Assembly: GCF_010092425.1 (NCBI RefSeq)
Contig: NZ_CP048030.1
Coordinates: forward strand, 310,001-374,000
DNA: 64,000 bases
Reading direction: 5' to 3'
Source: Sinimarinibacterium sp. NLF-5-8
Lineage (GTDB): Bacteria; Pseudomonadota; Gammaproteobacteria; Nevskiales; Nevskiaceae
Shown in pieces: positions 1-64,000 of the stretch. The notes beneath the pieces are model-generated. The model had not been told where the DNA came from. It worked only from the letters and a program-made list of their open reading frames with translations, and did no database searches. Both the position numbers and the translations under genes were made by a program. The first letter of the stretch is position 1. Every line of letters starts with the position of its first letter.

Positions 1-1
1 G

Positions 2-250
2 GTCGATCATCAGCAATCCTGCATGGTGCGGCTGCTCGATCCCACGCCCGCCGGGACGCCGATGGAGGTGTACTGCTTTGCTGCCACGATTGTGTGGGCG
101 GAATACGAGCGCATCCAGTCCGATATTTTTGATCACCTGATTGCGATCCTGCCGGAGTTCGGGCTGTCGGTGTTCCAACAGCCATCGGGCATGGATGTGC
201 GCAGGGCGCTGGCACCCTCGACGCTGGTAGAATCGCCACATGCCTTGTGA
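2..250 (+). CDS. MscS-family mechanosensitive channel, C-terminal fragment
   Basis: Only the last 82 codons are inside the window; the frame is open to the left edge and ends in TGA. The residues EVYCFAATIVWAEYERIQSD followed by IFDHLIAILPEFGLSVFQQP match the cytoplasmic C-terminal end of YbdG/MscS-type channels, which release solutes on hypo-osmotic shock from the inner membrane. The pore helices are upstream and cannot be checked. It points toward thrS but is separated by about 140 bp, so it is probably a separate unit. Family assignment rests on recognition of this tail alone. Confidence 0.72.
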   Translation, partial: VDHQQSCMVRLLDPTPAGTPMEVYCFAATIVWAEYERIQSDIFDHLIAILPEFGLSVFQQPSGMDVRRALAPSTLVESPHAL

Positions 251-388
251 TGATCCCCTGATGTTGTTGCGAACGTGCGCGCGGCTGAAGGCCGCTGCGT
301 AAAGGGTTTGACGCCACCCCTGGCACTTCTATTTTTCACGCTGAGGTGATTTTTTCGATCATTTTCGGCGCTTTCATGCAAAAAACTC

Positions 389-2347
389 ATGTCCATTCAA
401 ATTACCTTTCCCGACGGCAACCAAAAATCCTTTGACGCGCCGATCACCGGCTTTGACATCGCCAAAGGCATTTCGCCCGGACTGGCCAAAAAGGCCGCAG
501 TGATTGAGGTCAACGGCGAGCTGTGGGATTTGACCCGTGCGATTGACCGCGATGCCAAAATCGCCATCGTCACCCGCGACAAGCCCGAGGCGCTGGAAGT
601 GATCCGCCACGACGCCGCGCACGTCATGGCGCAGGCTGTCCAGGAACTGTTTCCCGGCACCCAGATCACCTTTGGCCCGGCCACCGAAGTGGGCTTTTAT
701 TACGACTTTGCGCGCGCCACACCGTTTACCGATGCCGATCTGGAAAAAATCGAAGCCAAGATGCGTGAGATCGTCAAACGCGATTTGCCGATTACCCGCG
801 AAGTGTGGCCGCGCGAGCGTGTGATCGCGTTTTTCAATGAAAGCGGCGAAACCTTCAAAGCCCAATGGGTGCAAGAAGGCATTGGCGCGGATGAGGTCAT
901 CAGCATTTATCGCCAGGGCGATCAATGGCTGGATATGTGCCTGGGGCCGCACTTGCCCTCCACCGGCAAACTCGGCACTGCGTTCAAGCTGACCAAAGTC
1001 TCCGGCGCCTACTGGCGCGGCGATGCCAAAAACGCGCAGTTGCAGCGCATTTACGGCGTCGCTTTTGCCACCGAAGATGAGCTCAAAGCCCATCTGCGCA
1101 TGGTTGAAGAAGCCGAAAAGCGCGACCACCGCAAACTCGGGCGCGCGCTGGATTTGTTCCATATTCAGGAAGAAGCCGTCGGCCAGGTGTTCTGGCATCC
1201 CAAGGGCTGGTCGCTGTACCGCACGCTGCAAAACTATGTGCGCGCACAGCTCGATGCGGCTGATTACGAAGAAGTGCACACGCCGCTGCTGGTCGATCGC
1301 AAGCTGTGGGAAGCCTCCGGCCACTGGGCCAATTACCGGCAAAACATGTTTATTGCCGAGGTGGACGAAGGCCGCGACGCCAGCGGCAACGAGCACAAAA
1401 CCATTTTGGCGGTCAAGCCGATGAACTGCCCCTGCCATGTGCAGATTTTCAAGCAGGGCATTCGCTCCTATCGTGATCTGCCGCTGCGCATGGCCGAGTT
1501 TGGCGCCTGCCACCGCTACGAACCCTCTGGCGCGCTGCACGGCCTGATGCGCGTGCGCGGCTTTGTCCAGGACGATGCCCACATTTTTTGCACTGAAGAC
1601 CAAATCAGCAGCGAGACCGTGGCGTTTTGCGACCTGCTCAAGCGCATGTACAAAGACCTCGGCTTTGAGCAGGTTAGTGTCAAGTTTTCCGATCGTCCTG
1701 AAGATCGTTCCGGCGATGATGCGATCTGGGACAAGGCCGAAGGCGCGCTCAAGCGCGCGGTGGAGCAGGCCGGTTTGCCGTACACGATGAACCCCGGCGA
1801 AGGCGCGTTTTACGGTCCCAAGCTGGAGTTTGTGCTGCGCGACGCCATTGGCCGCGACTGGCAATGCGGCACGCTGCAAGTGGACTTTTTAATGCCGCAG
1901 CGTTTGGACGCCGAGTTTGTCGCCGAAGACGGCAGCCGCCAGCGTCCGGTGATGTTGCACCGCGCGGTGTTGGGCAGCTTTGAGCGCTTCATCGGCATCC
2001 TGATTGAAAACCACGCCGGTGCTTTCCCGTACTGGCTGGCGCCGACGCAAGTGGTGGTGGCGCCGATTGTCTCCGATGCCAACGACTACGCCGAACACAT
2101 CCAGCGCGCGCTCAAGGCCGCTGGTGTGCGCAGCCAGACCGATCTGCGCAACGAAAAGATCAACTACAAAATCCGCGAACACGCCAGCCACAAGATTCCG
2201 GTGATCGCCGTGGTCGGGCGCAAGGAAGCCGAAGAAGGCACGGTCACGCTGCGTTATCGCGGCGTCGAGCAGCAAAAAACCGTGCGTCTGGATGAGCTGG
2301 TTGCGCACTTGCGCGAGCAGTTTCCCGCCCCCGTGGCCGGACTGTAA
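389..2347 (+). CDS. thrS: Threonine--tRNA ligase
   Basis: Class II aminoacyl-tRNA synthetase that charges tRNA-Thr in the cytoplasm. At 652 residues it is close to the usual proteobacterial length. It has an N-terminal TGS domain (about 1-62), an editing domain with a HxxxH pair at H74/H78 and the LDMCLGPH motif, a catalytic core with the zinc-binding MNCPCH at about 345-350, and a C-terminal anticodon-binding domain (about 545-640). The ATG at 389 gives the canonical [10 protein letters not shown] start. It is followed after 3 nt by an M23 peptidase gene; the usual infC-rpmI-rplT partners are not downstream. Confidence 0.98.
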
Positions 2348-2350
2348 GCA

Positions 2351-3190
2351 ATGAAAACCCTGCTGCGCGCGCTGGTGCTGCTGGCCGTCGGCGTCAGTGC
2401 CAGCGCGCAAGCCGACGCGCCCACGCTCAAAGGCCGCTGGATTCAGGGCGGCATGGTGCAAGGGCAAGTCGCGCCCGGCAGCCAGGTGTGGTTTAACCAA
2501 ACCCCGCTGCTGGTGTCCGAGCAAGGCCAATTTGCGTTGGGGTTGGCGATTAACGAGCCCGCCAGCGCCAGCCTGCGCGTGCGCGCGCCGGGGCAGGGCG
2601 AGCAGCGCTTTGAGTTTGCGGTGGAGCAGCGCCAGTACGATGTGCAGCGCATCAACGGCCTGCCCAGCGCCATGGTCAACCCGCCCGCCAGCGTGATGGC
2701 GCAAATCACCCGCGATATTGAGCGCGTGACCAGCGCGCGCGATCGCAAAAGCCCCAGCACCGAATACGCCCAGGGCTTTATCTGGCCGGTGAGCGCGCGC
2801 GTCAGCAGCGTTTACGGCTCCCGCCGCGTGCTCAATGGCGAAGAAAAACAACCGCACTTTGCGGTGGACCTGGCCGCAGGCAAAGGCACGCCGATCAAGG
2901 CCAGCGCCGCTGGCACCGTGAGCCTGGCGCGCACCGATCTGTACTACACCGGCGGCACCGTCATCATCGACCACGGTCAGGGGATTTCCACCACCTATCT
3001 GCACATGTCCAGGGTGGACGTCAAAGCCGGGCAAGAGGTCAAGCAAGGTGAGGTCATCGGGCAGGTCGGCAGCACGGGGCGCGCCACCGGCCCGCACCTG
3101 TGCTGGCGCGCAAACTGGTACCAGACGCGGCTTGATCCTTCACTGCTGATTCAAGATCAGCCCGCGCGCAAGGGTGAGGTCAAGCGTTAG
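2351..3190 (+). CDS. Exported M23-family metallopeptidase with altered zinc ligand
   Basis: 279 residues with a Sec signal peptide (about 1-21, ending SASAQA), a beta-rich N-terminal region, and a C-terminal LytM/M23 domain (about 140-268). M23 enzymes cut peptide cross-links in peptidoglycan in the periplasm. The HxxxD motif is present (H169, D173 in HFAVD) and so is the catalytic His in YLHMS (H218). The terminal HxH motif reads H249-L-C251, so the residue that is normally the third zinc ligand is Cys. Cys could still bind zinc, or the protein may be a regulatory, non-catalytic LytM factor. It lies 3 nt after thrS, so co-transcription is likely. Confidence 0.88.
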   Translation: MKTLLRALVLLAVGVSASAQADAPTLKGRWIQGGMVQGQVAPGSQVWFNQTPLLVSEQGQFALGLAINEPASASLRVRAPGQGEQRFEFAVEQRQYDVQRINGLPSAMVNPPASVMAQITRDIERVTSARDRKSPSTEYAQGFIWPVSARVSSVYGSRRVLNGEEKQPHFAVDLAAGKGTPIKASAAGTVSLARTDLYYTGGTVIIDHGQGISTTYLHMSRVDVKAGQEVKQGEVIGQVGSTGRATGPHLCWRANWYQTRLDPSLLIQDQPARKGEVKR

Positions 3191-3401
3191 GCGCGCGCTT
3201 TCAAAACGCTGGGTGGCACGCGTGGGAGCCACGTGCCTGGTATCCAAGCGACCTCTCTGATCGGGGGCGCGATGAAGGCGGTGAACCTGCAAAAGACGCG
3301 TGATTGCGCGCGCGGCTGTTTTATATCTTCTAATGTAAATCATTCTCATATAGAATCGGCCACTCTTTGCGTCAGGCTCATGGCCAGCGCGCCTTCTTTT
3401 G
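3191..3401. other. Intergenic region before the PepSY operon
   Basis: A 211-bp gap between the M23 gene and the PepSY gene. It holds a short inverted repeat (GGCACG at 3215-3220, CGTGCC at 3232-3237) that could be a weak terminator, an AT-rich stretch, and the Fur-like site listed separately. No credible gene is seen. Confidence 0.5.
3329..3347 (+). promoter_or_regulatory. Probable Fur box upstream of PepSY-DUF2271-DUF4198
   Basis: The 19 bases match the classical Fur consensus (GATAATGATAATCATTATC) at 14 positions by hand alignment. The site sits in an AT-rich island about 55 bp upstream of the PepSY gene and overlaps a plausible weak -10 (TAGAAT, 3351-3356). Fur with Fe2+ would repress the operon when iron is plentiful. 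Family knowledge that such operons sit beside iron transport genes agrees. Confidence 0.62.
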
Positions 3402-4091
3402 ATGAGTGAATGGTTTGTGAGTGAATCAGTTGCCAACATGCCACCGCGCGTGACGGTGAAACGGCGCAGCAGCGCGCGCGCGCTGTGGACCAAGCAGTTG
3501 CATCTATGGCATTGGATAACGGCGGCGATCAGCATGGTCGGCATGCTTGGCTTTGCCATCACCGGCATCACCCTCAACCATGCCGGCCAAATCAGTGCCA
3601 CGCCACAACGCGTGAGCCAAACCGCCGAGGTTCCCGAGACTGAACTCGCTGAGCTGCGCGCGCGCGCGCAGCAGGTGGTGCAGGACGGCATGGACGCACC
3701 GCTGCCGCCACGCACCCGCAGCTGGCTGCGCGCGCAGTGGAACCTCAAAACCGGCGCGCGCGCGGCGGAGTGGTCGGCCGATGAGGTGTATTTGAGTCTG
3801 CCGCAGCCCGGCGGCGATGCCTGGCTGGCGGTGCAGCTGGCGGACGGTCATATCGAATACGAGCGCACCACGCGCGGCTGGGTGTCGTACTTCAACGATC
3901 TGCACAAGGGGCGCAATACCGGCGTGGCCTGGAGTTGGTTCATTGATGTGTTTGCAGTGGTCTGCGTGTTGTTTACGCTCACCGGCTTGCTGCTGCTCAA
4001 ATTACATGCCGCCAAACGCGCATCGACCTGGCCACTGGTCGCGGCGGGGTTGGTCATTCCATTGTTTTTATTGCTGTTTTTGATGCATTGA
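3402..4091 (+). CDS. PepSY-associated transmembrane protein
   Basis: 229 residues. One membrane helix near 38-58 starts in the typical KQLHLWHWITAAIS context. A periplasmic region follows (about 60-180), and two helices near 184-207 and 211-228. This is the layout of short PepSY_TM proteins, a family often linked to siderophore or TonB systems and suspected in ferric-siderophore reduction; the activity of this short form is not established. First of three co-directional genes with 21 bp to the next. ATG at 3402 is used; an in-frame ATG at 3438 is a plausible alternative because neither has a strong ribosome binding site. Confidence 0.82.
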   Translation: MSEWFVSESVANMPPRVTVKRRSSARALWTKQLHLWHWITAAISMVGMLGFAITGITLNHAGQISATPQRVSQTAEVPETELAELRARAQQVVQDGMDAPLPPRTRSWLRAQWNLKTGARAAEWSADEVYLSLPQPGGDAWLAVQLADGHIEYERTTRGWVSYFNDLHKGRNTGVAWSWFIDVFAVVCVLFTLTGLLLLKLHAAKRASTWPLVAAGLVIPLFLLLFLMH

Positions 4092-4112
4092 TTTTTTCAA
4101 GGACAAACCTTT

Positions 4113-4718
4113 ATGCGTAGGAAGTGGTTAACCCTTGCGGTGTTTTTGACCGGTACGGCCAGCGCCGCGCAAATGGAGCTGAGCGTGCAGGTGCCGCAGC
4201 TCAATGTGGCCGAATATCACCGGCCTTATGTGGCGGCATGGGTAGAAGATGCCAACCGCCAAACCGCTGCGCAGCTTTTGCTGTGGTACCAGCAAGACAA
4301 GAAAAACGCGCCGCCAGGTGCCGAGCAGGGCAGCAAATGGCTGCCGGATTTACGCCAATGGTGGCGTCGCGGTGGCCGTGAGCTGAGCCTGCCGATGGAT
4401 GGCGTCAGCGGTGCCAGCCGCGCGGTGGGGGTGTATGTGATCCGCTACACCGATCAGCCGCCCGTGCCGACAGCGCCGCCCGCGGCGGATGAGCTGGTGC
4501 TGCCGTTTGCAATGGATGGGCTGAGCCATAGCCGCGAGCAGGCCCGGCTGCCTCATCTGGCCGCCGGGCAATACACCCTGCGCATCGAAGCTGCGCGCGA
4601 AGAAGGCGGGCGTGAACTGCTGGAATTGCCGTTCAGCTGGCCGCCGCAAAGCGCGCAGCAGCACAGCGTCAGTGGCAAATCCGAATTGGGCGATGTGCGC
4701 CTGAACCTGATCCCTTAA
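4113..4718 (+). CDS. DUF2271 domain periplasmic protein
   Basis: 201 residues with an N-terminal signal peptide (about 1-18, cut near TASA-AQ). The mature part carries the DUF2271 pattern: a beta-rich domain with RPYVAAWVEDANRQTAAQLLLW, then KWLPDLRQWWRRGG and DGVSGASR. Function is not known experimentally. The family repeatedly occurs between PepSY-TM and DUF4198 genes in iron-regulated loci, which suggests a periplasmic metal or redox role. SD-like AAGGA precedes the ATG. Its stop overlaps the first possible start of the next gene. Confidence 0.85.
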   Translation: MRRKWLTLAVFLTGTASAAQMELSVQVPQLNVAEYHRPYVAAWVEDANRQTAAQLLLWYQQDKKNAPPGAEQGSKWLPDLRQWWRRGGRELSLPMDGVSGASRAVGVYVIRYTDQPPVPTAPPAADELVLPFAMDGLSHSREQARLPHLAAGQYTLRIEAAREEGGRELLELPFSWPPQSAQQHSVSGKSELGDVRLNLIP

Positions 4719-4729
4719 TGGAGTATTTG

Positions 4730-5557
4730 ATGATGAAGTTCCATCGTTTGCTGGCACAGGCGGTGCCGGCCGTTGCCGTTTTGATGACGTTACCGGCGCA
4801 GGCGCACAATGCCTGGTTCCAGCCTTCAAAGACGGTGCTCAATGTCGATCAGTGGGTGACGGTCGATGCGGGTGCTTCGACCGAACCCTTCGTCAAGGAT
4901 CACGCCCCTTTGCGGCTGGATCACTTGCGCGTCACGGCGCCGGACGGCAGCACCGTTGAACCGCAGAATCCATCCACCGGACGCGTGCGCAGCACGTTTG
5001 ATCTGCAGCTGCTTCAGGCGGGCACCTACAAGATCGCCCTGCAGAATCAGGGCATGGCAGCCAGTTGGGAAGAAAACGGCCAGGGCAAGCGCTGGCCTCC
5101 GCGTGGGCAGCCGTTTACCGCTGAAGGCTTTGCCAAAGCGGTGCCCAAAAATGCCGCCAATCTGAGTGTGATGGAATTTTTGAGCCGCATTGAAACCTAT
5201 GTTACGGCGGGCAAACCGGGAGGCGTGGCACTCAAGCCCAGCGGCAAGGGACTTGAGCTGGTGCCGGTCACCGATTTCAATGATCTGTTCACGGATGAGC
5301 CCGCGACTTTTCAACTGTTGCTCGACGGCAAACCTGCTGCCGGGCAAGCCGTTGAAATCATTGCCGATGGCATTCGTTACCGTGATGCGGTCAATGCCAT
5401 TGAACTGACCACCGGCGAAGATGGGCGCTTCACCGTGCAATGGCCGTCTCCGGGGTTGTACTGGATGAGTGCGTCGGCGCAGGACAGTGCCGCGCAAGCC
5501 CCCGCCACCCGGCGGCGCAGCAGTTACACCGGCGTGTTTGAAGTGTTATCGCCGTAA
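4730..5557 (+). CDS. DUF4198 domain periplasmic protein
   Basis: 275 residues: signal peptide of about 25 residues ending LPAQA, then HNAWFQPS, the conserved start of mature DUF4198 proteins. Two beta-sandwich-like regions follow, and the C-terminal part (from about 195) resembles the carboxypeptidase-like/NikM-type modules of the family. DUF4198 proteins are exported and associated with nickel, cobalt or iron uptake loci; a metal-related role here is inference. ATG at 4730 is preferred because GGAG lies 6 nt upstream; an in-frame ATG at 4718 overlaps the stop of DUF2271. A strong hairpin follows the stop. Confidence 0.84.
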   Translation: MMKFHRLLAQAVPAVAVLMTLPAQAHNAWFQPSKTVLNVDQWVTVDAGASTEPFVKDHAPLRLDHLRVTAPDGSTVEPQNPSTGRVRSTFDLQLLQAGTYKIALQNQGMAASWEENGQGKRWPPRGQPFTAEGFAKAVPKNAANLSVMEFLSRIETYVTAGKPGGVALKPSGKGLELVPVTDFNDLFTDEPATFQLLLDGKPAAGQAVEIIADGIRYRDAVNAIELTTGEDGRFTVQWPSPGLYWMSASAQDSAAQAPATRRRSSYTGVFEVLSP

Positions 5558-5568
5558 TTAGGGGGCAG

Positions 5569-5602
5569 CAAAAAGGCTGCGCGTGTAGGCGCGGCCTTTT
5601 TG
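5569..5602. terminator. Bidirectional intrinsic terminator
   Basis: Stem of about 14 bp with one G:T wobble (left arm 5569-5582, right arm 5589-5602), A-rich on the left and T-rich on the right. It can end both the rightward DUF4198 operon and the leftward toxin-antitoxin operon. Confidence 0.85.
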
Positions 5603-5618
5603 TGCGTTGCCGATCAAA

Positions 5619-5900
5619 CTATGGGCGTTTGAGGTCACGATAAAAGTTTTCGTGAGGCCCAACGGCTTCCAGATACACCAGCCGCACCGCGTCATCAAGG
5701 GTGTAACCCAGCAAGTAAAGCTGACCCTGGCTGCGAAATTTGTATACCCGCAGCGCTGCCAGATCGCCTTTTTTGCTGGCGCCGATATGCGGGTCGGCTG
5801 CAATGATTTCAGTGGCTGTATCCACGTCCTCGGCGATGTTGTCATGCAGCTTTTTGTACGCGCGCGCAAAGCGCCGAGTTTGCCGCAGGCCGTAGCTCAT
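5619..5900 (-). CDS. RelE/ParE-family toxin
   Basis: 93 residues. The pattern RRFARAYKKLHDNIAEDVDT, then GDLAALRVYKFRSQGQLYLLGYT and a C-terminal FYRDLKR, is that of RelE/ParE-fold toxins, which act either as ribosome-dependent mRNases or as gyrase poisons. The sequence alone does not decide which. It is the second gene of a leftward operon: its ATG overlaps the antitoxin TGA (ATGA, 5897-5900). A strong terminator follows. Confidence 0.85.
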   Translation of the reverse strand: MSYGLRQTRRFARAYKKLHDNIAEDVDTATEIIAADPHIGASKKGDLAALRVYKFRSQGQLYLLGYTLDDAVRLVYLEAVGPHENFYRDLKRP

Positions 5901-6136
5901 GCGCGTTGGCGTGCCGAACGCGGCACAAACGTGGTGGCCTCGCTGCGTGGCTCAGACAGTGAGGCCAATGATTCGGCAATAAAGCTCACCGGAAGGTCGG
6001 GGTTATCAAGCGCCGCACGACCGACTTTGGCCCAGTATTCGACCTGCCCGGCGATGGTGCGGTGTTCGCTCACTGCTTCAGCACGCGCTTGGTCGTATAG
6101 CGTTTGATCAATGCGAATGGATGTTGATGTGCTCAC
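5897..6136 (-). CDS. ParD-like antitoxin
   Basis: 79 residues. The N-terminus SIRIDQTLYDQARAEAVSEH then RTIAGQVEYWAKVGRAALDN is typical of the ParD-like antitoxin family: a ribbon-helix-helix-type DNA-binding front and a toxin-neutralising tail. It should bind both the toxin downstream and its own promoter. The start is GTG at 6136 with a TTGAGG-like SD upstream. The 4-nt ATGA overlap with the toxin gene gives the usual antitoxin-first coupling. Confidence 0.83.
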   Translation of the reverse strand: MSTSTSIRIDQTLYDQARAEAVSEHRTIAGQVEYWAKVGRAALDNPDLPVSFIAESLASLSEPRSEATTFVPRSARQRA

Positions 6137-6162
6137 GCGCGCGCCTCAAGTTAGGTGTAATA

Positions 6163-6182
6163 GGTAATGGGGATAAGTTACC
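6163..6182. promoter_or_regulatory. Possible operator of the toxin-antitoxin operon
   Basis: An imperfect palindrome (GGTAA at 6163-6167, TTACC at 6178-6182) in the AT-rich region 27-46 bp upstream of the antitoxin start. Position and symmetry suit an autorepressor site of a ribbon-helix-helix antitoxin. The arms are short, so this is tentative. Confidence 0.4.
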
Positions 6183-6221
6183 ACAAATGTAGTTTGAGAG
6201 ATGATGAATTTGCTATTTATC

Positions 6222-6273
6222 CCCAACGCAAAAACGCCCCACCGCGCGCGCGATGGGGCGTTTTTGCGTTGGG
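6222..6273. terminator. Terminator hairpin with perfect 20-bp stem
   Basis: Perfect inverted repeat, arms 6222-6241 and 6254-6273, with a 12-nt GC-rich loop. Each arm contains a five-base A or T run, so it can work in both directions. It lies just downstream of hinT, whose leftward transcription it would end before the toxin-antitoxin promoter region. Confidence 0.85.
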
Positions 6274-6299
6274 TTTGAGGCGGTGCAAAGCGCGCGCTT

Positions 6300-6656
6300 T
6301 TAGCCCGGAGGCCATTTCAGCGGGCGGCCCGCGATGATGTGCAAGTGCAGGTGAAAAACGCTCTGGCCGGCGGCGGCGCCGTTGTTGACCACCAGCCGGT
6401 AGGCATCGCCATAGCCTTCTTGTTCGGCGATCTGGCTGGCGACCAGCATCATGTGGCCGAGCAGGGCCTGGTCGTCGGCGGTGGCGTCGCACAGGCGCGC
6501 GATCGGTTTGCGCGGCACCAGCAGAATGTGCACGGGGGCGCCGGGGTTGATGTCACGAAACGCCACGCAGTGGTCGTCTTCAAAAACGATGTCGCCGGGG
6601 ATCTCGCGGTCAATGATTTTTTCAAACAAGGTTTTGCTGGCAGCAGGTGCAGTCAT
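6300..6656 (-). CDS. hinT: HIT-family nucleotide-binding hydrolase (HinT)
   Basis: 118 residues, usual for HinT. The histidine triad reads HLHLHII near the C-terminus, preceded by the VVNNGAAAGQSVFH signature; the N-terminal FEKIIDREIP is also conserved. HinT-type enzymes are cytoplasmic purine nucleoside phosphoramidases that cleave AMP-lysine or aminoacyl-AMP by-products. It is a single leftward gene, divergent from msbA with about 70 bp between the starts. Confidence 0.95.
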   Translation of the reverse strand: MTAPAASKTLFEKIIDREIPGDIVFEDDHCVAFRDINPGAPVHILLVPRKPIARLCDATADDQALLGHMMLVASQIAEQEGYGDAYRLVVNNGAAAGQSVFHLHLHIIAGRPLKWPPG

Positions 6657-6724
6657 ATCCAGTCCAATTGAGTCAAAGCCAAGGTGGAGTTGGTAGCATA
6701 CCGCGTTCCCTCATATTCACTCGC

Positions 6725-8500
6725 ATGTCCGATCCTACTTCCAGCGCCGCTGTGCGCGCGATTGCAAAACCCTGGCCCACCTATAAACGGTTGCTGGCGT
6801 ATTCGATGCCGCACTGGCGCGTCATTGTCCTGGCCTCTTTGGCCACGGCGGCGCTGGCGGCTGTGGATGCCGGGTTTGCGGCATTGGTCAAGCCACTGCT
6901 CGACAAAGCCTTTGTTGAACAGAATCCGGGCTATATCCGCACGCTGCCGCTGTTGATCATCGGCCTGTTTTTACTGCGCGCGGTCAGCTCGTTTGGCTCC
7001 ACTTACGGCATGTCGTGGGTGGCGCGGCGGGTGGTCAAGGACGTGCGCGGTCAGTTGTTTGACAAGCTGCTGGGCTTGCCGGTGCGCTATTACGATCGGG
7101 TCAGCTCCAGCCAGTTGATCGCGCGCCTGACCTACCACGTTGAGCAGGTGGCCGACGCCGCCAGCACCGTGCTCACCGGCGTGCTCAAGGACACCCTCAC
7201 CATTGTGTTTTACATCGGTCTGATGACCTGGCTGAACTGGAAGCTCACGGTTTTTGTGTTTGTGGTGGCACCGTTTATTGCGCTGATCATCCGTTATGTG
7301 AGCAAGCGTTTTCGCAGCATCAGCGGGCGCATTCAGGACAGCGTGAGCCTGGTCACCGAGGTGGTGGATGAGGCGGTGCATGGCCAGCGCGTGATCAAGG
7401 TCTCCAACAGCCAGCAGATGGAATCGGATCGTTTTGATCGCGCCAATGAACTCAATCGCTGGCTGTCGATGAAAGTGGTGGCAACCAAGGCCGGCAGCAG
7501 TGGTGTGATTCAGGTGATTGCGGCGCTGGCGGTGGCGGCGATTGTTTACTTTGCGACCCAGCCGAGCATGATCGACAGCATGAGCGCCGGCACCTTTGCC
7601 GCCTTTATGTTGGCGATGATGTCGCTGACCCAGCCGATGAAAAACATGGGCAATGTCAACGAGCGCCTGCAGCGCGGTATTGCCGCTGCCGCCGAGATTT
7701 TTGAAACGCTGGATCAGCCGCCCGAACCGCTGGAGGGCGCGCACAAGGTGACGCGCGCGCGCGGTCAGCTCACCTTTGAAAACGTCAGCTTTGCCTATCC
7801 CGGCACCGATGTGGGCGTACTGCACAACATCAATTTGGCGATTGAAGCCGGGCAAACCGTGGCGTTTGTCGGGCGCTCCGGCAGCGGCAAAAGCACGCTG
7901 CTGTCGCTGCTGCCGCGCTTTTACGATGTCGATCAAGGCCGCATTCGGCTGGACGGCGTGGACTTGCGCGACTACGACCTGCGCGATTTGCGCAACCAAT
8001 TTGCGTTGGTCGATCAACAAGTGCGGCTGTTCTCGGCCAGCGTGGCGGAAAACATCGCCTACGGCATCAGCCCGCCGCCCGCGCGCGAAAAAATCATTGA
8101 TGCCGCCCGGCGCGCGCACGCCTGGGAGTTCATCGAAAAACTGCCGCAAGGGCTGGAAACCCCACTGGGGCAAAACGGCGCGGGTTTATCCGGCGGGCAA
8201 AAGCAGCGCCTGGCCATTGCGCGCGCGCTGCTGCGCGATGCGCCGATTCTGATTTTGGACGAAGCCACCTCGGCGCTGGACAGCGAGTCCGAGCGGCTGA
8301 TTCAAGCGGCGCTGGAAAATCTCGTCGGCGGGCGCACCACGCTCACCATTGCCCACCGCCTGTCCACCATCCAAAACGCCGATTTGATCGTGGCGATGCA
8401 AGACGGACAGATGGTCGAAGCCGGCAGTCACAGCGAGCTGATCGCGCGCAATGGCCTGTATGCCGCGCTGCATCGCCTGCAATTTGATGGAGGCCATTGA
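6725..8500 (+). CDS. msbA: Lipid A export ABC transporter MsbA
   Basis: 591-residue half-transporter that flips lipid A-core across the inner membrane. The N-terminal part holds six membrane helices (about 25-325). The ATPase domain has Walker A GRSGSGKST near 383-391, the LSGGQ signature at about 488-492, Walker B LILDEATSALD and the H-loop IAHRLST. ATG at 6725 is chosen because translation from there matches homologues; the frame is open further upstream. Its TGA shares one base with the ATG of lpxK, and the lpxK SD lies inside msbA. Confidence 0.96.
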   Translation: MSDPTSSAAVRAIAKPWPTYKRLLAYSMPHWRVIVLASLATAALAAVDAGFAALVKPLLDKAFVEQNPGYIRTLPLLIIGLFLLRAVSSFGSTYGMSWVARRVVKDVRGQLFDKLLGLPVRYYDRVSSSQLIARLTYHVEQVADAASTVLTGVLKDTLTIVFYIGLMTWLNWKLTVFVFVVAPFIALIIRYVSKRFRSISGRIQDSVSLVTEVVDEAVHGQRVIKVSNSQQMESDRFDRANELNRWLSMKVVATKAGSSGVIQVIAALAVAAIVYFATQPSMIDSMSAGTFAAFMLAMMSLTQPMKNMGNVNERLQRGIAAAAEIFETLDQPPEPLEGAHKVTRARGQLTFENVSFAYPGTDVGVLHNINLAIEAGQTVAFVGRSGSGKSTLLSLLPRFYDVDQGRIRLDGVDLRDYDLRDLRNQFALVDQQVRLFSASVAENIAYGISPPPAREKIIDAARRAHAWEFIEKLPQGLETPLGQNGAGLSGGQKQRLAIARALLRDAPILILDEATSALDSESERLIQAALENLVGGRTTLTIAHRLSTIQNADLIVAMQDGQMVEAGSHSELIARNGLYAALHRLQFDGGH

Positions 8501-9519
8501 TGCGCGACTGGCTCCAGCGCCGCTGGTATCAAAGCGATGCCGCACCACCGGCGGGCTTAAAACCGCTGGCGGCGCTGTACGGGCGCATTGCCGATCAGCG
8601 CAAAAATCGCCTGCAACCGCAGGCGCAGCGTGTTGGCGTGCCGGTGATTGTGGTGGGCAACATCGCCGTGGGCGGTACTGGCAAAACCCCGTTTGTGATC
8701 TGGCTGGTGGAGCTGTTGCGCGCGCAGGGCTGGTCGCCGGGCGTGATCAGCCGTGGCTACGGCGCGCGCGCGCCGAGTTATCCGTTTGCCGTCACCCGCG
8801 ATAGCGACCCGGCGCATTGCGGCGATGAGCCGCTGCTGATTGCGCGGCGCACCGGCTGCCCGGTGATGGTCGATCCCAATCGGGTGCGTGCTGCGCGCGC
8901 GCTGATTGCGCAGGCGCGCGTCAACATCATTGTTTCCGATGACGGCTTGCAGCATTACCGCCTTGCCCGCGATCTGGAGTTTTGCCTGGTCGATGGCGCG
9001 CGCGGTCTGGGCAATGGCGCGCTGATCCCGGCGGGGCCGCTGCGCGAGCTGGCGTCCCGGCTGGACACGGTGGATTGGGTGGTCATCAATGGTGAACTCA
9101 CCGCCCCAGTTGCTGCGCCGCCGCACACGCTGCACATGCGGCTGGCCGTGGATCGCGCGCGCGCGCTGGATGGCAGCACCGCGCGCGCGCTGGCGAGCTT
9201 TGCCGGGCAAAAGGTTCACGCCGTTGCTGGCATTGGCCGCCCCGCGCGCTTTTTTGAAACGCTGCGCGCCGCGGGCATCGAGCCGATTGAACACGCATTT
9301 GCCGATCACCATGGCTACCACGCGCAAGAGTTGCAGTTTGGTGATGATCTGCCGCTGCTGATGACCGAAAAAGATGCCGTCAAATGCGAACGCCTGGGGC
9401 TGCAAAATGCTTTTTTTGTCCCCGTGACCGCACAACTATTGCCTGATGAGGTGCAGCGTGTGCAAAAATCCGCCTCCGATTTACGCGAGGGGTTGGGGCC
9501 GTCCCCAACGACAACATAA
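8500..9519 (+). CDS. lpxK: Tetraacyldisaccharide 4'-kinase LpxK
   Basis: 339 residues. LpxK phosphorylates the 4'-position of the lipid A disaccharide at the inner face of the inner membrane. An N-terminal membrane-associated helix is followed by the family P-loop GNIAVGGTGKTP (about 53-64), SRGYGA, and the SDDGLQHYRLARDLE motif. The ATG overlaps the msbA stop (TGATG), with GGAGG just upstream. The next gene begins immediately after the TAA. It is placed with msbA and kdsB, the classical envelope cluster. Confidence 0.96.
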   Translation: MRDWLQRRWYQSDAAPPAGLKPLAALYGRIADQRKNRLQPQAQRVGVPVIVVGNIAVGGTGKTPFVIWLVELLRAQGWSPGVISRGYGARAPSYPFAVTRDSDPAHCGDEPLLIARRTGCPVMVDPNRVRAARALIAQARVNIIVSDDGLQHYRLARDLEFCLVDGARGLGNGALIPAGPLRELASRLDTVDWVVINGELTAPVAAPPHTLHMRLAVDRARALDGSTARALASFAGQKVHAVAGIGRPARFFETLRAAGIEPIEHAFADHHGYHAQELQFGDDLPLLMTEKDAVKCERLGLQNAFFVPVTAQLLPDEVQRVQKSASDLREGLGPSPTTT

Positions 9520-9708
9520 ATGGCTTTAGATCAACGCTTGCTCGATATTCTGGTGTGCCCGGTCAGCAAAGCGCCGCTGCAATTCAATGCCGCGCGCAAT
9601 GAGCTGTGGTGCCGTGCATCACGATTGGCGTATCCGGTGCGTGATGACATCCCCGTCCTGCTCGAAGAAGAAGCGCGCGAGCTGAGTCATGAGGAGCTGG
9701 GTCAATGA
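9520..9708 (+). CDS. ycaR: Trm112/YcaR family protein
   Basis: 62 residues with the family signature [14 protein letters not shown] near the N-terminus and [17 protein letters not shown] near the C-terminus. Trm112-like proteins are small zinc-ribbon-type partners of methyltransferases in other organisms; the bacterial role is not settled. Here the zinc-binding cysteines are incomplete (CPVS and a single later Cys). It lies with no gap after lpxK and overlaps kdsB by 4 nt, the normal position in gammaproteobacteria. Confidence 0.9.
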
Positions 9709-10478
9709 CTGTTGAGACGCCCCCCGTTCGTTTCAAGGTTGTGATTCCTGCCCGTCTGGGTTCGACCCGGCTGTCGCGCAAGGTTTTGCTCGAAGTGGCC
9801 GGCAAGCCGGTGATCCAGCATGTGTGGGAAGCCGCACGCCGCTCCGGGGCTGAAGAAATCGTCATCGCCACCGATCACGATGAAGTGGTCAGCGTTTGTC
9901 AGGGCTTTGGTGCGGATGTGCAGCTCACCGGCGTACAGCATCAATCCGGCACCGACCGCGCGGCTGAAGTCGCGCGCTCACGCGGCTGGGCGGCCAACGC
10001 CATCGTGGTCAACCTGCAAGGCGACGAGCCGCTGATGCCGCCGGCGCTGGTGCGTCGCGCCGCCAGCCTGCTCAGCGACGATGCCGAAGCCCATATCGCC
10101 ACGCTCTGCCACACCATCGAGCAGCCTGGCGACTGGCAAAATCCCAATGTCGTCAAGGTGGTCATGGATCGGCGCGGCTATGCGCTGTATTTTTCGCGCG
10201 CGCCGATTCCGTGGCAGCGTGAAGGCGCCAGCGTCGGCACCCCGCAAATGCCCACGGCGCTGGCTTATCGGCATATTGGCCTGTACGCCTACCGCGTTGC
10301 CGCGCTCACCGAGTTCAGTGAACTGCCCGCCGCGCCGCTGGAGCAATGCGAAGCCCTGGAACAACTGCGCGCGCTGACGCACGGCTTGCGCATTCGCATG
10401 GGCATCGTCGATGAAGCCCCGCCGCGCGGCGTCGATACCGAAGAAGACTTGCAAATGGTGGCGCGGTTGCTGCGCTGA
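9705..10478 (+). CDS. kdsB: 3-deoxy-manno-octulosonate cytidylyltransferase
   Basis: 257 residues. KdsB activates Kdo as CMP-Kdo for the lipopolysaccharide inner core in the cytoplasm. The N-terminal nucleotide-binding motif reads [12 protein letters not shown], followed by the conserved [20 protein letters not shown] and NLQGDEPLM motifs. After STRL this protein has SRKVL where most KdsB proteins have PGKPL, a modest deviation. The ATG overlaps the ycaR stop (ATGA). A strong hairpin after the stop ends the msbA-lpxK-ycaR-kdsB operon. Confidence 0.96.
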
Positions 10479-10518
10479 AAAGCCCGGCCTGCGCGCTGCG
10501 CGCGCATCCATCAAGGTA

Positions 10519-10555
10519 AAAAGCCGCGCCCGGAGGTTTTCCGGGCGCGGCTTTT
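10519..10555. terminator. Bidirectional terminator between kdsB and rne
   Basis: Perfect 15-bp inverted repeat (arms 10519-10533 and 10541-10555) with a 7-nt loop, GC-rich core and A4/T4 ends. It sits between the converging kdsB and rne genes and can end transcription from both sides. Confidence 0.9.
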
Positions 10556-10573
10556 GAGTTGCGCAGCGCGCGA

Positions 10574-13500
10574 TCAGACGGGCTTGTGATCGTCTGCGGT
10601 TTTGTTTGCCTGACTGGCCTGTTCAAAGAACTTCATGTAGTCCGAGGCCGGTGCCGTCGAGCGAAACGAGCCGGTGGCCTGGGTTGTGGACGTTGACTCA
10701 GGTTCGGCAGGGACATCACCGGCGGCTGCCGGCACAGATTCGGCTGGGGCTGCCTGGTTCGGCTCGGCCTGGCCCGGCTCGACCTGAAGGGGGCCGGATT
10801 CATCTGCGGGAGCCGCCGCCTCATCGCTGTTGCCCGCAGGCTCGGTGGCTGCGGCGGCAACGGGCGCTTCGGACGGTGCTTCGGGCGGCGTTTCGGGCAT
10901 GGCTTCGGCCTGCGTCGGCGCTTCGGACTGCGGCTCGGCGGTCACCGGCGTCGGCTCGGTGCTCGCGGCCACTGCGACCTCGGCAGGCGCGGCTGTGGCC
11001 GCAGGTTCGGCTGCGGCAGCCGGGGCGATCGCGTCGTCATGCGCCGCAGTGTCGGGGGTATTGCTGGCCGCGACCACGGCCACCGAGGCGGCTGAGACGC
11101 GCGCGCGCGCCTCGGTGGGTGCCTTGATCGGAATCCAGACCGGCGTCTGATCGCCACTCTCAATGGCCTGATCGGCAATCGGCGCCACCGCAGGAACATC
11201 CACGGCGTCCGGGCCGGCAGGCCGAGTCTCGCCGCTGCTGTCGCTGCGGTCGTCGCCGTTTTGATGGTTTTCGGCGGTGGCCGGGTCACGGTCACGGCGA
11301 TTGCGGCCACGTCCTCCGCGGCGGCGGCGGCTGCGGGGGTCGCGGTTCATGCGCGCAGTGCCGTTGTCGGCACCGTTGTCGGGCTGGCCGTCAGTGGGCG
11401 TCTGCACCTCGACAGGTTCCGGCAGTGCCGGCTCGCTGGCCGCTGCGGTGCTGGCAATGGCCACGGTGGCCATGCTGCTGGTGAGTGCCAACTGTGGCGC
11501 CTCGGCCTCGGTGCTGCGCGGTGTGGCGGTGGCTGGCGTCTCTGCGCGCGCGGCTGGCGGCGGGGTCGCGCCATTGCGTTCACCGCTGGCCGCCGTGGTC
11601 ACGCGATCTTCGCGCCGGGGCTTGCCGGGGCTTGCTGGTGCGGCTTTGGCATCGGCGGCCCTGGATTCGCTTTTGGGCGCGCGCTCCTGGCGTTTTGGCT
11701 GGCGCTGCTGCTGTTGCTGCGCATGGGCTTTGCGCTCGTTGCGCGAATCCTGGCGATCTTTGCCGTTGGTGCTGCGATCCTGTCCGCTCTTGTCGCTGCG
11801 GTTACGGTTGTTGCGGCGCTCGTTTTTGCGAGGCGTCTTGTCGGCGATCGGCGCCGGCGCTGCGGCGGTGCTGCCGAGGCCGAGCCAGCGCAAAAAGCGC
11901 AGCCACAGGCTGTCACCATCGGGGGGCAGGGCTGGCAGCGGCGCGGCGGCAGCCGGTTCGCGGATGACCGTCGGCGCCGGGGACGAGGGCAGAATATGCT
12001 GAACTGCGGCCTCTGAGGGTGCGGCGGGGGGTGCCGGCGGCTTGGCATAGTCTTCGTGCGAATGCGGATCAAAGTTTTGCGCCAGCGTGTAGCTCAGGGC
12101 GGCGTTTTCTTCCTGATACAGATGGTCGGCGCGAACCCGGCGGATTTCGTAGTTGGGTGTCAGCAGCGAGGCGTTGGGAACAATCGCAATATAGGTGCGG
12201 CAGCGGGCTTCGACTTCGCGCAACTGGTTGCGCTTTTCGTTGAGCAGGAAGGTGCCGACATCCACCGGAACCTGGGCAATCACCCGCCCCGTGCGGTCTT
12301 TCATCGCTTCTTCTTCGATCAGCCGCAGTACCGAAAGCGCGAGGCTTTCCACCGAGCGGATCTGGCCGCGTCCGTCACAGCGCGGGCAGGAGATTTGCGT
12401 ATGTTCGGCCAGTGTCGGGCGCAGGCGTTGACGTGACAGTTCCATCAGGCCAAAGCGGGAGATGCGCCCCAGCTGGACGCGCGCGCGATCCATTTCCAAC
12501 GCCTGCTCCAGGCGCTTTTCGACTTCGCGCTGGTTTTTGTTGGCGTTCATGTCGATGAAGTCGACCACCACCAGGCCGCCGAGGTCGCGCAGGCGCAACT
12601 GGCGCGCGACTTCGTCTGCGGCTTCAAGGTTGGTGTTGAGCGCGGTGTCTTCGATGCTGCCGCCTTTGGTGGCTTTGGCGGAGTTGACGTCCACTGCGGT
12701 CAGGGCCTCAGTGGTGTCGATGACGATGGAGCCGCCGGAGGGCAGGCGGATGGTGCGCTCATGCGCCAGTTCGATCTGCGATTCGATCTGGAAGCGTGAA
12801 AACAGCGGGGTTTCATCCTTGTAGAGTTTCAGGCGCGTGAGGTTTTGCGGCATGACGTGCTCAAGATGAGTGCGCGCCTGGGTGTAGATTTGTTCGTTGT
12901 CGATCATCACCTCGCCGATGTCGGGACGCAGGTAGTCGCGCAGCGCGCGCAGGATGATGTTGTTTTCCTGATAGATCAGAAACGGTGCTTTTTGAGTCTC
13001 GGCGGCCTTTTCGATGGCTTGCCAGATGTCTTTGAGATAGTCGGCATCCCATTGCAGCTCATCGAGCGTGCGACCCACGCCATTGGAGCGGATGATCACG
13101 CCCATGTTGTCCGCCAGTTGCAGCTTTTCCAGCGCTTCCTTGGCTTCTTCGCGCTCATCGCCTTCGGCACGACGCGAAACGCCGCCGGCTTTGGGGTTGT
13201 TGGGCATGACCACTAGGTAGCGTCCGGCCAGTGACACATAGGTGGTCAGTGCGGCGCCTTTGTTTCCGCGTTCTTCTTTTTCGATCTGGACAATCAGTTC
13301 CTGCCCTTCGTGGAGCAGTTCGCGCAGGTTGCCATTGCCGGGCTTGCCGCCTTCCCTGAAGTAATTGCGGGCGATTTCCTTGACCGGCAAAAAGCCGTGG
13401 CGCTCGGCGCCGTAATCGACAAAGCAGGCTTCCAGCGAAGGTTCGACACGGGTGATGCGGCCTTTGTAGATATTGCTTTTTTTCTGTTCGCGAGCAGTGG

Positions 13501-13591
13501 TTTCAATATCGAGGTCAATCAGCTTTTGGCCATCGACGATGGCCACGCGCAGCTCTTCGCGCTGGGTGGCGTTGATCAAAATGCGTTTCAT
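10574..13591 (-). CDS. rne: Ribonuclease E
   Basis: 1005-residue endonuclease that starts mRNA decay and rRNA/tRNA processing, and scaffolds the degradosome at the inner membrane. The N-terminal half has an S1 domain (about 37-120), the catalytic DNase-I-like region with AVDVNSAKATKG and DFIDMNANKN, and the Zn-link CPRCDGRG. The C-terminal half (from about 520) is low-complexity, rich in Ala, Pro, Glu and Arg, with an RG-rich basic patch (RSRRRRGGRGRNRRDRD), typical of degradosome scaffolds. The start MKRILINATQ is canonical. A long leader lies upstream. Confidence 0.97.
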   Translation of the reverse strand: MKRILINATQREELRVAIVDGQKLIDLDIETTAREQKKSNIYKGRITRVEPSLEACFVDYGAERHGFLPVKEIARNYFREGGKPGNGNLRELLHEGQELIVQIEKEERGNKGAALTTYVSLAGRYLVVMPNNPKAGGVSRRAEGDEREEAKEALEKLQLADNMGVIIRSNGVGRTLDELQWDADYLKDIWQAIEKAAETQKAPFLIYQENNIILRALRDYLRPDIGEVMIDNEQIYTQARTHLEHVMPQNLTRLKLYKDETPLFSRFQIESQIELAHERTIRLPSGGSIVIDTTEALTAVDVNSAKATKGGSIEDTALNTNLEAADEVARQLRLRDLGGLVVVDFIDMNANKNQREVEKRLEQALEMDRARVQLGRISRFGLMELSRQRLRPTLAEHTQISCPRCDGRGQIRSVESLALSVLRLIEEEAMKDRTGRVIAQVPVDVGTFLLNEKRNQLREVEARCRTYIAIVPNASLLTPNYEIRRVRADHLYQEENAALSYTLAQNFDPHSHEDYAKPPAPPAAPSEAAVQHILPSSPAPTVIREPAAAAPLPALPPDGDSLWLRFLRWLGLGSTAAAPAPIADKTPRKNERRNNRNRSDKSGQDRSTNGKDRQDSRNERKAHAQQQQQRQPKRQERAPKSESRAADAKAAPASPGKPRREDRVTTAASGERNGATPPPAARAETPATATPRSTEAEAPQLALTSSMATVAIASTAAASEPALPEPVEVQTPTDGQPDNGADNGTARMNRDPRSRRRRGGRGRNRRDRDPATAENHQNGDDRSDSSGETRPAGPDAVDVPAVAPIADQAIESGDQTPVWIPIKAPTEARARVSAASVAVVAASNTPDTAAHDDAIAPAAAAEPAATAAPAEVAVAASTEPTPVTAEPQSEAPTQAEAMPETPPEAPSEAPVAAAATEPAGNSDEAAAPADESGPLQVEPGQAEPNQAAPAESVPAAAGDVPAEPESTSTTQATGSFRSTAPASDYMKFFEQASQANKTADDHKPV

Positions 13592-13783
13592 GAAGGTGTA
13601 TTCCTGTAGTGCGCTGCGGTCGCGTAGCAGGATGACGGTTTCCGAGCTCAGCCAGTGGGCGAGTCATGTGCAATCCTTTTAAGGCACAGGCGCGAACGCG
13701 CGAAATTGTGATAGGTGTTGTTGATGGTGGGCGCCACAGCAGGCGCGGCGCGCACCCTTGAACGTTTGGGGCGACAAGCGGGC

Positions 13784-13792
13784 TGATACAAT
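13784..13792 (+). promoter_or_regulatory. Probable extended -10 promoter for rluC
   Basis: TG-A-TACAAT is an extended -10 element. There is no good -35 at 17 bp; TTGGGG lies 15 bp upstream at 13766-13771. It points toward rluC, whose likely start is about 120 bp downstream. Confidence 0.5.
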
Positions 13793-13827
13793 GCACACGC
13801 GCGCTCGGAAGCCTTAGGTTGTTATTT

Positions 13828-13879
13828 TCCGTGGGCGTACTGCGAAGAAATGGTTTCTTCACTCAAATCGACCCACGGA
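13828..13879 (-). promoter_or_regulatory. Structured leader element, possible rne 5'-UTR autoregulatory stem-loop
   Basis: Nested inverted repeats: an outer 8-bp stem (13828-13835 with 13872-13879) encloses an asymmetric internal loop and a perfect 7-bp inner hairpin (13844-13850 with 13854-13860, 3-nt loop). On the minus strand it would lie about 240-290 nt upstream of the rne start. In gammaproteobacteria the rne leader carries an internal-looped stem (hp2) through which RNase E controls its own mRNA; the layout here fits that, but the strand and homology are inferred. Confidence 0.45.
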
Positions 13880-13914
13880 TCAACATTTTGACACAGAATC
13901 ATCCACAAGTGCGC

Positions 13915-14898
13915 ATGGTGACGGTCAGTGCCAATGAAGATGGCCAGCGCATCGACAATTTCCTGATCCGACAACTGGCCGGGGTTCCCAAATCACATAT
14001 TTACCGCCTGCTGCGGTCAGGCCAGGTGCGCGTGGATGGCGGACGGATCAAGGCCGAACGCAAATTGAGCAAGGGCGAGCAGGTGCGGATTCCGCCGGTG
14101 CGGGTGGCAAGCCCCACCGAAGTGGCGCGCCCGCCCGATGCCCTGCAAAACCGCCTGCGTGAAGCCATTGCCTATGAAGATGAGCATTACCTGGCCATCT
14201 GCAAACCTGCCGGGCTGGCCAGCCACGGCGGCAGCGGCGTGCGTTTTGGCGTGATCGAAGTCGCCCGTGCGTGGCAGCGCTATGACTATCTGGAGCTGTG
14301 CCACCGCCTGGATCGGGATACCAGTGGCGTGCTGCTGCTGGCAAAGTCGCGTCCGGCACTGCTGCGCGCGCAGCGCGCGTTCAAGCACGGTGAGGCCGAC
14401 AAACGCTACTTTGCGCTGTTGATGGGGCGCTGGAAGGGCGAGGATCGTGATGTCGATGCGGCGCTGATCCGCAACCTGCAGGTGGCGGGCGAACGCCGCG
14501 TGCGGATCGACGATGAAGACGGCAAGCCGTCCAAGTCACGCTTTTCGCCGCGCGCGCGCTATCGCGAGGCGACGTTGTGTGAGGTGATGATTTATTCAGG
14601 CCGCACACACCAGATTCGGGTACACGCGCAGGCGCTGGGGCATCCTGTGGTGGGCGATGAAAAATACGGCGAGCGTGAGGACAACAAACCTTTCCGCGAG
14701 ATGGGTTTGAAGCGGATGTTTTTGCACTCGCACTTTTTGTTGCTGCCTGCGCAGGGGGAATTTGCCAAGCTGTTGATCAGCGCGCCGATGACCGATGAGC
14801 TGCGCGACTTTCTCGATCAGCTGGGTACGCCGCAAGTGGGTGCCGGAACCTCTGCCGGGGCATTGGCCAAGCGGCGCAAGAAAGGCTTTAAAAGCTGA
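13915..14898 (+). CDS. rluC: 23S rRNA pseudouridine synthase RluC
   Basis: 327 residues from the ATG at 13915. RluC makes pseudouridines 955, 2504 and 2580 of 23S rRNA. An N-terminal S4 RNA-binding domain (QRIDNFLIRQ, then SHIYRLLRSGQVRVDGGRIK) precedes the catalytic domain with HRLDRDTSGVLLLAKS, where the Asp is the nucleophile, and SGRTHQIRVHAQALGHPVVG. The frame is open upstream; an in-frame TTG at 13888 is an alternative start. It is divergent from rne as in many gammaproteobacteria, and its TGA overlaps the ATG of the following HAD gene. Confidence 0.95.
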   Translation: MVTVSANEDGQRIDNFLIRQLAGVPKSHIYRLLRSGQVRVDGGRIKAERKLSKGEQVRIPPVRVASPTEVARPPDALQNRLREAIAYEDEHYLAICKPAGLASHGGSGVRFGVIEVARAWQRYDYLELCHRLDRDTSGVLLLAKSRPALLRAQRAFKHGEADKRYFALLMGRWKGEDRDVDAALIRNLQVAGERRVRIDDEDGKPSKSRFSPRARYREATLCEVMIYSGRTHQIRVHAQALGHPVVGDEKYGEREDNKPFREMGLKRMFLHSHFLLLPAQGEFAKLLISAPMTDELRDFLDQLGTPQVGAGTSAGALAKRRKKGFKS

Positions 14899-15557
14899 TG
14901 GTGCGCGCGGTCGAGCTGCTGATTTTTGATTGGGATGGCACCCTGGCCGACTCTGCGGGGCAAATCGTCGGTGCCATGCAAAAAGCCATTGCCGCGCTGG
15001 ATTTGCCGCCGCGCGACGATGAGGCCATCCGCGAACTGATCGGGCTGGGATTAAAAGAAGGCTTGCAGATTCTGTATCCCGAGCTGCCCACCGATCATGT
15101 GCTGCGCCTGCTCGATGGCTACCGCGCGCACTGGCTGGCCGAGGGCGCCGGAGAATCCGCCCTGTTTGTCGGCGCCCAGGATGCCGTCGTCAGCCTGGCG
15201 TGCGGCGGGTACCAGATCGCCATCGCCACCGGCAAGTCGCGCAAGGGGCTGGAACGTTCATTGCGGCACCATGCAACCCTTGCCGATCGGCTCGTCGGTT
15301 CCCGCTGCGCCGACGAAACCGCCTCCAAGCCCGATCCGCAGATGCTGCGCGAACTGCTGGCCGATACAGGATTGCGGCCAGATCAGGCGCTGATGATCGG
15401 CGATACCGAATATGACATGGCCATGGCGCGCGCCATTGGCATGGCGGGTATTGGTGTGGCTTGTGGCGTGCATACCCGGCAGCGGTTGCTCGATGGCGGC
15501 GCAGCGATCGTGCTGGATTCGGTTGCGCAACTGCCGCAGTGGTTACGGCAGCGCTAA
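14898..15557 (+). CDS. HAD-IA family phosphatase (phosphoglycolate phosphatase-like)
   Basis: 219 residues of a cytoplasmic HAD hydrolase. Motif I is DWDGTLADS (about 9-17), motif II is the Thr in IAIATGKSRKGLE, motif III is the Lys in SKPDPQML, and motif IV is MIGDTEYDMAMARAIGM. The helical cap sits between motifs I and II. The usual neighbourhood after rluC supports a phosphoglycolate phosphatase-like enzyme, but the substrate cannot be read from sequence. The ATG overlaps the rluC stop, and its 3' end overlaps maf, which is transcribed toward it. Confidence 0.92.
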   Translation: MVRAVELLIFDWDGTLADSAGQIVGAMQKAIAALDLPPRDDEAIRELIGLGLKEGLQILYPELPTDHVLRLLDGYRAHWLAEGAGESALFVGAQDAVVSLACGGYQIAIATGKSRKGLERSLRHHATLADRLVGSRCADETASKPDPQMLRELLADTGLRPDQALMIGDTEYDMAMARAIGMAGIGVACGVHTRQRLLDGGAAIVLDSVAQLPQWLRQR

Positions 15558-16130
15558 CCCGGCCTGCCGCAGCAATCGGCACAGGGCAATCAGCGGCAGG
15601 CCGACCAGCGCAGTCGGATCCTGACTTTCAATCGATTCAAACAGGCTGATGCCATAACCCTCACATTTGAAACTGCCTGCACAGTCGAGCGGCTGTTCGG
15701 CGTCAACATAGCGCACGATCTCGGCGGTGGAGAGCGCACGGAACTGGACGGTGGTGGTGTCCGCCGCATGGCCTTCGGAGTGGGGCGTGAGCAGCGTCAG
15801 CCCGGTTTCAAACATGACGCGCTGGGCAGAGGCCCGTTCGAGCTGCTCGATGGCGCACGCGCGGGTGCCGGGCTTGCCGATGATGTGACCGTTGAGCGTT
15901 GCGGCCTGGTCGGAGCCGATGATCCAGTGTTGCGGATAGCGCGCGCGCAGGGCTTGAGCCTTGGCACGCGCAAGGCGCAGCACCAGATCGGCGGCGGATT
16001 CTCCTGATTGCGGGGTTTCGTCAATATCCGGCGCGTGGCAGACAAAGGGCAGATGCAGACGCGCCAGCAGGGCGGCGCGGTAGGACGAGCCGGATGCCAG
16101 CAGCAGAAAAGGCGGGGTGGGGTGGGTCAT
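15543..16130 (-). CDS. Maf-family nucleotide pyrophosphatase (YceF type)
   Basis: 195 residues. Maf proteins hydrolyse non-canonical or modified NTPs; the YceF subgroup prefers 7-methyl-GTP. Seen here: LLLASGSSYRAALLARL at the N-terminus, IDETPQSGES, the WIIGSDQAATLNG motif with the catalytic Asp, IGKPGT, and the C-terminal YGISLFESIESQDPTALVGL. It is read leftward, divergent from yceD with about 107 bp between starts. The last 15 bp overlap the converging HAD gene, leaving no room for a separate terminator. Confidence 0.93.
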   Translation of the reverse strand: MTHPTPPFLLLASGSSYRAALLARLHLPFVCHAPDIDETPQSGESAADLVLRLARAKAQALRARYPQHWIIGSDQAATLNGHIIGKPGTRACAIEQLERASAQRVMFETGLTLLTPHSEGHAADTTTVQFRALSTAEIVRYVDAEQPLDCAGSFKCEGYGISLFESIESQDPTALVGLPLIALCRLLRQAGLALP

Positions 16131-16237
16131 TTTGATGGAAAGATGGCGCGCGCTTTGCGGCGGCGGATCGACGGCGGCAGTCCTTTGACATCAAACAGGC
16201 GCATCACTATGATGCGCGCCCTTGTCAGTGGCAAATC

Positions 16238-16756
16238 ATGGCTATCGTACGCGAAACTCGTCTATCTTCTGCGCTTGCGCAGCACAGTCGATGGCAGGGC
16301 ACGCTGGCGTTGGTGCAGTGTGATCGCCTGTGTCAAGCGGTGAGTCCCGAAGCATCGGACACGCTGTTGCAGGTGGATATCAGCGTCGATGATCGCAAAG
16401 GCTGGCCCCGGTTGCATGGTCGCATTGGCGGGTGTCTGGGTTTGCACTGCCAGCGGTGTGAAAAGAGCTATGGTCTGGATCTGGACATTGCTCTGGATTT
16501 GCGTCTGGTCAGCAGTGAACAGCAAGAGCGCGCGCTGCAATCTGAATGCGATGCGTATTGGGTTCAGGATGATCTGCTGCCGCTGCAGACGCTGATCGAG
16601 GATGAGATTTTGCTGGCGTTGCCGATGCTGGCGCGCTGCGAGGCATGTGAGGCGGCGGTGCAGGCCGATGTGGCACATGAACCGGCGACAGAGCCTGAGG
16701 TACAGCGGGTCAATCCGTTTGCGGCGCTCAGGCAACAGTTGAAGTTGAAACATTAA
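16238..16756 (+). CDS. yceD: YceD/DUF177 family protein (23S rRNA accumulation)
   Basis: 172 residues. The core motif LGLHCQRCEKSYGLDLDIAL with its CxRC pair, followed by an acidic middle (YWVQDDLLPLQTLIEDEILL) and a C-terminal basic tail (NPFAALRQQLKLKH), is the YceD/DUF177 pattern. YceD affects 23S rRNA accumulation in E. coli and plants, and is nearly always next to rpmF as here. Another Cys pair (CEAC) lies near 140. The rpmF start is 33 bp downstream of its stop, so co-expression is likely. Confidence 0.92.
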   Translation: MAIVRETRLSSALAQHSRWQGTLALVQCDRLCQAVSPEASDTLLQVDISVDDRKGWPRLHGRIGGCLGLHCQRCEKSYGLDLDIALDLRLVSSEQQERALQSECDAYWVQDDLLPLQTLIEDEILLALPMLARCEACEAAVQADVAHEPATEPEVQRVNPFAALRQQLKLKH

Positions 16757-16789
16757 AGGCAGGGCATTGGCGCCCGACGGAGTTAAACC

Positions 16790-16990
16790 ATGGCAGTTCA
16801 GGATTCCCACAGATCGCGCAGCGTTCGCGGCCACCACTTGGCGCAATGGGCGCGCAAGTTCAAGGCCCCTGCGCTTTCAACCGACCCGACCACGGGCGAA
16901 ACCCATCGCCGCCACCATGTCACCGAAGATGGTTACTACCGTGGCAAGAAGGTGATCGACAAGGCAGTTACGGTTGATGCAGGCGAATAA
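16790..16990 (+). CDS. rpmF: 50S ribosomal protein L32
   Basis: 66 residues. The start MAVQDSHRSRSVRGHH and the C-terminal half with GETHRRHHVTEDGYYRGKKV are those of L32, a small basic protein of the large ribosomal subunit near the peptidyl transferase region. The stretch between (AQWARKFKAPALSTDPT) is more divergent than usual, and the tail extends a few residues past the normal end. The yceD-rpmF-plsX order is standard. Confidence 0.94.
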   Translation: MAVQDSHRSRSVRGHHLAQWARKFKAPALSTDPTTGETHRRHHVTEDGYYRGKKVIDKAVTVDAGE

Positions 16991-17026
16991 GCTTGCGTGA
17001 TGCCGTGCCGATAGGGAACGAGTCCC

Positions 17027-18061
17027 ATGGTGGCGGCTGACCCTGTCGTTTTAGCGATTGACGCCATGAGTGGCGACCACGGTCACAAAGTGATCGTGGA
17101 CGCTGCTCTTTTGGCGTTGTCGTCTCATCCTGAGCTGCATCTGGTGCTGGTGGGCGATGAGCCGACTTTGCGCGCGACGCTGGAGATGCGGCATGCCTCG
17201 GACAATGCGCGCATCCAGCTTCAGCATGCGGCCGAGGTGGTGGCGATGGACGAATCGCCGTCCAAAGTGCTGCGCGGCAAAAAAGACTCATCGATGCGGG
17301 TGGCGATCGATGCCGTCAAGAGCGGGCGTGCCCAGGCGGCTGTGTCGGCGGGGAACACCGGGGCGTTGATGGCAACCGCCAAGTTTGTGCTGAAAACCCT
17401 GCCGGGGATTGATCGTCCGGCGATCATCTCCCCGCTGCCGTCCCAGCGCGGGCGGGTTTATATGCTGGATCTGGGCGCCAACGCCGAATGCAGTGCCGAG
17501 CAGTTGCTGCAATTTGCCATCATGGGCGCTGCCCTGGTGACCACCGCCGAGGGCATCGAGCGGCCGCGTGTGGCCTTGCTGAATATTGGCGAAGAAGAAA
17601 TCAAGGGCAACGAAACGATCCGCCAGGCCGCGCGCCTGTTGCAGGATTCGCCGCTCAATTACGTTGGTTTTGTCGAGGGCGACGGCATTTTTCTCAAGGA
17701 TCTGGATGTGGTGGTGTGCGACGGCTTTGTCGGCAACATTGCACTCAAGGCCGGGGAGGGCGTTGCCAAGCTGTTGGCGTACTACATCAAGCAGGAATTC
17801 CAGCGCTCGCTGTTGACTCGCATGAGCGCGATGCTGGTGTTGCCGGTGCTCAAGGCGCTGAAGGGGCGGATGGATCCGGGGCGGCTCAACGGCGCCAGTT
17901 TTGTGGGGCTCAACGGCATCGTCATCAAGTCGCATGGCAGTGCCGATGCGCAGGCTTTTGCCGCCGCCATTGATGTGGCCGTGCGCGCGGTGCAGCAGGC
18001 ATTGCCGCACAGGATCACCGGCTTGCTGAAAGCGGCGCTGCCGCCATCGGTCAAGGACTGA
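17027..18061 (+). CDS. plsX: Phosphate acyltransferase PlsX
   Basis: 344 residues. PlsX converts acyl-ACP to acyl-phosphate, the first step of phosphatidic acid synthesis in the PlsX/Y route, on the inner face of the membrane. Conserved motifs seen are AIDAMSGDHG at the N-terminus, SAGNTGALMA, DLGANAECSAEQLLQFA, NIGEEEIKGNE and CDGFVGNIALKAGEG. ATG at 17027 is used; a GTG follows directly. The usual fabH-fabD-fabG-acpP genes are not downstream; instead the gene converges on glnD after about 50 bp. Confidence 0.95.
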   Translation: MVAADPVVLAIDAMSGDHGHKVIVDAALLALSSHPELHLVLVGDEPTLRATLEMRHASDNARIQLQHAAEVVAMDESPSKVLRGKKDSSMRVAIDAVKSGRAQAAVSAGNTGALMATAKFVLKTLPGIDRPAIISPLPSQRGRVYMLDLGANAECSAEQLLQFAIMGAALVTTAEGIERPRVALLNIGEEEIKGNETIRQAARLLQDSPLNYVGFVEGDGIFLKDLDVVVCDGFVGNIALKAGEGVAKLLAYYIKQEFQRSLLTRMSAMLVLPVLKALKGRMDPGRLNGASFVGLNGIVIKSHGSADAQAFAAAIDVAVRAVQQALPHRITGLLKAALPPSVKD

Positions 18062-18113
18062 TTCGGCGCTGTTGTGCGCGGCGGCCTCCCGGCGGCGGGC
18101 TTTGTGCGGTTGT

Positions 18114-20792
18114 TTATGCCCCGTCGCGCCGGTCGAGTGTGCGGATCAGCACGTCGCGTAATTCGTTGAGGGCTTTTTCATCGGTGATCGGGCGATGCAT
18201 TCGATCGGTGATGGTGAACACGTCTTCAGCGCGCGCGCCGATGGTGGCGATCTTGGCGGCGTTGAGCAGCAACCCCCGTTTCTGGAATACCCGACCGATC
18301 AGTGACAGCAGGCCGGGCTGATCGGCGGTGATCAGCTCCAGCAATGTGCGGCGGCGCGCGTGATCCTGGTGAAAATAGACTTGGGTGGGCGTGTCGAAGT
18401 GGCGAAGGCGGCGTGGGGTGTCGCGGTTGATCTGCACGGTTGAGGCTTCGGGGTCGCGCAGAACCTTGCGCAGGGCGTGCTGGATTTCTTCGCGGCGCAT
18501 GCCGTCGATGATCTGGGCGGGGTCGTGTTCGCTGACGACGTAGGAGTCCAGAACAAAGCCGTCATCGGTGGTGTGCAGGCGAGCATCGAGAATGTTGAGA
18601 CCGAGTTTGGCCAGCACGCCAGTGGACAGGCCGAACAGGTGGTCACGATCGCGCGTGTAGACGAATACGGTGGTGCCGTGCGCGTCGATGCGATTGACCA
18701 GAACGATGGGCAGGTCGTGTTCCTGTGCGCTGGCAATGGCAGGCAGTTGCCAGGCGAGTTCTTCGGCGCTGTGGCGCAAAAAATAATCTTCATCAAAGCG
18801 TGCCCAGTGCTGATCGACGGTGGCATCGGGCAGAACGTCGCAGAGCAGGGCGCGCGCAACGGTGCGGGCGTGGGTGCTGCGCTCATGTTCGAGCCGTCTG
18901 GGGTCGATTTCGCCTTCGAGCAGGCGCGCGCTTTGCAGGTACAGGTCCTTGAGCAGGGCGGCGCGCCAGGTATTCCACAGCGCCGGATTGGTGCCGCGAA
19001 TATCGGCGCAGGTCAGCAAAAACAGATAGTCCAGGCGACTGCGCTGGCCGACGATGCCGGCGAATTCGGCAATGACATTGGCATCGGAGATGTCTTTTTT
19101 CTGGGCGGTCAGGGACATCAACAAATGCTGGCGTACCAGCCAGGCAACCAGTTCGGCATCGGCGTGGGACAGCCCGTGAGCGAGGCAGAATGCTTCGGCT
19201 TCTGCTGCGCCAATCGTCGAATGGTCGCCGCCTCGCCCTTTGCCCAGGTCATGCCAGAACGCGGCCAGATACAGCAGCTCGGGCTTGGGCAGTTGCTGCA
19301 TCACCTCGCTGCAAAACGGCACTTCGTGAGCAAAGCGAGGCATGGCAAAGCGTCGTGCGTTGCGCAGGACGTAAAGAATGTGCTCGTCTACGGTGAGGGT
19401 ATGAAACAGATCGAATTGCATCAGGCCGACGATGCTGCCGAACTCGGGAATATAACGTCCGAGCACGCCATAGCGGTTCATCCGCCGCAGATTGCGGGTC
19501 AGGCCACGCCCCTGGCGGAACATGGCCATGAACAGTGCGCGAGCCTTGACGGAAGTGCGCACTTCGCGGGTGAGCAGGTGGTTGTCGCGCAGGATCATGC
19601 GCAGCGTTTGCGCGCGGATGCCGGCCAGCTTGGGATGCTGTTGCAGAAGCAGGAAGATTTCGAGCAAGGCCCAGGGCTGACGTTTGAAAACCTCGTCATC
19701 GCGCGCTTCGATGATGTGATGGCGCACCGCAAAGCGCGCGTTCAGCGCGCTGGGTTTGCTGATATCCGGGTGCAGAATCGCTTCTTCAAACAGTTGCAGC
19801 AGCATGTCGTTCAGGCACGACAGGCTTTTGATGGTGCGGTAATACAGCTGCATGAACTGTTCGACCGCCTTGTTGTGATCGGTGTCGACATAGCCAAACA
19901 GCGCAGCGACCTTGATCTGGCTGTCAAACAGCAGGCGATCTTCGTGGCGGCCATTGAGCATGTGCAGGGCAAAGCGAACGCGCCACAGAAAATCCTGGCC
20001 GGCGAACAGCTCATCGCACTCCTGCTTGGTCAGAAAGCCGCGTTCACGCAGCTCGTGCAGCGTCTGGGCGCCGAAGTGGCGCTTGGTGACCCAGCGGATG
20101 GTGTCGAGATCACGCAGGCCGCCCGGACTCTCTTTGACGTTGGGTTCGAGTTTGTAGCCGGTGTCATCGTATTTGCGGTGGCGCGCGATCTGTTCATTGC
20201 GTTTGCCTTCAAAAAACGCGCGCACCGGCCAGATCTGATCAGGGGTGATGGCGGTCTGGAGCTGCGCAAACAAAGCGGCGTCACCTGCCAGCAGCCGTGC
20301 TTCGATGAGGTTGGTGATGACGGTCAGATCATCACGGGCGGCCTCCACGCAACCCGCCACGCTGCGCACGCTCTGGCTGATCTGCAGGCCGATATCCCAG
20401 CAAAATGCAGTCAGGGCTTCCAGTGCGCTGCGTCGGGTTTGCAGCGTGATTTCATCCGGGTAGAGCAGTAACAGGTCGATGTCGGAGTGGGGCAGCAGTT
20501 CATTGCGCCCGTAACCGCCGACAGCGATCAAGGCCATGCCGTGGTCACTGTCGGGGAGAAACTTTTGCCAGGCGCAGCGCAGCACTTCATCGACGAGGTG
20601 ACCGCGCGCGCGCACCAGTGCGGCCGCAGACAGACCGTCGGCAAACAGGCTGTAAAGCCGTTCATGCCCCCATTGCAGCGTGTCGTGGAATGCGGCGGTG
20701 GTCGAGCCGCCCTGTGCGAGTCTGGCGCGAATGCGCGCGGCACCGAACAATGTGGCGGCTTCGTCTTCGCCTGCGATGGGCGCGACGCTCAT
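18114..20792 (-). CDS. glnD: PII uridylyltransferase/uridylyl-removing enzyme
   Basis: 892 residues. GlnD senses glutamine and uridylylates or de-uridylylates PII proteins, controlling nitrogen assimilation. The order is a nucleotidyltransferase domain with GGYGRNELLPHSDIDLLLL, a helical linker, an HD domain with LAAFWHDLGKGRGGDHSTIG, and two C-terminal ACT domains (from about 690). ATG at 20792 is used because AAGGA precedes it and an upstream GTG would run into map. It lies 31 bp after map on the same strand. Confidence 0.96.
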   Translation of the reverse strand: MSVAPIAGEDEAATLFGAARIRARLAQGGSTTAAFHDTLQWGHERLYSLFADGLSAAALVRARGHLVDEVLRCAWQKFLPDSDHGMALIAVGGYGRNELLPHSDIDLLLLYPDEITLQTRRSALEALTAFCWDIGLQISQSVRSVAGCVEAARDDLTVITNLIEARLLAGDAALFAQLQTAITPDQIWPVRAFFEGKRNEQIARHRKYDDTGYKLEPNVKESPGGLRDLDTIRWVTKRHFGAQTLHELRERGFLTKQECDELFAGQDFLWRVRFALHMLNGRHEDRLLFDSQIKVAALFGYVDTDHNKAVEQFMQLYYRTIKSLSCLNDMLLQLFEEAILHPDISKPSALNARFAVRHHIIEARDDEVFKRQPWALLEIFLLLQQHPKLAGIRAQTLRMILRDNHLLTREVRTSVKARALFMAMFRQGRGLTRNLRRMNRYGVLGRYIPEFGSIVGLMQFDLFHTLTVDEHILYVLRNARRFAMPRFAHEVPFCSEVMQQLPKPELLYLAAFWHDLGKGRGGDHSTIGAAEAEAFCLAHGLSHADAELVAWLVRQHLLMSLTAQKKDISDANVIAEFAGIVGQRSRLDYLFLLTCADIRGTNPALWNTWRAALLKDLYLQSARLLEGEIDPRRLEHERSTHARTVARALLCDVLPDATVDQHWARFDEDYFLRHSAEELAWQLPAIASAQEHDLPIVLVNRIDAHGTTVFVYTRDRDHLFGLSTGVLAKLGLNILDARLHTTDDGFVLDSYVVSEHDPAQIIDGMRREEIQHALRKVLRDPEASTVQINRDTPRRLRHFDTPTQVYFHQDHARRRTLLELITADQPGLLSLIGRVFQKRGLLLNAAKIATIGARAEDVFTITDRMHRPITDEKALNELRDVLIRTLDRRDGA

Positions 20793-20823
20793 GACGGCTG
20801 TTCCTTGAAGGTTGCTTGTGGGG

Positions 20824-21603
20824 TTACAACGCACCGTTGCGCAGCGTCAGCACTTCATGGCCGGTTGGCGTGACCAGAATCGTGTGCTCCCATTGGGCCG
20901 ATAACGAATGATCCTTGGTGACCACCGTCCAGGCGTCGGGCAGCAGCTTGATGTCGGCACGACCTGCGTTGACCATCGGCTCGATCGTGAAAGTCATGCC
21001 TTCCTGCAACTCGATGCCGGTGCCGGGGCGGCCATAGTGCAGCACTTGCGGATCCTCGTGAAAAACGCGACCGATGCCGTGGCCGCAATATTCACGGACG
21101 ACGGAAAAACCGCGCTGTTCGATGTATTGCTGGATTGCATGGCCGATATCGCCCAGCCGCACGCCGGGGGCAACCCTGTTGATGCCTTCGATCATCGCCT
21201 CATGCGTGGTCTCGGTCAGGCGACGGGCGAGGATGCTGGGCTCGCCGACGTAGAACATCTGGCTGGTGTCGCCGTGAAAGCCATCGCGGATCACGGTGAC
21301 GTCGATGTTGATGACGTCGCCTTTTTTCAGCACCTTGGGTCCCGGGATGCCGTGGCACACCACATGGTTGACCGAGGTGCAGATCGACTTGGGAAATGGC
21401 ATCCGGCCCGGGGCGCCGCCGTAGTTCAGTGGCGCCGGGATGTCCCCCTGGGCAACGATGAATTCGTGACACAGGCGATTGATTTCATCGGTGCTGACGC
21501 CCGCCTTGACGTGTGGCGCAATCATCAGCAGGACTTCTGCGGCAGCCTGTCCGGCTTCGCGCATCTTTTGTTGTTCTTCGGGGGTTTTGATTGTGATCGA
21601 CAT
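20824..21603 (-). CDS. map: Type I methionine aminopeptidase
   Basis: 259 residues. It removes the N-terminal Met from nascent proteins in the cytoplasm. The metal ligands are visible: [21 protein letters not shown] (two Asp), [12 protein letters not shown] (His), [10 protein letters not shown] (Glu) and the final Glu in SAQWEHTI. The start [10 protein letters not shown] is typical, and the frame is open much further upstream without similarity. It is divergent from rpsB, the common gammaproteobacterial order, and upstream of glnD. Confidence 0.97.
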
Positions 21604-21706
21604 CAGTGGTTCGTCAGCGCATCGTCCAGGCGATGGTGGACGGGCAGAGGCACAAGCTGCGCAGACGCCGTTTGTACTGCGCCCTCTACCCGTGGAGGGG
21701 CGGCTA

Positions 21707-21715
21707 TGGTATAAA
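21707..21715 (+). promoter_or_regulatory. Extended -10 promoter of rpsB-tsf
   Basis: TG-G-TATAAA, an extended -10 in the map-rpsB gap. No strong -35 is seen at 17 bp. Transcription would begin near 21722 and give a leader of about 110 nt. Confidence 0.6.
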
Positions 21716-21766
21716 GCGCGCCCTTCAAAGGCAATGTGCAACAAACATGGCCTTTGATGAATCCAT

Positions 21767-21823
21767 CCGCACCAGCTTGGGTGAACTTTCACATCGGGTG
21801 CGGTTTGCCAAAAACCCAAGGAG
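21767..21823 (+). promoter_or_regulatory. rpsB leader hairpin with pseudoknot onto the SD
   Basis: A 7-bp stem (CCGCACC 21767-21773 with GGTGCGG 21797-21803) encloses a loop with CTTGGG (21776-21781). That loop is exactly complementary to CCCAAG (21815-21820), which overlaps the AAGGAG Shine-Dalgarno of rpsB. Loop-SD pairing would form a pseudoknot and hide the ribosome site. S2 is known to repress rpsB-tsf through a conserved leader in gammaproteobacteria; assigning this structure to that control is inference. Confidence 0.6.
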
Positions 21824-21830
21824 TATTGTC

Positions 21831-22658
21831 ATGACGAATGTCACCATGCGTCAGTTGCTGGAAGCGGGCGTCCATTTTGGTCACCGCACGCGCTACTGGA
21901 ATCCGAAGATGCAGGAATACATCTTCGGCGATCGCAATCGTATCCATATCATCAACCTTGAGCAGACGCTGCCGATGCTCAAGGATGCCTGCTCGTTCAC
22001 GGGCAAGGTTGCCGCCAGTGGCGGTCGCGTCCTGTTTGTGGGCACCAAGCGCGCTGCGCGCGACGTGATGCAGGAAGAAGCCACACGCGCCGGCATGCCG
22101 TACATCAACCAGCGCTGGCTGGGCGGTACGCTGACCAACTTCAAGACCGTCAAGACCTCGGTCAAGCGCCTGATCGAGATGGAAAAGCAGGTTGAGGACG
22201 GCACCATCAATCGTCTCAACAAAAAAGAACAGCTGACGTTTACGCGCGAGTTGGAAAAGCTGCGCAAGTCGCTGGGCGGCATCAAGGGTATGCCGAGCCT
22301 GCCGGATTGTCTGTTCATCATTGATACCGGCTACGAAAAAAATGCCATCGCTGAAGCCCGCAAGCTGGGGATTCCGGTGGTCGCGGTGGTCGATACCAAC
22401 AACGATCCGTCGGTCGTCGATTATGTCGTGCCGGGCAATGACGATGCCACGCGCGCGATCCGTGTTTACGCCCAGTGTGTGGCCGATGCCATCATCGAAG
22501 GGCGCGGCAGCAACCCGATCGCCCACCAGGTCGAAGAGCTGGTCGAAGCCAGCGAAGAGCGTCAAGCCCCGCGTCGTCCGCGCCCCAGCGGCCCGCGCAA
22601 GCCGGGTGCTGACAACCGTGGCGGCCGTGGCCGTCGTTCCAACGATTCGGAGGAATAA
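21831..22658 (+). CDS. rpsB: 30S ribosomal protein S2
   Basis: 275 residues. It starts [20 protein letters not shown] as expected for S2, followed by [41 protein letters not shown] and [18 protein letters not shown]2 binds late on the platform side of the 30S subunit. The C-terminus is a basic RP/GR-rich extension longer than in E. coli. AAGGAG precedes the ATG and is part of the leader structure. tsf follows after 5 bp, giving the universal rpsB-tsf operon. Confidence 0.98.
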
Positions 22659-22663
22659 ATCTG

Positions 22664-23707
22664 ATGGCGCAAGTAACTGCTGCCCTTGTCAAGGAATTGC
22701 GTGACCGCACCGGTGCGGGGATGGGCGATTGCAAAAAAGCCCTGGATGCCACAGGTGGCGATATCGAACTGGCGGTTGAAAAGCTGCGCATGGATGGCGC
22801 GGCCAAGGCCGATAAAAAAGCCAGCCGCACAGCGGCCGAAGGGGTTCTGTCCTTTGCCGTGGATGATGCGGCAGTTGCCGTGGCAGAACTGAACTGCGAA
22901 ACCGATTTTGTCGGCAAGGGTGACGAGTTCCGCGCGCTGGCCAAACGCGCTGCCGAGGCCGCGCTCAAGCATCGTCCGGCCACGGTCGAGGCCTTGGTTC
23001 AGATCAACGACGGCGCCGAAACGCTCGATGAAACCCGTCGCGCGATGGTCGGGCGCATTGGTGAGAACATGACCATCCGTCGCTTTGAAGTGGTCGAAAA
23101 GGCGGGCGGTCCGCTGGTGACCTACATGCACCCCGGCGACAAGATCGGCGTGATCGTGGCCATGGCGTCTGGTGATCAGACCACGGCCAAGGATGTGGCC
23201 ATGCACATTGCTGCAATGAGCCCGCGCTTCATGGATGCCGCTTCATTTTCCGATGAGGCCATTGCTGCCGAGCGCAAGATCATCGAAGCCACCGTGGCGC
23301 AGGAGCAGGATGAGGCCAAGGCCGAATCTGAAAAACTGGCAGCGGTATTGGCCGAGATGGATGCCGAAAAAACCAACGGCGTCTATGACGGCCTGTCCGA
23401 TGAGGACAAAAAGAGCTGGGATGATGACTATGCGGTCATCAAGAAGAAGTTCGGCGGTGGTTTTCGTGCCAAGCCTGCCGAAATTCTGGCCAAGATGATC
23501 GACGGCAAGGTCAACAAGTTCATCTCTGAAAACACGCTGATGGGACAGCAGTTTGTCAAAAGCAGCGACCAGACCGTTGAGCAGATGCTCAAGGACAAGG
23601 GCGCCAAGGTGGCGCGCTTTGTACGCTTTGCGGTGGGTGAAGGCATCGAAAAACAGCAGGTTGATTTTGCTGCCGAAGTGATGGCGCAAGCCGGCATCAA
23701 AGCCTGA
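22664..23707 (+). CDS. tsf: Elongation factor Ts
   Basis: 347 residues. EF-Ts is the guanine nucleotide exchange factor of EF-Tu. The UBA-like N-terminus reads [20 protein letters not shown] and the EF-Tu contact reads [20 protein letters not shown]. It is about 55-60 residues longer than typical gammaproteobacterial EF-Ts; the extra length is in a charged, probably helical region near 205-285 (for example [20 protein letters not shown]). The co-operonic rpsB lies 5 bp upstream; a terminator lies downstream. Confidence 0.97.
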
Positions 23708-23734
23708 TCGGCGTTATCATCCTGCGCTGTAACC

Positions 23735-23766
23735 ACAACAAAGCCCCGACCTCGGGGCTTTGTTGT
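23735..23766. terminator. Intrinsic terminator after tsf
   Basis: Perfect 15-bp inverted repeat (23735-23749 with 23752-23766), core GCCCCGA/TCGGGGC with A- and T-rich outer ends. It separates rpsB-tsf from pyrH, although pyrH could still receive read-through. Confidence 0.85.
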
Positions 23767-23799
23767 AAGACTCCCACGGATTCCAAAAGGAACTCAATC

Positions 23800-24522
23800 A
23801 TGACGGCTCGGCCTGCATATCGACGGATTCTCCTCAAATTGTCCGGTGAGGCGCTGATGGGGCAGCTCGGATTTGGGATTGATCCCCAAGTCGTCGGATT
23901 TCTTGCCCGGGAGATCAAGGCTGTTGTCGACGCCGGGGTGGAGGTTGCATTGGTTGTGGGCGGCGGCAACATCTTCCGTGGTGAAGGTTTGGCCAAGGCT
24001 GGGATCGACCGTGTGACCGGCGACCACATGGGCATGCTGGCCACGGTGATGAATGCGCTGGCGCTGCAGGATGCGATGGAGCGCATTGGCCTGAAGGTGC
24101 GGGTGCAATCGGCCTTGCGCATCAATGAGGTTTGCGAGGACTACATTCGCCGCAAGGCTGTGCGGCATCTCGAAAAGGGCCGGGTGGTGGTTTTTTCTGC
24201 CGGAACCGGCAACCCGTTTTTTACCACCGATTCGGCGGCGGCACTGCGCGCGGTCGAAATCGAGGCCGATCTGATTCTCAAGGCAACCAAGGTTGATGGT
24301 ATCTACACGGCCGACCCCAAGAAGCACGCAGACGCCCGCCGGTATGACCAGCTGACCTACGATCAGGCGCTGGATCAGCGCCTGGGGGTCATGGATCAAA
24401 CCGCCATGGTGCTGTGCCGGGATCACAACATGCGCCTGTGCGTCTACGACATGGATCGCCCCGGTGCGCTTCAGGCCATCGTTCAGGGCGACGACAGCAT
24501 CGGTACGCGCGTCCATGTCTAA
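23800..24522 (+). CDS. pyrH: Uridylate kinase
   Basis: 240 residues, a hexameric amino-acid-kinase-fold enzyme that makes UDP from UMP in the cytoplasm. The sequence shows [13 protein letters not shown] at the N-terminus, [34 protein letters not shown] and [14 protein letters not shown], all hallmark motifs. AAGGAA precedes the ATG. It lies between the tsf terminator and frr, in the conserved rpsB-tsf-pyrH-frr order. Confidence 0.98.
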
Positions 24523-24592
24523 AGGCCATGGCATCGTTTCATCCGGCTGATATTTTGCTACCCTTCGCCGTTTCCCCATTCAGACTGCAACC

Positions 24593-25150
24593 ATGATCAA
24601 CGACATCAAGAACGACGCCTCTGCGCGGATGCAAAAAAGCGTCGAATCCCTGAAAACCGAGCTGATGAAACTGCGCACGGGCCGAGCCAGTGCGGCTTTG
24701 CTCGATCATGTCCGCGTGGACTATTACGGCAGTGAAACGCCGATTACCCAGGCGGCATCGGTCACGGTTGAAGACGCGCGGACGATCTGCATCACGGCAT
24801 GGGACAAGGGCATGATCGGGGCGATCGAAAAAGCCATCCTGACTTCCGATCTGGGGCTCAACCCGAACACGGCCGGTACGACCATCCGCATCGTCATTCC
24901 GCCGTTGACCGAAGAGCGTCGGCGTGATCTGGCCAAGGTCGTTCGCAACGAAGCGGAAGGGGCGCGGGTTGCCGTGCGCAATGTGCGCCGCGATGCCAAC
25001 CAGGCGATCAAGGATCTGGAAAAAGCCAAGACCATCAGCACCGACGAAATGAAGCGCGGCGAAACCGACATTCAAAAGCTCACCGATCAGTTCATCGGCA
25101 AGGTGGACGAGGTTGCTGCAGCCAAAGAAAAAGAATTGATGTCGATGTAA
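24593..25150 (+). CDS. frr: Ribosome recycling factor
   Basis: 185 residues, full length. RRF with EF-G splits post-termination ribosomes. The sequence has the N-terminal helix [20 protein letters not shown], then [37 protein letters not shown] and the C-terminal KEKELMSM, all typical. It is 70 bp after pyrH and 15 bp before uppS. Confidence 0.98.
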
Positions 25151-25165
25151 GGCCGTGGCCTGCCT

Positions 25166-25879
25166 GTGAACGGACAAACACCCGACTCACCCGCGCCACC
25201 ACAGCATGTGGCGGTGATCATGGATGGCAACGGACGCTGGGCGCAGCAGCGCAGCCGCCCGCGCACATTTGGCCATCGGGCTGGATTGCGCGCGGTGCGC
25301 AAGGTGGTGCGCGCGGCGGCCAACAGCGGCGTGGGTTACCTGACGCTGTTTGCGTTCTCGCAGGAGAACTGGAAACGCCCGGTGACGGAAGTCAACCTGC
25401 TGATTCAATTGTTCGTGACGGTGTTGCGGCGCGAGATCAGCGCGCTGCACAAAAACAAAGTGCGGATTCGCTTCATTGGGCAGCACGCCGATTTTCCCAC
25501 GGCGTTGTTGCAGCAAATGCAGCGTGCCGAGGCACTGACCCGAGAGAACACCGGCCTGCAATTGCTGGTTGCCGTTGGCTATGGCGGCCAGTGGGATATC
25601 GTCCAGGCGGCGCAGCGCGTGGTCGATCGCGGCCAGTTGCTCAGCATCGAAGGGGTGCAGGCCGAACTGGTCACGGCCGACGCGCCGGCCCCGGATTTAC
25701 TCATCCGCACCGGGGGCGAAAGCCGGATCAGCAACTTTTTGTTGTGGCAGCTTGCGTATACCGAATTATATTTTTGTGCCACGCTCTGGCCTGATTTTGA
25801 CGAGGCCGCATTTGCCGAAGCACTGGCGTGGTTTGCGGGGCGTCAACGTCGCTTTGGCTGTTTACCGGAATCTGCCTGA
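25166..25879 (+). CDS. uppS: Undecaprenyl diphosphate synthase
   Basis: 237 residues. This cis-prenyltransferase makes the C55 lipid carrier for peptidoglycan and O-antigen. The catalytic loop VAVIMDGNGRWA lies near 15-26, followed by GHRAGLRAVR, LFAFSQENWKRP and the C-terminal LLIRTGGESRISNFLLWQLA then YTELYF. The start is GTG at 25166; no nearby ATG fits the family start. Its TGA overlaps the ATG of cdsA by one base. Confidence 0.97.
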   Translation: MNGQTPDSPAPPQHVAVIMDGNGRWAQQRSRPRTFGHRAGLRAVRKVVRAAANSGVGYLTLFAFSQENWKRPVTEVNLLIQLFVTVLRREISALHKNKVRIRFIGQHADFPTALLQQMQRAEALTRENTGLQLLVAVGYGGQWDIVQAAQRVVDRGQLLSIEGVQAELVTADAPAPDLLIRTGGESRISNFLLWQLAYTELYFCATLWPDFDEAAFAEALAWFAGRQRRFGCLPESA

Positions 25880-26706
25880 TGCTTTCTCAGCGAATCATGA
25901 CTGCGGCAATCTTGCTGCCTCTGCTGCTGGCACTGGTGTGCTGGGGTTCTACGCCGCTGGTGTTTGGTGTGTTGACTGCGGTCGGGGTCGTCATTGCATG
26001 GGAATGGGCGGGGTTGACTGCCCTGCGGGGCGGCGCAGCGCGCGCGCTGTACGCAGCCATGGTCGGCGGTTTTTTACTGGCCGCCTGGAACAGCCCCCAG
26101 CGCGACAGCCATATTTTGCCCACGCTGCTGTGGCTGACCGCACTGTGGTGGCTGGCGGTGCCGTTGCTGTTTGGCGGCTTTCCTGAAAACTTGCAACGCA
26201 AGCCGATCCCGACGCTGGCAATGGCGGCACTTGGAACGTTGCTGGTGGTCACGACGATCCTGGCGCTGGTCACGCTGCATGGCATGGACAATGGCACTGC
26301 CAGGCTGCTGTATGTGCTGTTTCTGGTGTTTGCGGCCGATACCGGCGCCTATTTTGCCGGGCGGCGCTTTGGCAAGCGCAAACTGGCACCGAAAATATCC
26401 CCCGGAAAAAGTATCGAAGGCGCGTATGGCGGACTGGCACTCTGTGCTTTGTGGGCAGTCGCAGGCGCCATTTTTATTTTTGATCTCCACGGCGTGAGTC
26501 AGGTGCTGGGGTTTGTGCTGCTGTCACTGGTGGTGGCGGTTGCCAGTATCGTCGGGGATTTGACCGAATCCATGTTCAAGCGCGTGGCCGGGGTCAAGGA
26601 CAGCGGCACTATCCTGCCCGGTCATGGCGGCATGCTGGATCGTGTTGACAGCATTCTGGCTGCGGTGCCGGTGATGACGCTGGGTTTGATGTTGCTGGAG
26701 CTGTGA
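25879..26706 (+). CDS. cdsA: Phosphatidate cytidylyltransferase
   Basis: 275 residues, a polytopic inner membrane protein with about seven to eight hydrophobic segments. It makes CDP-diacylglycerol for all phospholipids. The family signature near the C-terminus reads SMFKRVAGVKDSGTILPGHG followed by GMLDRVDS; DTGAYFAGRRFGKRKLAPKI then SPGKS is also diagnostic. ATG at 25879 shares a base with the uppS stop; an upstream open frame is not needed. The gene ends in a GTGA overlap with dxr. Confidence 0.97.
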   Translation: MLSQRIMTAAILLPLLLALVCWGSTPLVFGVLTAVGVVIAWEWAGLTALRGGAARALYAAMVGGFLLAAWNSPQRDSHILPTLLWLTALWWLAVPLLFGGFPENLQRKPIPTLAMAALGTLLVVTTILALVTLHGMDNGTARLLYVLFLVFAADTGAYFAGRRFGKRKLAPKISPGKSIEGAYGGLALCALWAVAGAIFIFDLHGVSQVLGFVLLSLVVAVASIVGDLTESMFKRVAGVKDSGTILPGHGGMLDRVDSILAAVPVMTLGLMLLEL

Positions 26707-27890
26707 GGGTGCAGCAGCTGGTGATCCTGGGTGCGACCGGCACCATTGGCCGCAATACGCTGGATGTGGCACGGCGGCATCCGCAGCGATTGCAGATCTT
26801 TGGTCTGAGCGCGCATCGCAACGTCGAGGCGATGCTGGCGCTGTGTGCTGAATTTTCTCCGCGCGTTGCCGTGATGGCCGACGAGGCTGCGGCCACGGCG
26901 CTGCGGTTGCGGTTGCGTGACGCAGGACTCGATGTTGAGGTTTTCGGGGGGGCAGCGGCGCTTGCAGAGCTGGCGGCGGCGGCCGAAGTTGATCAGGTCA
27001 TGGCCGCGATCGTTGGCGCTGCGGGGCTGGTCTCGACACTGGCGGCAGTCCAGGCGGGCAAGCGGGTGTTGATTGCCAACAAAGAGCCTTTGGTGATGGC
27101 TGGGCGGCTGCTGATGCAGACGGCGGCACGTTCGGGCGCCACGCTGATTCCGATTGATTCCGAGCACAATGCGATTTTTCAATGTCTGCCGGCAGGCAGT
27201 TGCTGCGGCAGCGCGCCCAAAGGCGTCCGGCGAGTCATTCTGACGGCATCCGGCGGGCCTTTTTTGCGAACGCCGATGGCGGCGCTGGCGTCGGTGACGC
27301 CGGCACAGGCCGTGCGCCACCCGAACTGGGTCATGGGGCCGAAGATCTCGGTCGATTCGGCAACGATGATGAACAAAGGGCTGGAGATCATCGAGGCCTC
27401 CGTGCTTTATGATCTTGCGCCGACGCAAATCGAGGCCGTGATCCATCCGCAAAGCACGGTGCATTCTCTGGTGGAATATATCGACGGCTCTTTGCTGGCA
27501 CAGCTGGGGCATTCGGATATGCGCATCCCGATTGCGCATGCGCTGGCCTGGCCGGAGCGATGGGCGTCAGGGGTGGAGGGGCTGGACATGGCGCAGCTGG
27601 GCAGCCTGCAATTTGAAGCCCCTGACGAGCAGCGCTTTGCCTGCCTGCGTCTTGCCCGACAGGCGCTGGAGACGCAAGGCGCTGCGCCAAATGTATTGAA
27701 CGCCGCCAATGAAGTTGCGGTCGAAGCGTTCCTCCAGGGTCGTCTGGGCTATACCGGAATTGCTACCGTGATCGAAACAACACTCAATGCCGCACAGCGG
27801 GCGAATCTGCAACAGACGCTGGATCTGGATTCCATTCTGGACGTGGACCGCTGGGCGCGCGCGCGCGCGCAGGAGGTGCTGCATGCCTGA
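26703..27890 (+). CDS. dxr: 1-deoxy-D-xylulose 5-phosphate reductoisomerase
   Basis: 395 residues. Dxr makes MEP, the committed intermediate of the non-mevalonate isoprenoid pathway, using NADPH and a divalent metal. The dinucleotide-binding motif LGATGTIGRNTLDV is at the N-terminus; the metal-site region has IPIDSEHNAIFQCL, and MGPKISVDSATMMNKGLEII follows. The start is GTG at 26703, overlapping the cdsA stop. The 3' end overlaps rseP by 8 nt across a (GC)n run. It sits two genes after uppS, which uses the same pathway's product. Confidence 0.96.
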   Translation: MRVQQLVILGATGTIGRNTLDVARRHPQRLQIFGLSAHRNVEAMLALCAEFSPRVAVMADEAAATALRLRLRDAGLDVEVFGGAAALAELAAAAEVDQVMAAIVGAAGLVSTLAAVQAGKRVLIANKEPLVMAGRLLMQTAARSGATLIPIDSEHNAIFQCLPAGSCCGSAPKGVRRVILTASGGPFLRTPMAALASVTPAQAVRHPNWVMGPKISVDSATMMNKGLEIIEASVLYDLAPTQIEAVIHPQSTVHSLVEYIDGSLLAQLGHSDMRIPIAHALAWPERWASGVEGLDMAQLGSLQFEAPDEQRFACLRLARQALETQGAAPNVLNAANEVAVEAFLQGRLGYTGIATVIETTLNAAQRANLQQTLDLDSILDVDRWARARAQEVLHA

Positions 27891-29238
27891 GCTGCTTTGG
27901 TCTGTTGGCGGCTTTGTCGTGGCCATCAGCGTGCTGGTGGCGTTTCACGAGTTTGGGCATTACTGGGTTGCCAGGCGTTGCGGAGTCAAGGTGCTGCGGT
28001 TTTCGATCGGTTTTGGCAAACCGATCTGGATGCGCCGCGATGCTCAAGGGGTGGAGTGGGCGATTGCCGCCATTCCACTGGGCGGCTACGTCAAGATGCT
28101 CGATGAGCGCGAAGGCGATGTGCCCGAAAGCGAGCGTCATCTGGCTTTCAACAACGCCAGTGTCTGGCGGCGGATTGCGATCGTCGCCGCCGGGCCGCTG
28201 TTCAATTTTGTATTGGCGGCGGCCTTGTATTGGATGGTGATGGTGCTCGGCGTGCAAGGCATTCGGCCCCTGATCGCCGCACCTGCTGCCGGCAGCGTTG
28301 CCGCGCAGATGGGGCTGGTGGGCGGAGAAGAAATCCTCACGGTCGGCGATGAGTCCGTGGCGACGTGGTCAGACCTGCGCAGTCGTCTGATTGATCAGGC
28401 GCTTGGGCGTCAATCCCTGCCGCTGCAATGGCGTGATGCAGACAGGCAGACCCGGCGCGGGATTCTGGACTTGAGCGCGGTACGTCTGGATCCACAGTTT
28501 TTGTTCGAAGACATCGGGCTGGAGCCGTACAGCCCGGATATTCCTGCGCGCCTTGATCAGGTATTGGCGGGCGAGGCTGCGGCACAAGCCGGTTTTGAGC
28601 CGGGCGATGAGCTGCTCAAATTCAACGACACTGAGATCCACAACTGGCAGCAGTGGGCGCAATGGGTGCGTGAGCATCCGGGCGAAGTGGTGCCAGTGGA
28701 GATCCGTCGCGCGGGTCGTGTTCAGACATTGCAAGTGATTCTGGGGCGGCACGAACAGGACGGTCGGGTAATCGGTCGTTTTGGTGCTTCCGTGGCGAAC
28801 CCACCGGAGTTGTGGCAGGATTTGCGCGCCGTCAGTCGCCTCGGAGGGCTGGAAGCCATCCCCCAGGCGGTGATTCAGACATGGCGGATGTCATCGATGA
28901 CGTTGCGGATGCTGGGACGGATGCTCACGGGCGATGTCTCGGTGCGCAATGTCAGCGGGCCGTTGCAGATCGCCCAGGTGGCAGGTTACTCGGCTCAGGT
29001 GGGCTTGGTATCCTTTCTCAGTTTCATGGCCATTGTCAGTGTCAGTCTGGGCGTGTTGAATCTGTTGCCGGTGCCGGTGCTCGATGGTGGGCATCTGTTG
29101 TTTTACGGAATTGAAGCGATCAAGGGATCCCCTTTGTCGCAACAAACCCAGCAAGCGGGTTTACGACTGGGTCTGACTTTGCTGGCCGCATTGATGGGGC
29201 TTGCGTTTTATAACGACATTGTCAGCCTGCTGGGCTGA
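27883..29238 (+). CDS. rseP: RIP site-2 protease RseP
   Basis: 451 residues. RseP is an intramembrane zinc metalloprotease that cleaves the anti-sigma factor RseA to activate the envelope stress response. The HExxH motif appears as HEFGH in VAFHEFGHYWVARR, near the first helix; two PDZ domains lie in the middle (about 115-290), and the NLLPVPVLDGGHLLFYG motif supplies the third metal ligand. About four membrane helices are visible. An AGGAGG lies inside dxr just upstream of the ATG. bamA follows 3 bp after the stop. Confidence 0.96.
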   Translation: MPELLWSVGGFVVAISVLVAFHEFGHYWVARRCGVKVLRFSIGFGKPIWMRRDAQGVEWAIAAIPLGGYVKMLDEREGDVPESERHLAFNNASVWRRIAIVAAGPLFNFVLAAALYWMVMVLGVQGIRPLIAAPAAGSVAAQMGLVGGEEILTVGDESVATWSDLRSRLIDQALGRQSLPLQWRDADRQTRRGILDLSAVRLDPQFLFEDIGLEPYSPDIPARLDQVLAGEAAAQAGFEPGDELLKFNDTEIHNWQQWAQWVREHPGEVVPVEIRRAGRVQTLQVILGRHEQDGRVIGRFGASVANPPELWQDLRAVSRLGGLEAIPQAVIQTWRMSSMTLRMLGRMLTGDVSVRNVSGPLQIAQVAGYSAQVGLVSFLSFMAIVSVSLGVLNLLPVPVLDGGHLLFYGIEAIKGSPLSQQTQQAGLRLGLTLLAALMGLAFYNDIVSLLG

Positions 29239-29241
29239 TGG

Positions 29242-31578
29242 ATGATTTCACACTCAACAACTGAAGACCGTTATCCGGTGATCAAACTCAAGTTAAAAGC
29301 CGCATGGGTTACTGCGGCTGTGATGATGATGGTGTCGCTGCCTGCTGCGGCGTTTGATGCGTTCACGATCAAGGACATCAAGGCCGAGGGCCTGCAGCGC
29401 CTGGAGATTGGCACGGTGCTGAGCTATCTGCCGGTGGCCGTCGGCGATGAGCTCAACGCGGCGACCTCCCGACAGGCCATTCGTGCGCTTTATGCCGCAG
29501 GACTGTTTCAGGACATTCAGTTGCTCCGGGATGGTCAGACGCTGGTGGTGCAGATCCAGGAGCGTCCGGCCATCTCCAAGTTTGAGATCAAGGGCAACGA
29601 CAAGGTCGGCGGTGATGAGCTCAATGCCTCGCTCAAAAAGCTCGGACTGACCGAGGGCGAGCTGTTTCGCCGGGATCTGCTCGATCAGGTTGAGCAGGAA
29701 TTGCGTCGCCAGTACTACGCCAACGGTTTTTATGATGTGGCGATCGACACCCAGGTGATCGAAGAACCCAACAACCGCGTCAGTCTCAAGGTCGAGGTGA
29801 CCGAGGGCAAGGTCACCAAGATTGCGGACATCAACATCCTCGGCAACACGGTGTTTGATGACAAGACCCTGCTGGAGCAGTTCGATCTGCAGGCGACCAA
29901 TTGGAAGCCTTTTCAGCGTTCCGACCGCTACTCCAAGCAAAAGCTTGGCGGCGACCTGGAAAAGCTGCAGTCCTACTATCAGGATCGCGGTTATCTCAAA
30001 TTCAACATTCGTTCGGTACAGGTGGCGCTGACGCCTGAAAAAGATGCGTTGTATGTCACCGTCAACGTTGAGGAAGGGGATGTCTACACCGTCAAGGGAC
30101 GCCGTTATTCCGGAGAGACGGTTCTGACCCAGCCCTTTCTGGAGCTGCTGACAACGACCCGCGCCGGGGATGTGTTCTCGCGCAAGCAGGCAACCGAGTC
30201 TGCCGATCGGATCGAGGCTGCACTCGCCGACATCGGCTATGCGTTTGCCGAGGTCACGCCGGTTCCCGAGGTCGATGAAGAAAGCCGTCAGATCAACATC
30301 AATTACTTCATCGAGCCGGGCAAGCGCACTTATGTGCGCAGAATTACCTTCACCGGCAACAGCGGTACCAATGATGAAACCTTGCGGCGCGAAATGCGCC
30401 AGCTCGAAGCCGCGCCCTATGCCAAATCGGCAATCGAACGTTCGCGGGTGCGCTTGGCGCGCTTGCCTTACATCGAAGAAGCCGAGGTTGATACCCAGCC
30501 GGTGGCGGGTACCGACGATCTGGTGGACATTGCGTTCCGCGTCAAGGAGCGTCCGCCCGGATCCGTGCAGTTTGGCGTCGGCTATTCCGGGTCATCAGGG
30601 TTTTTGATCACGGGGCAGGTCACGCATACCAATTTTCTCGGAACCGGCAACCGCCTCGATGCGTCGCTTGAAAACAACGTCATTTCGCGCGCGATCAATC
30701 TGAGCTGGACCGATCCCTATTTCACCGAAGATGGCATCAGTCAAACAGTCTCCGCGTTTTACCGTGAGTCTGAATCGGTCATTCGTTACTCGTCTGGGTT
30801 CAACTCCAACATTCTGGGGATGAATCTGACCTATGGCATTCCCCTGTCTGAATTTGTTTCGTTGCGCGCGGGGTTTGGCGTTGAAGAAGTGGCGTTGGAG
30901 ACCTTCCCGGGCACTACGTCTGATGAGGTGTTGCGCTTTGTGGTCAACAATGGCACCCGTTATTCCGAGTTCCAGGCGCGCACCGGCATCAGCTACGACT
31001 CGCGCAATCGCACCTTTTTTGCCACACGCGGCGCCTTGCATGCCCTGTCGATCGATATCGCCGTTCCGGGCAGTGATATCCAATATTTCAGCACCAACTA
31101 TCGCGCGCAAACGTACATTCCGTTGCCACTCAATCTCACCGGGGAGCTCAAAGGCTCGGTGGGCTACGTTGATGGTTATGGCAAAGACAGCGACGTGCCT
31201 CCGTACGAAAACTTCTTTGCTGGCGGCCCGCGCACGGTGCGCGGCTACCGCGATGGCTCCCTGGGGCCACTGGACACGCCCTATCTGAATCCCTATGGCG
31301 GCAAGCTGCGCACCACGCTGCAAGCCAACATGATCATTCCGATGCCGATCGAGTCCGATGGCCGCTCCACGCGGCTGACCGGCTTTTTTGACATCGGTAA
31401 CGTTTTCGCCAACCCCGGCGATTTCGAGTTTGATCAGCTGCGCCAGTCTGCGGGCATTTCGTTTGCCTGGTTTACCCCATTTTTGGGGTTGCTGGAAATG
31501 AGCTATGCCTTCCCGCTGAACGACAAGGCAGGCGATCGTACGGATCGTTTCCAGATCACCTTTGGTTCTGGCTTTTAG
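29242..31578 (+). CDS. bamA: Outer membrane protein assembly factor BamA
   Basis: 778 residues from ATG 29242. BamA inserts beta-barrel proteins into the outer membrane. A signal peptide is followed by five POTRA domains (about 35-430) and a 16-strand barrel ending in Phe (RFQITFGSGF). The VRGY lock motif (RTVRGYRDGS) is present. An in-frame GTG at 29278 would give a cleaner signal peptide (IKLKLKAAWVTAAV) and may be the true start. It stands in the standard rseP-bamA-skp-lpxD order. Confidence 0.97.
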   Translation: MISHSTTEDRYPVIKLKLKAAWVTAAVMMMVSLPAAAFDAFTIKDIKAEGLQRLEIGTVLSYLPVAVGDELNAATSRQAIRALYAAGLFQDIQLLRDGQTLVVQIQERPAISKFEIKGNDKVGGDELNASLKKLGLTEGELFRRDLLDQVEQELRRQYYANGFYDVAIDTQVIEEPNNRVSLKVEVTEGKVTKIADINILGNTVFDDKTLLEQFDLQATNWKPFQRSDRYSKQKLGGDLEKLQSYYQDRGYLKFNIRSVQVALTPEKDALYVTVNVEEGDVYTVKGRRYSGETVLTQPFLELLTTTRAGDVFSRKQATESADRIEAALADIGYAFAEVTPVPEVDEESRQININYFIEPGKRTYVRRITFTGNSGTNDETLRREMRQLEAAPYAKSAIERSRVRLARLPYIEEAEVDTQPVAGTDDLVDIAFRVKERPPGSVQFGVGYSGSSGFLITGQVTHTNFLGTGNRLDASLENNVISRAINLSWTDPYFTEDGISQTVSAFYRESESVIRYSSGFNSNILGMNLTYGIPLSEFVSLRAGFGVEEVALETFPGTTSDEVLRFVVNNGTRYSEFQARTGISYDSRNRTFFATRGALHALSIDIAVPGSDIQYFSTNYRAQTYIPLPLNLTGELKGSVGYVDGYGKDSDVPPYENFFAGGPRTVRGYRDGSLGPLDTPYLNPYGGKLRTTLQANMIIPMPIESDGRSTRLTGFFDIGNVFANPGDFEFDQLRQSAGISFAWFTPFLGLLEMSYAFPLNDKAGDRTDRFQITFGSGF

Positions 31579-31610
31579 TTTTTCACCTCTTTTTATTCAG
31601 GACACTTGAT

Positions 31611-32120
31611 ATGAACATGTTCAAAACCACGCTGCTTGCTGCCGGTCTTGTGTTGTCTGCCTCGGTTGCGGTTCCGGCTTTTGCCCAGGGCAAGATCGTT
31701 GCCATTCGCTCCAACGATCTGCTGCAGCAATCGCCGCAGTTCAAAGATGGGCAGGACAAGATGAAGCAGGAGTTCGAGCGTCGCGCCAACGACCTGCAGG
31801 CCGAAACCAAAAAATTTGCCGAAGATGCGCAGGCTTTTCAGCGCGAGGCCGAACTGCTGTCCTCTGCCGATCGCGCGCGCAAGGAAAAGGATCTGAACAC
31901 GCGCAAGATCGATCTGGAATACAAGGCGCGCCAGTTTCAGGAAGAGCGCACAACGCGCGAACGTCAGCTGTTTGCCGACATGATGGAAAAGGTCAAAATC
32001 GTCATTGACCAGGTGGCCAAGGAACAAAGTGCGGTGATGGTGGTTGAAAACCCGGTCTATGCCGATGCCTCCCTGGACATCACCGACGAAGTGCTCAAGC
32101 GTCTCAAAGCGGCCAAATAA
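31611..32120 (+). CDS. skp: Periplasmic chaperone Skp (OmpH)
   Basis: 169 residues with a signal peptide (about 1-25, VPAFA-QG). The mature part starts with the family KIVAIRSNDLLQQSPQFK region and continues as a long charged helix (about 50-125) that forms the tentacles of the trimer. Skp carries unfolded outer membrane proteins to the BAM complex, which fits its place directly after bamA. A clear terminator lies between it and lpxD. Confidence 0.94.
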   Translation: MNMFKTTLLAAGLVLSASVAVPAFAQGKIVAIRSNDLLQQSPQFKDGQDKMKQEFERRANDLQAETKKFAEDAQAFQREAELLSSADRARKEKDLNTRKIDLEYKARQFQEERTTRERQLFADMMEKVKIVIDQVAKEQSAVMVVENPVYADASLDITDEVLKRLKAAK

Positions 32121-32135
32121 AGCCTGCGTACACCC

Positions 32136-32170
32136 AAGCCGAGCTTGACGGACACAAGCTCGGCTTTTTA
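32136..32170 (+). terminator. Intrinsic terminator between skp and lpxD
   Basis: Perfect 12-bp stem (32136-32147 with 32155-32166), 7-nt loop, followed by TTTTA. It would end or attenuate the rseP-bamA-skp transcript before lpxD, so lpxD probably has extra promoter input or depends on read-through. Confidence 0.82.
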
Positions 32171-32201
32171 GTGTCTTTCTTGATCTGGCACAGGAGTGAG
32201 C

Positions 32202-33248
32202 ATGCGCGTGGTATTGCAAGAGTTGGCACAACGGTTTGAATTGCAACTGATCGGCGATGGCAGCACGGTGGTCACCGGCGTTTGCAATCTGCATCCCGGC
32301 ATTGCCGGATGCCTGAGTTTTTTGAGTGACAGCAAGCGGCGTGAGCAGCTCAAAACGACCCAGGCCAGCGTGGTCATCGTCAGTCCGCGCGATGCCGAGA
32401 TGCTGCGCGGGCCCGGGCTCATTGCCAAGGATCCATACCTGGCCTACGCACGCATCGCGCAGCTGTTTGACCCCGACCGCGCGTTTACCCCCGGCATTCA
32501 CCCGCGCGCGGTGGTGGCGGACGACGCCGATATTGGCGAAGGCTGCGCCATTGGTGCCAACGCCGTGATCGAAGCGGGCGCGCGCATCGGTGCCGGCAGC
32601 TTCATCGGCCCCGGCTGTGTGATCGGCCGTGATGCACAGATCGGTGCAGGTACGCGACTGCTGGCCAACGTCACCCTCGGCGCGCGCGTGATCATTGGCG
32701 CGCGCTGCGTGATTCAGCCGGGTGCGGTGATCGGCAGCCGTGGTTTTGGCAATGCCATGAGTCCGCAAGGCTGGGTTGAAGTGCCGCAACTGGGCAGCGT
32801 GCGCGTTGGCGATGATGTGGAGATTGGCGCCAACACCTGTATTGATCGCGGCACCATCGATGACACCGTGATCGAGCGTGGCGCGCGCCTCGATAACCTG
32901 ATCCAGATCGCACACAACTGCCATATCGGCGAACACACGGCGATTGCCGCCTGTACCGGGGTTGCCGGCAGTACCCGTATCGGCAAGCGCTGTATGATCG
33001 GCGGCGCTGCCGGCATCGCCGGGCACATCGAGATTGCCGACGATGTGATTTTGCTGGGGCGCTCCATGGTCACCGGCTCGGTAACCCAGCGTGGGGTGTA
33101 CGGTTCTGGTCTGCCGCTGGATGATGTGCGCAGCTGGCGCAAGACGGTGGCACGGATCCGCCGCCTCGATAGACTCGACCAACGCATCAAAGCCTTGGAG
33201 CGCGTGCTGGACGTGCGCACCACTGAACAACAAGGGGACGAACACTGA
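32202..33248 (+). CDS. lpxD: UDP-3-O-acylglucosamine N-acyltransferase LpxD
   Basis: 348 residues. LpxD adds the second hydroxyacyl chain in lipid A synthesis. An N-terminal uridine-binding domain is followed by a left-handed beta-helix of hexapeptide repeats (about 100-310; [20 protein letters not shown] is an example) and a C-terminal helix. The catalytic His lies in [19 protein letters not shown] at 32202 is used because CAGGAG sits 5 nt upstream; an in-frame GTG at 32196 overlaps the SD. The stop overlaps the fabZ ATG. Confidence 0.96.
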
Positions 33249-33703
33249 TGATCGAAGCTGCTGAAATTCTCAAACTGCTGCCACACCGCTATCCGTTTTT
33301 GCTGGTCGATCGGGTGCTGACCATTGACGACGATCAGCAGGTGCTGACGGCGATCAAGAACGTCACCATCAACGAGCCGTTTTTTCCGGGGCATTTTCCG
33401 GGGTTGCCGACCATGCCGGGCGTTCTGATTCTGGAGGCGATGGCACAGGCCTGCGGCCTTCTGGCGATCCGCAGATCCGGACTGGCCAAGGAAGACGATC
33501 TGATTCTGTACTTTGCCGGCATTGATAACGCGCGCTTCAAGCGTCTTGTGGTGCCTGGTGATCAACTGGTGTTCCGTGTCGAAATCGACAAGCAAAAGCG
33601 CGATATCTGGAAGTTCAAGACCCAGGCGCATGTGGCCGGCGAGCTGGCCTGTGAAGCCGATCTGATGTGCGTACTGCGCACGGCCCAGCACGAAAAAGCG
33701 TGA
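33248..33703 (+). CDS. fabZ: 3-hydroxyacyl-ACP dehydratase FabZ
   Basis: 151 residues of hotdog fold. FabZ dehydrates 3-hydroxyacyl-ACP in fatty acid elongation and competes with LpxA for 3-hydroxymyristoyl-ACP. The sequence shows [18 protein letters not shown], the active-site His in [17 protein letters not shown], and the catalytic Glu in [11 protein letters not shown]. The ATG overlaps the lpxD TGA by one base; lpxA begins 6 bp after the stop. Confidence 0.97.
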
Positions 33704-33709
33704 GGTTTC

Positions 33710-34489
33710 ATGAGCACCATTCACTCCACCGCGATTGTTGACCCCAAAGCCGAGCTGGATTCATCGGTTGAAGTGGGGCCCTACAGCATCATTGATGCCG
33801 GCGTCCAGATCGGTGCCAATACCCGTATTGGCCCGCATGTGGTGCTGCGCGGGCCGATGACCATTGGCCGCGATAACCGTATTTTTCAATTTTGTTCGCT
33901 GGGCGAAATCTCCCAGGACAAAACCGCAAAATATGACGATGCCACCCGGGTGGAAATCGGCAACGGCAACACCATCCGCGAATATGTCACCATCCAGCGC
34001 GGCACGCTCAAACAAAGCGGCCTGACCAGCGTGGGCGACAACAACTGGATCATGGCGATGGTGCACATTGCCCACGACTGTCATGTACACAACAACACCG
34101 TGCTTGCCAACGGCGTGACCTTGGCCGGGCACGTCACCATCGAGGATTTTGCCGGTCTGGGCGGCTACACCCTGGTGCACCAGTTTTGCCGGATTGGCGC
34201 GCATGTATACACCGGCGGCGGCACCCTGATTCGCAAGGATGTGCCGCCGTTCGTCATGGCCGAAGGCGCTGAAGGGCGCGCGCGCGGCCTGAATAGTGAG
34301 GGGCTGAAACGCCGTGGTTTTTCGGCAGAAGACATCGCCGCAATCAAGGATGCGTATAAATTGATCTATCTGTCGGGCGAGGAAATGGCCACGGTCAAGC
34401 GCAAGCTGGCGCAGATGGCTCAAACATCGGCGGCAGTTGCCCAGATGCACCACTTTATTGAAAACTCCAAGCGCGCCATCCAGCGGTAA
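33710..34489 (+). CDS. lpxA: UDP-N-acetylglucosamine O-acyltransferase LpxA
   Basis: 259 residues. LpxA catalyses the first step of lipid A synthesis. Hexapeptide repeats form the left-handed beta-helix (about 5-190), followed by a helical C-terminal domain. The catalytic His lies in MVHIAHDCHVHNNTVLA; the substrate-binding GYTLVHQFCRIGAHVYTGGG is conserved. It sits in the lpxD-fabZ-lpxA-lpxB cluster with small gaps on both sides. Confidence 0.97.
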   Translation: MSTIHSTAIVDPKAELDSSVEVGPYSIIDAGVQIGANTRIGPHVVLRGPMTIGRDNRIFQFCSLGEISQDKTAKYDDATRVEIGNGNTIREYVTIQRGTLKQSGLTSVGDNNWIMAMVHIAHDCHVHNNTVLANGVTLAGHVTIEDFAGLGGYTLVHQFCRIGAHVYTGGGTLIRKDVPPFVMAEGAEGRARGLNSEGLKRRGFSAEDIAAIKDAYKLIYLSGEEMATVKRKLAQMAQTSAAVAQMHHFIENSKRAIQR

Positions 34490-34501
34490 CCCCAGTTCGT
34501 A

Positions 34502-35686
34502 ATGCCTGAACCCGAATCCATTCAAGACAGCTCGCGCGCGCCGCAGATTGCCGTGATTGCCGGAGAAATCTCGGGCGACATTCTCGGCGCTGCCATCATT
34601 CGTGAGATCAAGGCGCGTGAGCCCGCTGCGCGAGTCTATGGCGTGGCAGGGCCGAGGATGATCAAGGCCGGCTGTGAGCCGATCGACACCATCGACACGC
34701 TTTCGGTGATGGGATTGGTCGAAGTCCTCAAAGAACTGCCGCGCCTGCTGCGGTTTCGGCGCGGGCTGATACAGCGTTTTGCGCGCGAACGTCCCGACGT
34801 GGTGGTGGGGATTGATGCCCCTGACTTCAATCTGGGCGTGGAAGCCCGATTGCGGGCACAGGGTTTGCGCACCGTGCATGTGGTCAGCCCCACGGTGTGG
34901 GCGTGGCGTGCCGGACGGGTCAAAACCATTGCCAGGGCCGTGGACAAGATCCTGTGCCTGTTTCCGTTTGAGCCGTCGTGGTATGCGCATCATGCCGTGA
35001 GTGCCGAATATATCGGCCATCCACTGGCCGATGAATTGAGCGATCAGGTCAGCCCAGAGGACGCGCGCGCGCGCCTGAAGATGGATACGCAAGGTCTGGT
35101 GGTCACGGTCATGCCCGGCAGTCGGCATGGCGAGATCCGCTATCTGGCCGAACCGTTTGCGCGCGCGGCCAATCTGCTGCACCAGCAGTTTCCGGGGATT
35201 CGTTTCATCACCCCGGTGGCCAAGCCCAGCCTGCGCACCGAGATTACCGAGGCCATCCGCAACTTTGCCCCGCAGTGCCATTGGCAGATTGTCGATGGCG
35301 ACTCGCGCGCCGCGATGCAAGCCGCAGATGCCGTGTTGCTGGCTTCCGGCACGGCCACGCTGGAATGTCTGCTGCTGGGGCGGCCGATGGTGGTGGCCTA
35401 TCGCGCATCGTGGATAACCAACTTCATCATGCGCACCCTGGGCGTGCTCAAAACCCGGTACGTCAGTCTGCCCAATTTGCTCTGCGCCGAGCCGGTCGTG
35501 CCGGAGCTGTTGCAAGAAGGCGCTGATCCGCAAAACCTGGCCAACCACATCGCGCCGCTGTTGCTTGATGCCGATGCGCGCGCGCGCCAGCTCGCGCCGT
35601 TTTCCGCCGTGCGCGACAGCTTGCGCTGCAATGCCGGCGCGCGCGCTGCGCAATCCATCCTGGCGTGCCTGCCGACCGCGCAATGA
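34502..35686 (+). CDS. lpxB: Lipid-A-disaccharide synthase LpxB
   Basis: 394 residues of a GT-B glycosyltransferase that joins lipid X and UDP-diacylglucosamine at the inner membrane. Motifs seen are AGEISGDILGAAII near the N-terminus, GIDAPDFNLGVEARLRAQG, HVVSPTVWAWRAGRV, VMPGSRHGEIRYLAEPFARA and LASGTATLECLLLGRPMVVA. The family glycine-serine-arginine motif is intact. The TGA overlaps the ATG of rnhB (ATGA). Confidence 0.97.
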   Translation: MPEPESIQDSSRAPQIAVIAGEISGDILGAAIIREIKAREPAARVYGVAGPRMIKAGCEPIDTIDTLSVMGLVEVLKELPRLLRFRRGLIQRFARERPDVVVGIDAPDFNLGVEARLRAQGLRTVHVVSPTVWAWRAGRVKTIARAVDKILCLFPFEPSWYAHHAVSAEYIGHPLADELSDQVSPEDARARLKMDTQGLVVTVMPGSRHGEIRYLAEPFARAANLLHQQFPGIRFITPVAKPSLRTEITEAIRNFAPQCHWQIVDGDSRAAMQAADAVLLASGTATLECLLLGRPMVVAYRASWITNFIMRTLGVLKTRYVSLPNLLCAEPVVPELLQEGADPQNLANHIAPLLLDADARARQLAPFSAVRDSLRCNAGARAAQSILACLPTAQ

Positions 35687-36282
35687 GAACAGCGGTGGCA
35701 CGGATTGCCGGCATCGACGAAGCCGGGCGCGGCTGTCTGGCCGGACCGGTCGTGGCCGCCGCCGTGGTGCTCGGCGCGCGCCCGATCGAGGGCTTGAACG
35801 ACTCCAAGAAACTCTCGCCGCGCAAGCGTGAAGCGCTGTTTGGGCAAATCATCGAATGCGCCGACGACTACGGCATTGGCCAGGCCAGCGTTGAAGAAAT
35901 CGACCGCATCAACATTCTGCAAGCCACGTTTTTAGCCATGCAGCGCGCGTTGGCCGCGTTGCGCGCGCCAGCGGATCAGGCGTGGGTAGATGGCAATCAG
36001 GCACCGAAGCTGCCGTGTGCGGTGCGCTGCATTGTCGATGGCGATGCGCTGGAACCGGCAATCATGGCCGCCAGCATTCTTGCCAAGGTCACCCGCGACC
36101 GTGAACTGGTGCAGCTCGACGCGCGCTATCCCGAGTACGGCTTTGCCCGGCACAAAGGCTATGGCACTGCGTTGCACCAGGCCGCGTTGCAGCAGTATGG
36201 CGTCACCCCGATCCATCGCCTCAGCTTTGCCCCGTGTCGGCTGGCGGCGCAGCAATCACCGCCGGGAGCGCGCGCGCGATGA
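35683..36282 (+). CDS. rnhB: Ribonuclease HII
   Basis: 199 residues. RNase HII removes ribonucleotides from DNA and RNA primers. Catalytic acidic residues are in GIDEAGRGCLAGP near the N-terminus (Asp, Glu), VDGNQAPKLP, and AASILAKVTRDREL. The C-terminal YGFARHKGYGTALHQ then TPIHRLSFAPC is typical. ATG at 35683 overlaps the lpxB stop, and the gene ends in an ATGA overlap with dnaE. Confidence 0.97.
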   Translation: MRTAVARIAGIDEAGRGCLAGPVVAAAVVLGARPIEGLNDSKKLSPRKREALFGQIIECADDYGIGQASVEEIDRINILQATFLAMQRALAALRAPADQAWVDGNQAPKLPCAVRCIVDGDALEPAIMAASILAKVTRDRELVQLDARYPEYGFARHKGYGTALHQAALQQYGVTPIHRLSFAPCRLAAQQSPPGARAR

Positions 36283-39200
36283 GCCAAACCTTTGTGCATC
36301 TGCGCGTGCATTCGGAGTATTCGATCACCGACAGCATCGTGCGTTTGCTGCCGCCCAAGCGCAAAGGCGGCGGTGTTGGCAGCACGCTGACCTCGCGCGC
36401 GGCCGAACTCGGCTTTGGCGCGCTGGCATTGACCGATCGCAACAACCTGTTTGCGATGGTCAAGTTTTACAAAGCCGCAGAAAGCGCGGGCATCAAACCC
36501 ATCATCGGCGTGGATGTGCATGTGCAAGCGGAGCAGCCGCAAGACCCGCCGCAGCGGTTGACGCTTTTGGTGCAAAACGAAGACGGCTATCACAATCTCG
36601 CCAAGCTGCTGTCGCGTGGCTATACCGAAGGGCAGAGCAGTGGCGCGCCCTTGCTTGAATGGGCGTGGTTGCAAGAACTTGGTGAAGGCCTGCTGGCCCT
36701 GAGCGGGCGCGAGGGCGCGGTGTTTGCCGCCGCGCAAGCCGATCAGGTGGAGCTGGCACTTGCCGCACTCGATCGCTTGCAGACCCTGTTTGGTGACCGC
36801 CTGTATCTGGAAATCAGCCGCTGCGACCGCCCGGGCGATGAAGAATGGGTGACCGCCGCCTGCGCGCTCTCAAGGCTGCGCGGGGTGCCGGTGGTGGCGA
36901 CCAACGACGTGCGCTTTTTGGGGCGCGATGAGTTTGATGCCCATGAAGCGCGCGTGTGCATTGCCCAAGGACGGATTTTGTCCGACCCCAAACGTCCACG
37001 CGAATACACGCCGGAACAATATTTAAAGTCTGCCGATGAAATGGCAGAACTGTTTGCCGACCTTCCCGAGGCGCTGGCCAACAGCGTTGAAATCGCGCGC
37101 CGCTGCTCGGTCACGCTCAAGTTTGCACCGCCGTACCACCTGCCCAACTTCCCGGTGCCCGATGGCTACACCACCGACACCTGGCTGCGCGCGCGCGCCG
37201 AAAAAGGGCTGGTCGAGCGTTTTGAGCAATTGCATGCAGCCGGCAGCGCCCTGGGGGGCAGTGAGGACGACTACCGCGCGCGGCTCGACTATGAGCTGGG
37301 CATCATCGAGCGCATGGGCTTTGCCGGTTACTTTTTGGTGGTGTCAGACTTCATTCAGTGGGCCAAGACCCACGGCTGCCCGGTGGGGCCGGGGCGCGGC
37401 TCCGGCGCCGGCTCGCTGGTGGCCTATGTCACCCACATCACCGATCTTGACCCGCTGCCGTACCACCTGCTGTTTGAGCGGTTTTTGAACCCCGAACGCG
37501 TTTCCATGCCCGACTTCGACGTTGACTTTTGCATGGACAACCGCGACCGCGTGATTGAATACGTCAGCCAAAAATATGGCCGCGAACACGTCGGGCAAAT
37601 CATCACCTATGCCACCATGGCCGCGCGCGGGGTGATCCGCGACGTCGCGCGCGTGCTCGGGCACGGCTACGGTTTTGCCGACTCCATCGCCAAGCTGGTG
37701 CCCGGCACGCCCGGCGCCACGCTGGGCGATGCGCTGGAGGCAGTGCCCGAACTCAAGCGTCGCTACGAGACGGAGGACGATACCCGTGCGGTGATTGATC
37801 TGGGGCTGACGCTTGAAGGCGTCACCCGTGGCGTCGGCGTGCACGCCGGCGGCGTGGTCATTGCCCCGCAGCCGCTGGACAGCTACACCCCGCTGTACTG
37901 CGAACCCGGCGGTGCCGGCCTGCGCACGCAGTGCGATATGAAGGATCTGGAATCCATCGGCCTGGTCAAGTTTGATTTCTTGGGCTTGAAAACCCTCACC
38001 GTGATTCAGGAAGCGGTGGATAACATCGCCATCAAAGGCCCCAGAATCGAGGTGCTGGATCTGCCGATCAACGATCCCGATACCTACGCGCTCTACGCCA
38101 GCGGTAAAACCGGCGCGGTATTCCAGATGGAATCGCCGGGGATGCAGCGCGCGTCAATGGACTTAAAACCCGACACCTTTGAAGACATCATCGCGCTGGT
38201 GTCGCTGTATCGGCCGGGGCCGATGGACTTGATCCCCGAATACTGCGCGCGCAAACGCGGCGATGCGCCGGTGACCTACCTGCATCCCGAGATGGAGGCG
38301 GTGCTTCAGCCGACCTACGGGATTTTTGTCTATCAGGAACAGGTCATGCAGATGTCGCAGCGGCTGGCGGGCTACACGCTCGGCGGCGCCGACCTGCTGC
38401 GGCGCGCGATGGGAAAAAAGATCGCCGCCGAAATGGCCAAACAACGCGGGATTTTTACCGAAGGTTCGGTAAAACGTGGTTTGGATGAAGAAATTGCCGG
38501 TCAAGTCTTTGACTTGATGGAAAAATTTGCAAACTACGGATTCAATAAATCTCACGCCGCCGCCTATGCGCTGGTGTCCTACCAGACCGCGTGGCTCAAA
38601 ACCCATTACCCCGCCCAGTTCATGGCGGCCGTGCTGTCCTGTGAAATGGCGCATCCCGACGCCGTGGTGCTGATGCGTGAAGAATGTCTGCGCATGGGGC
38701 TCGACGTGTTGCCGCCCAATATCAACGAAAGCCAAATCCGCTTTTCGGTACCGGGCGAAGGACAGGTGCGCTACGGCCTGGGTGCGATCAAGGGCGTTGG
38801 CGAGGGCGCGCTCGAAGGCATTTTGGCCGAGCGTGCGCAAAACGGCGCCTTTAAAGACTTGTTTGATTTTTGTTGCCGCATCGACCCGCGCAAAGTCAAT
38901 AAACGGGTGCTGGAAGCCCTGATTTTTTCCGGTGCGCTGGATAGCCTCGGCGCCAATCGGGCAACCCTGCATGGCAATCTGGCCAAGGCGCTGCAAGTGG
39001 CCGAAGCGGCCGCACAGCAAGCCGCCACCGGTCAGGAAGATTTGTTTGGCAATGCCGACGATAGCGCCGTGCCCGAAGGCATCGAGCTGGACCAACTTGC
39101 GGACTGGACGCTGCGCGAACGCCTGGAGCGCGAACGCGACACCCTGGGTTTTTATCAATCCGGCCACCCGATCGACGCTTATCAGGAATACATCGAGCAA

Positions 39201-39902
39201 ATCTGCAATGGTCGCCTGCGCGATGTGCTGCGGCAGCTGCGCGCCGAGCCCGCACCGGCACCGGCGACGGGCAAAAACGGCAAGCCCAAATGGCAGCCGC
39301 GCAATAAATACCTGCTGGCGGCATGGGTCAAGGATCTGCGTTTTTTTCGGGGGGATCCCAGCGCCGAAGGCCGCAACGCGCGCGCCAGTTACAAAATCAC
39401 CGTGGAGGATCACGGTGAGGAAGTCTCGTGCTGGATGGATGCCGATGTTTTTGCGCAGACCTCCCAGGCCGTCAAGGTCGATAGCCTGGTTTTTGTCATG
39501 GGCGAGCTGGGTCTGTCCCCCGCGCGCGACGAGCGTTTGCCGGAGCCACGGTTGTATGCGCCGCAGTTTTTGACGCTGGATCAAGTGGTTCGCGATCATG
39601 CGCGGCGGCTGGAGCTTCAATGGCAGCGCAGTGCCACGGATGTGCTGCACTTGCGGCGCCTGCTCACGCCGCGTCGTTTCAATGACGGTCTGGATGTGCT
39701 GATTCACTACGCCGGCGCGCGCGCGGCCTGCGCACTGGCACTGCCGCAGGGGTGGCGCATCCGGGTGGATGATGCGCTGTTGCAGGAATTGCGTCAGCTT
39801 GTTGGCGTTGACTGCGTTAAAGTCAGCTTCCAAAAATATGTGGCACCCGTTGCCGAACGGCGCTTTTCCGGCGCACCGGCAATGGTTCAAGACGATGAAT
39901 GA
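36279..39902 (+). CDS. dnaE: DNA polymerase III subunit alpha
   Basis: 1207 residues, the replicative polymerase catalytic subunit. The order is a PHP domain (HLRVHSEYSITDSI at the start), palm and fingers with PDFDVDF (catalytic Asp412 and Asp414), a helix-hairpin-helix region, an OB fold (about 1000-1080) and a C-terminal tau-binding domain. ATG at 36279 overlaps the rnhB TGA. accA begins 51 bp downstream. The lpxB-rnhB-dnaE-accA order is standard. Confidence 0.98.
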   Translation: MSQTFVHLRVHSEYSITDSIVRLLPPKRKGGGVGSTLTSRAAELGFGALALTDRNNLFAMVKFYKAAESAGIKPIIGVDVHVQAEQPQDPPQRLTLLVQNEDGYHNLAKLLSRGYTEGQSSGAPLLEWAWLQELGEGLLALSGREGAVFAAAQADQVELALAALDRLQTLFGDRLYLEISRCDRPGDEEWVTAACALSRLRGVPVVATNDVRFLGRDEFDAHEARVCIAQGRILSDPKRPREYTPEQYLKSADEMAELFADLPEALANSVEIARRCSVTLKFAPPYHLPNFPVPDGYTTDTWLRARAEKGLVERFEQLHAAGSALGGSEDDYRARLDYELGIIERMGFAGYFLVVSDFIQWAKTHGCPVGPGRGSGAGSLVAYVTHITDLDPLPYHLLFERFLNPERVSMPDFDVDFCMDNRDRVIEYVSQKYGREHVGQIITYATMAARGVIRDVARVLGHGYGFADSIAKLVPGTPGATLGDALEAVPELKRRYETEDDTRAVIDLGLTLEGVTRGVGVHAGGVVIAPQPLDSYTPLYCEPGGAGLRTQCDMKDLESIGLVKFDFLGLKTLTVIQEAVDNIAIKGPRIEVLDLPINDPDTYALYASGKTGAVFQMESPGMQRASMDLKPDTFEDIIALVSLYRPGPMDLIPEYCARKRGDAPVTYLHPEMEAVLQPTYGIFVYQEQVMQMSQRLAGYTLGGADLLRRAMGKKIAAEMAKQRGIFTEGSVKRGLDEEIAGQVFDLMEKFANYGFNKSHAAAYALVSYQTAWLKTHYPAQFMAAVLSCEMAHPDAVVLMREECLRMGLDVLPPNINESQIRFSVPGEGQVRYGLGAIKGVGEGALEGILAERAQNGAFKDLFDFCCRIDPRKVNKRVLEALIFSGALDSLGANRATLHGNLAKALQVAEAAAQQAATGQEDLFGNADDSAVPEGIELDQLADWTLRERLERERDTLGFYQSGHPIDAYQEYIEQICNGRLRDVLRQLRAEPAPAPATGKNGKPKWQPRNKYLLAAWVKDLRFFRGDPSAEGRNARASYKITVEDHGEEVSCWMDADVFAQTSQAVKVDSLVFVMGELGLSPARDERLPEPRLYAPQFLTLDQVVRDHARRLELQWQRSATDVLHLRRLLTPRRFNDGLDVLIHYAGARAACALALPQGWRIRVDDALLQELRQLVGVDCVKVSFQKYVAPVAERRFSGAPAMVQDDE

Positions 39903-39953
39903 TCGCAATCAAGTTGCAGGGAGCCGGCGCATCGCCGCCGTTTGAGAAAAGCT

Positions 39954-40919
39954 ATGAATCTTAATTATCTGGATTTTGAACAACCCATTGCTGAATTACA
40001 GCAAAAAATCGAAGAATTGCGCTTTGCAACCTCTGGATCGGGGGTCAATCTGACCGAAGAAATCGACCGACTGCAACTCAAAAGCCAGGAGCTGACCGAA
40101 AAAATCTTCAGCAAGCTCACGCCGTGGCAAGTCGCCCAGCTCGCGCGCCATCCACAGCGGCCCTATGCCCTGGATTACATCAACACCCTGTTTACGGACT
40201 GGGAGGAGCTGCACGGCGACCGCCACTACGCCGACGATCCCAGCCTGGTTTGCGGCATCGCGCGGCTGGAAGGTCGCGCCGTCGTCGTTCTGGGCCAGCA
40301 AAAAGGCCGCGATGCCAAGGAGCGCGTCTACCGCAACTTTGGCATGCCCAAGCCCGAGGGTTATCGCAAGGCCCTGCGCTTGATGAAACTGGCCGAAAAG
40401 TTTCATCTGCCGATCGTCACCTTCATCGACACCCCCGGTGCCTATCCCGGTATCGGCGCCGAGGAGCGCAATCAATCCGAGGCCATCGCCCGCAATCTGT
40501 TCGAGCTGTCGCGGCTGCAAACGCCGGTGTTGGCGACAGTGGTTGGCGAAGGGGGGTCCGGCGGGGCGCTGGCCATTGGCGTGGCCGATCATGTGATGAT
40601 GCTGCAATACAGCATCTACTCGGTGATCTCGCCAGAAGGCTGCGCCTCGATTTTGTTCAAGAATGCCGGGCGCGCGCCCGAGGCGGCCGAAGCCATGCGC
40701 ATCACCGCCGATGAAATCTACGGCCATCGTCTGATCGACGAGATCGTCGCCGAACCGCTGGGCGGCGCCCATCGCGATGTCGCCGCGATGATGAACACCC
40801 TCAAGCAAAAACTGGTCAGCAACCTGGAGCGCCTCTGTCACCAGCCGGTGGCACGCCTGCTTGCCGCGCGCCATGAGCGGCTGATGGGCTATGGCCTGTT
40901 CGGTGCCAGCGTGAACTGA
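39954..40919 (+). CDS. accA: Acetyl-CoA carboxylase carboxyltransferase subunit alpha
   Basis: 321 residues. With AccD it moves CO2 from carboxybiotin to acetyl-CoA in the first committed step of fatty acid synthesis. The sequence has [20 protein letters not shown], the [20 protein letters not shown] region, [40 protein letters not shown] and the glycine-rich [20 protein letters not shown] at 39954 matches the family start. Confidence 0.98.
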
Positions 40920-40932
40920 CGCGCGGGCGTCG

Positions 40933-42264
40933 ATGACCCCCTTGCAGTTGACCCCGCCGCCTGCGCATCCGGCGGCGGCAACGGTCTGGGTGGGATACAG
41001 CGGCGGCATGGATTCTGCCGTTTTGCTGCACGCACTGCGCGCGCAATATCCGCAGCTCAACTTACATGCGCTGCATGTGCATCACGGCCTGCAAAGCATT
41101 GCCGATCAATGGCTTGAAAACTGCCGGACGCAGTGTGCGCAATGGCAGATTCCCTTTACGGCGATTCATGTCGATGTGAAAAACGCCGGGCAGGGCATCG
41201 AAGCCGCGGCGCGCCTGGCGCGCTATCAAGCGTTTTGCCGCCATTTGCAGGATGGCGATGTTCTGGTCACCGCGCATCACCAGAATGATCAGGCCGAAAC
41301 CGTGCTGATGCGTGCACTGCGCGGCACCGGCATTTATGGGCTTGCTGCCATGCGTCCGCTTCAGCCGCGGGGTCGTGCCGTTCACTGGCGTCCGTTGCTC
41401 AACACCGCGCGCGCGCAAATCCATCGTTACGCGCAAGCCCATGGCTTGCAGTGGATTGATGATCCGCACAACCAGCAAACCGATTACGCGCGCGTGCTGT
41501 TGCGGCAAAACATCCTGCCCGCACTCGATGCGCATTTTCCGGCGGCCATCCACAAACTCGCGCAACTGGCCGAGCACGCCGAACAAGCGCGCGCGCTGCT
41601 GCGCGAACGGGCCGAACAGGATTGCGCACAGGCGGTCGATCGAGCCGGCAGCCTTTGCATTCAAACCGTATTGAATCTCAGCTCCGCGCGCCGCAACAAT
41701 CTGCTGCACTGGCTGATCACAAGCCAGGGGCATCAACCGCCGCCGCAACACTGGTATGCAAGTTTTGAACAAGAGGTTCTGCGCGCGCGCGCCGATGCTG
41801 CGCCAGTTTTGACCTGTGGCACCCTGCAAACCCGCCGTTACCGTGGGCGTGTCTATTTCATGGCACCACTGCCGGCCGCGCCGGTGCCAGCCCTGCACTG
41901 GAATCCCGGTGCGCCGCTGACCCTGCCCAACGGTTGTGGCGAGCTGCGCTGCCTGAGCAATGAGGCATCCGCGTCCGCGTTGCAGACCTTGCGCATCCAA
42001 TGGGGCAGCCACGGCGCGCGCATCCAGCGCCCCGATCACCCGCACAGCCACAGCCTCAAACAACTCTGCCAACAGGCGGGCATTCCCCCGTGGGTTCGCG
42101 CGCGCATGCCGCTGGTTTATCAAAACCAAACCCTGCTCAGCGCCGGCGGTTACTGGCACAGCGTCGCCGCTGCACAGCAAAATCAGTGGTTTGAATGGCG
42201 GCACCCGCTGCCGATGCCGGTGCCTTCGCCTGGCGGACGTCCCCAGAATGAAAATAAAGATTGA
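40933..42264 (+). CDS. tilS: tRNA(Ile)-lysidine synthase
   Basis: 443 residues. TilS converts C34 of tRNA-Ile(CAU) to lysidine so that it reads AUA. The PP-loop VGYSGGMDSAVLLHALRAQ is near 20-38, with HVHHGLQSIADQWLENC, TAHHQNDQAETVLMRALRGT and WIDDPHNQQTDYAR further on. The C-terminal domain (about 350-420) carries the acceptor-stem recognition fold. It lies 13 bp after accA. A tRNA gene starts 36 bp after the stop. Confidence 0.95.
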   Translation: MTPLQLTPPPAHPAAATVWVGYSGGMDSAVLLHALRAQYPQLNLHALHVHHGLQSIADQWLENCRTQCAQWQIPFTAIHVDVKNAGQGIEAAARLARYQAFCRHLQDGDVLVTAHHQNDQAETVLMRALRGTGIYGLAAMRPLQPRGRAVHWRPLLNTARAQIHRYAQAHGLQWIDDPHNQQTDYARVLLRQNILPALDAHFPAAIHKLAQLAEHAEQARALLRERAEQDCAQAVDRAGSLCIQTVLNLSSARRNNLLHWLITSQGHQPPPQHWYASFEQEVLRARADAAPVLTCGTLQTRRYRGRVYFMAPLPAAPVPALHWNPGAPLTLPNGCGELRCLSNEASASALQTLRIQWGSHGARIQRPDHPHSHSLKQLCQQAGIPPWVRARMPLVYQNQTLLSAGGYWHSVAAAQQNQWFEWRHPLPMPVPSPGGRPQNENKD

Positions 42265-42300
42265 CCCCAGCGCGCGCGCTCACTACTATCTGCGCCCCTT

Positions 42301-42375
42301 GGACGGTTAGCTCAGTGGTAGAGCATCGCCTTCACACGGCGGGGGTCACAGGTTCAAGCCCTGTACCGTCCACCA
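42301..42375 (+). tRNA. tRNA-Val (anticodon CAC)
   Basis: Full cloverleaf of 75 nt including an encoded CCA. Acceptor GGACGGT pairs with ACCGTCC. The D arm is GCTCAGTGGTAGAGC, the anticodon stem TCGCC/GGCGG has loop TTCACAC, and the T arm is ACAGG-TTCAAGC-CCTGT. The anticodon CAC reads GUG. No separate promoter is obvious, so it may be read from the tilS side. Confidence 0.95.
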
Positions 42376-42384
42376 AAAACCTTC

Positions 42385-42412
42385 AAAAACCCTGCTTTGG
42401 CGGGGTTTTTTT
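42385..42412 (+). terminator. Intrinsic terminator after tRNA-Val
   Basis: 11-bp stem with one wobble (42385-42395 with 42400-42410), 4-nt loop, and a run of seven T. It ends the accA-tilS-tRNA transcript before msrA. Confidence 0.85.
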
Positions 42413-42470
42413 ATTGGAGGCGGCAAGCCCTTATGATGGGGCGGTTCACTTGTTCCGGGAGCGCACTTTC

Positions 42471-43100
42471 ATGCACCACGTTGATCTTCCCCGCAGTTCT
42501 GTGCATCCGTTGACGCCGGCAAATTTTCCTGATGCGCCGCTGGATCTGGGGATCGAGGCGGGAGATGAGCAGTCCATCGTTCTGGCAGGGGGGTGTTTTT
42601 GGTGTGTGGAGGCGGTGTTCCGACAGTTGGCGGGGGTGCGCGATGTGGTGTCGGGTTATGCGGGAGGCACCGCGCAAACGGCTGATTACCGGACGGTTTG
42701 CAGCGGGGCGACCGATCACGCCGAGGTTGCAAAAGTCGTATTTGACGCGCGCGTGATCACGTTGGGTCAGTTGCTGAAAGTGTTTTTTGCCGTTGCGCAC
42801 GATCCGACCCATCTGAACCGGCAGGGCAATGATGTGGGAAGGCAGTATCGTTCTGCGGTGTTTTATGCCGATGATGCCCAGCGTGAGGTGGTGCAGCGAT
42901 ACATGGAGACGCTGACCGCTGCGCGCGTTTACGCCGATCCCATCGTCACCACATTGGAGCCGTTGGCTGCGTTTTATCCTGCGGAGGATTATCACCAGAA
43001 CTATGCGGCGCTGAATCCGCATCAGCCCTATATTGCAGGCGTATCGCAGCCCAAGGTGGATAAGGTGCGGCGCTATTTTTCTGCGCAGCTGGCGGATTAG
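42471..43100 (+). CDS. msrA: Peptide-methionine (S)-S-oxide reductase MsrA
   Basis: 209 residues. MsrA repairs methionine-S-sulfoxide in proteins and free methionine. The active site reads VLAGGCFWCVEAVFRQLAGV with the catalytic Cys, followed by VVSGYAGG, HAEVAKVVFD, HDPTHLNRQGNDVGRQYRSA and the C-terminal YHQNYAALNPHQPYIAGVSQ. ATG at 42471 excludes the tRNA lying in the longer open frame. No export signal is seen, so it is cytoplasmic. Its stop overlaps the end of the converging glycosylase gene. Confidence 0.95.
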   Translation: MHHVDLPRSSVHPLTPANFPDAPLDLGIEAGDEQSIVLAGGCFWCVEAVFRQLAGVRDVVSGYAGGTAQTADYRTVCSGATDHAEVAKVVFDARVITLGQLLKVFFAVAHDPTHLNRQGNDVGRQYRSAVFYADDAQREVVQRYMETLTAARVYADPIVTTLEPLAAFYPAEDYHQNYAALNPHQPYIAGVSQPKVDKVRRYFSAQLAD

Positions 43101-43783
43101 CCGATGCCCAGTGCAGCCAGCCGTGCGTCCAGCAATGCCGGAAAATGTTTGTACCAGGTGGCGTTGAGGGGGGAGGGGTGAGGCAGGGGGTGCAGCTGGA
43201 TGGTGCGCTGGGCGCCACTGGGCGCGCGCATGTCGATGGTGCAGTGGGCGTGGGCTTCAAAACGATCTTCGCGCGCCCAGAAATCGTCAATCGCGGTCTT
43301 GACGGCCTTGGGTTGCAGCAGGCCAAACCATAAAAATGCCTCGCGTCCGAGCGTCATCAGATTCTGGCCTTGCCAGTGTTCAACCAGCAGTTCGGCGATC
43401 AGCGGTTGAAAGCGTTGCTTGATGCGGGTGCTCCAGGCTTTGTTGCCAACGGGTTTGTAGGGCACGGTATTGGCCCAGTAAAAACCCTGGCCAATCGCGC
43501 GCGAGGCGGCAAAGTCGGGCAGGGGTGCGCCGTGCAGGCGTTGATACAGCGTGCGGCGCACCCACTGGCCACCGGCGCCGATGAACGGCTCACCGTGCTG
43601 CACTTCATCGCGTCCGGGGTCGCGGCCAAAAAAGCCGACCGGCGCGCGCGCGTCGCCCAATCCCAGAATCGGTTCCAGCGGGTCTTTGCCGTAGCGGGCG
43701 TAGACCTCGGTATCGATGCCGGTGATTTCGGCGGCTTGCGCGCGAAAGGCGTTGCGTCGCGCGGCGCTCAGGGCTGGGGTCAT
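43097..43783 (-). CDS. Uracil-DNA glycosylase superfamily protein
   Basis: 228 residues. The N-terminal motif APVGFFGRDPGRDEVQHGEP and FIGAGGQWVRRTLYQRL resemble motif A of family 4-type uracil-DNA glycosylases, and PLPHPSPLNATWYKHFP near the end is the HPSP-type motif. Such enzymes excise uracil or other damaged bases, but some members have diverged, so the substrate is uncertain. ATG at 43783 overlaps the TGA of the DAHP synthase gene (ATGA), making it the last gene of that leftward operon. Its final bases overlap the msrA stop. Confidence 0.82.
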   Translation of the reverse strand: MTPALSAARRNAFRAQAAEITGIDTEVYARYGKDPLEPILGLGDARAPVGFFGRDPGRDEVQHGEPFIGAGGQWVRRTLYQRLHGAPLPDFAASRAIGQGFYWANTVPYKPVGNKAWSTRIKQRFQPLIAELLVEHWQGQNLMTLGREAFLWFGLLQPKAVKTAIDDFWAREDRFEAHAHCTIDMRAPSGAQRTIQLHPLPHPSPLNATWYKHFPALLDARLAALGIG

Positions 43784-45054
43784 GCGCATGCGCGGGCTGC
43801 CTGTTCGGTTTGCCAGGGGTTGTTGGGCGCGTTGCTGGCGTTGAGGGCGTTGGCGGTGAGTTGTGCCAGCGCGCGCGCCTGTTCGCCGTTCAGACGCGGG
43901 TCGCACAGGGTTTGGTAGTTCTGGCCCAGGTCATCGGTGCCGAGATTTTGCGGGCCGCCGATGCACTCGGTGACATCCAGCCCGGTCATTTCCAGATGCA
44001 GGCCGCCGACCGTGCCGCCAAGATTGGACTGTACGGCAATGAACTGCTGGATTTCGGCGGCGATGGCGTCGTAGGGGCGAGTCTTGCGGCTGCCGGCGCT
44101 GATGGTGTTGCCATGCATGGGGTCGCAGCTCCAGATCACGGGATGGCGGCTGTTTTGCACCGCGCGCAGCAGCGTCGGCAGTTGCTGCGCCACACGCGCG
44201 GCATTCATCCGCACGATCAGGGTGACGCGACCGGGCTGGTGGTGTGGGTCGAGAATATCGAGAATCCGCAGCAGTTCATCGGCGCTCATCGTCGGTCCGC
44301 ACTTGACCCCCAGCGGATTGGCCAGCCCCCGGCAGTATTCCAGGTGTGCACCGTCGATCTGCCGGGTACGATCGCCAATCCACAGCATGTGCCCCGATCC
44401 GGCGTACCAGCGGCCATCGTCGGCCTGACGGGTGAGGGCAGCTTCATAGGGCAGTAACAGGGCTTCGTGGCTGGTGTAGGTCGGCGTGTTGTCGGCGTCG
44501 AGCGCGCGCAGCCATTCCAGGGTATCGGCGGACTGGCTGTAGGCGTGCAGCATGCGCTGCGGATCAGGCGCGCGCTGTTCGGCGGTGAAGTCGGCGCCGT
44601 TGATGATGTCGCCCCTGAAGCTGGGGAGTTCGACATCGCCGATGCGTTCGGTAGATGAGGAGCGCGGTTTGGCGTATTGCCCGGCGATGCGGGCAACGCG
44701 CACCACGGGTTTGTGGGTGCCCAGGGTGTGTGCCATGTCGAGCAAGGTTTGATGGCTGGCGGCAACGGCGGCTTGTGCGTGGTGAGCGAAGCTTTCGGCG
44801 CAATCACCGCCTTGCAGGAGCAGGGCCTGACCGCGCGCGACCTTGGCGAGATCGGCGCGCAGTTGGTCGATTTGTTCGATGCTCACCAGTGCGGGCTGTG
44901 CCGAGAGCCAGTGCAGCACAGCCTCCAGGCGCGCGCGGTCGGCGTATTCCGGCACTTGCACGATCGGATGCTGCTGCCAGCTGTGCGGCAGCCATTGTCG
45001 GGGCGCGAGGCTGGCGTCTGATTCAGAAGTTTGTGCGGCGCTTGGGCGAGTCAT
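43780..45054 (-). CDS. Class II 3-deoxy-7-phosphoheptulonate (DAHP) synthase
   Basis: 424 residues. It condenses PEP and erythrose 4-phosphate, the first step of the shikimate pathway. This is the plant-type (class II) enzyme: WQQHPIVQVPEYADRARLEA, LLQGGDCAESFAHHAQAAVA, RIAGQYAKPRSS, SHEALLLPYEAALTRQ, RMLHAYSQSADTLEWLRALD and WSCDPMHGNTISAGSRKTRP. GGAG lies 8 nt upstream of the ATG. About 130 nt of leader separates the start from a leader peptide rich in aromatic codons, so aromatic supply should control it by attenuation. The glycosylase gene is coupled downstream. Confidence 0.95.
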   Translation of the reverse strand: MTRPSAAQTSESDASLAPRQWLPHSWQQHPIVQVPEYADRARLEAVLHWLSAQPALVSIEQIDQLRADLAKVARGQALLLQGGDCAESFAHHAQAAVAASHQTLLDMAHTLGTHKPVVRVARIAGQYAKPRSSSTERIGDVELPSFRGDIINGADFTAEQRAPDPQRMLHAYSQSADTLEWLRALDADNTPTYTSHEALLLPYEAALTRQADDGRWYAGSGHMLWIGDRTRQIDGAHLEYCRGLANPLGVKCGPTMSADELLRILDILDPHHQPGRVTLIVRMNAARVAQQLPTLLRAVQNSRHPVIWSCDPMHGNTISAGSRKTRPYDAIAAEIQQFIAVQSNLGGTVGGLHLEMTGLDVTECIGGPQNLGTDDLGQNYQTLCDPRLNGEQARALAQLTANALNASNAPNNPWQTEQAARACA

Positions 45055-45126
45055 GGGGCAATCTCCAGAGGCAAAGGTTGGATGCTTGCAGGAGGTCGAT
45101 GGTTGACTTCAAAGGCTTTGCGCCAG

Positions 45127-45154
45127 AAAACAAAAACCGCCTGCGAGGCGGTTT
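45127..45154 (-). terminator. Attenuator terminator (3:4 hairpin)
   Basis: 9-bp perfect stem (45154-45146 with 45142-45134), 3-nt loop, followed on the minus strand by TTGTTTT. It lies about 70 nt upstream of the DAHP synthase start. Confidence 0.85.
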
Positions 45155-45198
45155 GTTTGAACACAACAGCAAAACCGCCAGCGATCAATAGAGGCGGT
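45127..45198 (-). promoter_or_regulatory. Aromatic amino acid attenuator of the DAHP synthase operon
   Basis: Four complementary segments on the minus strand: 1 ACCGCC (45198-45193, inside the leader peptide), 2 TGGCGGTTTTG (45180-45170), 3 AAACCGCCT (45154-45146), 4 AGGCGGTTT (45142-45134). Pairing 1:2 gives a pause hairpin, 2:3 an antiterminator, and 3:4 a terminator. A ribosome stalled at the Phe-Trp-Tyr codons would cover segment 1 and favour 2:3. This is the textbook trp-type attenuation layout. Confidence 0.85.
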
Positions 45199-45244
45199 AC
45201 CAAAATCGTTGAATGAGGGCGGCGCGAGCCGTTGCGTTGTTCAT
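45185..45244 (-). CDS. Leader peptide with Phe-Trp-Tyr control codons
   Basis: 19 codons: MNNATARAALIQRFWYRLY, then TGA. The run Phe-Trp-Tyr-Arg-Leu-Tyr places codons for all three aromatic residues at the end, immediately before and within segment 1 of the attenuator, so charged tRNA-Phe, tRNA-Trp and tRNA-Tyr would set the outcome. Its ATG overlaps the TGA of the upstream small membrane protein gene (ATGA), allowing translational coupling. No SD is seen. A weak promoter-like pair (TTGCAA-N17-TACCGT on the minus strand) could alternatively start a transcript at or next to the ATG. The peptide itself probably has no other function. Confidence 0.85.
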   Translation of the reverse strand: MNNATARAALIQRFWYRLY

Positions 45245-45570
45245 GGCCGCGCACGGTACACAAGTGCGCGCGCGCTTGCAAGCGGCGGCGGACGGTCGGC
45301 GCGCCGCCGGGGGAGAAGGGCGGCGGCCAGCCGGTTCAAGCTGAGGGTCAGTACGGCATGGATGCCCCATAACTTGAAAGCCATTGCGGCACCAAAGATC
45401 AGAAGCCAGAGATCAAGCGCGGCGATGTTGAGCATGCCGCAGGCGAGCCAGCAATCCCACGCGCCACGGGGCTGTGGTGCAGGGCGGCAGATCAGGCTTG
45501 GCAACGCGGCCAGCAGCATCAGGCCGCTGCCCAGCAGCAGGGGCAAACCAAGAGGGGGGAAAAGGCTCAT
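45241..45570 (-). CDS. Small hypothetical membrane protein upstream of the leader peptide
   Basis: 109 residues with three hydrophobic segments (about 5-25, 40-62 and 64-86) and a basic Arg/Pro-rich tail. I do not recognise the family. Support for it being real: a membrane-like hydrophobic pattern, a good promoter with a Fur-box-like site upstream (TTGTCA 45626-45621, 18-bp spacer, TAAGAT 45602-45597), and an ATGA overlap of its stop with the leader peptide. Against it: no clear SD before ATG 45570. If real, it makes the whole leftward operon iron-responsive. Confidence 0.5.
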   Translation of the reverse strand: MSLFPPLGLPLLLGSGLMLLAALPSLICRPAPQPRGAWDCWLACGMLNIAALDLWLLIFGAAMAFKLWGIHAVLTLSLNRLAAALLPRRRADRPPPLASARALVYRARP

Positions 45571-45596
45571 CAGTGGCGGGGTGGAAGGCGTGAGGT

Positions 45597-45626
45597 ATCT
45601 TAAACGATAATAATTCTCATTGACAA
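45597..45626 (-). promoter_or_regulatory. Leftward promoter of the aromatic operon
   Basis: TTGTCA (45626-45621) and TAAGAT (45602-45597) with an 18-bp spacer on the minus strand. The spacer is almost filled by the Fur-like site, so Fur binding would block it. The start codon of the membrane protein is about 27 bp downstream. Confidence 0.55.
45606..45624. promoter_or_regulatory. Probable Fur box between divergent genes
   Basis: The 19 bases match the classical Fur consensus at 14 positions, with a perfect GATAAT start. It is in the only AT-rich island of the region. It overlaps the leftward promoter and a rightward TTGACA -35 (45620-45625; weak -10 TACTGT at 45643-45648), so one site could repress both directions when iron is sufficient. 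Confidence 0.6.
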
Positions 45627-45705
45627 TAAGATGATTGCCCGATACTGTTCCGCCATCAGCCCGCGCATCCGCCAGCCACGATCCGTGTTTTGAAGGAGAG
45701 TGCTG

Positions 45706-46497
45706 ATGTCTGCTGTCGAGACTGCCATTTGTGCCGAAGTACGCAACGCCCGTTTGCATGTGCTGTTTGATGTTGAGGGGTTGCTGCTCGATCCGGAGCC
45801 GGGAATTGATGCCAGTTTGCTGGCCGTGCGCGCGCGCTTTGCGCCTGAATGCAGGGATGCGCCGCTGCCCGCATTGGCGGCGAGCCTGCGTGAAACGCTG
45901 GCGCGGGTCTTGCGCAGCCATGAGCCGCAATTGTTGGAGGCGGCGATCCAGCACTATCACCAGCACTACGATGTGCAGGGGCGGTTTCAGGCGCGGCTGC
46001 GGCCTGGCATCACCGCCTTGCTCAAGCGCATGCGAAGCGATCGGCGTCTGGCCTGGCATTACCTGAGCACCCACGATGCGGCGCGCGCGCAGCGGCTGCT
46101 GGAGCGCTTTGGGCTGGAGGATGCCGTCGATAGCGTGTTGTGCATGGCGCAGCCGTGCTGCATGGGTTTTCGTCCGCGCTTGCTCGATACCTTCTTGCGT
46201 GAGGGCGGTTTGTCGCTGGGACACGATCTGCGCGCGCGCACGCTGCTGCTGTCGGACTGGGCCAGTGAGCTGGATCGGGCGCATGCGCTGGGTCTTGCCG
46301 CGCTGGCGTTGCAGTTTGGGCGCAGCGATACCACCGATCTGGCGGCCAGTGCGGTGGCGGCAACGGCAGGGAGTCCAGCTGAAGTGATGTTCTGGATCGA
46401 GCACCGGCTGCGCGCACTCGAAGCGTCTGTCGGGGTGGCGGGTGCTGCCAGCGAGGTGCCGTTTTTGCAGATGCCGGCGATGGCCTATCTCCACTGA
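45706..46497 (+). CDS. HAD-superfamily-like protein with degenerate motif I
   Basis: 263 residues. The fold pattern is that of HAD hydrolases: LHVLFDVEGLLLDPE near 20 replaces the usual DxDGT motif, YLSTHDAARAQRLLERFGLE resembles motif II and its context, and LLLSDWASELDRAHALGLAA resembles motif IV. The second Asp of motif I is Glu, which usually removes acid/base catalysis in phosphatases, so it may be inactive or have another activity. AAGGAG lies 7 nt before ATG 45706. It is divergent from the aromatic operon behind a Fur-like site. A tiny membrane ORF follows 27 bp later. Confidence 0.68.
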   Translation: MSAVETAICAEVRNARLHVLFDVEGLLLDPEPGIDASLLAVRARFAPECRDAPLPALAASLRETLARVLRSHEPQLLEAAIQHYHQHYDVQGRFQARLRPGITALLKRMRSDRRLAWHYLSTHDAARAQRLLERFGLEDAVDSVLCMAQPCCMGFRPRLLDTFLREGGLSLGHDLRARTLLLSDWASELDRAHALGLAALALQFGRSDTTDLAASAVAATAGSPAEVMFWIEHRLRALEASVGVAGAASEVPFLQMPAMAYLH

Positions 46498-46524
46498 ACC
46501 GCTGTTTCCGGGAGGAAAAACCAA

Positions 46525-46617
46525 ATGGCTATGGTGCTTTTTTTGCTGATGGATATTGCCGCAACCGCAGGCATCGCCTGGCTGCTGTATGCCATGGCGC
46601 CTGCGTCTGCGGACTGA
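46525..46617 (+). CDS. 30-residue hypothetical single-pass membrane peptide
   Basis: A short frame with a strong GGGAGG SD about 8 nt before its ATG. It encodes 30 residues: one hydrophobic helix (about 3-24, MVLFLLMDIAATAGIAWLLY) and a short polar end (PASAD). The gap to the HAD-like gene is 27 bp, so it should be co-transcribed and possibly iron-regulated. No family is recognised. It is too short for similarity-based proof, but the SD, membrane pattern and following hairpin support it. Confidence 0.5.
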   Translation: MAMVLFLLMDIAATAGIAWLLYAMAPASAD

Positions 46618-46625
46618 AAAATCAA

Positions 46626-46649
46626 GCCCCGATTTTTGCGAACCGGGGC
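46626..46649. terminator. Hairpin between the 30-residue peptide gene and uvrB
   Basis: 6-bp GC stem (GCCCCG 46626-46631, CGGGGC 46644-46649). On the minus strand it is followed by TTGATTTTT, so it best serves as the uvrB terminator; it may also act rightward weakly. Confidence 0.55.
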
Positions 46650-46664
46650 AATGCAAATCGGCTT

Positions 46665-48719
46665 TCAGGCCACGCTCAATAGCGCGCGCTCACGCAGTTT
46701 GCGGATTTGGTCGCGTTTGGCGGCGGCGGCTTCAAACTCCAGATTCATCGCCAGTTGTTTCATTTCTTTTTCGAGCTTGCTGATTTGTTTGGTCAGCAGC
46801 TCGGGCGTGAGTACGTCGTATTGGGCTTTGACTTCCGCGGCTTGTTGCGCGCGCGCGCCGATGTCTTCGTAGCCGTAGTGCATGACGTCGGCAATGCGTT
46901 TTTGCACACCTTTGGGCGTGATGCCGTGTTCGGCGTTGAAGGCGAGTTGTTTTTCGCGGCGGCGGTCGGTTTCGCTGATCGCGCGCTTCATGGAGTCGGT
47001 GATGCGGTCGGCGTACAGAATCGCGGTGCCGGAGAGGTTGCGTGCGGCGCGGCCAATGGTCTGGATGAGTGAGCGATCGGAGCGCAAAAAGCCTTCCTTG
47101 TCGGCATCGAGAATGGCCACCAGCGACACCTCGGGAATATCCAGCCCTTCGCGCAGCAGGTTGATGCCGATCAGGGTGTCAAACAATCCCAGGCGCAGAT
47201 CGCGGATGATTTCCGCGCGCTCAACGGTGTCTACATCAGAGTGCATATAGCGGACCTTGACGCCGTTTTCGTGCAGATAATCGGTTAAATCCTCGGCCAT
47301 GCGTTTGGTCAGCACCGTCACCAGCACGCGCTCGTGGCGCTCGGCGCGAATGCGGATTTCGCCCAATAAATCATCCACTTGTTTGGAGGCGGGGCGCACT
47401 TCGATTTGCGGGTCCACCAGTCCGGTGGGGCGCACGACCTGTTCAACCACGGCATCGCCGGAGTGCTGCAACTCATAGGCGCCAGGGGTGGCGGAAACGA
47501 GGATGGCTTGCGGGGCGAGACGCTCGAACTCGTCAAAGCGCAGAGGTCGGTTATCCAGCGCCGAGGGCAGGCGAAAGCCGTATTCGACCAGGGTTTCCTT
47601 GCGGCTGCGATCGCCTTTGTACATGGCGCCGATTTGCGGGACGGTGACATGCGATTCGTCGAGCACGATGATCGCGTCCGGCGGCAGGTAGTCGAGCAAG
47701 CACGGCGGCGGCTGGCCGGCACCGCGCCCCGATAAGTAGCGCGAGTAGTTTTCAATGCCGTTGCAGTAGCCGATCTCCTGGATCATTTCCAGGTCAAACA
47801 TCGTGCGCTGTTCAATCCGCTGGGCTTCGATGAGCTTGTCGTGCTTGCGAAAAAAGGCAACGCGCTGGCGCATTTCTTCGCGGATTTCATCCATCATCGC
47901 CAGCACTTTTTCGCGCGGGGTGACGTAGTGGCTTTTGGGAAACACGGTCACGCGCGGCAGCTTTTGCTTGACCTCGCCGGTGAGGGGGTCAAACAGCGCA
48001 AGGGCTTCGATTTCATCATCAAACAGTTCCACCCGCACCGCGTCGGCATCGGATTCGGCGGGATGAATGTCGATCACCTCACCGCGCACGCGGTAAGTGC
48101 CGCGTTCCAGCGTCATTTCATTGCGGGTGTATTGCATGGCCGTGAGCTGGCGGATCAGTTCACGTTGGTCGATGCGCTCACCGCGCACCAGATGCAGCAC
48201 CATTTGAAAGTAACTTTCAGGGTCGCCCAGGCCGTAAATCGCAGAAACAGAAGCGACGATGATGGCGTCGCGCCGTGTCATCAGCGCCTTGGTGGCGGAC
48301 AGGCGCATTTGCTCGATGTGGTCATTCACCGAGCTGTCTTTTTCAATAAAGGTGTCGGTGCTGGGTACATATGCTTCCGGCTGGTAGTAGTCGTAATACG
48401 AGACGAAATACTCCACGGCGTTGTGCGGGAAAAACTCACGAAACTCACCGTACAACTGTGCCGCCAGCGTCTTGTTCGGCGCCATGATCAGCGCCGGACG
48501 CTGAAGCTGCTGGATGACGTTGGCAATCGTGAAGGTTTTGCCGGAGCCGGTGACGCCGAGCAGGGTTTGATGGGTGAGGCCATCACGCAGGCCTTGTGCC
48601 AATGACGCAATCGCCGTGGGCTGATCGCCCGCCGGCGGCCATTCGGCGGTCAGCTCAAAGGCGTTCTGGTCGCGCCGCTTCAGGCGCACCACTTTGGAGG
48701 AGTCAAAACCATCGCTCAT
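46665..48719 (-). CDS. uvrB: UvrABC system protein B
   Basis: 684 residues. UvrB is the damage-verifying helicase of nucleotide excision repair. Walker [17 protein letters not shown] is near the N-terminus; the beta-hairpin region [20 protein letters not shown], the Walker B-like [10 protein letters not shown] and motif [11 protein letters not shown] are present; a C-terminal UVR domain binds UvrC. ATG at 48719 is used; the frame is open 20 codons further without similarity. It is read leftward, divergent from the aminotransferase gene, as a single unit. Confidence 0.98.
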
Positions 48720-48854
48720 GTTGAAAAACAACCATCCGCAAGCAAAGGCGTAGCAGTTTACTCCTGACTGATGAGCCAATCAGAGCGGGCGTTGCGGTAT
48801 CATCGTGCGCCGTTTCAAGCGGCACTCATCTTCGCCACATTCAACGGGACTCTC

Positions 48855-50039
48855 GTGGACATCTCGCTTTCTCAGCGTGTCGGCCGCATCAAGCCGTCGC
48901 CAACTCTTGCCGTAACCGCCAAAGCCGCCGAACTCAAAGCCCAGGGCAAAGACGTTTTGTCTTTAGGCGCGGGCGAACCCGATTTTGATACCCCAGCGCA
49001 TATCAAAGAGGCCGGCCTTGCCGCGATTCGTGACGGCAAAACCAAATACACCCCCGCCAGTGGCACGCCCAGCCTCAAGCAGGCGATCATCAACAAAATG
49101 AAGCGCGACAACGGCCTGGACTACACCGCCAGGCAAGTCATCGCCTCGGTGGGGGGCAAGCAGGCCTGTTACAACCTGTGCCAGGCACTGCTCGATGACG
49201 GTGACGAGGCGATCATCCCCGCGCCGTATTGGGTCAGCTACCCCGATATGGTGCTGCTCGCCGGTGGCGTGCCGGTGTTCATCGAAACCACTGCCGAACA
49301 GCGCTTCAAAATCACGCCGGCACAGCTTGAAGCCGCGATTACCCCGCGCACCAAGATGCTGTGGCTGAACTCGCCTTCCAACCCCTCCGGCATGGCCTAC
49401 ACCAAGGCCGAACTGGCGGCGCTGGCCGAGGTGCTGCTCAAGCACCCGCAAATCGTCATCGCCAGCGACGACATGTACGAAAAAATCCTTTGGAGCGGTG
49501 AGGCGTATAGCAACATCGTCAACGCCTGCCCGGCGCTGTATGAACGCACCGTGATCATTCATGCGGTGTCCAAAACCTATTCGATGACCGGCTGGCGTCT
49601 GGGCTGGGCCTGCGGGCCGCAAAGCATCATCACCGCGATGAGCAACATCCAATCGCAGTCCACATCCAACCCCACGTCGATCTCGCAATACGCCGCCGAG
49701 GCCGCGCTCAACGGCGACCAGGGCTGCGTCACCGAAATGGTGGCCGCGTTCAAAGCCCGTCACGATGCGCTGGTGGATGATCTCAACAGCGTCCCCGGCG
49801 TGCACTGTCTGAAAGGCGATGGCACCTTTTATGTGTTTCCCAACGTCGAAGGCCTGATGCAAAAGTTGGACTGCAAAACCGATATGGAACTGTCCACGCT
49901 GCTGCTCGAAAAGGCGCTGGTGGCAGTGGTGCCGGGGTCGGCCTTTGGCACGCCGGGTTATATCCGGCTGTCGTTTGCGACTTCGGACAAGGTGCTCAAG
50001 GGCAGTGTCGAGCGCATCAAGGCACTGGCGGGCGGCTGA
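48855..50039 (+). CDS. Aspartate aminotransferase, class I PLP enzyme
   Basis: 394 residues. It transfers the amino group between aspartate and 2-oxoglutarate; some homologues also act on aromatic or prephenate substrates. Motifs seen are LSLGAGEPDFDTPAHI, TKYTPASGTPSLKQAI, NSPSNPSG and the PLP lysine in HAVSKTYSMTGWRLGWACG. The start is GTG at 48855 (VDISLSQRV...), which matches the family N-terminus better than upstream codons. The coding end is followed by a leftward terminator for comEA. Confidence 0.93.
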   Translation: MDISLSQRVGRIKPSPTLAVTAKAAELKAQGKDVLSLGAGEPDFDTPAHIKEAGLAAIRDGKTKYTPASGTPSLKQAIINKMKRDNGLDYTARQVIASVGGKQACYNLCQALLDDGDEAIIPAPYWVSYPDMVLLAGGVPVFIETTAEQRFKITPAQLEAAITPRTKMLWLNSPSNPSGMAYTKAELAALAEVLLKHPQIVIASDDMYEKILWSGEAYSNIVNACPALYERTVIIHAVSKTYSMTGWRLGWACGPQSIITAMSNIQSQSTSNPTSISQYAAEAALNGDQGCVTEMVAAFKARHDALVDDLNSVPGVHCLKGDGTFYVFPNVEGLMQKLDCKTDMELSTLLLEKALVAVVPGSAFGTPGYIRLSFATSDKVLKGSVERIKALAGG

Positions 50040-50060
50040 TACGCCCCGATAAAAGAAAAA

Positions 50061-50076
50061 CCGCTCATTCGAGCGG
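50061..50076 (-). terminator. Terminator for comEA
   Basis: CCGCTC-ATTC-GAGCGG perfect 6-bp hairpin, followed on the minus strand by TTTTTCTTTT. It fits leftward transcription from comEA. Confidence 0.75.
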
Positions 50077-50111
50077 CCAAGGTCAGGCGGGTGGTTGGCG
50101 GAGTTTATCGG

Positions 50112-50411
50112 TCAATCATCCGCTTTGGCTTTTTTTGACGATTTGGCCGGGTTTTTGACCAGGATATCGTCTCCGTTCTGCTCCAGGATCGAAGCGCCGA
50201 TGCCCGGTACCTTGGTGATGTCGGTGGCCTGTTTGAATGCACCGTGCTCATCCCGATACGCGACAATGGCGGCGGCCTTGGCCGGCCCCACGCCCTTGAG
50301 CTCCTTGGCCAGTGTTTTGGCGTCCGCCGTATTGATATTGACCGGCCCTGCGTGTGCCAATCCGATCACCAACACCCCTGCAGCGATTCCAACACTTTTG
50401 AACAGTTTCAT
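50112..50411 (-). CDS. ComEA-like helix-hairpin-helix DNA-binding protein
   Basis: 99 residues with a signal peptide (about 1-21, GLAHA-GP), then the paired HhH motifs VNINTADAKTLAKELKGVGP and FKQATDITKVPGIGASILEQ. Periplasmic ComEA proteins bind incoming DNA in natural transformation; this short form is common in proteobacteria. The C-terminus is Lys-rich. It is a single leftward gene with its own terminator. No other competence genes are in view. Confidence 0.88.
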   Translation of the reverse strand: MKLFKSVGIAAGVLVIGLAHAGPVNINTADAKTLAKELKGVGPAKAAAIVAYRDEHGAFKQATDITKVPGIGASILEQNGDDILVKNPAKSSKKAKADD

Positions 50412-50641
50412 GCTGAGACTCCTCTGAGTGATTGATACGTCACAAGCTGCCGCGTCCTTATCGACCTGTGTTGCCGCAAGTACACGGCAGGGTCGAATCT
50501 AGCGATTCACCGTGGATTTGACCAGCCGTTGCGCAAAGCGCAATGACGGCCGATGATGCCGCCTTTGAACGATTGTCATGGGGCGTCGCTGCGGCGGTCA
50601 GCTGACAGGTTTCGGCGGTTACACAAAGATGCTGCAAACCC

Positions 50642-50670
50642 TTGCACCTGCCAGGGGGTGTGCCTATAAT
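50642..50670 (+). promoter_or_regulatory. Sigma-70 promoter of tRNA-Asn
   Basis: TTGCAC (50642-50647) and TATAAT (50665-50670) with a 17-bp spacer, 15 bp before the mature tRNA 5' end and followed by a GC-rich discriminator. A typical strong stable-RNA promoter. Confidence 0.85.
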
Positions 50671-50685
50671 GCGCGCCCCTACCGT

Positions 50686-50761
50686 TCCGCGATAGCTCAG
50701 TCGGTAGAGCAGCTGACTGTTAATCAGCGGGTCACTGGTTCGAGTCCAGTTCGCGGAGCCA
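50686..50761 (+). tRNA. tRNA-Asn (anticodon GTT)
   Basis: 76 nt with encoded CCA. Acceptor TCCGCGA pairs with TCGCGGA, discriminator G. The D arm is GCTCAGTCGGTAGAGC, the anticodon loop is CTGTTAA, and the T arm is CTGG-TTCGAGT-CCAG. It is intact and followed 138 bp later by a tyrosine integrase gene, so its 3' end is the likely attachment site of the integrated element. Confidence 0.97.
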
Positions 50762-50899
50762 ACAAATCAATCACTTAGGGATTCTGAAAGCCTGTTTTAC
50801 GAGGTTTTCAGGGGTTAATGGCACCAATGTTGGCGCCAATGTCAAAACCTCACGAAACCTGCTGATACCGCTAGAGCATCACCATGTAAGGGGATGTTC
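50741..50899 (+). other. Predicted attL region of the integrated element
   Basis: The 3' end of tRNA-Asn followed by a gene-free stretch before the integrase. It holds a perfect TTGGCGCCAA palindrome (50830-50839) and an inverted pair GAGGTTTT (50801-50808) / AAAACCTC (50844-50851), possible integrase arm sites or a hairpin. The exact core repeat cannot be fixed without the right end of the element, which is outside the window. Confidence 0.55.
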
Positions 50900-52258
50900 A
50901 TGGCAACAAGGCGCAAAAAACCCACTGTCCGCGCGGCCAATGGCAGCGGCACACTCGTTGAGCGTGGACTCAATCAGTGGCGCGCAAGCATCCGGCTCAG
51001 CGATGGCACGCGGCCCTGCAAGACGTTTGTATCGGAAAAAGATGCACGGGCATGGCTGCGGGCATTGAAAGCTGACATGCAGCGTCCTGATCGCCTTGAG
51101 CAGACGCAAGCCGCATGGAAGCTCACTCTGGCGGAGGCAATGGCCGAATGGCTCAGACTGGACCCGCCCGTCAAAACGAGCCACGCCGAGGTGTTACGTC
51201 TGGATCGCCTGAAAAAGCACCATCCCACGCTGTTGAACCGCCCATTGCTGGAAATCGACACCCGCGACATTCAGGACTTTATCGCCGAGCGATCCACTCA
51301 TGCGGTGGAGCCGTCCACCGTCAATCGGGACCTGGCAGCGATATCGCGCACATTCAATTTCGCGCGTGCACGGCTGGGGTGCAGTGGCTTGAGCAACCCC
51401 ATCGTCCCAGGCGTCAGACTGCGAGAGTCAGGCGGTCGCGTCAGGCGACTGGAAAGCGATGAAAAAGCGATGCTGATGGCTCACGCCAGAGCGTATGAAG
51501 CACTGCATGGCGTGCCGATTGCTTCCATCATTCAGGTGGCGCTGGGCACTGCGATGCGACTCAGTGAAATCGCCAGGATGCAGTGGGAACATCTGAGCCT
51601 GAACGATTCGGTCGTGCATCTGCCTGAGACGAAAAACGGCAGCGGCAGGCACGTTCCGCTGTCCGCTGACATCCGCGATGTCATCCTCGCGCAAGGCCGT
51701 GCGGCGGTCGGCAGGATTTGGCCGGAAAAAGAGGCGATTCGCAGCGCCTGGCGACGAGTCCGCGATGCGGCAGCCGCGCAGGCCGAAGCCTCGGGTCAGC
51801 GCCCGCTTGCTGAGCGCATCCGCACCTTTCGCTTCCACGACCTGCGACACGAGGCGACAAGCTGGCTGATTGAAAATACTGACCTGAACCTTGAACAGAT
51901 TCGAAGCATCACCGGCCATAAGACCGTGACCATGCTGTCGCGCTATACCCATCCCAAGGCGGGCAAGCTGGTCAGCGCCTTGAACCGCGCCAAAAGGCTC
52001 GATGATGTACATGACGCACAGGCCATCACCAGCCCCGCTGAACCCGTCGCCGAAATCACCGGCAAGTTGGCGGCGCAAGTGCGATGGAAAATCGTCAGTC
52101 AGGATGCCGCGATGATGCAGATGCTGGTGGACAGCCGCCCGATCACCCGTATCGCCAGCGAATTTGGCGTCAGTGACGTGGCGGTGCACAAAGCCTGCCA
52201 GCGACTGGGTGTGCAAAAGGCTGCGCGGGGTCACTGGCTCAGAAAGGACGGCAAGTGA
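50900..52258 (+). CDS. Tyrosine site-specific integrase with C-terminal HTH
   Basis: 452 residues. An N-terminal arm-binding domain and a SAM-like core-binding domain (about 70-165) precede the catalytic domain. The catalytic set is visible: Arg220 (GTAMRLSEIARMQW), Lys245, His313-x-x-Arg316 (FHDLRHEATSWL), His340 (GHKTVTMLSRY) and Tyr349. After the catalytic Tyr there are about 100 more residues that end in a helix-turn-helix-like segment (RITRIASEFGVSDVAVHKAC, about 414-440), unusual for this family. AAGGGG precedes ATG 50900; the in-frame ATG 6 nt earlier overlaps the SD region. It should catalyse integration into tRNA-Asn. Confidence 0.93.
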   Translation: MATRRKKPTVRAANGSGTLVERGLNQWRASIRLSDGTRPCKTFVSEKDARAWLRALKADMQRPDRLEQTQAAWKLTLAEAMAEWLRLDPPVKTSHAEVLRLDRLKKHHPTLLNRPLLEIDTRDIQDFIAERSTHAVEPSTVNRDLAAISRTFNFARARLGCSGLSNPIVPGVRLRESGGRVRRLESDEKAMLMAHARAYEALHGVPIASIIQVALGTAMRLSEIARMQWEHLSLNDSVVHLPETKNGSGRHVPLSADIRDVILAQGRAAVGRIWPEKEAIRSAWRRVRDAAAAQAEASGQRPLAERIRTFRFHDLRHEATSWLIENTDLNLEQIRSITGHKTVTMLSRYTHPKAGKLVSALNRAKRLDDVHDAQAITSPAEPVAEITGKLAAQVRWKIVSQDAAMMQMLVDSRPITRIASEFGVSDVAVHKACQRLGVQKAARGHWLRKDGK

Positions 52259-52294
52259 CATATTCCATGCGGCCCGTGCTAGAGGTGAGGCAGC

Positions 52295-52603
52295 ATGTTG
52301 CTGCGCGACCTGGCTGTTCCCTTCATGTCCACAGATGCCCTCGATCTGATCACGTCCGAAGAACTGGCGCGCATGTTGCGTCTCGGTAATCCTGCGGTGC
52401 CCCAAAGCGGAGCCAACTGCATCAACAAGCGCATCCAGCGCGGCAAGCCTTTGCCACCCTCGATCCAGATTCCCGGACATCGCGGGCGACTCTGGGAGCG
52501 TGCCGTTGCTGAACAATGGATTCTGAACCATCAACGTGACACCAAATCCGAGCGCGAACGTCGCAAAGGTGGGCGGCCTCGCAGGCAGCCCGGTGTTGCT
52601 TAA
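52295..52603 (+). CDS. AlpA/Xis-like small DNA-binding protein
   Basis: 102 residues. LDLITSEELARMLRLGNPAV near the N-terminus, the ANCINKRIQRGKPLPPSIQI stretch and the basic C-terminus resemble winged-helix AlpA/excisionase-type regulators. A direct role in excision of the element is inferred from its place right after the integrase. GAGGTGAGG is upstream of ATG 52295; an in-frame ATG at 52325 (MSTDALDLIT) is a possible alternative start. Confidence 0.65.
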   Translation: MLLRDLAVPFMSTDALDLITSEELARMLRLGNPAVPQSGANCINKRIQRGKPLPPSIQIPGHRGRLWERAVAEQWILNHQRDTKSERERRKGGRPRRQPGVA

Positions 52604-52616
52604 AGCCTGGGCTGAG

Positions 52617-52750
52617 GTTATCCAAAGCGAAGCGCCTCGAGATAGCTTGCAGGTTTTGCGTAGCAAAAGATGCGAGTTATCCAAAGCGAAGCGCCTCAAG
52701 ATAACTCGTATGCTTTGCGCAGCAAGACATGCGAGTTATCAACAGGCAAA
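52617..52750. repeat. 59-bp tandem repeat with DnaA-box-like motifs
   Basis: Two full units (52617-52675 and 52676-52734) and a partial third starting at 52735, exact period 59. Each unit starts GTTATC: TTATCCAAA at 52618-52626 and 52677-52685, and TTATCAACA at 52736-52744, each one mismatch from a DnaA box. Unit 2 is bounded by a 9-bp inverted repeat (52673-52681 with 52700-52708). It lies in the gap after the AlpA-like gene. It could be a dispersed intergenic repeat family or an iteron-like site. Confidence 0.75.
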
Positions 52751-52847
52751 GTGCGGGCAAAAAAGCTAGAGCTTGTGCAAGGCAAAGGCGCAGGGCAGAC
52801 GATCTGCCGCCGTTGCCATCTTCTGTCAGTTCTCAGGATTCAGGCTC

Positions 52848-53174
52848 ATGACTATTGTTTACAAAGGCGAAAGCATCCGTAACCCCTTCACTTTTGCTTA
52901 CGGCGGCCCAAAGTTTTCCAAGCGCGTGATCGAGTTCAACGTCGAGGTTGCTCACGTTGATGAAGAAAACGCTTTTTACTGGATTCCGTCGCCGGGGGGT
53001 GGTGGCTCTTCGATCAAAACACAAGGCACCAGCGCAGAAGAGGCGGTGGATGTCGTTGTCCAGGGCTTGCTGCATCGTGGCTGGCGGCTGACCTTGGCGC
53101 AGGCCGAACAGGATGCGGAGGATGAGATGCAGCGCCTCATTGAAGCGCGCATTGCCCGCCTTGCAGCCCGATGA
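52848..53174 (+). CDS. Hypothetical protein, 108 residues
   Basis: No family recognised. MTIVYKGESIRNPFTFAYGG then a beta-rich front half, a Gly/Ser-rich turn (PSPGGGGSSIKTQG), and a charged helical C-terminus (LTLAQAEQDAEDEMQRLIEA). ATG at 52848 is chosen after a weak GGATTCAGG-like SD; the frame is open upstream. It lies between the repeat array and a bidirectional terminator. Ordinary codon use suggests a real gene. Confidence 0.55.
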   Translation: MTIVYKGESIRNPFTFAYGGPKFSKRVIEFNVEVAHVDEENAFYWIPSPGGGGSSIKTQGTSAEEAVDVVVQGLLHRGWRLTLAQAEQDAEDEMQRLIEARIARLAAR

Positions 53175-53282
53175 TCAAGGAGAGTCGGGACACGTTTGAG
53201 GCGGCGGCACAGGCTGCATGGGGCGATTCGTGGGCGCGCGAGTAGCCCGCAGTGACAGAAAGTCTTGCAGCAGCGCCCAAAG

Positions 53283-53313
53283 AAAAACCCACTGGAAAAA
53301 CCAGTGGGTTTTT
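53283..53313. terminator. Bidirectional terminator in the element
   Basis: Perfect 13-bp inverted repeat (53283-53295 with 53301-53313), 5-nt A loop, A5 and T5 ends. It separates the rightward 108-residue gene from the leftward conjugation block. Confidence 0.88.
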
Positions 53314-53332
53314 GGTTGAAATCAAAGAATAT

Positions 53333-53360
53333 CCATCAGGAGGGTTGCCCCTCCTGATGG
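53333..53360. repeat. Second perfect hairpin
   Basis: Perfect 12-bp inverted repeat (53333-53344 with 53349-53360) with a 4-nt loop, 20 bp from the terminator and 18 bp from the end of the leftward gene. It has no T run; it may stabilise the 3' end of that transcript or bind a protein. Confidence 0.6.
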
Positions 53361-53378
53361 CGCCAGGGGGGGGTGCTG

Positions 53379-54491
53379 TTACCAAGCCTCTACGGCAGAG
53401 CCGCCTTGCGGCGGTCCCACGCGGGGGGCAGGCAGTTCAACCTTACCAGAAGGTTTTGCTGCCTTCGGGCCGATGACCCCGCCGCTGCAACGCGGGCACT
53501 GCCGTGCCCCGCCGTCGCAGACAGCCATCATCTGCGCCGTCCAACTCTCCCTCATTGCTTCGAGAGTTTTTGGTGCGCCGCCCGTCCACGTCTCCACCGC
53601 TGCCTCAAGCACCTTTTGGCGCTCAAGGCAGAAGCGCCGCCCGCTTTTGCGCCATGCGGCCATACCGGCCCGCAAGGCGCGCACCCGCAGCTTGCGCCCC
53701 TGCATCGGGCGGTTGTTTGCGTGTCGCTCCAACAGCCGTTCCGACTTTGGTTGGTCAAAAATCCGGGGAATGGCTTCCCCGGTTTCGATCCAGCGCTTCT
53801 CAAAGAACGCACGGCGGCGTTCTTCGCGGAAGCGGGGGTAGTCGGCAACCGCCATGCCGCGAATGCGGCAGGCCAGAACCGGAACGTACTGTTCCAGTTC
53901 ATCGAAGTAGCTGAACATGGTGTTGTTCAACTCATCCGACATCAACGCCGCCTCCGGGCTTTGCAAGCCCAGGTGCGCGCCGCCGCCCCACACGGGGTCG
54001 ATTGACGCCTCGACGGCATCAATCGCCTCCCCGTCAGACAGGCTGACGGTAGCCGAGACAGCTACGCGGCGTGCAATCGCATCCGCCTCGCCGCGCGGCG
54101 CCCCTGAAACCGACGCCGAAGCGCCGATCATCCGGGGCAGTTTCCGCGCCACCGAGAAGGTGACGTATGCTGCGATCGACCGCTCCGGGTCAAAGCCGCG
54201 CCCTTCGGCGCGGTCGCCGGTTTTGTGGAGGACTTTAAGCAAGTCCTCCACCATTTGCGCCCAGATATCTTCAGGCGGCACGTCGCCGCGCGCCTGAAGA
54301 TAAAGAAACCAGACCTGCTCTTGCAGGTCGGCCATCTGGCTGGACGCTCGCGCTTGTGTCCAGCCGAAGCCTTGCGGCATCGGCTGGATCATGAGGCCGA
54401 TCAGGGCGTCAGAGACGCCCTGATCGGCCTGCCACCGGCGCACCAGTTTCGGTGTGCCGGACAAAACGGATATGTATTCTTGACCAAACAT
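53379..54491 (-). CDS. Hypothetical protein, 370 residues, last gene of the leftward block
   Basis: Not recognised. The N-terminal half is helical and contains EDIWAQMVEDLLKVLHKTGD and GFDPERSIAAYVTFSVARKL, loosely like a sigma-factor region 2 pattern (FDPxR...YAxxxxR), which is only a hint. The middle is charged (RFREERRRAFFEKRWIETGE). The C-terminal part has a CDGGARQCPRCSG cluster that could bind zinc. A strong AGGAGG precedes ATG 54491 and lies next to a nested hairpin. It has no signal peptide or membrane helix, so it should be cytoplasmic. It may be a regulator or processing protein of the element. Confidence 0.6.
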   Translation of the reverse strand: MFGQEYISVLSGTPKLVRRWQADQGVSDALIGLMIQPMPQGFGWTQARASSQMADLQEQVWFLYLQARGDVPPEDIWAQMVEDLLKVLHKTGDRAEGRGFDPERSIAAYVTFSVARKLPRMIGASASVSGAPRGEADAIARRVAVSATVSLSDGEAIDAVEASIDPVWGGGAHLGLQSPEAALMSDELNNTMFSYFDELEQYVPVLACRIRGMAVADYPRFREERRRAFFEKRWIETGEAIPRIFDQPKSERLLERHANNRPMQGRKLRVRALRAGMAAWRKSGRRFCLERQKVLEAAVETWTGGAPKTLEAMRESWTAQMMAVCDGGARQCPRCSGGVIGPKAAKPSGKVELPAPRVGPPQGGSAVEAW

Positions 54492-54494
54492 CTT

Positions 54495-54545
54495 GTAGTC
54501 CTCCTGTGGACTTGAGAAAACTCAAGAGTCTCTAGTCAGGACTAC
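54495..54545 (-). promoter_or_regulatory. Nested leader hairpin next to the SD of the 370-residue gene
   Basis: An outer repeat GTAGTCC (54495-54501) / GGACTAC (54539-54545) encloses a CTTGAG (54511-54516) / CTCAAG (54521-54526) hairpin. On the minus strand the arm nearest the gene directly follows the AGGAGG SD, and the distal arm follows a run of eight T. Closing of the stem would hinder initiation. A protein- or RNA-based switch is possible. Confidence 0.5.
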
Positions 54546-54594
54546 AAAAAAAACGGCCAAATTGGATCTCTAGCCGGTTGTGCTGCGGTTTTCC

Positions 54595-54603
54595 TGTGGA
54601 TAA
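54595..54603 (-). other. Perfect DnaA-box sequence in a leader region
   Basis: TTATCCACA on the minus strand, an exact match to the DnaA-box consensus, in the 128-bp gap between the 81-residue membrane protein and the 370-residue gene. A single box can occur by chance, but it is in the gene-free part of an element that also has DnaA-box-like tandem repeats. Confidence 0.4.
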
Positions 54604-54619
54604 GCCTGAAAAACCGGCC

Positions 54620-54865
54620 TCAATATCTCTCAGATGGATCAAGATCAGCGCGCTTTGAGGTCAGGTGCCGCGCCAGGACGTAATGATCCATGAAAAAGGT
54701 TTTGATCATCCATGCGATCCAGCCAGTGCCGCTGCCTGCAATCAATCCGGCCAGGCTGGTGATCGCATTGATGATCGGGCTGATCAGATGCCGCACGCCG
54801 GGAATCTTGTCCAGCACGATGATGGCGATAATAAAACCCGAGAAGTACAGGATCAGTGATGACAT
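54620..54865 (-). CDS. Small membrane protein beside the coupling protein
   Basis: 81 residues with two hydrophobic segments (about 3-20 and 28-55; SSLILYFSGFIIAIIVLDKI is the first) and a basic C-terminus. Family not recognised. It starts 2 bp after the coupling protein gene, so it is co-translated and may stabilise the coupling protein or act in entry exclusion, as small membrane proteins at this place do in some elements. This role is inference. Confidence 0.62.
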   Translation of the reverse strand: MSSLILYFSGFIIAIIVLDKIPGVRHLISPIINAITSLAGLIAGSGTGWIAWMIKTFFMDHYVLARHLTSKRADLDPSERY

Positions 54866-54867
54866 GG

Positions 54868-56577
54868 TTAACCGCTCATGAAGTCGGTGTAACGCGACCC
54901 CAGATCATGCCCCGTCCAGCCTTGCGGCACGGTGCGAACGTGCCTCAAGGGGATGAACTCAACGTCCTGTGCGCCGGGCAGGTTCAGGTAGGGCACTTTG
55001 AGGTGATATACACGCGGGCCAATAGTGACGACACATTCGCCAATCGCCAGTGCTGACAGTTTGGCCGGGGAGACGCGATATTCTTCGTTCTCGCGCCAGG
55101 ACTCGCCCAGGCCATCCCCTTCGCCCTGCGACAACTGGGGGGTGGCGTGAATGAACGGACTCGATGCACTGCGATTGGCGGTCTGCGACAGGGTATACAG
55201 CATCTTTTTGTGCTTGCCGATGATTTCAGCAGCCGTTTCTGCCGAATCCGCACCCCCAAAACGAAACAGGACTTTCGACCAGGTATTTTGCAAGATCACG
55301 TCCGCAAACTCGGGGGACACCTCCCGCAATTGGCCGAATGCCTGAAAACCGGGCATGACCGATATGCCCGCCGAACGCGCCTGCTCGAATAGCCGGGAAA
55401 CACCGGGCATCGCATAACTGCCCATTTCGTCCGCGAACAGTAAATGCGGCGGGTGAGGGCGCCCGCTGGTTGGGAGTGCCTGAACCCGTGCTACCGCGCT
55501 ACGAAAATCAGACAACAGCATCTTGGCAAAATTGATCGCCGCTGTTTCCTTTGCCATCGTCGGCAGCCGGATGTACAGAATCTTGCCCTGGGTGATGACA
55601 TCAAAAAGATCAACTTCGGGCGTGTAGGTGTTGAAAATCTCACCAAACTTGCCTTGCGCAAACAACGCCAACCTGCCCGCCATGCCGCCCAGGGTGTCCT
55701 TCATCTTGGCGATGTCGATCACCATCTCTTTCGAGTCCTTGCCCGCAGGCTTGCGGTATTTGTCCAAAAACACGTCCAGCGCCATCCGTTCAGGCCCTTG
55801 CGGACACAGGCGCAAAAGCTCCTGCAAGGCCAGCGGCGATTGCAGCAAAATGGTCAGGTCATTGAAGGTGTACAGTCTGTTGGCGGCCTGCAACGCGCCG
55901 ACAATCACTGTCAGCGCGTGGTTGACGCTTTGCCGATAGTGATCCGCACCAGGGTTGTTTTCAGCCGAGGGAATCAGATTCAGAAGTCGTGAGGACACCT
56001 CATCGGGGTCGCCGTTGATCAGCGGGTTGTAGGTGTGACTGCGCCCAGGATTTGAAATGTCAAGAACGTAGAAGTCGGACTCTCGCCCCGTCACTTTCGC
56101 CATGTGCGTCAGGGCGGCCAGGGAATCGCCGTCGATCTTGGCGTCAATGAATGTGACGCCGCCACCGCGCTCGATCTGTTGCCAGATCATGAACATGCCC
56201 AGTGTCGTCTTGCCGACGCCTGATGCGCCCACCAGCGCGATATGACGGGTCAGAAGGTTGTAGGGCACCCGGACAGGCGTCTGGGTGTCGGTGGTGTACC
56301 CCAACAGCACGCCGTCCTCATCCTTGCAGTCCACCGGCGCATCCGAGGGCAAGACAAAGCCCTCGAACACGCTGTCATCAACCGGATCAAGCTTCTGCTT
56401 ATACCGACCCAGCCCCAGTGCAAAACCGCTCAGTGCAGCGACGCCGCAGGCCATCGCGGTCAGGGTGAAGTTGCTGCCTGCCAGCCCAGGGTGGGCCACC
56501 GCAGCCGCGCCCGCCAGGCCCATCAGCGCCCAGCCATCGGTCGCCCCCAGCAGCTTGCGCTTGCGTTTGGCACTCAT
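54868..56577 (-). CDS. traD: Type IV coupling protein (VirD4/TraD family)
   Basis: 569 residues. It links the relaxosome to the conjugation channel and uses ATP. Two N-terminal membrane helices (about 15-35 and 38-56) precede the motor domain with Walker A GASGVGKTT at 117-125, DAKIDGDSLAAL, TYNPLINGDPDEVSSRLLNL and the Walker B-like HLLFADEMGSYAMPGVSRLF. Helical all-alpha residues follow, then a short C-terminus. Its ATG overlaps the traH stop (ATGA). A relaxase and the rest of the secretion apparatus must be outside the window. Confidence 0.92.
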   Translation of the reverse strand: MSAKRKRKLLGATDGWALMGLAGAAAVAHPGLAGSNFTLTAMACGVAALSGFALGLGRYKQKLDPVDDSVFEGFVLPSDAPVDCKDEDGVLLGYTTDTQTPVRVPYNLLTRHIALVGASGVGKTTLGMFMIWQQIERGGGVTFIDAKIDGDSLAALTHMAKVTGRESDFYVLDISNPGRSHTYNPLINGDPDEVSSRLLNLIPSAENNPGADHYRQSVNHALTVIVGALQAANRLYTFNDLTILLQSPLALQELLRLCPQGPERMALDVFLDKYRKPAGKDSKEMVIDIAKMKDTLGGMAGRLALFAQGKFGEIFNTYTPEVDLFDVITQGKILYIRLPTMAKETAAINFAKMLLSDFRSAVARVQALPTSGRPHPPHLLFADEMGSYAMPGVSRLFEQARSAGISVMPGFQAFGQLREVSPEFADVILQNTWSKVLFRFGGADSAETAAEIIGKHKKMLYTLSQTANRSASSPFIHATPQLSQGEGDGLGESWRENEEYRVSPAKLSALAIGECVVTIGPRVYHLKVPYLNLPGAQDVEFIPLRHVRTVPQGWTGHDLGSRYTDFMSG

Positions 56578-58382
56578 CGCAGCGCGCCATTGACAAGCCC
56601 TTGCGTAAACGAGATGTTGCCTTGCAGTCCGGTGCCGTTGAGCGACTGGTAGATCACAGCATCGACCGTCATCAGGGTTGACAGCAGGGAGTTCTGCAAT
56701 GCTGCCGTCTGGCCGATCAGCGCCACCTCCTTGTCAATGGAAGTCTTGATTAAGCCGACGACCGCCTGCATTGCGGCCATCGCGTTTGCCATTGACTCAG
56801 TGGCGGATATGTCCATCTTAGAGCCAGAATCCTTGGGCACCAGAACCTGACTGGTCAGAATGCTGCGCGCCAAAACGAGCGCAACGAAACCGGAATACAT
56901 ATCCACCAGTTGCGCCGCCGTATCAGGATAGACCGCTGCGATATTCACCATCCGGTACAGCGGCAACGGCACGGCTGTCATCAGGGCGACCGCTTCATTC
57001 GAAATAGCTCTGCCTCCCTGGATGTCCTTGATGGCCCCAGTCAGAATCTTGGCCGTTCGGGTATAAAGACCTTCCTTCTGGATGAAGAGGTTATCCCCCT
57101 TGATGGCAACTTCACCCACGGTGTCGATGGTGGAGTGATCGGCATTGCAGAAAGCGATGGTAGGCAATTGCGTCCCACCCACCGGCAAAAACTCACCATA
57201 TGGCGTAATTTCCACCCGAGAGCCTACGGCCCCCTGCTTCTCAACGTCTTGTGGCAAGCAATAGATAAAAGGCAAGTCCTTCAACTTTTGGCTGTCGATC
57301 TCGCCGATGCGGCTGGTAACTGCCTCATTGATCTGTTGATCGAGCGTGGACTGGTTCTGGGCGGGGGGTGCCGTGGGGGCCGGTGTGGCGGAACCCCCTC
57401 CTGTGACCATACTTGCAGTAGAATCGGTCCCGTACATGATCAGCGCCAACAAATAACTCGGGCCTTCCGGCCCCCAGCTCTGATATTTGGAGTCGCTCAT
57501 CTCGATTTTCGGCGATTCACCTGCAGCCGCCTTATTTATGGGTAATTGAAACCCGGTCATGGAGATCATCAGCTCTTTGGCTGATGTGCTGGCGTAACCC
57601 ATTTTGGTCAGCGCAGCCCATGCCTTATTCGAGTGCATCTCAATGCTCTCTTCCAGCGCCTTCATGAGATCGACCTGATTCTGGGGGGTCGGACTTGCGC
57701 CGCTGGCCAGCCCATTGAGATGACCAATCCATTTCGTCACTCGTTCGGTCGCATCGTTGATGCTGGTGCACATCTTGGAGGCCGCCCCTGAATCGGCTGC
57801 GGCGCCACTTTTGGTGGAAGTCTGGCGACAGAACTCAGTGGATTTCAGTTCGTTCAACGGCTTGAGGCCCAGTGCCGGAAAGTTGCTTTGGGCTGCGTTG
57901 TAAGCGCCTTCGACCAATGCAGTTGCAACCTCGCAGGAGTCGATGCTGATGGAGGACAAAAGCTGCGCCATCTCCCGTAGTCTCGCTATGACATCCGCAC
58001 AGATCGGACACAGAACGCGCATGGCAATGTCAATGACCAGGCCGACCGAGTTCGACAGGATGGCGTCAATCAGCTTCTTGATCTCGGCCCCCTTGATAAA
58101 GGAGAGGCTGCCGAGGCTGGCATCAATGCCGCCGCATCCGGCTGAAAAATGCGGCGGCGTAATCGAAACCAGTCTGACGCGCTGAACCGGGAAGCGAACA
58201 TTCAGCGATCCGCCAAAATAGACGTTGCGCGCAGACGTGCGCATGTGTCCGGCGCCATGTGCGCTGCTGGTGAGTTGACTGAATGCGTCAGCCATAGCAT
58301 TTGCCGCATGAGATGTGGGACTCCACGCCATTGCAACCAGCAAAAACGCAAACAAACGAAAGAAAACAGGAATTTTTTTCAT
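56574..58382 (-). CDS. traH: F-type conjugation protein TraH
   Basis: 602 residues, longer than F plasmid TraH (about 460). A signal peptide (about 1-26, SPTSHA-AN) is followed by the family start: YFGGSLNVRFPVQRVRLVSI then TPPHFSAGCGGIDASLGSLS (AGCGGID at 81-87). The middle holds CPICADVIARLREMAQLLSS with SIDSCEVATALVEG. The C-terminal region is helical. TraH is a periplasmic/outer-membrane-associated part of the F-type pilus machinery. It lies 6 bp after the Ig-like gene and is coupled to traD. Confidence 0.9.
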   Translation of the reverse strand: MKKIPVFFRLFAFLLVAMAWSPTSHAANAMADAFSQLTSSAHGAGHMRTSARNVYFGGSLNVRFPVQRVRLVSITPPHFSAGCGGIDASLGSLSFIKGAEIKKLIDAILSNSVGLVIDIAMRVLCPICADVIARLREMAQLLSSISIDSCEVATALVEGAYNAAQSNFPALGLKPLNELKSTEFCRQTSTKSGAAADSGAASKMCTSINDATERVTKWIGHLNGLASGASPTPQNQVDLMKALEESIEMHSNKAWAALTKMGYASTSAKELMISMTGFQLPINKAAAGESPKIEMSDSKYQSWGPEGPSYLLALIMYGTDSTASMVTGGGSATPAPTAPPAQNQSTLDQQINEAVTSRIGEIDSQKLKDLPFIYCLPQDVEKQGAVGSRVEITPYGEFLPVGGTQLPTIAFCNADHSTIDTVGEVAIKGDNLFIQKEGLYTRTAKILTGAIKDIQGGRAISNEAVALMTAVPLPLYRMVNIAAVYPDTAAQLVDMYSGFVALVLARSILTSQVLVPKDSGSKMDISATESMANAMAAMQAVVGLIKTSIDKEVALIGQTAALQNSLLSTLMTVDAVIYQSLNGTGLQGNISFTQGLVNGALR

Positions 58383-58388
58383 CGAAAA

Positions 58389-60509
58389 TTACCGATTTTT
58401 AACGACGGTGACTGTTGCACTGCCGACCCCAACCCCGCTGTAGCCGTAACACTCGACACTATGGGTGTAACTGCTACTGGCACCGATGCCTTTATTGGGA
58501 TCATCCGGGTCGTACTCCACGGCAAACCGCAGTCCGCGCGCGCCCGCATATGAGTCCATAAGACCATCCACCAGGCAGGAGTCCGCATAGCTGCTGGACC
58601 AGTAGAGCGATGCGTTGACCAGATCGCCGCCATAGGCCGTAGAAGGCGAGAAAAATGCGCTGACGCTGGGCGGTGGCGGTGACACCCATTGCAGGCTGGC
58701 CGTGCGGGTGCTGGTGCCGCCAATGTTGGTACAGGACAGCGTGACAAACTCCGTGCCGATTGGGCCATTGGGCCGCGACCGAACCTGTGATCCTGTTGGG
58801 CTGACAACGCCATTGATGGCTCCCGTGGCTGTACACGTCCACGGCACCACCGACGATGATTCCCAGGATAAAACGGCATTGCCATACCGCACCATCGACG
58901 ATGAAACCGAGTATCCAATACGGGTATCAGGCGGCGGCGGGAGTCGCACATTGACAGATACGGTGCGCTGGACGGTTCCACCCTGGCCGATGCAGGTCAG
59001 CGTGTAGCTATAGGTTCCGGCCTGCTCGGGATAATCAATGCGAGTGGAGAAGGTCGTGTTCTGATGCGTCAGTGAGTCCGCTTCAAAGCCCGTATTCTTG
59101 AACCCCTGCCAGTCCCCGCTGGCCGTGCATTGATTGACCCATGCCACAGACCAGCTCAGCGTCGTGGTCAGTGGATCAAGACCAATGGTCATGTCGTCGG
59201 GCACGGCAGACAATGCAAGCTCGGGTTCATGCGGCTCCACCGTGACCACTGCGCGCGCCTGCACCTCGGCCCCGTCCCCGGTGCAGGTGAGCGTATAGGT
59301 GTATGTGCCGACCCAATAAGGGGTCAGCGTCAGCGATCCCTTGATATCCTGATTGCCCGTCCAGTCGTCCGCGACCTCAAACGACTGGCCTTCAACCGTC
59401 ATCGGCTCAGCCGTCGAGTGCATGTCCCCGACACAATGGGTGACGTTGGCTGCATCCCATTGCAGGGTGAAAAATTGCTCCGGGTAGATCGTTGTCGTCA
59501 GATTGGGGTCAGATGCGGACTGGCCTTCGGGCACCGCAAGAATCGTCACGCCGGGGCGGGGGCGCAGATCATCACGGTTCGCAGCCGTCACCCTGATCTC
59601 GGTCGAATCCGACAGTGTTTCGCCCTTTTCGGTTCGGCACGTCAGGGTGTAGCGATAGGTGCCCACGGTTTCAAAAACGAGATTGGCGGTCCCCCGGATC
59701 GGCGCAGGGCCACTAACATTATTGATGTCGTTCAGTGATGCGGCCATCGTGCAGCTTTGCATTCCGCTGGAATGCCAGCTCAACAGCGGCTCTTGACCTA
59801 ACGGCACCTCAGATTCGGCAAACGAGATGTTGATCGCATCAACCGCAGGCTTGGCTGCGGGCAACAGCGCCACATCAGAGCTGTGAATTTCAGGCGCCAC
59901 AGTGCTGACCAGCCGTGAGCCGGTCGCCGCCCTGGGCTTCCAGTGCGCCTGTCCGACCAACGCCTGTTTCGATAGGTTGCTCGGCGGCTGATGAATGCTG
60001 GCAACCACAACATTCAGCGCAGAGGAATGGTGTGTGCCGTCTGCGGTTGTAAACGAGGCGACGATCTCATACTCCCCGGCGCGCAGGTATTCGTGGCTGG
60101 CTGCAAACAGGGGCACGCCTGCAATCGTGTAGATGTCGCTGCCGCGATGAAGGATGTTGTAATCACCATCCCCCCAGCTCAGGCGAATCTGTTGGACGGC
60201 ATTGTTGTTGTCACTGGCGATTGGGCTGGTGGTCGGCCAGTTGCTGGTGGCGTATACGGTAAAGGTGCATTCCTGCATGTCCACGGACGGGCGCTGATCC
60301 TCACCGCCAGATGGCGTGCCCTGATCCTCCCAGATCACGCATTTGGTGTGGGAGGCTTTGAGCACCCCCGCATCCCCGCCGCTGAGATCGTAATCGCTGC
60401 GCAGGCCCTGTCCGCCCGCATTCTGGAAGGCATCGACACTGGCGTGACCGACACAGGGCGCAAGCAAGGCGCACAACAGCAGGGGCCAGGGATTCGGGCG
60501 ATGTGTCAT
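58389..60509 (-). CDS. Secreted PKD/Ig-like repeat protein in the conjugation operon
   Basis: 706 residues. Signal peptide (about 1-23). Domain 1 has C57/C81. A PKD-like domain (about 105-170, SWGDGDYN ... HEYLRAGEYEIVASFTTADG) follows. Then come five Ig-like repeats, each with one Cys pair (C253/C291, C359/C409, C461/C506, C559/C593, C645/C687) and a GTYxYTLTCxGxG-type strand; PPPP linkers separate the last ones. It has no membrane anchor at the end, so it is probably periplasmic or surface-exposed. Ig-like proteins of IncHI plasmids affect conjugation and surface contact; a similar job here is inferred. ATG 60509 is 8 bp after the traN stop. Confidence 0.75.
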   Translation of the reverse strand: MTHRPNPWPLLLCALLAPCVGHASVDAFQNAGGQGLRSDYDLSGGDAGVLKASHTKCVIWEDQGTPSGGEDQRPSVDMQECTFTVYATSNWPTTSPIASDNNNAVQQIRLSWGDGDYNILHRGSDIYTIAGVPLFAASHEYLRAGEYEIVASFTTADGTHHSSALNVVVASIHQPPSNLSKQALVGQAHWKPRAATGSRLVSTVAPEIHSSDVALLPAAKPAVDAINISFAESEVPLGQEPLLSWHSSGMQSCTMAASLNDINNVSGPAPIRGTANLVFETVGTYRYTLTCRTEKGETLSDSTEIRVTAANRDDLRPRPGVTILAVPEGQSASDPNLTTTIYPEQFFTLQWDAANVTHCVGDMHSTAEPMTVEGQSFEVADDWTGNQDIKGSLTLTPYWVGTYTYTLTCTGDGAEVQARAVVTVEPHEPELALSAVPDDMTIGLDPLTTTLSWSVAWVNQCTASGDWQGFKNTGFEADSLTHQNTTFSTRIDYPEQAGTYSYTLTCIGQGGTVQRTVSVNVRLPPPPDTRIGYSVSSSMVRYGNAVLSWESSSVVPWTCTATGAINGVVSPTGSQVRSRPNGPIGTEFVTLSCTNIGGTSTRTASLQWVSPPPPSVSAFFSPSTAYGGDLVNASLYWSSSYADSCLVDGLMDSYAGARGLRFAVEYDPDDPNKGIGASSSYTHSVECYGYSGVGVGSATVTVVKNR

Positions 60510-60517
60510 CTTGCTTT

Positions 60518-62461
60518 TCACGGTTGCACCGGGGTTTGGAGCAGGGGTGAATCCCTGAGCACCTGGGTCTGCACCTGAGCGGGATCGGGCTGTTTGGGTT
60601 GCAGGCTTTCCAGCCACTCGGAGAGGTCAATCCGGCTCATGTCCAGGTGAGAGAACTCGGCCATCGTCAGCCCCCCGCAATCCGGGAAGTTGTTTGCGGG
60701 GTCGCCGCCCCCGCAGCCAGGGTTGCCAAAGGGTCGCGCTGTGATCTGGGCGGGCGCAAACACCTGGTATTTGCACAGGTAATACGGGCCTTGGCATCCG
60801 CCAAAAATCGTGATGCCGGTGCCGGGGATCAGATAAGGCGTCGCCGGGGAAATGTTCACAGGCAGGGTCAGCGTTTCAATCGGTCCGGTCGGGTCTACCC
60901 CGTTTTCGGTTGGGGCATAACGAATCTCTACGGTCTGCGGGATGTTGGTGCCAAACTTGGGGGATTGCGCGACAGGCACCGAGCGCCCCGCAAACAGCCA
61001 CTGGAAGCCCAGGGTCGTCCATTTTTCCCAACCGGCATCCTCCACAAACAGCGTCCAGTTGAGCTTGCTGGTGATGATCCCGGCACCTGATGTCAGCCCA
61101 CTGGCGGTATAGCGGCACTTGGGGTTGTCCGAGTCCCGATCCGTTTCGCAAGCCTGGGGCGATCTGGGCTTGAGTACCAGATAGCGGGTCAGGGCGAAGG
61201 TTTCGCCGTTGTCGTTCTGACTCATGTGCGCTGAGATGTTGACCTCAGATGTCACCAGCTTGGGCGGCGTGAATGTGGGGATCGTGCATTTGGTGTTGGT
61301 GGACGCAGCGTTGACACCCCTGCCGCGCGGACTCGCGTCGTCTTCATGTGGCTGATCGTCGCGGATGGTGCCGTTCGTACTGGTGCCCCCTGAACACACA
61401 GCCCAGCGCATTTCGCCGGAGGCCATCGGGCACTGGATCATCTGATCGTAGGTCAGCGCGCCGCGATTCTCAGGCTTGCACTGCCGTGACCACTGCCAGT
61501 GCCAGAACTGGTTGCCGTTGAGTTCAACCGGGCCTGCCCAGCGCCCGCCAGCGCCCTCCTGACTTTCGTAATAGTCGAGATCAAGATCGCGCGCCTGTGT
61601 CGTAAAGTTCGGGCCGGTTGCCAGTTCCGCCAGTTGCTTGCGCCCCTCGACCTGGATGATTTTTGCCAGAATCGAATCGAAGACACAGTAGTTGCGCGCT
61701 CGCTTGATGCACCCGATTAAAGGGGCTTTCTGACAACATCCATCACCAATATAGGTTGCAGTGTTCGCGCGCTTGGCGCCCGCCAGCTTGACCTCACTCT
61801 TGGAGCAGGCCGTCAACAGAAAGCCCTGATCTTGCAGACTGGTCGAGCAGCAGTTTTTGAGCATGTAATCTTCCTTCTTGCACTGCATGTGCGAACCTGT
61901 AAAGAGCGACGGCGCACCTGTCTGATCCGCAGGCTCGTTGGAATCGGTCTGCATTTCTTGAAGAATCCCGGTGCCCGCCATCGCATTTTTCTGCGATTCC
62001 TCATCGGGTGGCAGGGCGGCCTGATTCTCGAATCCGAAGGTGTTGAGTGTCAGGCAATTGTTCTGATCGGCGAAGCGGACGCATTGCGCCGTCCCACGCG
62101 AACACTGATAGGTGATATTCCAGTCCACGCATTGTCCTGCAGCGTCATATTCCAGGCACAGACGGGAGCCGGGAGATTCACGGCAAGCAGGGTCGGTGTT
62201 GCAGGCGGGGGCTTCCGAATAGCAGGTATACGTTTTCTGGCGCTCAAAGCAATCAATATCACTGGCAACGATCGCGCCTTCCGGGGGGTTAATCACGTTC
62301 GGCGTGCAAACCGTGACCGTAAAGCCGTGGTCATCGGTGGACTGCATACAGGACGGCGTACAGACCTCGCCGGTGACAACGCATTTGGAAGCAAATGCAA
62401 TCGCCTGCTGTGAAAACGGCAGGCATGACAGTAGAAAAACGACCAGAGCAAAGTTTCTCAC
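60518..62461 (-). CDS. traN: Mating-pair stabilisation protein TraN
   Basis: 647 residues with a signal peptide and about 31 Cys residues in the mature part. The conserved C-terminal TraN signature appears as ARNYCVFDSILAKIIQVEGR then KQLAEL, preceded by the GDGCCQKAPLIGC cluster. TraN is an outer membrane protein that stabilises mating pairs. The start is GTG at 62461, overlapping the stop of the previous gene (GTGA). It ends 8 bp before the Ig-like gene. A shorter or different N-terminal half than F TraN is apparent. Confidence 0.85.
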   Translation of the reverse strand: MRNFALVVFLLSCLPFSQQAIAFASKCVVTGEVCTPSCMQSTDDHGFTVTVCTPNVINPPEGAIVASDIDCFERQKTYTCYSEAPACNTDPACRESPGSRLCLEYDAAGQCVDWNITYQCSRGTAQCVRFADQNNCLTLNTFGFENQAALPPDEESQKNAMAGTGILQEMQTDSNEPADQTGAPSLFTGSHMQCKKEDYMLKNCCSTSLQDQGFLLTACSKSEVKLAGAKRANTATYIGDGCCQKAPLIGCIKRARNYCVFDSILAKIIQVEGRKQLAELATGPNFTTQARDLDLDYYESQEGAGGRWAGPVELNGNQFWHWQWSRQCKPENRGALTYDQMIQCPMASGEMRWAVCSGGTSTNGTIRDDQPHEDDASPRGRGVNAASTNTKCTIPTFTPPKLVTSEVNISAHMSQNDNGETFALTRYLVLKPRSPQACETDRDSDNPKCRYTASGLTSGAGIITSKLNWTLFVEDAGWEKWTTLGFQWLFAGRSVPVAQSPKFGTNIPQTVEIRYAPTENGVDPTGPIETLTLPVNISPATPYLIPGTGITIFGGCQGPYYLCKYQVFAPAQITARPFGNPGCGGGDPANNFPDCGGLTMAEFSHLDMSRIDLSEWLESLQPKQPDPAQVQTQVLRDSPLLQTPVQP

Positions 62462-63978
62462 CGCTCCACCCCCGCGCAGCCGTTGGTTTCAATGAATCGG
62501 TCTACCCAGCGAACCGGCTGCCCGGTCACAATGAAATCCGAGCCAAAATCCTTCTCATCCCAGGGCGTGTTGTTGATCATGCCTCGGGCTGTGATCTTGC
62601 AGTCGTTATTGACATCACATTTGGCATCCCATGCCGTGACCTGAAAGGCACAAGCCCCTTTGTTACAGGCACATTCGATGAACAGGTCCTCGGGGCGGTT
62701 ATTGCGTCCGTTGATCCCCCTGGGAGGGTTATAAAAGCCATTGAAAGGAGGGTATATGCCGACGCGACTGCTGCACCCCAGGCTGAGTTTGCATTGGGCG
62801 CTTTCCCCCGTAACCTTGTTGATTCTGACCCCAAAGGACTTGGTAAACTTCTGTCCGTCTGCGCATCCGGGCAGGAACATGACCACGGGCGTTCTGACGA
62901 CAGCACAGGGCGATGTCACCCGCCAGGGCGTTTGCGAGGTGCAGGTACTGGTGAACTTGCGTTCCGGGCCGTTTGCATACTCGACGCACTGCACGTTGGG
63001 CGAATCACCGGCCTCGCAGGACGCATTGAGCATGACTGTCTGCTCAGGGATGTCTCCGCATTTGATGCGAGTGCTGTTTTCATCCTCATCGGAGGCGTCA
63101 CTGTCGCAGCCATAATCCTGCAACGGGATTTGCCGCGCCTGCTCCCAGTCCGCATTGGGTGTCTCACCGTCTCCAAACTCGCCCGTCACCGCATTGATCA
63201 GCGGTCGGTCACGGGACAGCGCAAAGGTGGAATCGCCTTGCTTGAGTTTGTCGGAATAGGCTTGACCGGCCTGCGCCATCTGCTCGCCATCCCGATAGCC
63301 CATCTGCTTTGAGATCGTCAGGGTCAGCAGGTAGTCGTTACCCTTTTGCTCATCTGAGGCTTTGAGTACCGAGGCCAATTTGACATCCTGATCCTCTGGC
63401 GGCACCTGTGTTTCGGACTCATCCCCATCAATGCGGTGTGTTAACAATGAACATTGTTCCGGCGCGTCTGAGCACAGGTTGAAGTAGGTTTCGCTGCGGC
63501 TGTGATTGGTTGCACACTGGATCGTGATGCCGGAGATCGTCGCGGCCAGGGTGTATTGGCCGATCGAAGCCCCTTGCTCCCCCCACACGGGGCACCGTGC
63601 GGCGGCGACCTGGATGGTTCGCATGTTTGCGCCGACTTCACCGCGCCCCGGCGTGCCGGTGGCGTTCACGCTGTCTTTGCTGATGCCTGCCGATTCCAGA
63701 ACAGATGAGTACGGATTGTCCGCGCCCTGATCGAAGTCAATCTGACTCGATCCGGTGAGTCGTCCGCTGGCCGAGCGGGCATATTGATCCAGTTCAGGCA
63801 ACACGCTGCTGGCGTCTTGGATGTCATCACCGATCTGGCTGTTGGCAATATCTTCTTCGGTCAGACCGATGCTGGAAGATGCCAGCGGATCAGACGGCGG
63901 ATTTTGTTCAGCGTGGGCAATGCCAGCGCAGAACAGCAGGGCGCTCAGAACGGGAACGGAGGCTTTATATACGCGCAC
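62458..63978 (-). CDS. Exported cysteine-rich protein upstream of traN
   Basis: 506 residues. Signal peptide (about 1-23, AGIAHA-EQ). The first part (to about 110) is acidic and low-complexity; the remainder carries 19 Cys residues, several in close pairs (CACNKGACAF, CDVNNDC). The Cys-rich character matches TraN-like or TraU/TrbC-type periplasmic proteins, but I do not recognise a specific family. The start is GTG 63978 with a weak AGAAG SD; an upstream start beyond the window cannot be excluded. The GTGA overlap with traN makes them a coupled pair. Confidence 0.7.
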   Translation of the reverse strand: MRVYKASVPVLSALLFCAGIAHAEQNPPSDPLASSSIGLTEEDIANSQIGDDIQDASSVLPELDQYARSASGRLTGSSQIDFDQGADNPYSSVLESAGISKDSVNATGTPGRGEVGANMRTIQVAAARCPVWGEQGASIGQYTLAATISGITIQCATNHSRSETYFNLCSDAPEQCSLLTHRIDGDESETQVPPEDQDVKLASVLKASDEQKGNDYLLTLTISKQMGYRDGEQMAQAGQAYSDKLKQGDSTFALSRDRPLINAVTGEFGDGETPNADWEQARQIPLQDYGCDSDASDEDENSTRIKCGDIPEQTVMLNASCEAGDSPNVQCVEYANGPERKFTSTCTSQTPWRVTSPCAVVRTPVVMFLPGCADGQKFTKSFGVRINKVTGESAQCKLSLGCSSRVGIYPPFNGFYNPPRGINGRNNRPEDLFIECACNKGACAFQVTAWDAKCDVNNDCKITARGMINNTPWDEKDFGSDFIVTGQPVRWVDRFIETNGCAGVER

Positions 63979-64000
63979 GGCAAGACTTCTTCGCAGAAAG

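Follow-up and report, generated by a model that had tools for sequence, protein, structure and literature searches.

Regulation at the first step of the shikimate pathway is commonly attributed to allosteric inhibition together with repressors, each of which senses one amino acid. A different principle operates at trpL and pheL of Escherichia coli, where a short leader open reading frame (ORF) with codons for the end product is accompanied by RNA arms that pair as 1:2, 2:3 and 3:4, and an intrinsic terminator stands before the biosynthetic gene. Attenuation before a DAHP synthase gene is already known in Corynebacterium glutamicum and has been proposed in Acholeplasma and for aroF of E. coli and Shewanella. 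Specifically, the aroR-aroF attenuator of C. glutamicum has a Phe-Tyr-Phe leader in a DAHP synthase operon (Neshat et al. 2014, as summarized in the review PMC11802643). The uORFC-13-1 motif upstream of aroF combines a putative upstream ORF (uORF) holding at least one Phe codon with a ribosome-binding site and a terminator, and in the description given in PMC8632094 it was found only in Acholeplasma and environmental sequences. For the aroF leader of E. coli and Shewanella, sensing of Tyr-tRNA has been proposed (PMC2659441, citing Camakaris 1980). In Sinorhizobium meliloti, the trpL attenuator RNA (rnTrpL) is described as leaderless, its 5' end being the ATG of the leader peptide (PMC7298713). 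Among the enzymes themselves, the type IIB DAH7PS of Pseudomonas aeruginosa (PA1901/PhzC, structure 6bmc) is reported to lack the a2a/a2b helices of type IIA (PMC6435475).

The locus considered here lies in a stretch of 64,000 nucleotides from Sinimarinibacterium sp. NLF-5-8, analysed as a whole and referred to as the window. Similar to trpL and pheL, it has a leader with end-product codons, nested arms and a terminator before a biosynthetic gene. Unlike them, leaders of the window type sample three amino acids in one run, are probably leaderless and stand before a gene for a small protein or for class II DAHP synthase, the enzyme of the first shared step. With aroR of C. glutamicum it shares leader peptide attenuation of DAHP synthase and a run of aromatic codons, whereas aroR, compared by description only, contains no Trp, is reported to respond to Phe and not to Tyr, and belongs to a different phylum. 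The uORFC-13-1 motif likewise places a putative uORF and a terminator before a DAHP synthase gene, but is reported with a Phe codon only, and with a ribosome-binding site. The aroF leader of E. coli and Shewanella, also a case of proposed attenuation before a DAHP synthase gene, differs by description in sampling Tyr only and in that aroF is not class II. The probable leaderless start is shared with S. meliloti rnTrpL, which is the Trp leader of trpE(G). The literature covered, mostly outside subscription papers, yielded no account of a leader attenuator for a class II DAHP synthase, of a three-aromatic leader or of the small D-[FYH]-DV protein described below. The locus is very probably a transcription attenuator that works through a translating ribosome, in the manner of trpL and pheL, and pools the three aromatic aminoacyl-tRNAs.

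Anatomy of the leader in the window

An initial annotation had described a complete Phe-Trp-Tyr attenuator before a class II DAHP synthase gene, and its observation of the window is confirmed (Table 1). The leader peptide has 19 codons with the C-terminal residues Phe-Trp-Tyr-Arg-Leu-Tyr, and the four complementary segments follow in order. The downstream gene product matches the class II DAHP synthase profile TIGR01358 (E=1.1e-146). In the terminator scan of the window, the 3:4 hairpin spans 45154-45134 with 9 pairs and is followed by TTGTTTTCTG; arms 1-4 fit within 65 nt, and the DAHP synthase start at 45054 lies about 70 nt past the terminator. Folded separately, the 1:2, 2:3 and 3:4 helices have energies of -10.0, -12.8 and -14.1 kcal/mol, and the fold of the 221-nt leader region has a z value of -2.46, equalled by 3 of 200 shuffles. 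The 3:4 pairing is favoured at the calculated equilibrium in every stall position modelled, so that switching must be kinetic, as is assumed for trp. Directly upstream, a hydrophobic ORF of 109 codons (45570..45241, minus strand) ends in an ATGA placed exactly over the leader AUG.

Table 1. Features of the leader, its promoter-like elements and the downstream gene, in window coordinates
Feature	Position	Strand	Basis
-35-like element TTGCAA, 17 nt before the -10-like element	45276..45281	-	comparative; 7/12 consensus matches
-10-like element TACCGT, ending 8 nt before the leader AUG	45253..45258	-	comparative
Leader peptide ORF, MNNATARAALIQRFWYRLY and stop codon	45185..45244	-	translation; frame conserved in orthologs; no Shine-Dalgarno match found
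Control codons TTT TGG TAC CGC CTC TAT (F-W-Y-R-L-Y)	45188..45205	-	sequence
Arm 1 (ACCGCC), overlapping the Tyr-Arg-Leu codons	45193..45198	-	sequence, separate folds
Arm 2 (GGCGGTTTT), partner of arm 1 (pause hairpin) or arm 3 (antiterminator)	45171..45179	-	folds
Arm 3 (AAACCGCC)	45147..45154	-	terminator scan, folds, covariation alignment
Arm 4 (GGCGGTTT), 3' arm of the terminator	45134..45141	-	terminator scan, folds, covariation alignment
U-rich tail of the terminator, TTGTTTTC	45126..45133	-	sequence, terminator scan
Class II DAHP synthase gene, 424 aa, without the a2a/a2b allosteric insert	43780..45054	-	profile match, alignment

The combination of leader and arms before the DAHP synthase gene is not a product of chance. 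A filter requiring at least four aromatics in seven leader residues, Phe, Trp and Tyr within six, and an antiterminator helix of at least seven pairs before a terminator was passed by one leader in the window (26 terminators), by none in five dinucleotide shuffles (27 terminators) and by none in 213 other loci (245 terminators). Looser parts of the filter were passed in those 213 loci by five leaders (four aromatics in seven) and by three (Phe, Trp and Tyr in six). The filter is a narrow one, as the three orthologs of the window's leader also fail it.

Conservation in two classes of the phylum

Within the window's order (85 genomes), the nearest class II enzymes are those of G332, G333 and G343, with 56-59% identity to the window enzyme over the matched stretch and 49-59% over a longer one, and the leader stands before the orthologous gene in four of the 85, namely the window's genome and these three. 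Their full leaders are MKNPTALAAHTARFWYYRPYR, MKTPTACAALLARFWYRPYFTTAA and MKDYTATARYSARFWRRPFIQQAA, ending before the stop codon in ...ARFWYYRPYR, ...ARFWYRPYFTTAA and ...ARFWRRPFIQQAA, respectively. The aromatic codons and the stems, whose loss in close relatives that keep the gene would have counted against the initial annotation, are both retained in the three nearest orthologs. Each of the four leaders of the window's branch has Phe at codon 14 and Trp directly after it, and in three of them Tyr comes next; the U-tract of the orthologs, TTTCGTGTTTC or TTTTCGATTTC, is weaker than that of the window. A covariance model built from the four leaders (R1) gave 126-156 bits in these genomes, which are exactly those with the orthologous enzyme, and less than 33 in all others of the order, and among 369 genomes of the window's class the window was the only strong match. 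Eighteen loci with weaker R1 matches in the order and class were read and proved to be terminators or coding stretches, none of them a leader. Ten further genomes of the window's genus carry a class II enzyme of another branch of the tree, before which the leader is absent. The window's genome itself has one class II enzyme and two PF00793 matches, which from their length and score we take to be a type I DAHP synthase and probably KdsA.

Across the phylum (378 genomes), R1 matched eight: the window's genome and G455 have the leader, G572 has a leader-like sequence, four show plain terminators, and G224 was already among the weaker matches in the order and class; the one strong match outside the window's class was G455, with 49.9 bits. 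Within the order of G455, 11 of 17 genomes matched at E<=1e-4, and all 11 leaders read RFWYRWYxPA(A/V) up to the stop codon. A second model, R2, was built solely from these 11 leaders, themselves reached via R1, and contains no sequence of the window's class. It retrieves the leader of the window (39.4 bits, E=2.4e-8) and those of G332, G333 and G343 (46-53 bits, E=7e-12 to 3.7e-10). Applied to 332 genomes of the class of G455, R2 matched 12: four known, three without a leader and five with new leaders, which read RFYDRWYIPAA, RYFTRWYGPAA (in two), RYFGRWFPPAA and RFYGRWFPPAA. The cassette also resides on plasmids of A. lipoferum 4B, A. ramasamyi, A. oryzae, A. sp. B510 and A. thermophilum, five Azospirillum leaders that score 34-48 bits with R2. 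In G867, one of the genomes with a new leader, the ordinary class II enzyme is 91-92% identical to that of Azospirillum; given this likeness and the Azospirillum plasmids, the class of G455 is taken to be Alphaproteobacteria (alpha genomes hereafter), with Gammaproteobacteria assumed as the class of the window.

Altogether 25 leader loci were collected (4 + 11 + 5 + 5), a non-independent set, since a single order contributes 11 of them and a single genus 5. Conservation of the aromatic codons and stems, for which the initial annotation had proposed comparison with related genomes, extends to the 21 more distant leaders (16 from genomes of another class and 5 from Azospirillum), all of which keep the aromatic cluster and the stems. 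G572 (L229) was left out of the 25 with an R2 score of only 20 bits; its leader-like MTTHLLQKGWYFTSPK, with stem and terminator, lies directly before a GNAT-like acetyltransferase gene, the family having been assigned by eye. As controls, R2 was scanned against 135 loci of ordinary class II DAHP synthases (80 named, 29 of the window's order, G016, 6 from plasmids and 19 from alpha genomes), none of which gave a match better than E=0.3. Three of them (L098, L121 and L268) have less than 250 nt of upstream DNA, and the leader is absent from the remaining 132. Among 20 class II loci in alpha genomes, R2 matches L279 only, a leader-bearing copy outside the 135. Short aromatic-rich ORFs of another type, with no terminator in the scan, occur upstream of the class II DAHP synthase genes of L081 (Pseudovibrio; MYKPFWAFV) and L108 (a Rhizobiaceae MAG; MKNNFFFWASHCFNPSSAR).

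That all three aromatic residues are sampled in one short run holds in the window and well beyond it: Phe, Trp and Tyr are all among the last leader residues in 24 of the 25 loci, with G343 reading Phe, Trp, Phe and no Tyr in its control region. The order of the trio varies by branch (FWYRWY, FYDRWY, YFTRWY, YFGRWF and FYGRWF), and its retention despite this variation is the strongest sign that the trio is under selection, providing the best evidence that all three residues would be sampled for a reason. The same pattern speaks to the alternative that the attenuator is genuine but set in practice by one amino acid, the other aromatic codons being passengers. The AroR leader of C. glutamicum (Phe-Tyr-Phe) offers a precedent, as it is reported to respond to limitation of Phe and not of Tyr (review PMC11802643), and the constant Phe-Trp of the window's branch, joined by Tyr in three leaders of four, would fit such a reading. 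A single effective codon, however, would not need the trio to persist in 24 of 25 leaders while its order changes, and we therefore consider control by one amino acid rather unlikely and favour the pooling of all three.

Covarying stems, which the initial annotation had named as further support, were found for the terminator, where two pairs change on both sides, whereas the antiterminator displays little covariation. Across 15 leaders, the terminator is 90.5% paired, with two-sided changes at two pairs amounting to 7 cells, a value reached in 0 of 500 shuffles; the number of terminator pairs with a two-sided change is in itself unremarkable (202 of 500 shuffles). In the 11 distant leaders, the 1:2 stem is 100% paired and nearly invariant, arm 1 being without variation there, and the 2:3 antiterminator is paired in 92.2% of cells and changes on both sides only once, a level that 89 of 500 shuffles reach. 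Covariation thus supports the terminator, and it is pairing and position alone that argue for the antiterminator.

A promoter-like element accompanies the leaders. In a survey of 20 of them (all but the five from Azospirillum), 19 have a -35/-10-like pair with a spacing of 16-18 nt and a -10 that ends 6-10 nt before the AUG, the -35 starting with TTGC in 16 of those, and G929 has no such pair. The pairs score 6-10 of 12 consensus positions, and a generic promoter scan that required at least 9 of 12 did not list that of the window. Scores of at least 7 at 5-9 nt before the AUG occur in 13 of 20 leaders versus 10 of 800 random ATGs, and scores of at least 8 in 10 of 20 versus 4 of 800. No Shine-Dalgarno match longer than 3 nt was found in the 20 leaders except for AGGA in G343, which overlaps its -10. 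A promoter-like pair just before the AUG, together with little or no Shine-Dalgarno sequence, suggests that the leader mRNA is probably leaderless, and in the window transcription would be expected to start at the AUG or 0-2 nt before it. Alternatively, since the upstream ORF ends with its ATGA over the leader AUG, translational coupling could take the place of a leaderless start in the window.

That ORF, directly upstream and on the same strand, is also what might commend a simpler account, in which the hairpin is the plain terminator of an upstream transcript lying beside a short ORF that arose by chance. Distant genomes keep the reading frame, the cluster of aromatic residues, all four arms and the promoter-like element, and none of the 245 terminators of other loci has a comparable leader, which makes this account extremely improbable.

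Genes behind the leader and the allosteric segment

Each of the 25 leaders has behind it a gene for class II DAHP synthase, a gene for a small protein that carries a D-[FYH]-D-V motif, or both. The enzyme follows in seven (G000, G332, G333, G343, G929, G979 and G1066), so that the leader is conserved with a biosynthetic gene in four of four genomes of the order that have the orthologous enzyme and in three genomes of another class. The small protein follows in 21. In G333 and G343 it is separate and its gene overlaps that of the enzyme by ATGA, and in G332 (L141) the two form one polypeptide with the small protein at the N-terminal end (FNLDHDVITGDSI... before DAWHPQSW), a natural fusion suggesting that the small protein and the enzyme work together. 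It stands behind the leader without the enzyme in 11 + 2 alpha genomes (the start codon is ambiguous in G817) and likewise on the five Azospirillum plasmids, whose annotation lists it as hypothetical. The small proteins measure 40-71 aa (an Azospirillum example begins MFDFDVVTGPT...), and only D, D and V are invariant among 14 that were aligned. Pfam and NCBIfam returned nothing for five of them at E<=5, and tblastn with one of them against the plasmid collection gave no match; a DNA search found the locus of that protein on the five Azospirillum plasmids.

All 16 leader-bearing alpha genomes (Azospirillum plasmids aside) hold a class II enzyme elsewhere, which lacks the leader in 15; in G813 just 132 nt of upstream DNA precede it. 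Thirteen of these genomes combine leader and small protein only and have one separate class II enzyme each, with no leader in 12 (G813 is the thirteenth), and in three alpha genomes the leader-controlled enzyme is a second class II copy. Because the outputs replace each other behind the same leader, overlap by ATGA in two genomes and are fused in one, we tentatively envision an aromatic-starvation cassette with two interchangeable outputs, either a class II DAHP synthase or a small protein acting on the resident enzyme, for example by relieving feedback inhibition, a reading that we hold possible rather than likely. The cassette of the window's lineage is without the small protein, and its enzyme without the Trp-allosteric helices; on this reading, control would have moved there from protein to RNA.

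The identity of the neighbouring gene also matters for the possibility that the terminated leader is mainly a trans-acting small RNA, or that its peptide acts in trans, with attenuation in cis being secondary. Leaderless trpL RNA and its peptide are reported to act in trans in S. meliloti (PMC7298713), and in a 501-base search the window matches the whole of Rfam RF00624 (Pseudomonas sRNA P9) with E=3e-5. With 32.7 bits, however, the window does not reach the P9 gathering score of 43. The best three P9 matches in other genomes have leader ORFs of their own before other genes, and the neighbour of the leader is a DAHP synthase and/or the small protein in 25 of 25 loci, so that a main role in trans is very improbable. 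With Rfam 15, only two tRNAs in the window reach the gathering threshold, and eight related leader loci gave no Rfam match at E<=0.1. The notion that P9 is itself a DAHP synthase leader was rejected, as its best matches (L002, L003 and L004) lie before other genes; no DAHP synthase was found at the other P9 loci. In these three loci P9 resembles a leader-peptide attenuator with Ile/Trp codons and a terminator (MNTHTTTTHLIITIIPNEWWVF, MQSQLSIFQQIITLIQRGWWVC and MNTNLTQQIARIIIIP), and the two best matches precede similar small proteins (EILAADSAINRKDF..., SnoaL-like by eye).

The enzyme of the window scores 488.9 bits with TIGR01358, under the NCBIfam cut-off of 614.7, probably because an internal segment is missing, and automatic annotation may consequently fail to name it. 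The segment aligned to residues 170-205 has 36 residues in the window, 40 in G332, 68 in G333 and 73 in G343, whereas the ordinary class II enzymes compared (29 from the order and 10 named ones from alpha/beta) have 87-89. By this alignment, the window enzyme lacks the a2a/a2b part of the Trp allosteric site, and the three orthologs have lost or shortened the segment. PMC6435475 describes these helices as building the allosteric sites together with an N-terminal extension, and associates their absence in PA1901 with insensitivity. Similar to type IIB PA1901/PhzC, the window enzyme is without a2a/a2b; its alignment with 6bmc is a single block, that with 5uxm is split in two. Unlike type IIB, it scores higher in phmmer with the type IIA enzyme PA2843 (5uxm, 404 bits) than with 6bmc (329 bits), and a tree built without PA1901 places it with leader-bearing enzymes among the alpha/beta class II. 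Its nearest relatives keep part of the insert, so the segment loss looks independent. A general rule by which attenuation replaces allostery is weakened by two observations: the three leader-bearing alpha enzymes keep the full 89-residue segment, and G016 has lost the segment yet has no leader. The loss therefore belongs to the window's branch and not to the cassette.

In a maximum-likelihood tree (IQ-TREE, 39 of 53 rows, 14 rows of the window's order having been dropped for thinning), the four enzymes of the window's branch group at 99/99, the window on a long branch, and lie near alpha/beta enzymes, with a branch of 100/99 support between them and the order's ordinary class II enzymes. A first FastTree also groups the four (0.958), and a quicker FastTree without the insert columns separates the window enzyme from its three leader-bearing relatives; the IQ-TREE result is the one preferred here. 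A single clade of all seven leader-bearing enzymes was not supported (66/54). The grouping suggests transfer between classes, in one direction or the other, together with the leader.

Proposed mechanism and significance

From a leader with end-product codons, nested arms with a terminator, and conservation with the gene, we infer the start site, stalling, termination and tRNA response of the attenuator as follows. Transcription would start at or next to the leader AUG, with a ribosome following the RNA polymerase. When charged Phe-, Trp- or Tyr-tRNA is short, the ribosome would stall on the F-W-Y-R-L-Y codons; since arm 1 overlaps the Tyr-Arg-Leu codons, a ribosome halted on any of the three aromatic residues would cover arm 1 and free arm 2. 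Arm 2 could then pair with arm 3 before arm 4 is made, no terminator would form, and the DAHP synthase gene would be transcribed. Conversely, when all three tRNAs are ample, the ribosome would reach the stop codon and cover the start of arm 2, allowing 3:4 to form and transcription to terminate. Should translation be absent, 1:2 would form and transcription would likewise end. The locus of the window is one member of a cassette family that occurs in two classes of the phylum and has as its target class II DAHP synthase, the small D-[FYH]-DV protein, or both.

Three points go beyond the initial annotation: the leader is probably leaderless, a small protein accompanies it at 21 of the 25 loci, and the enzyme of the window is without its allosteric segment. 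The recurring three-aromatic leader points to an overlooked way of switching the shikimate pathway on when Phe, Trp or Tyr becomes scarce. A single short RNA would read out whichever of the three charged tRNAs is lowest and exert control where the pathways to all three begin, with the trio retained over long distances while its order is reshuffled. For the conserved small protein, the fusion, the ATGA overlap and the interchange with DAHP synthase provide a concrete first hypothesis in the tractable Azospirillum, and because the enzymes of the window's branch have lost or shortened the helices, they offer a direct test of whether RNA control can replace protein feedback. DAHP synthase is, moreover, a target in the engineering of aromatic products.
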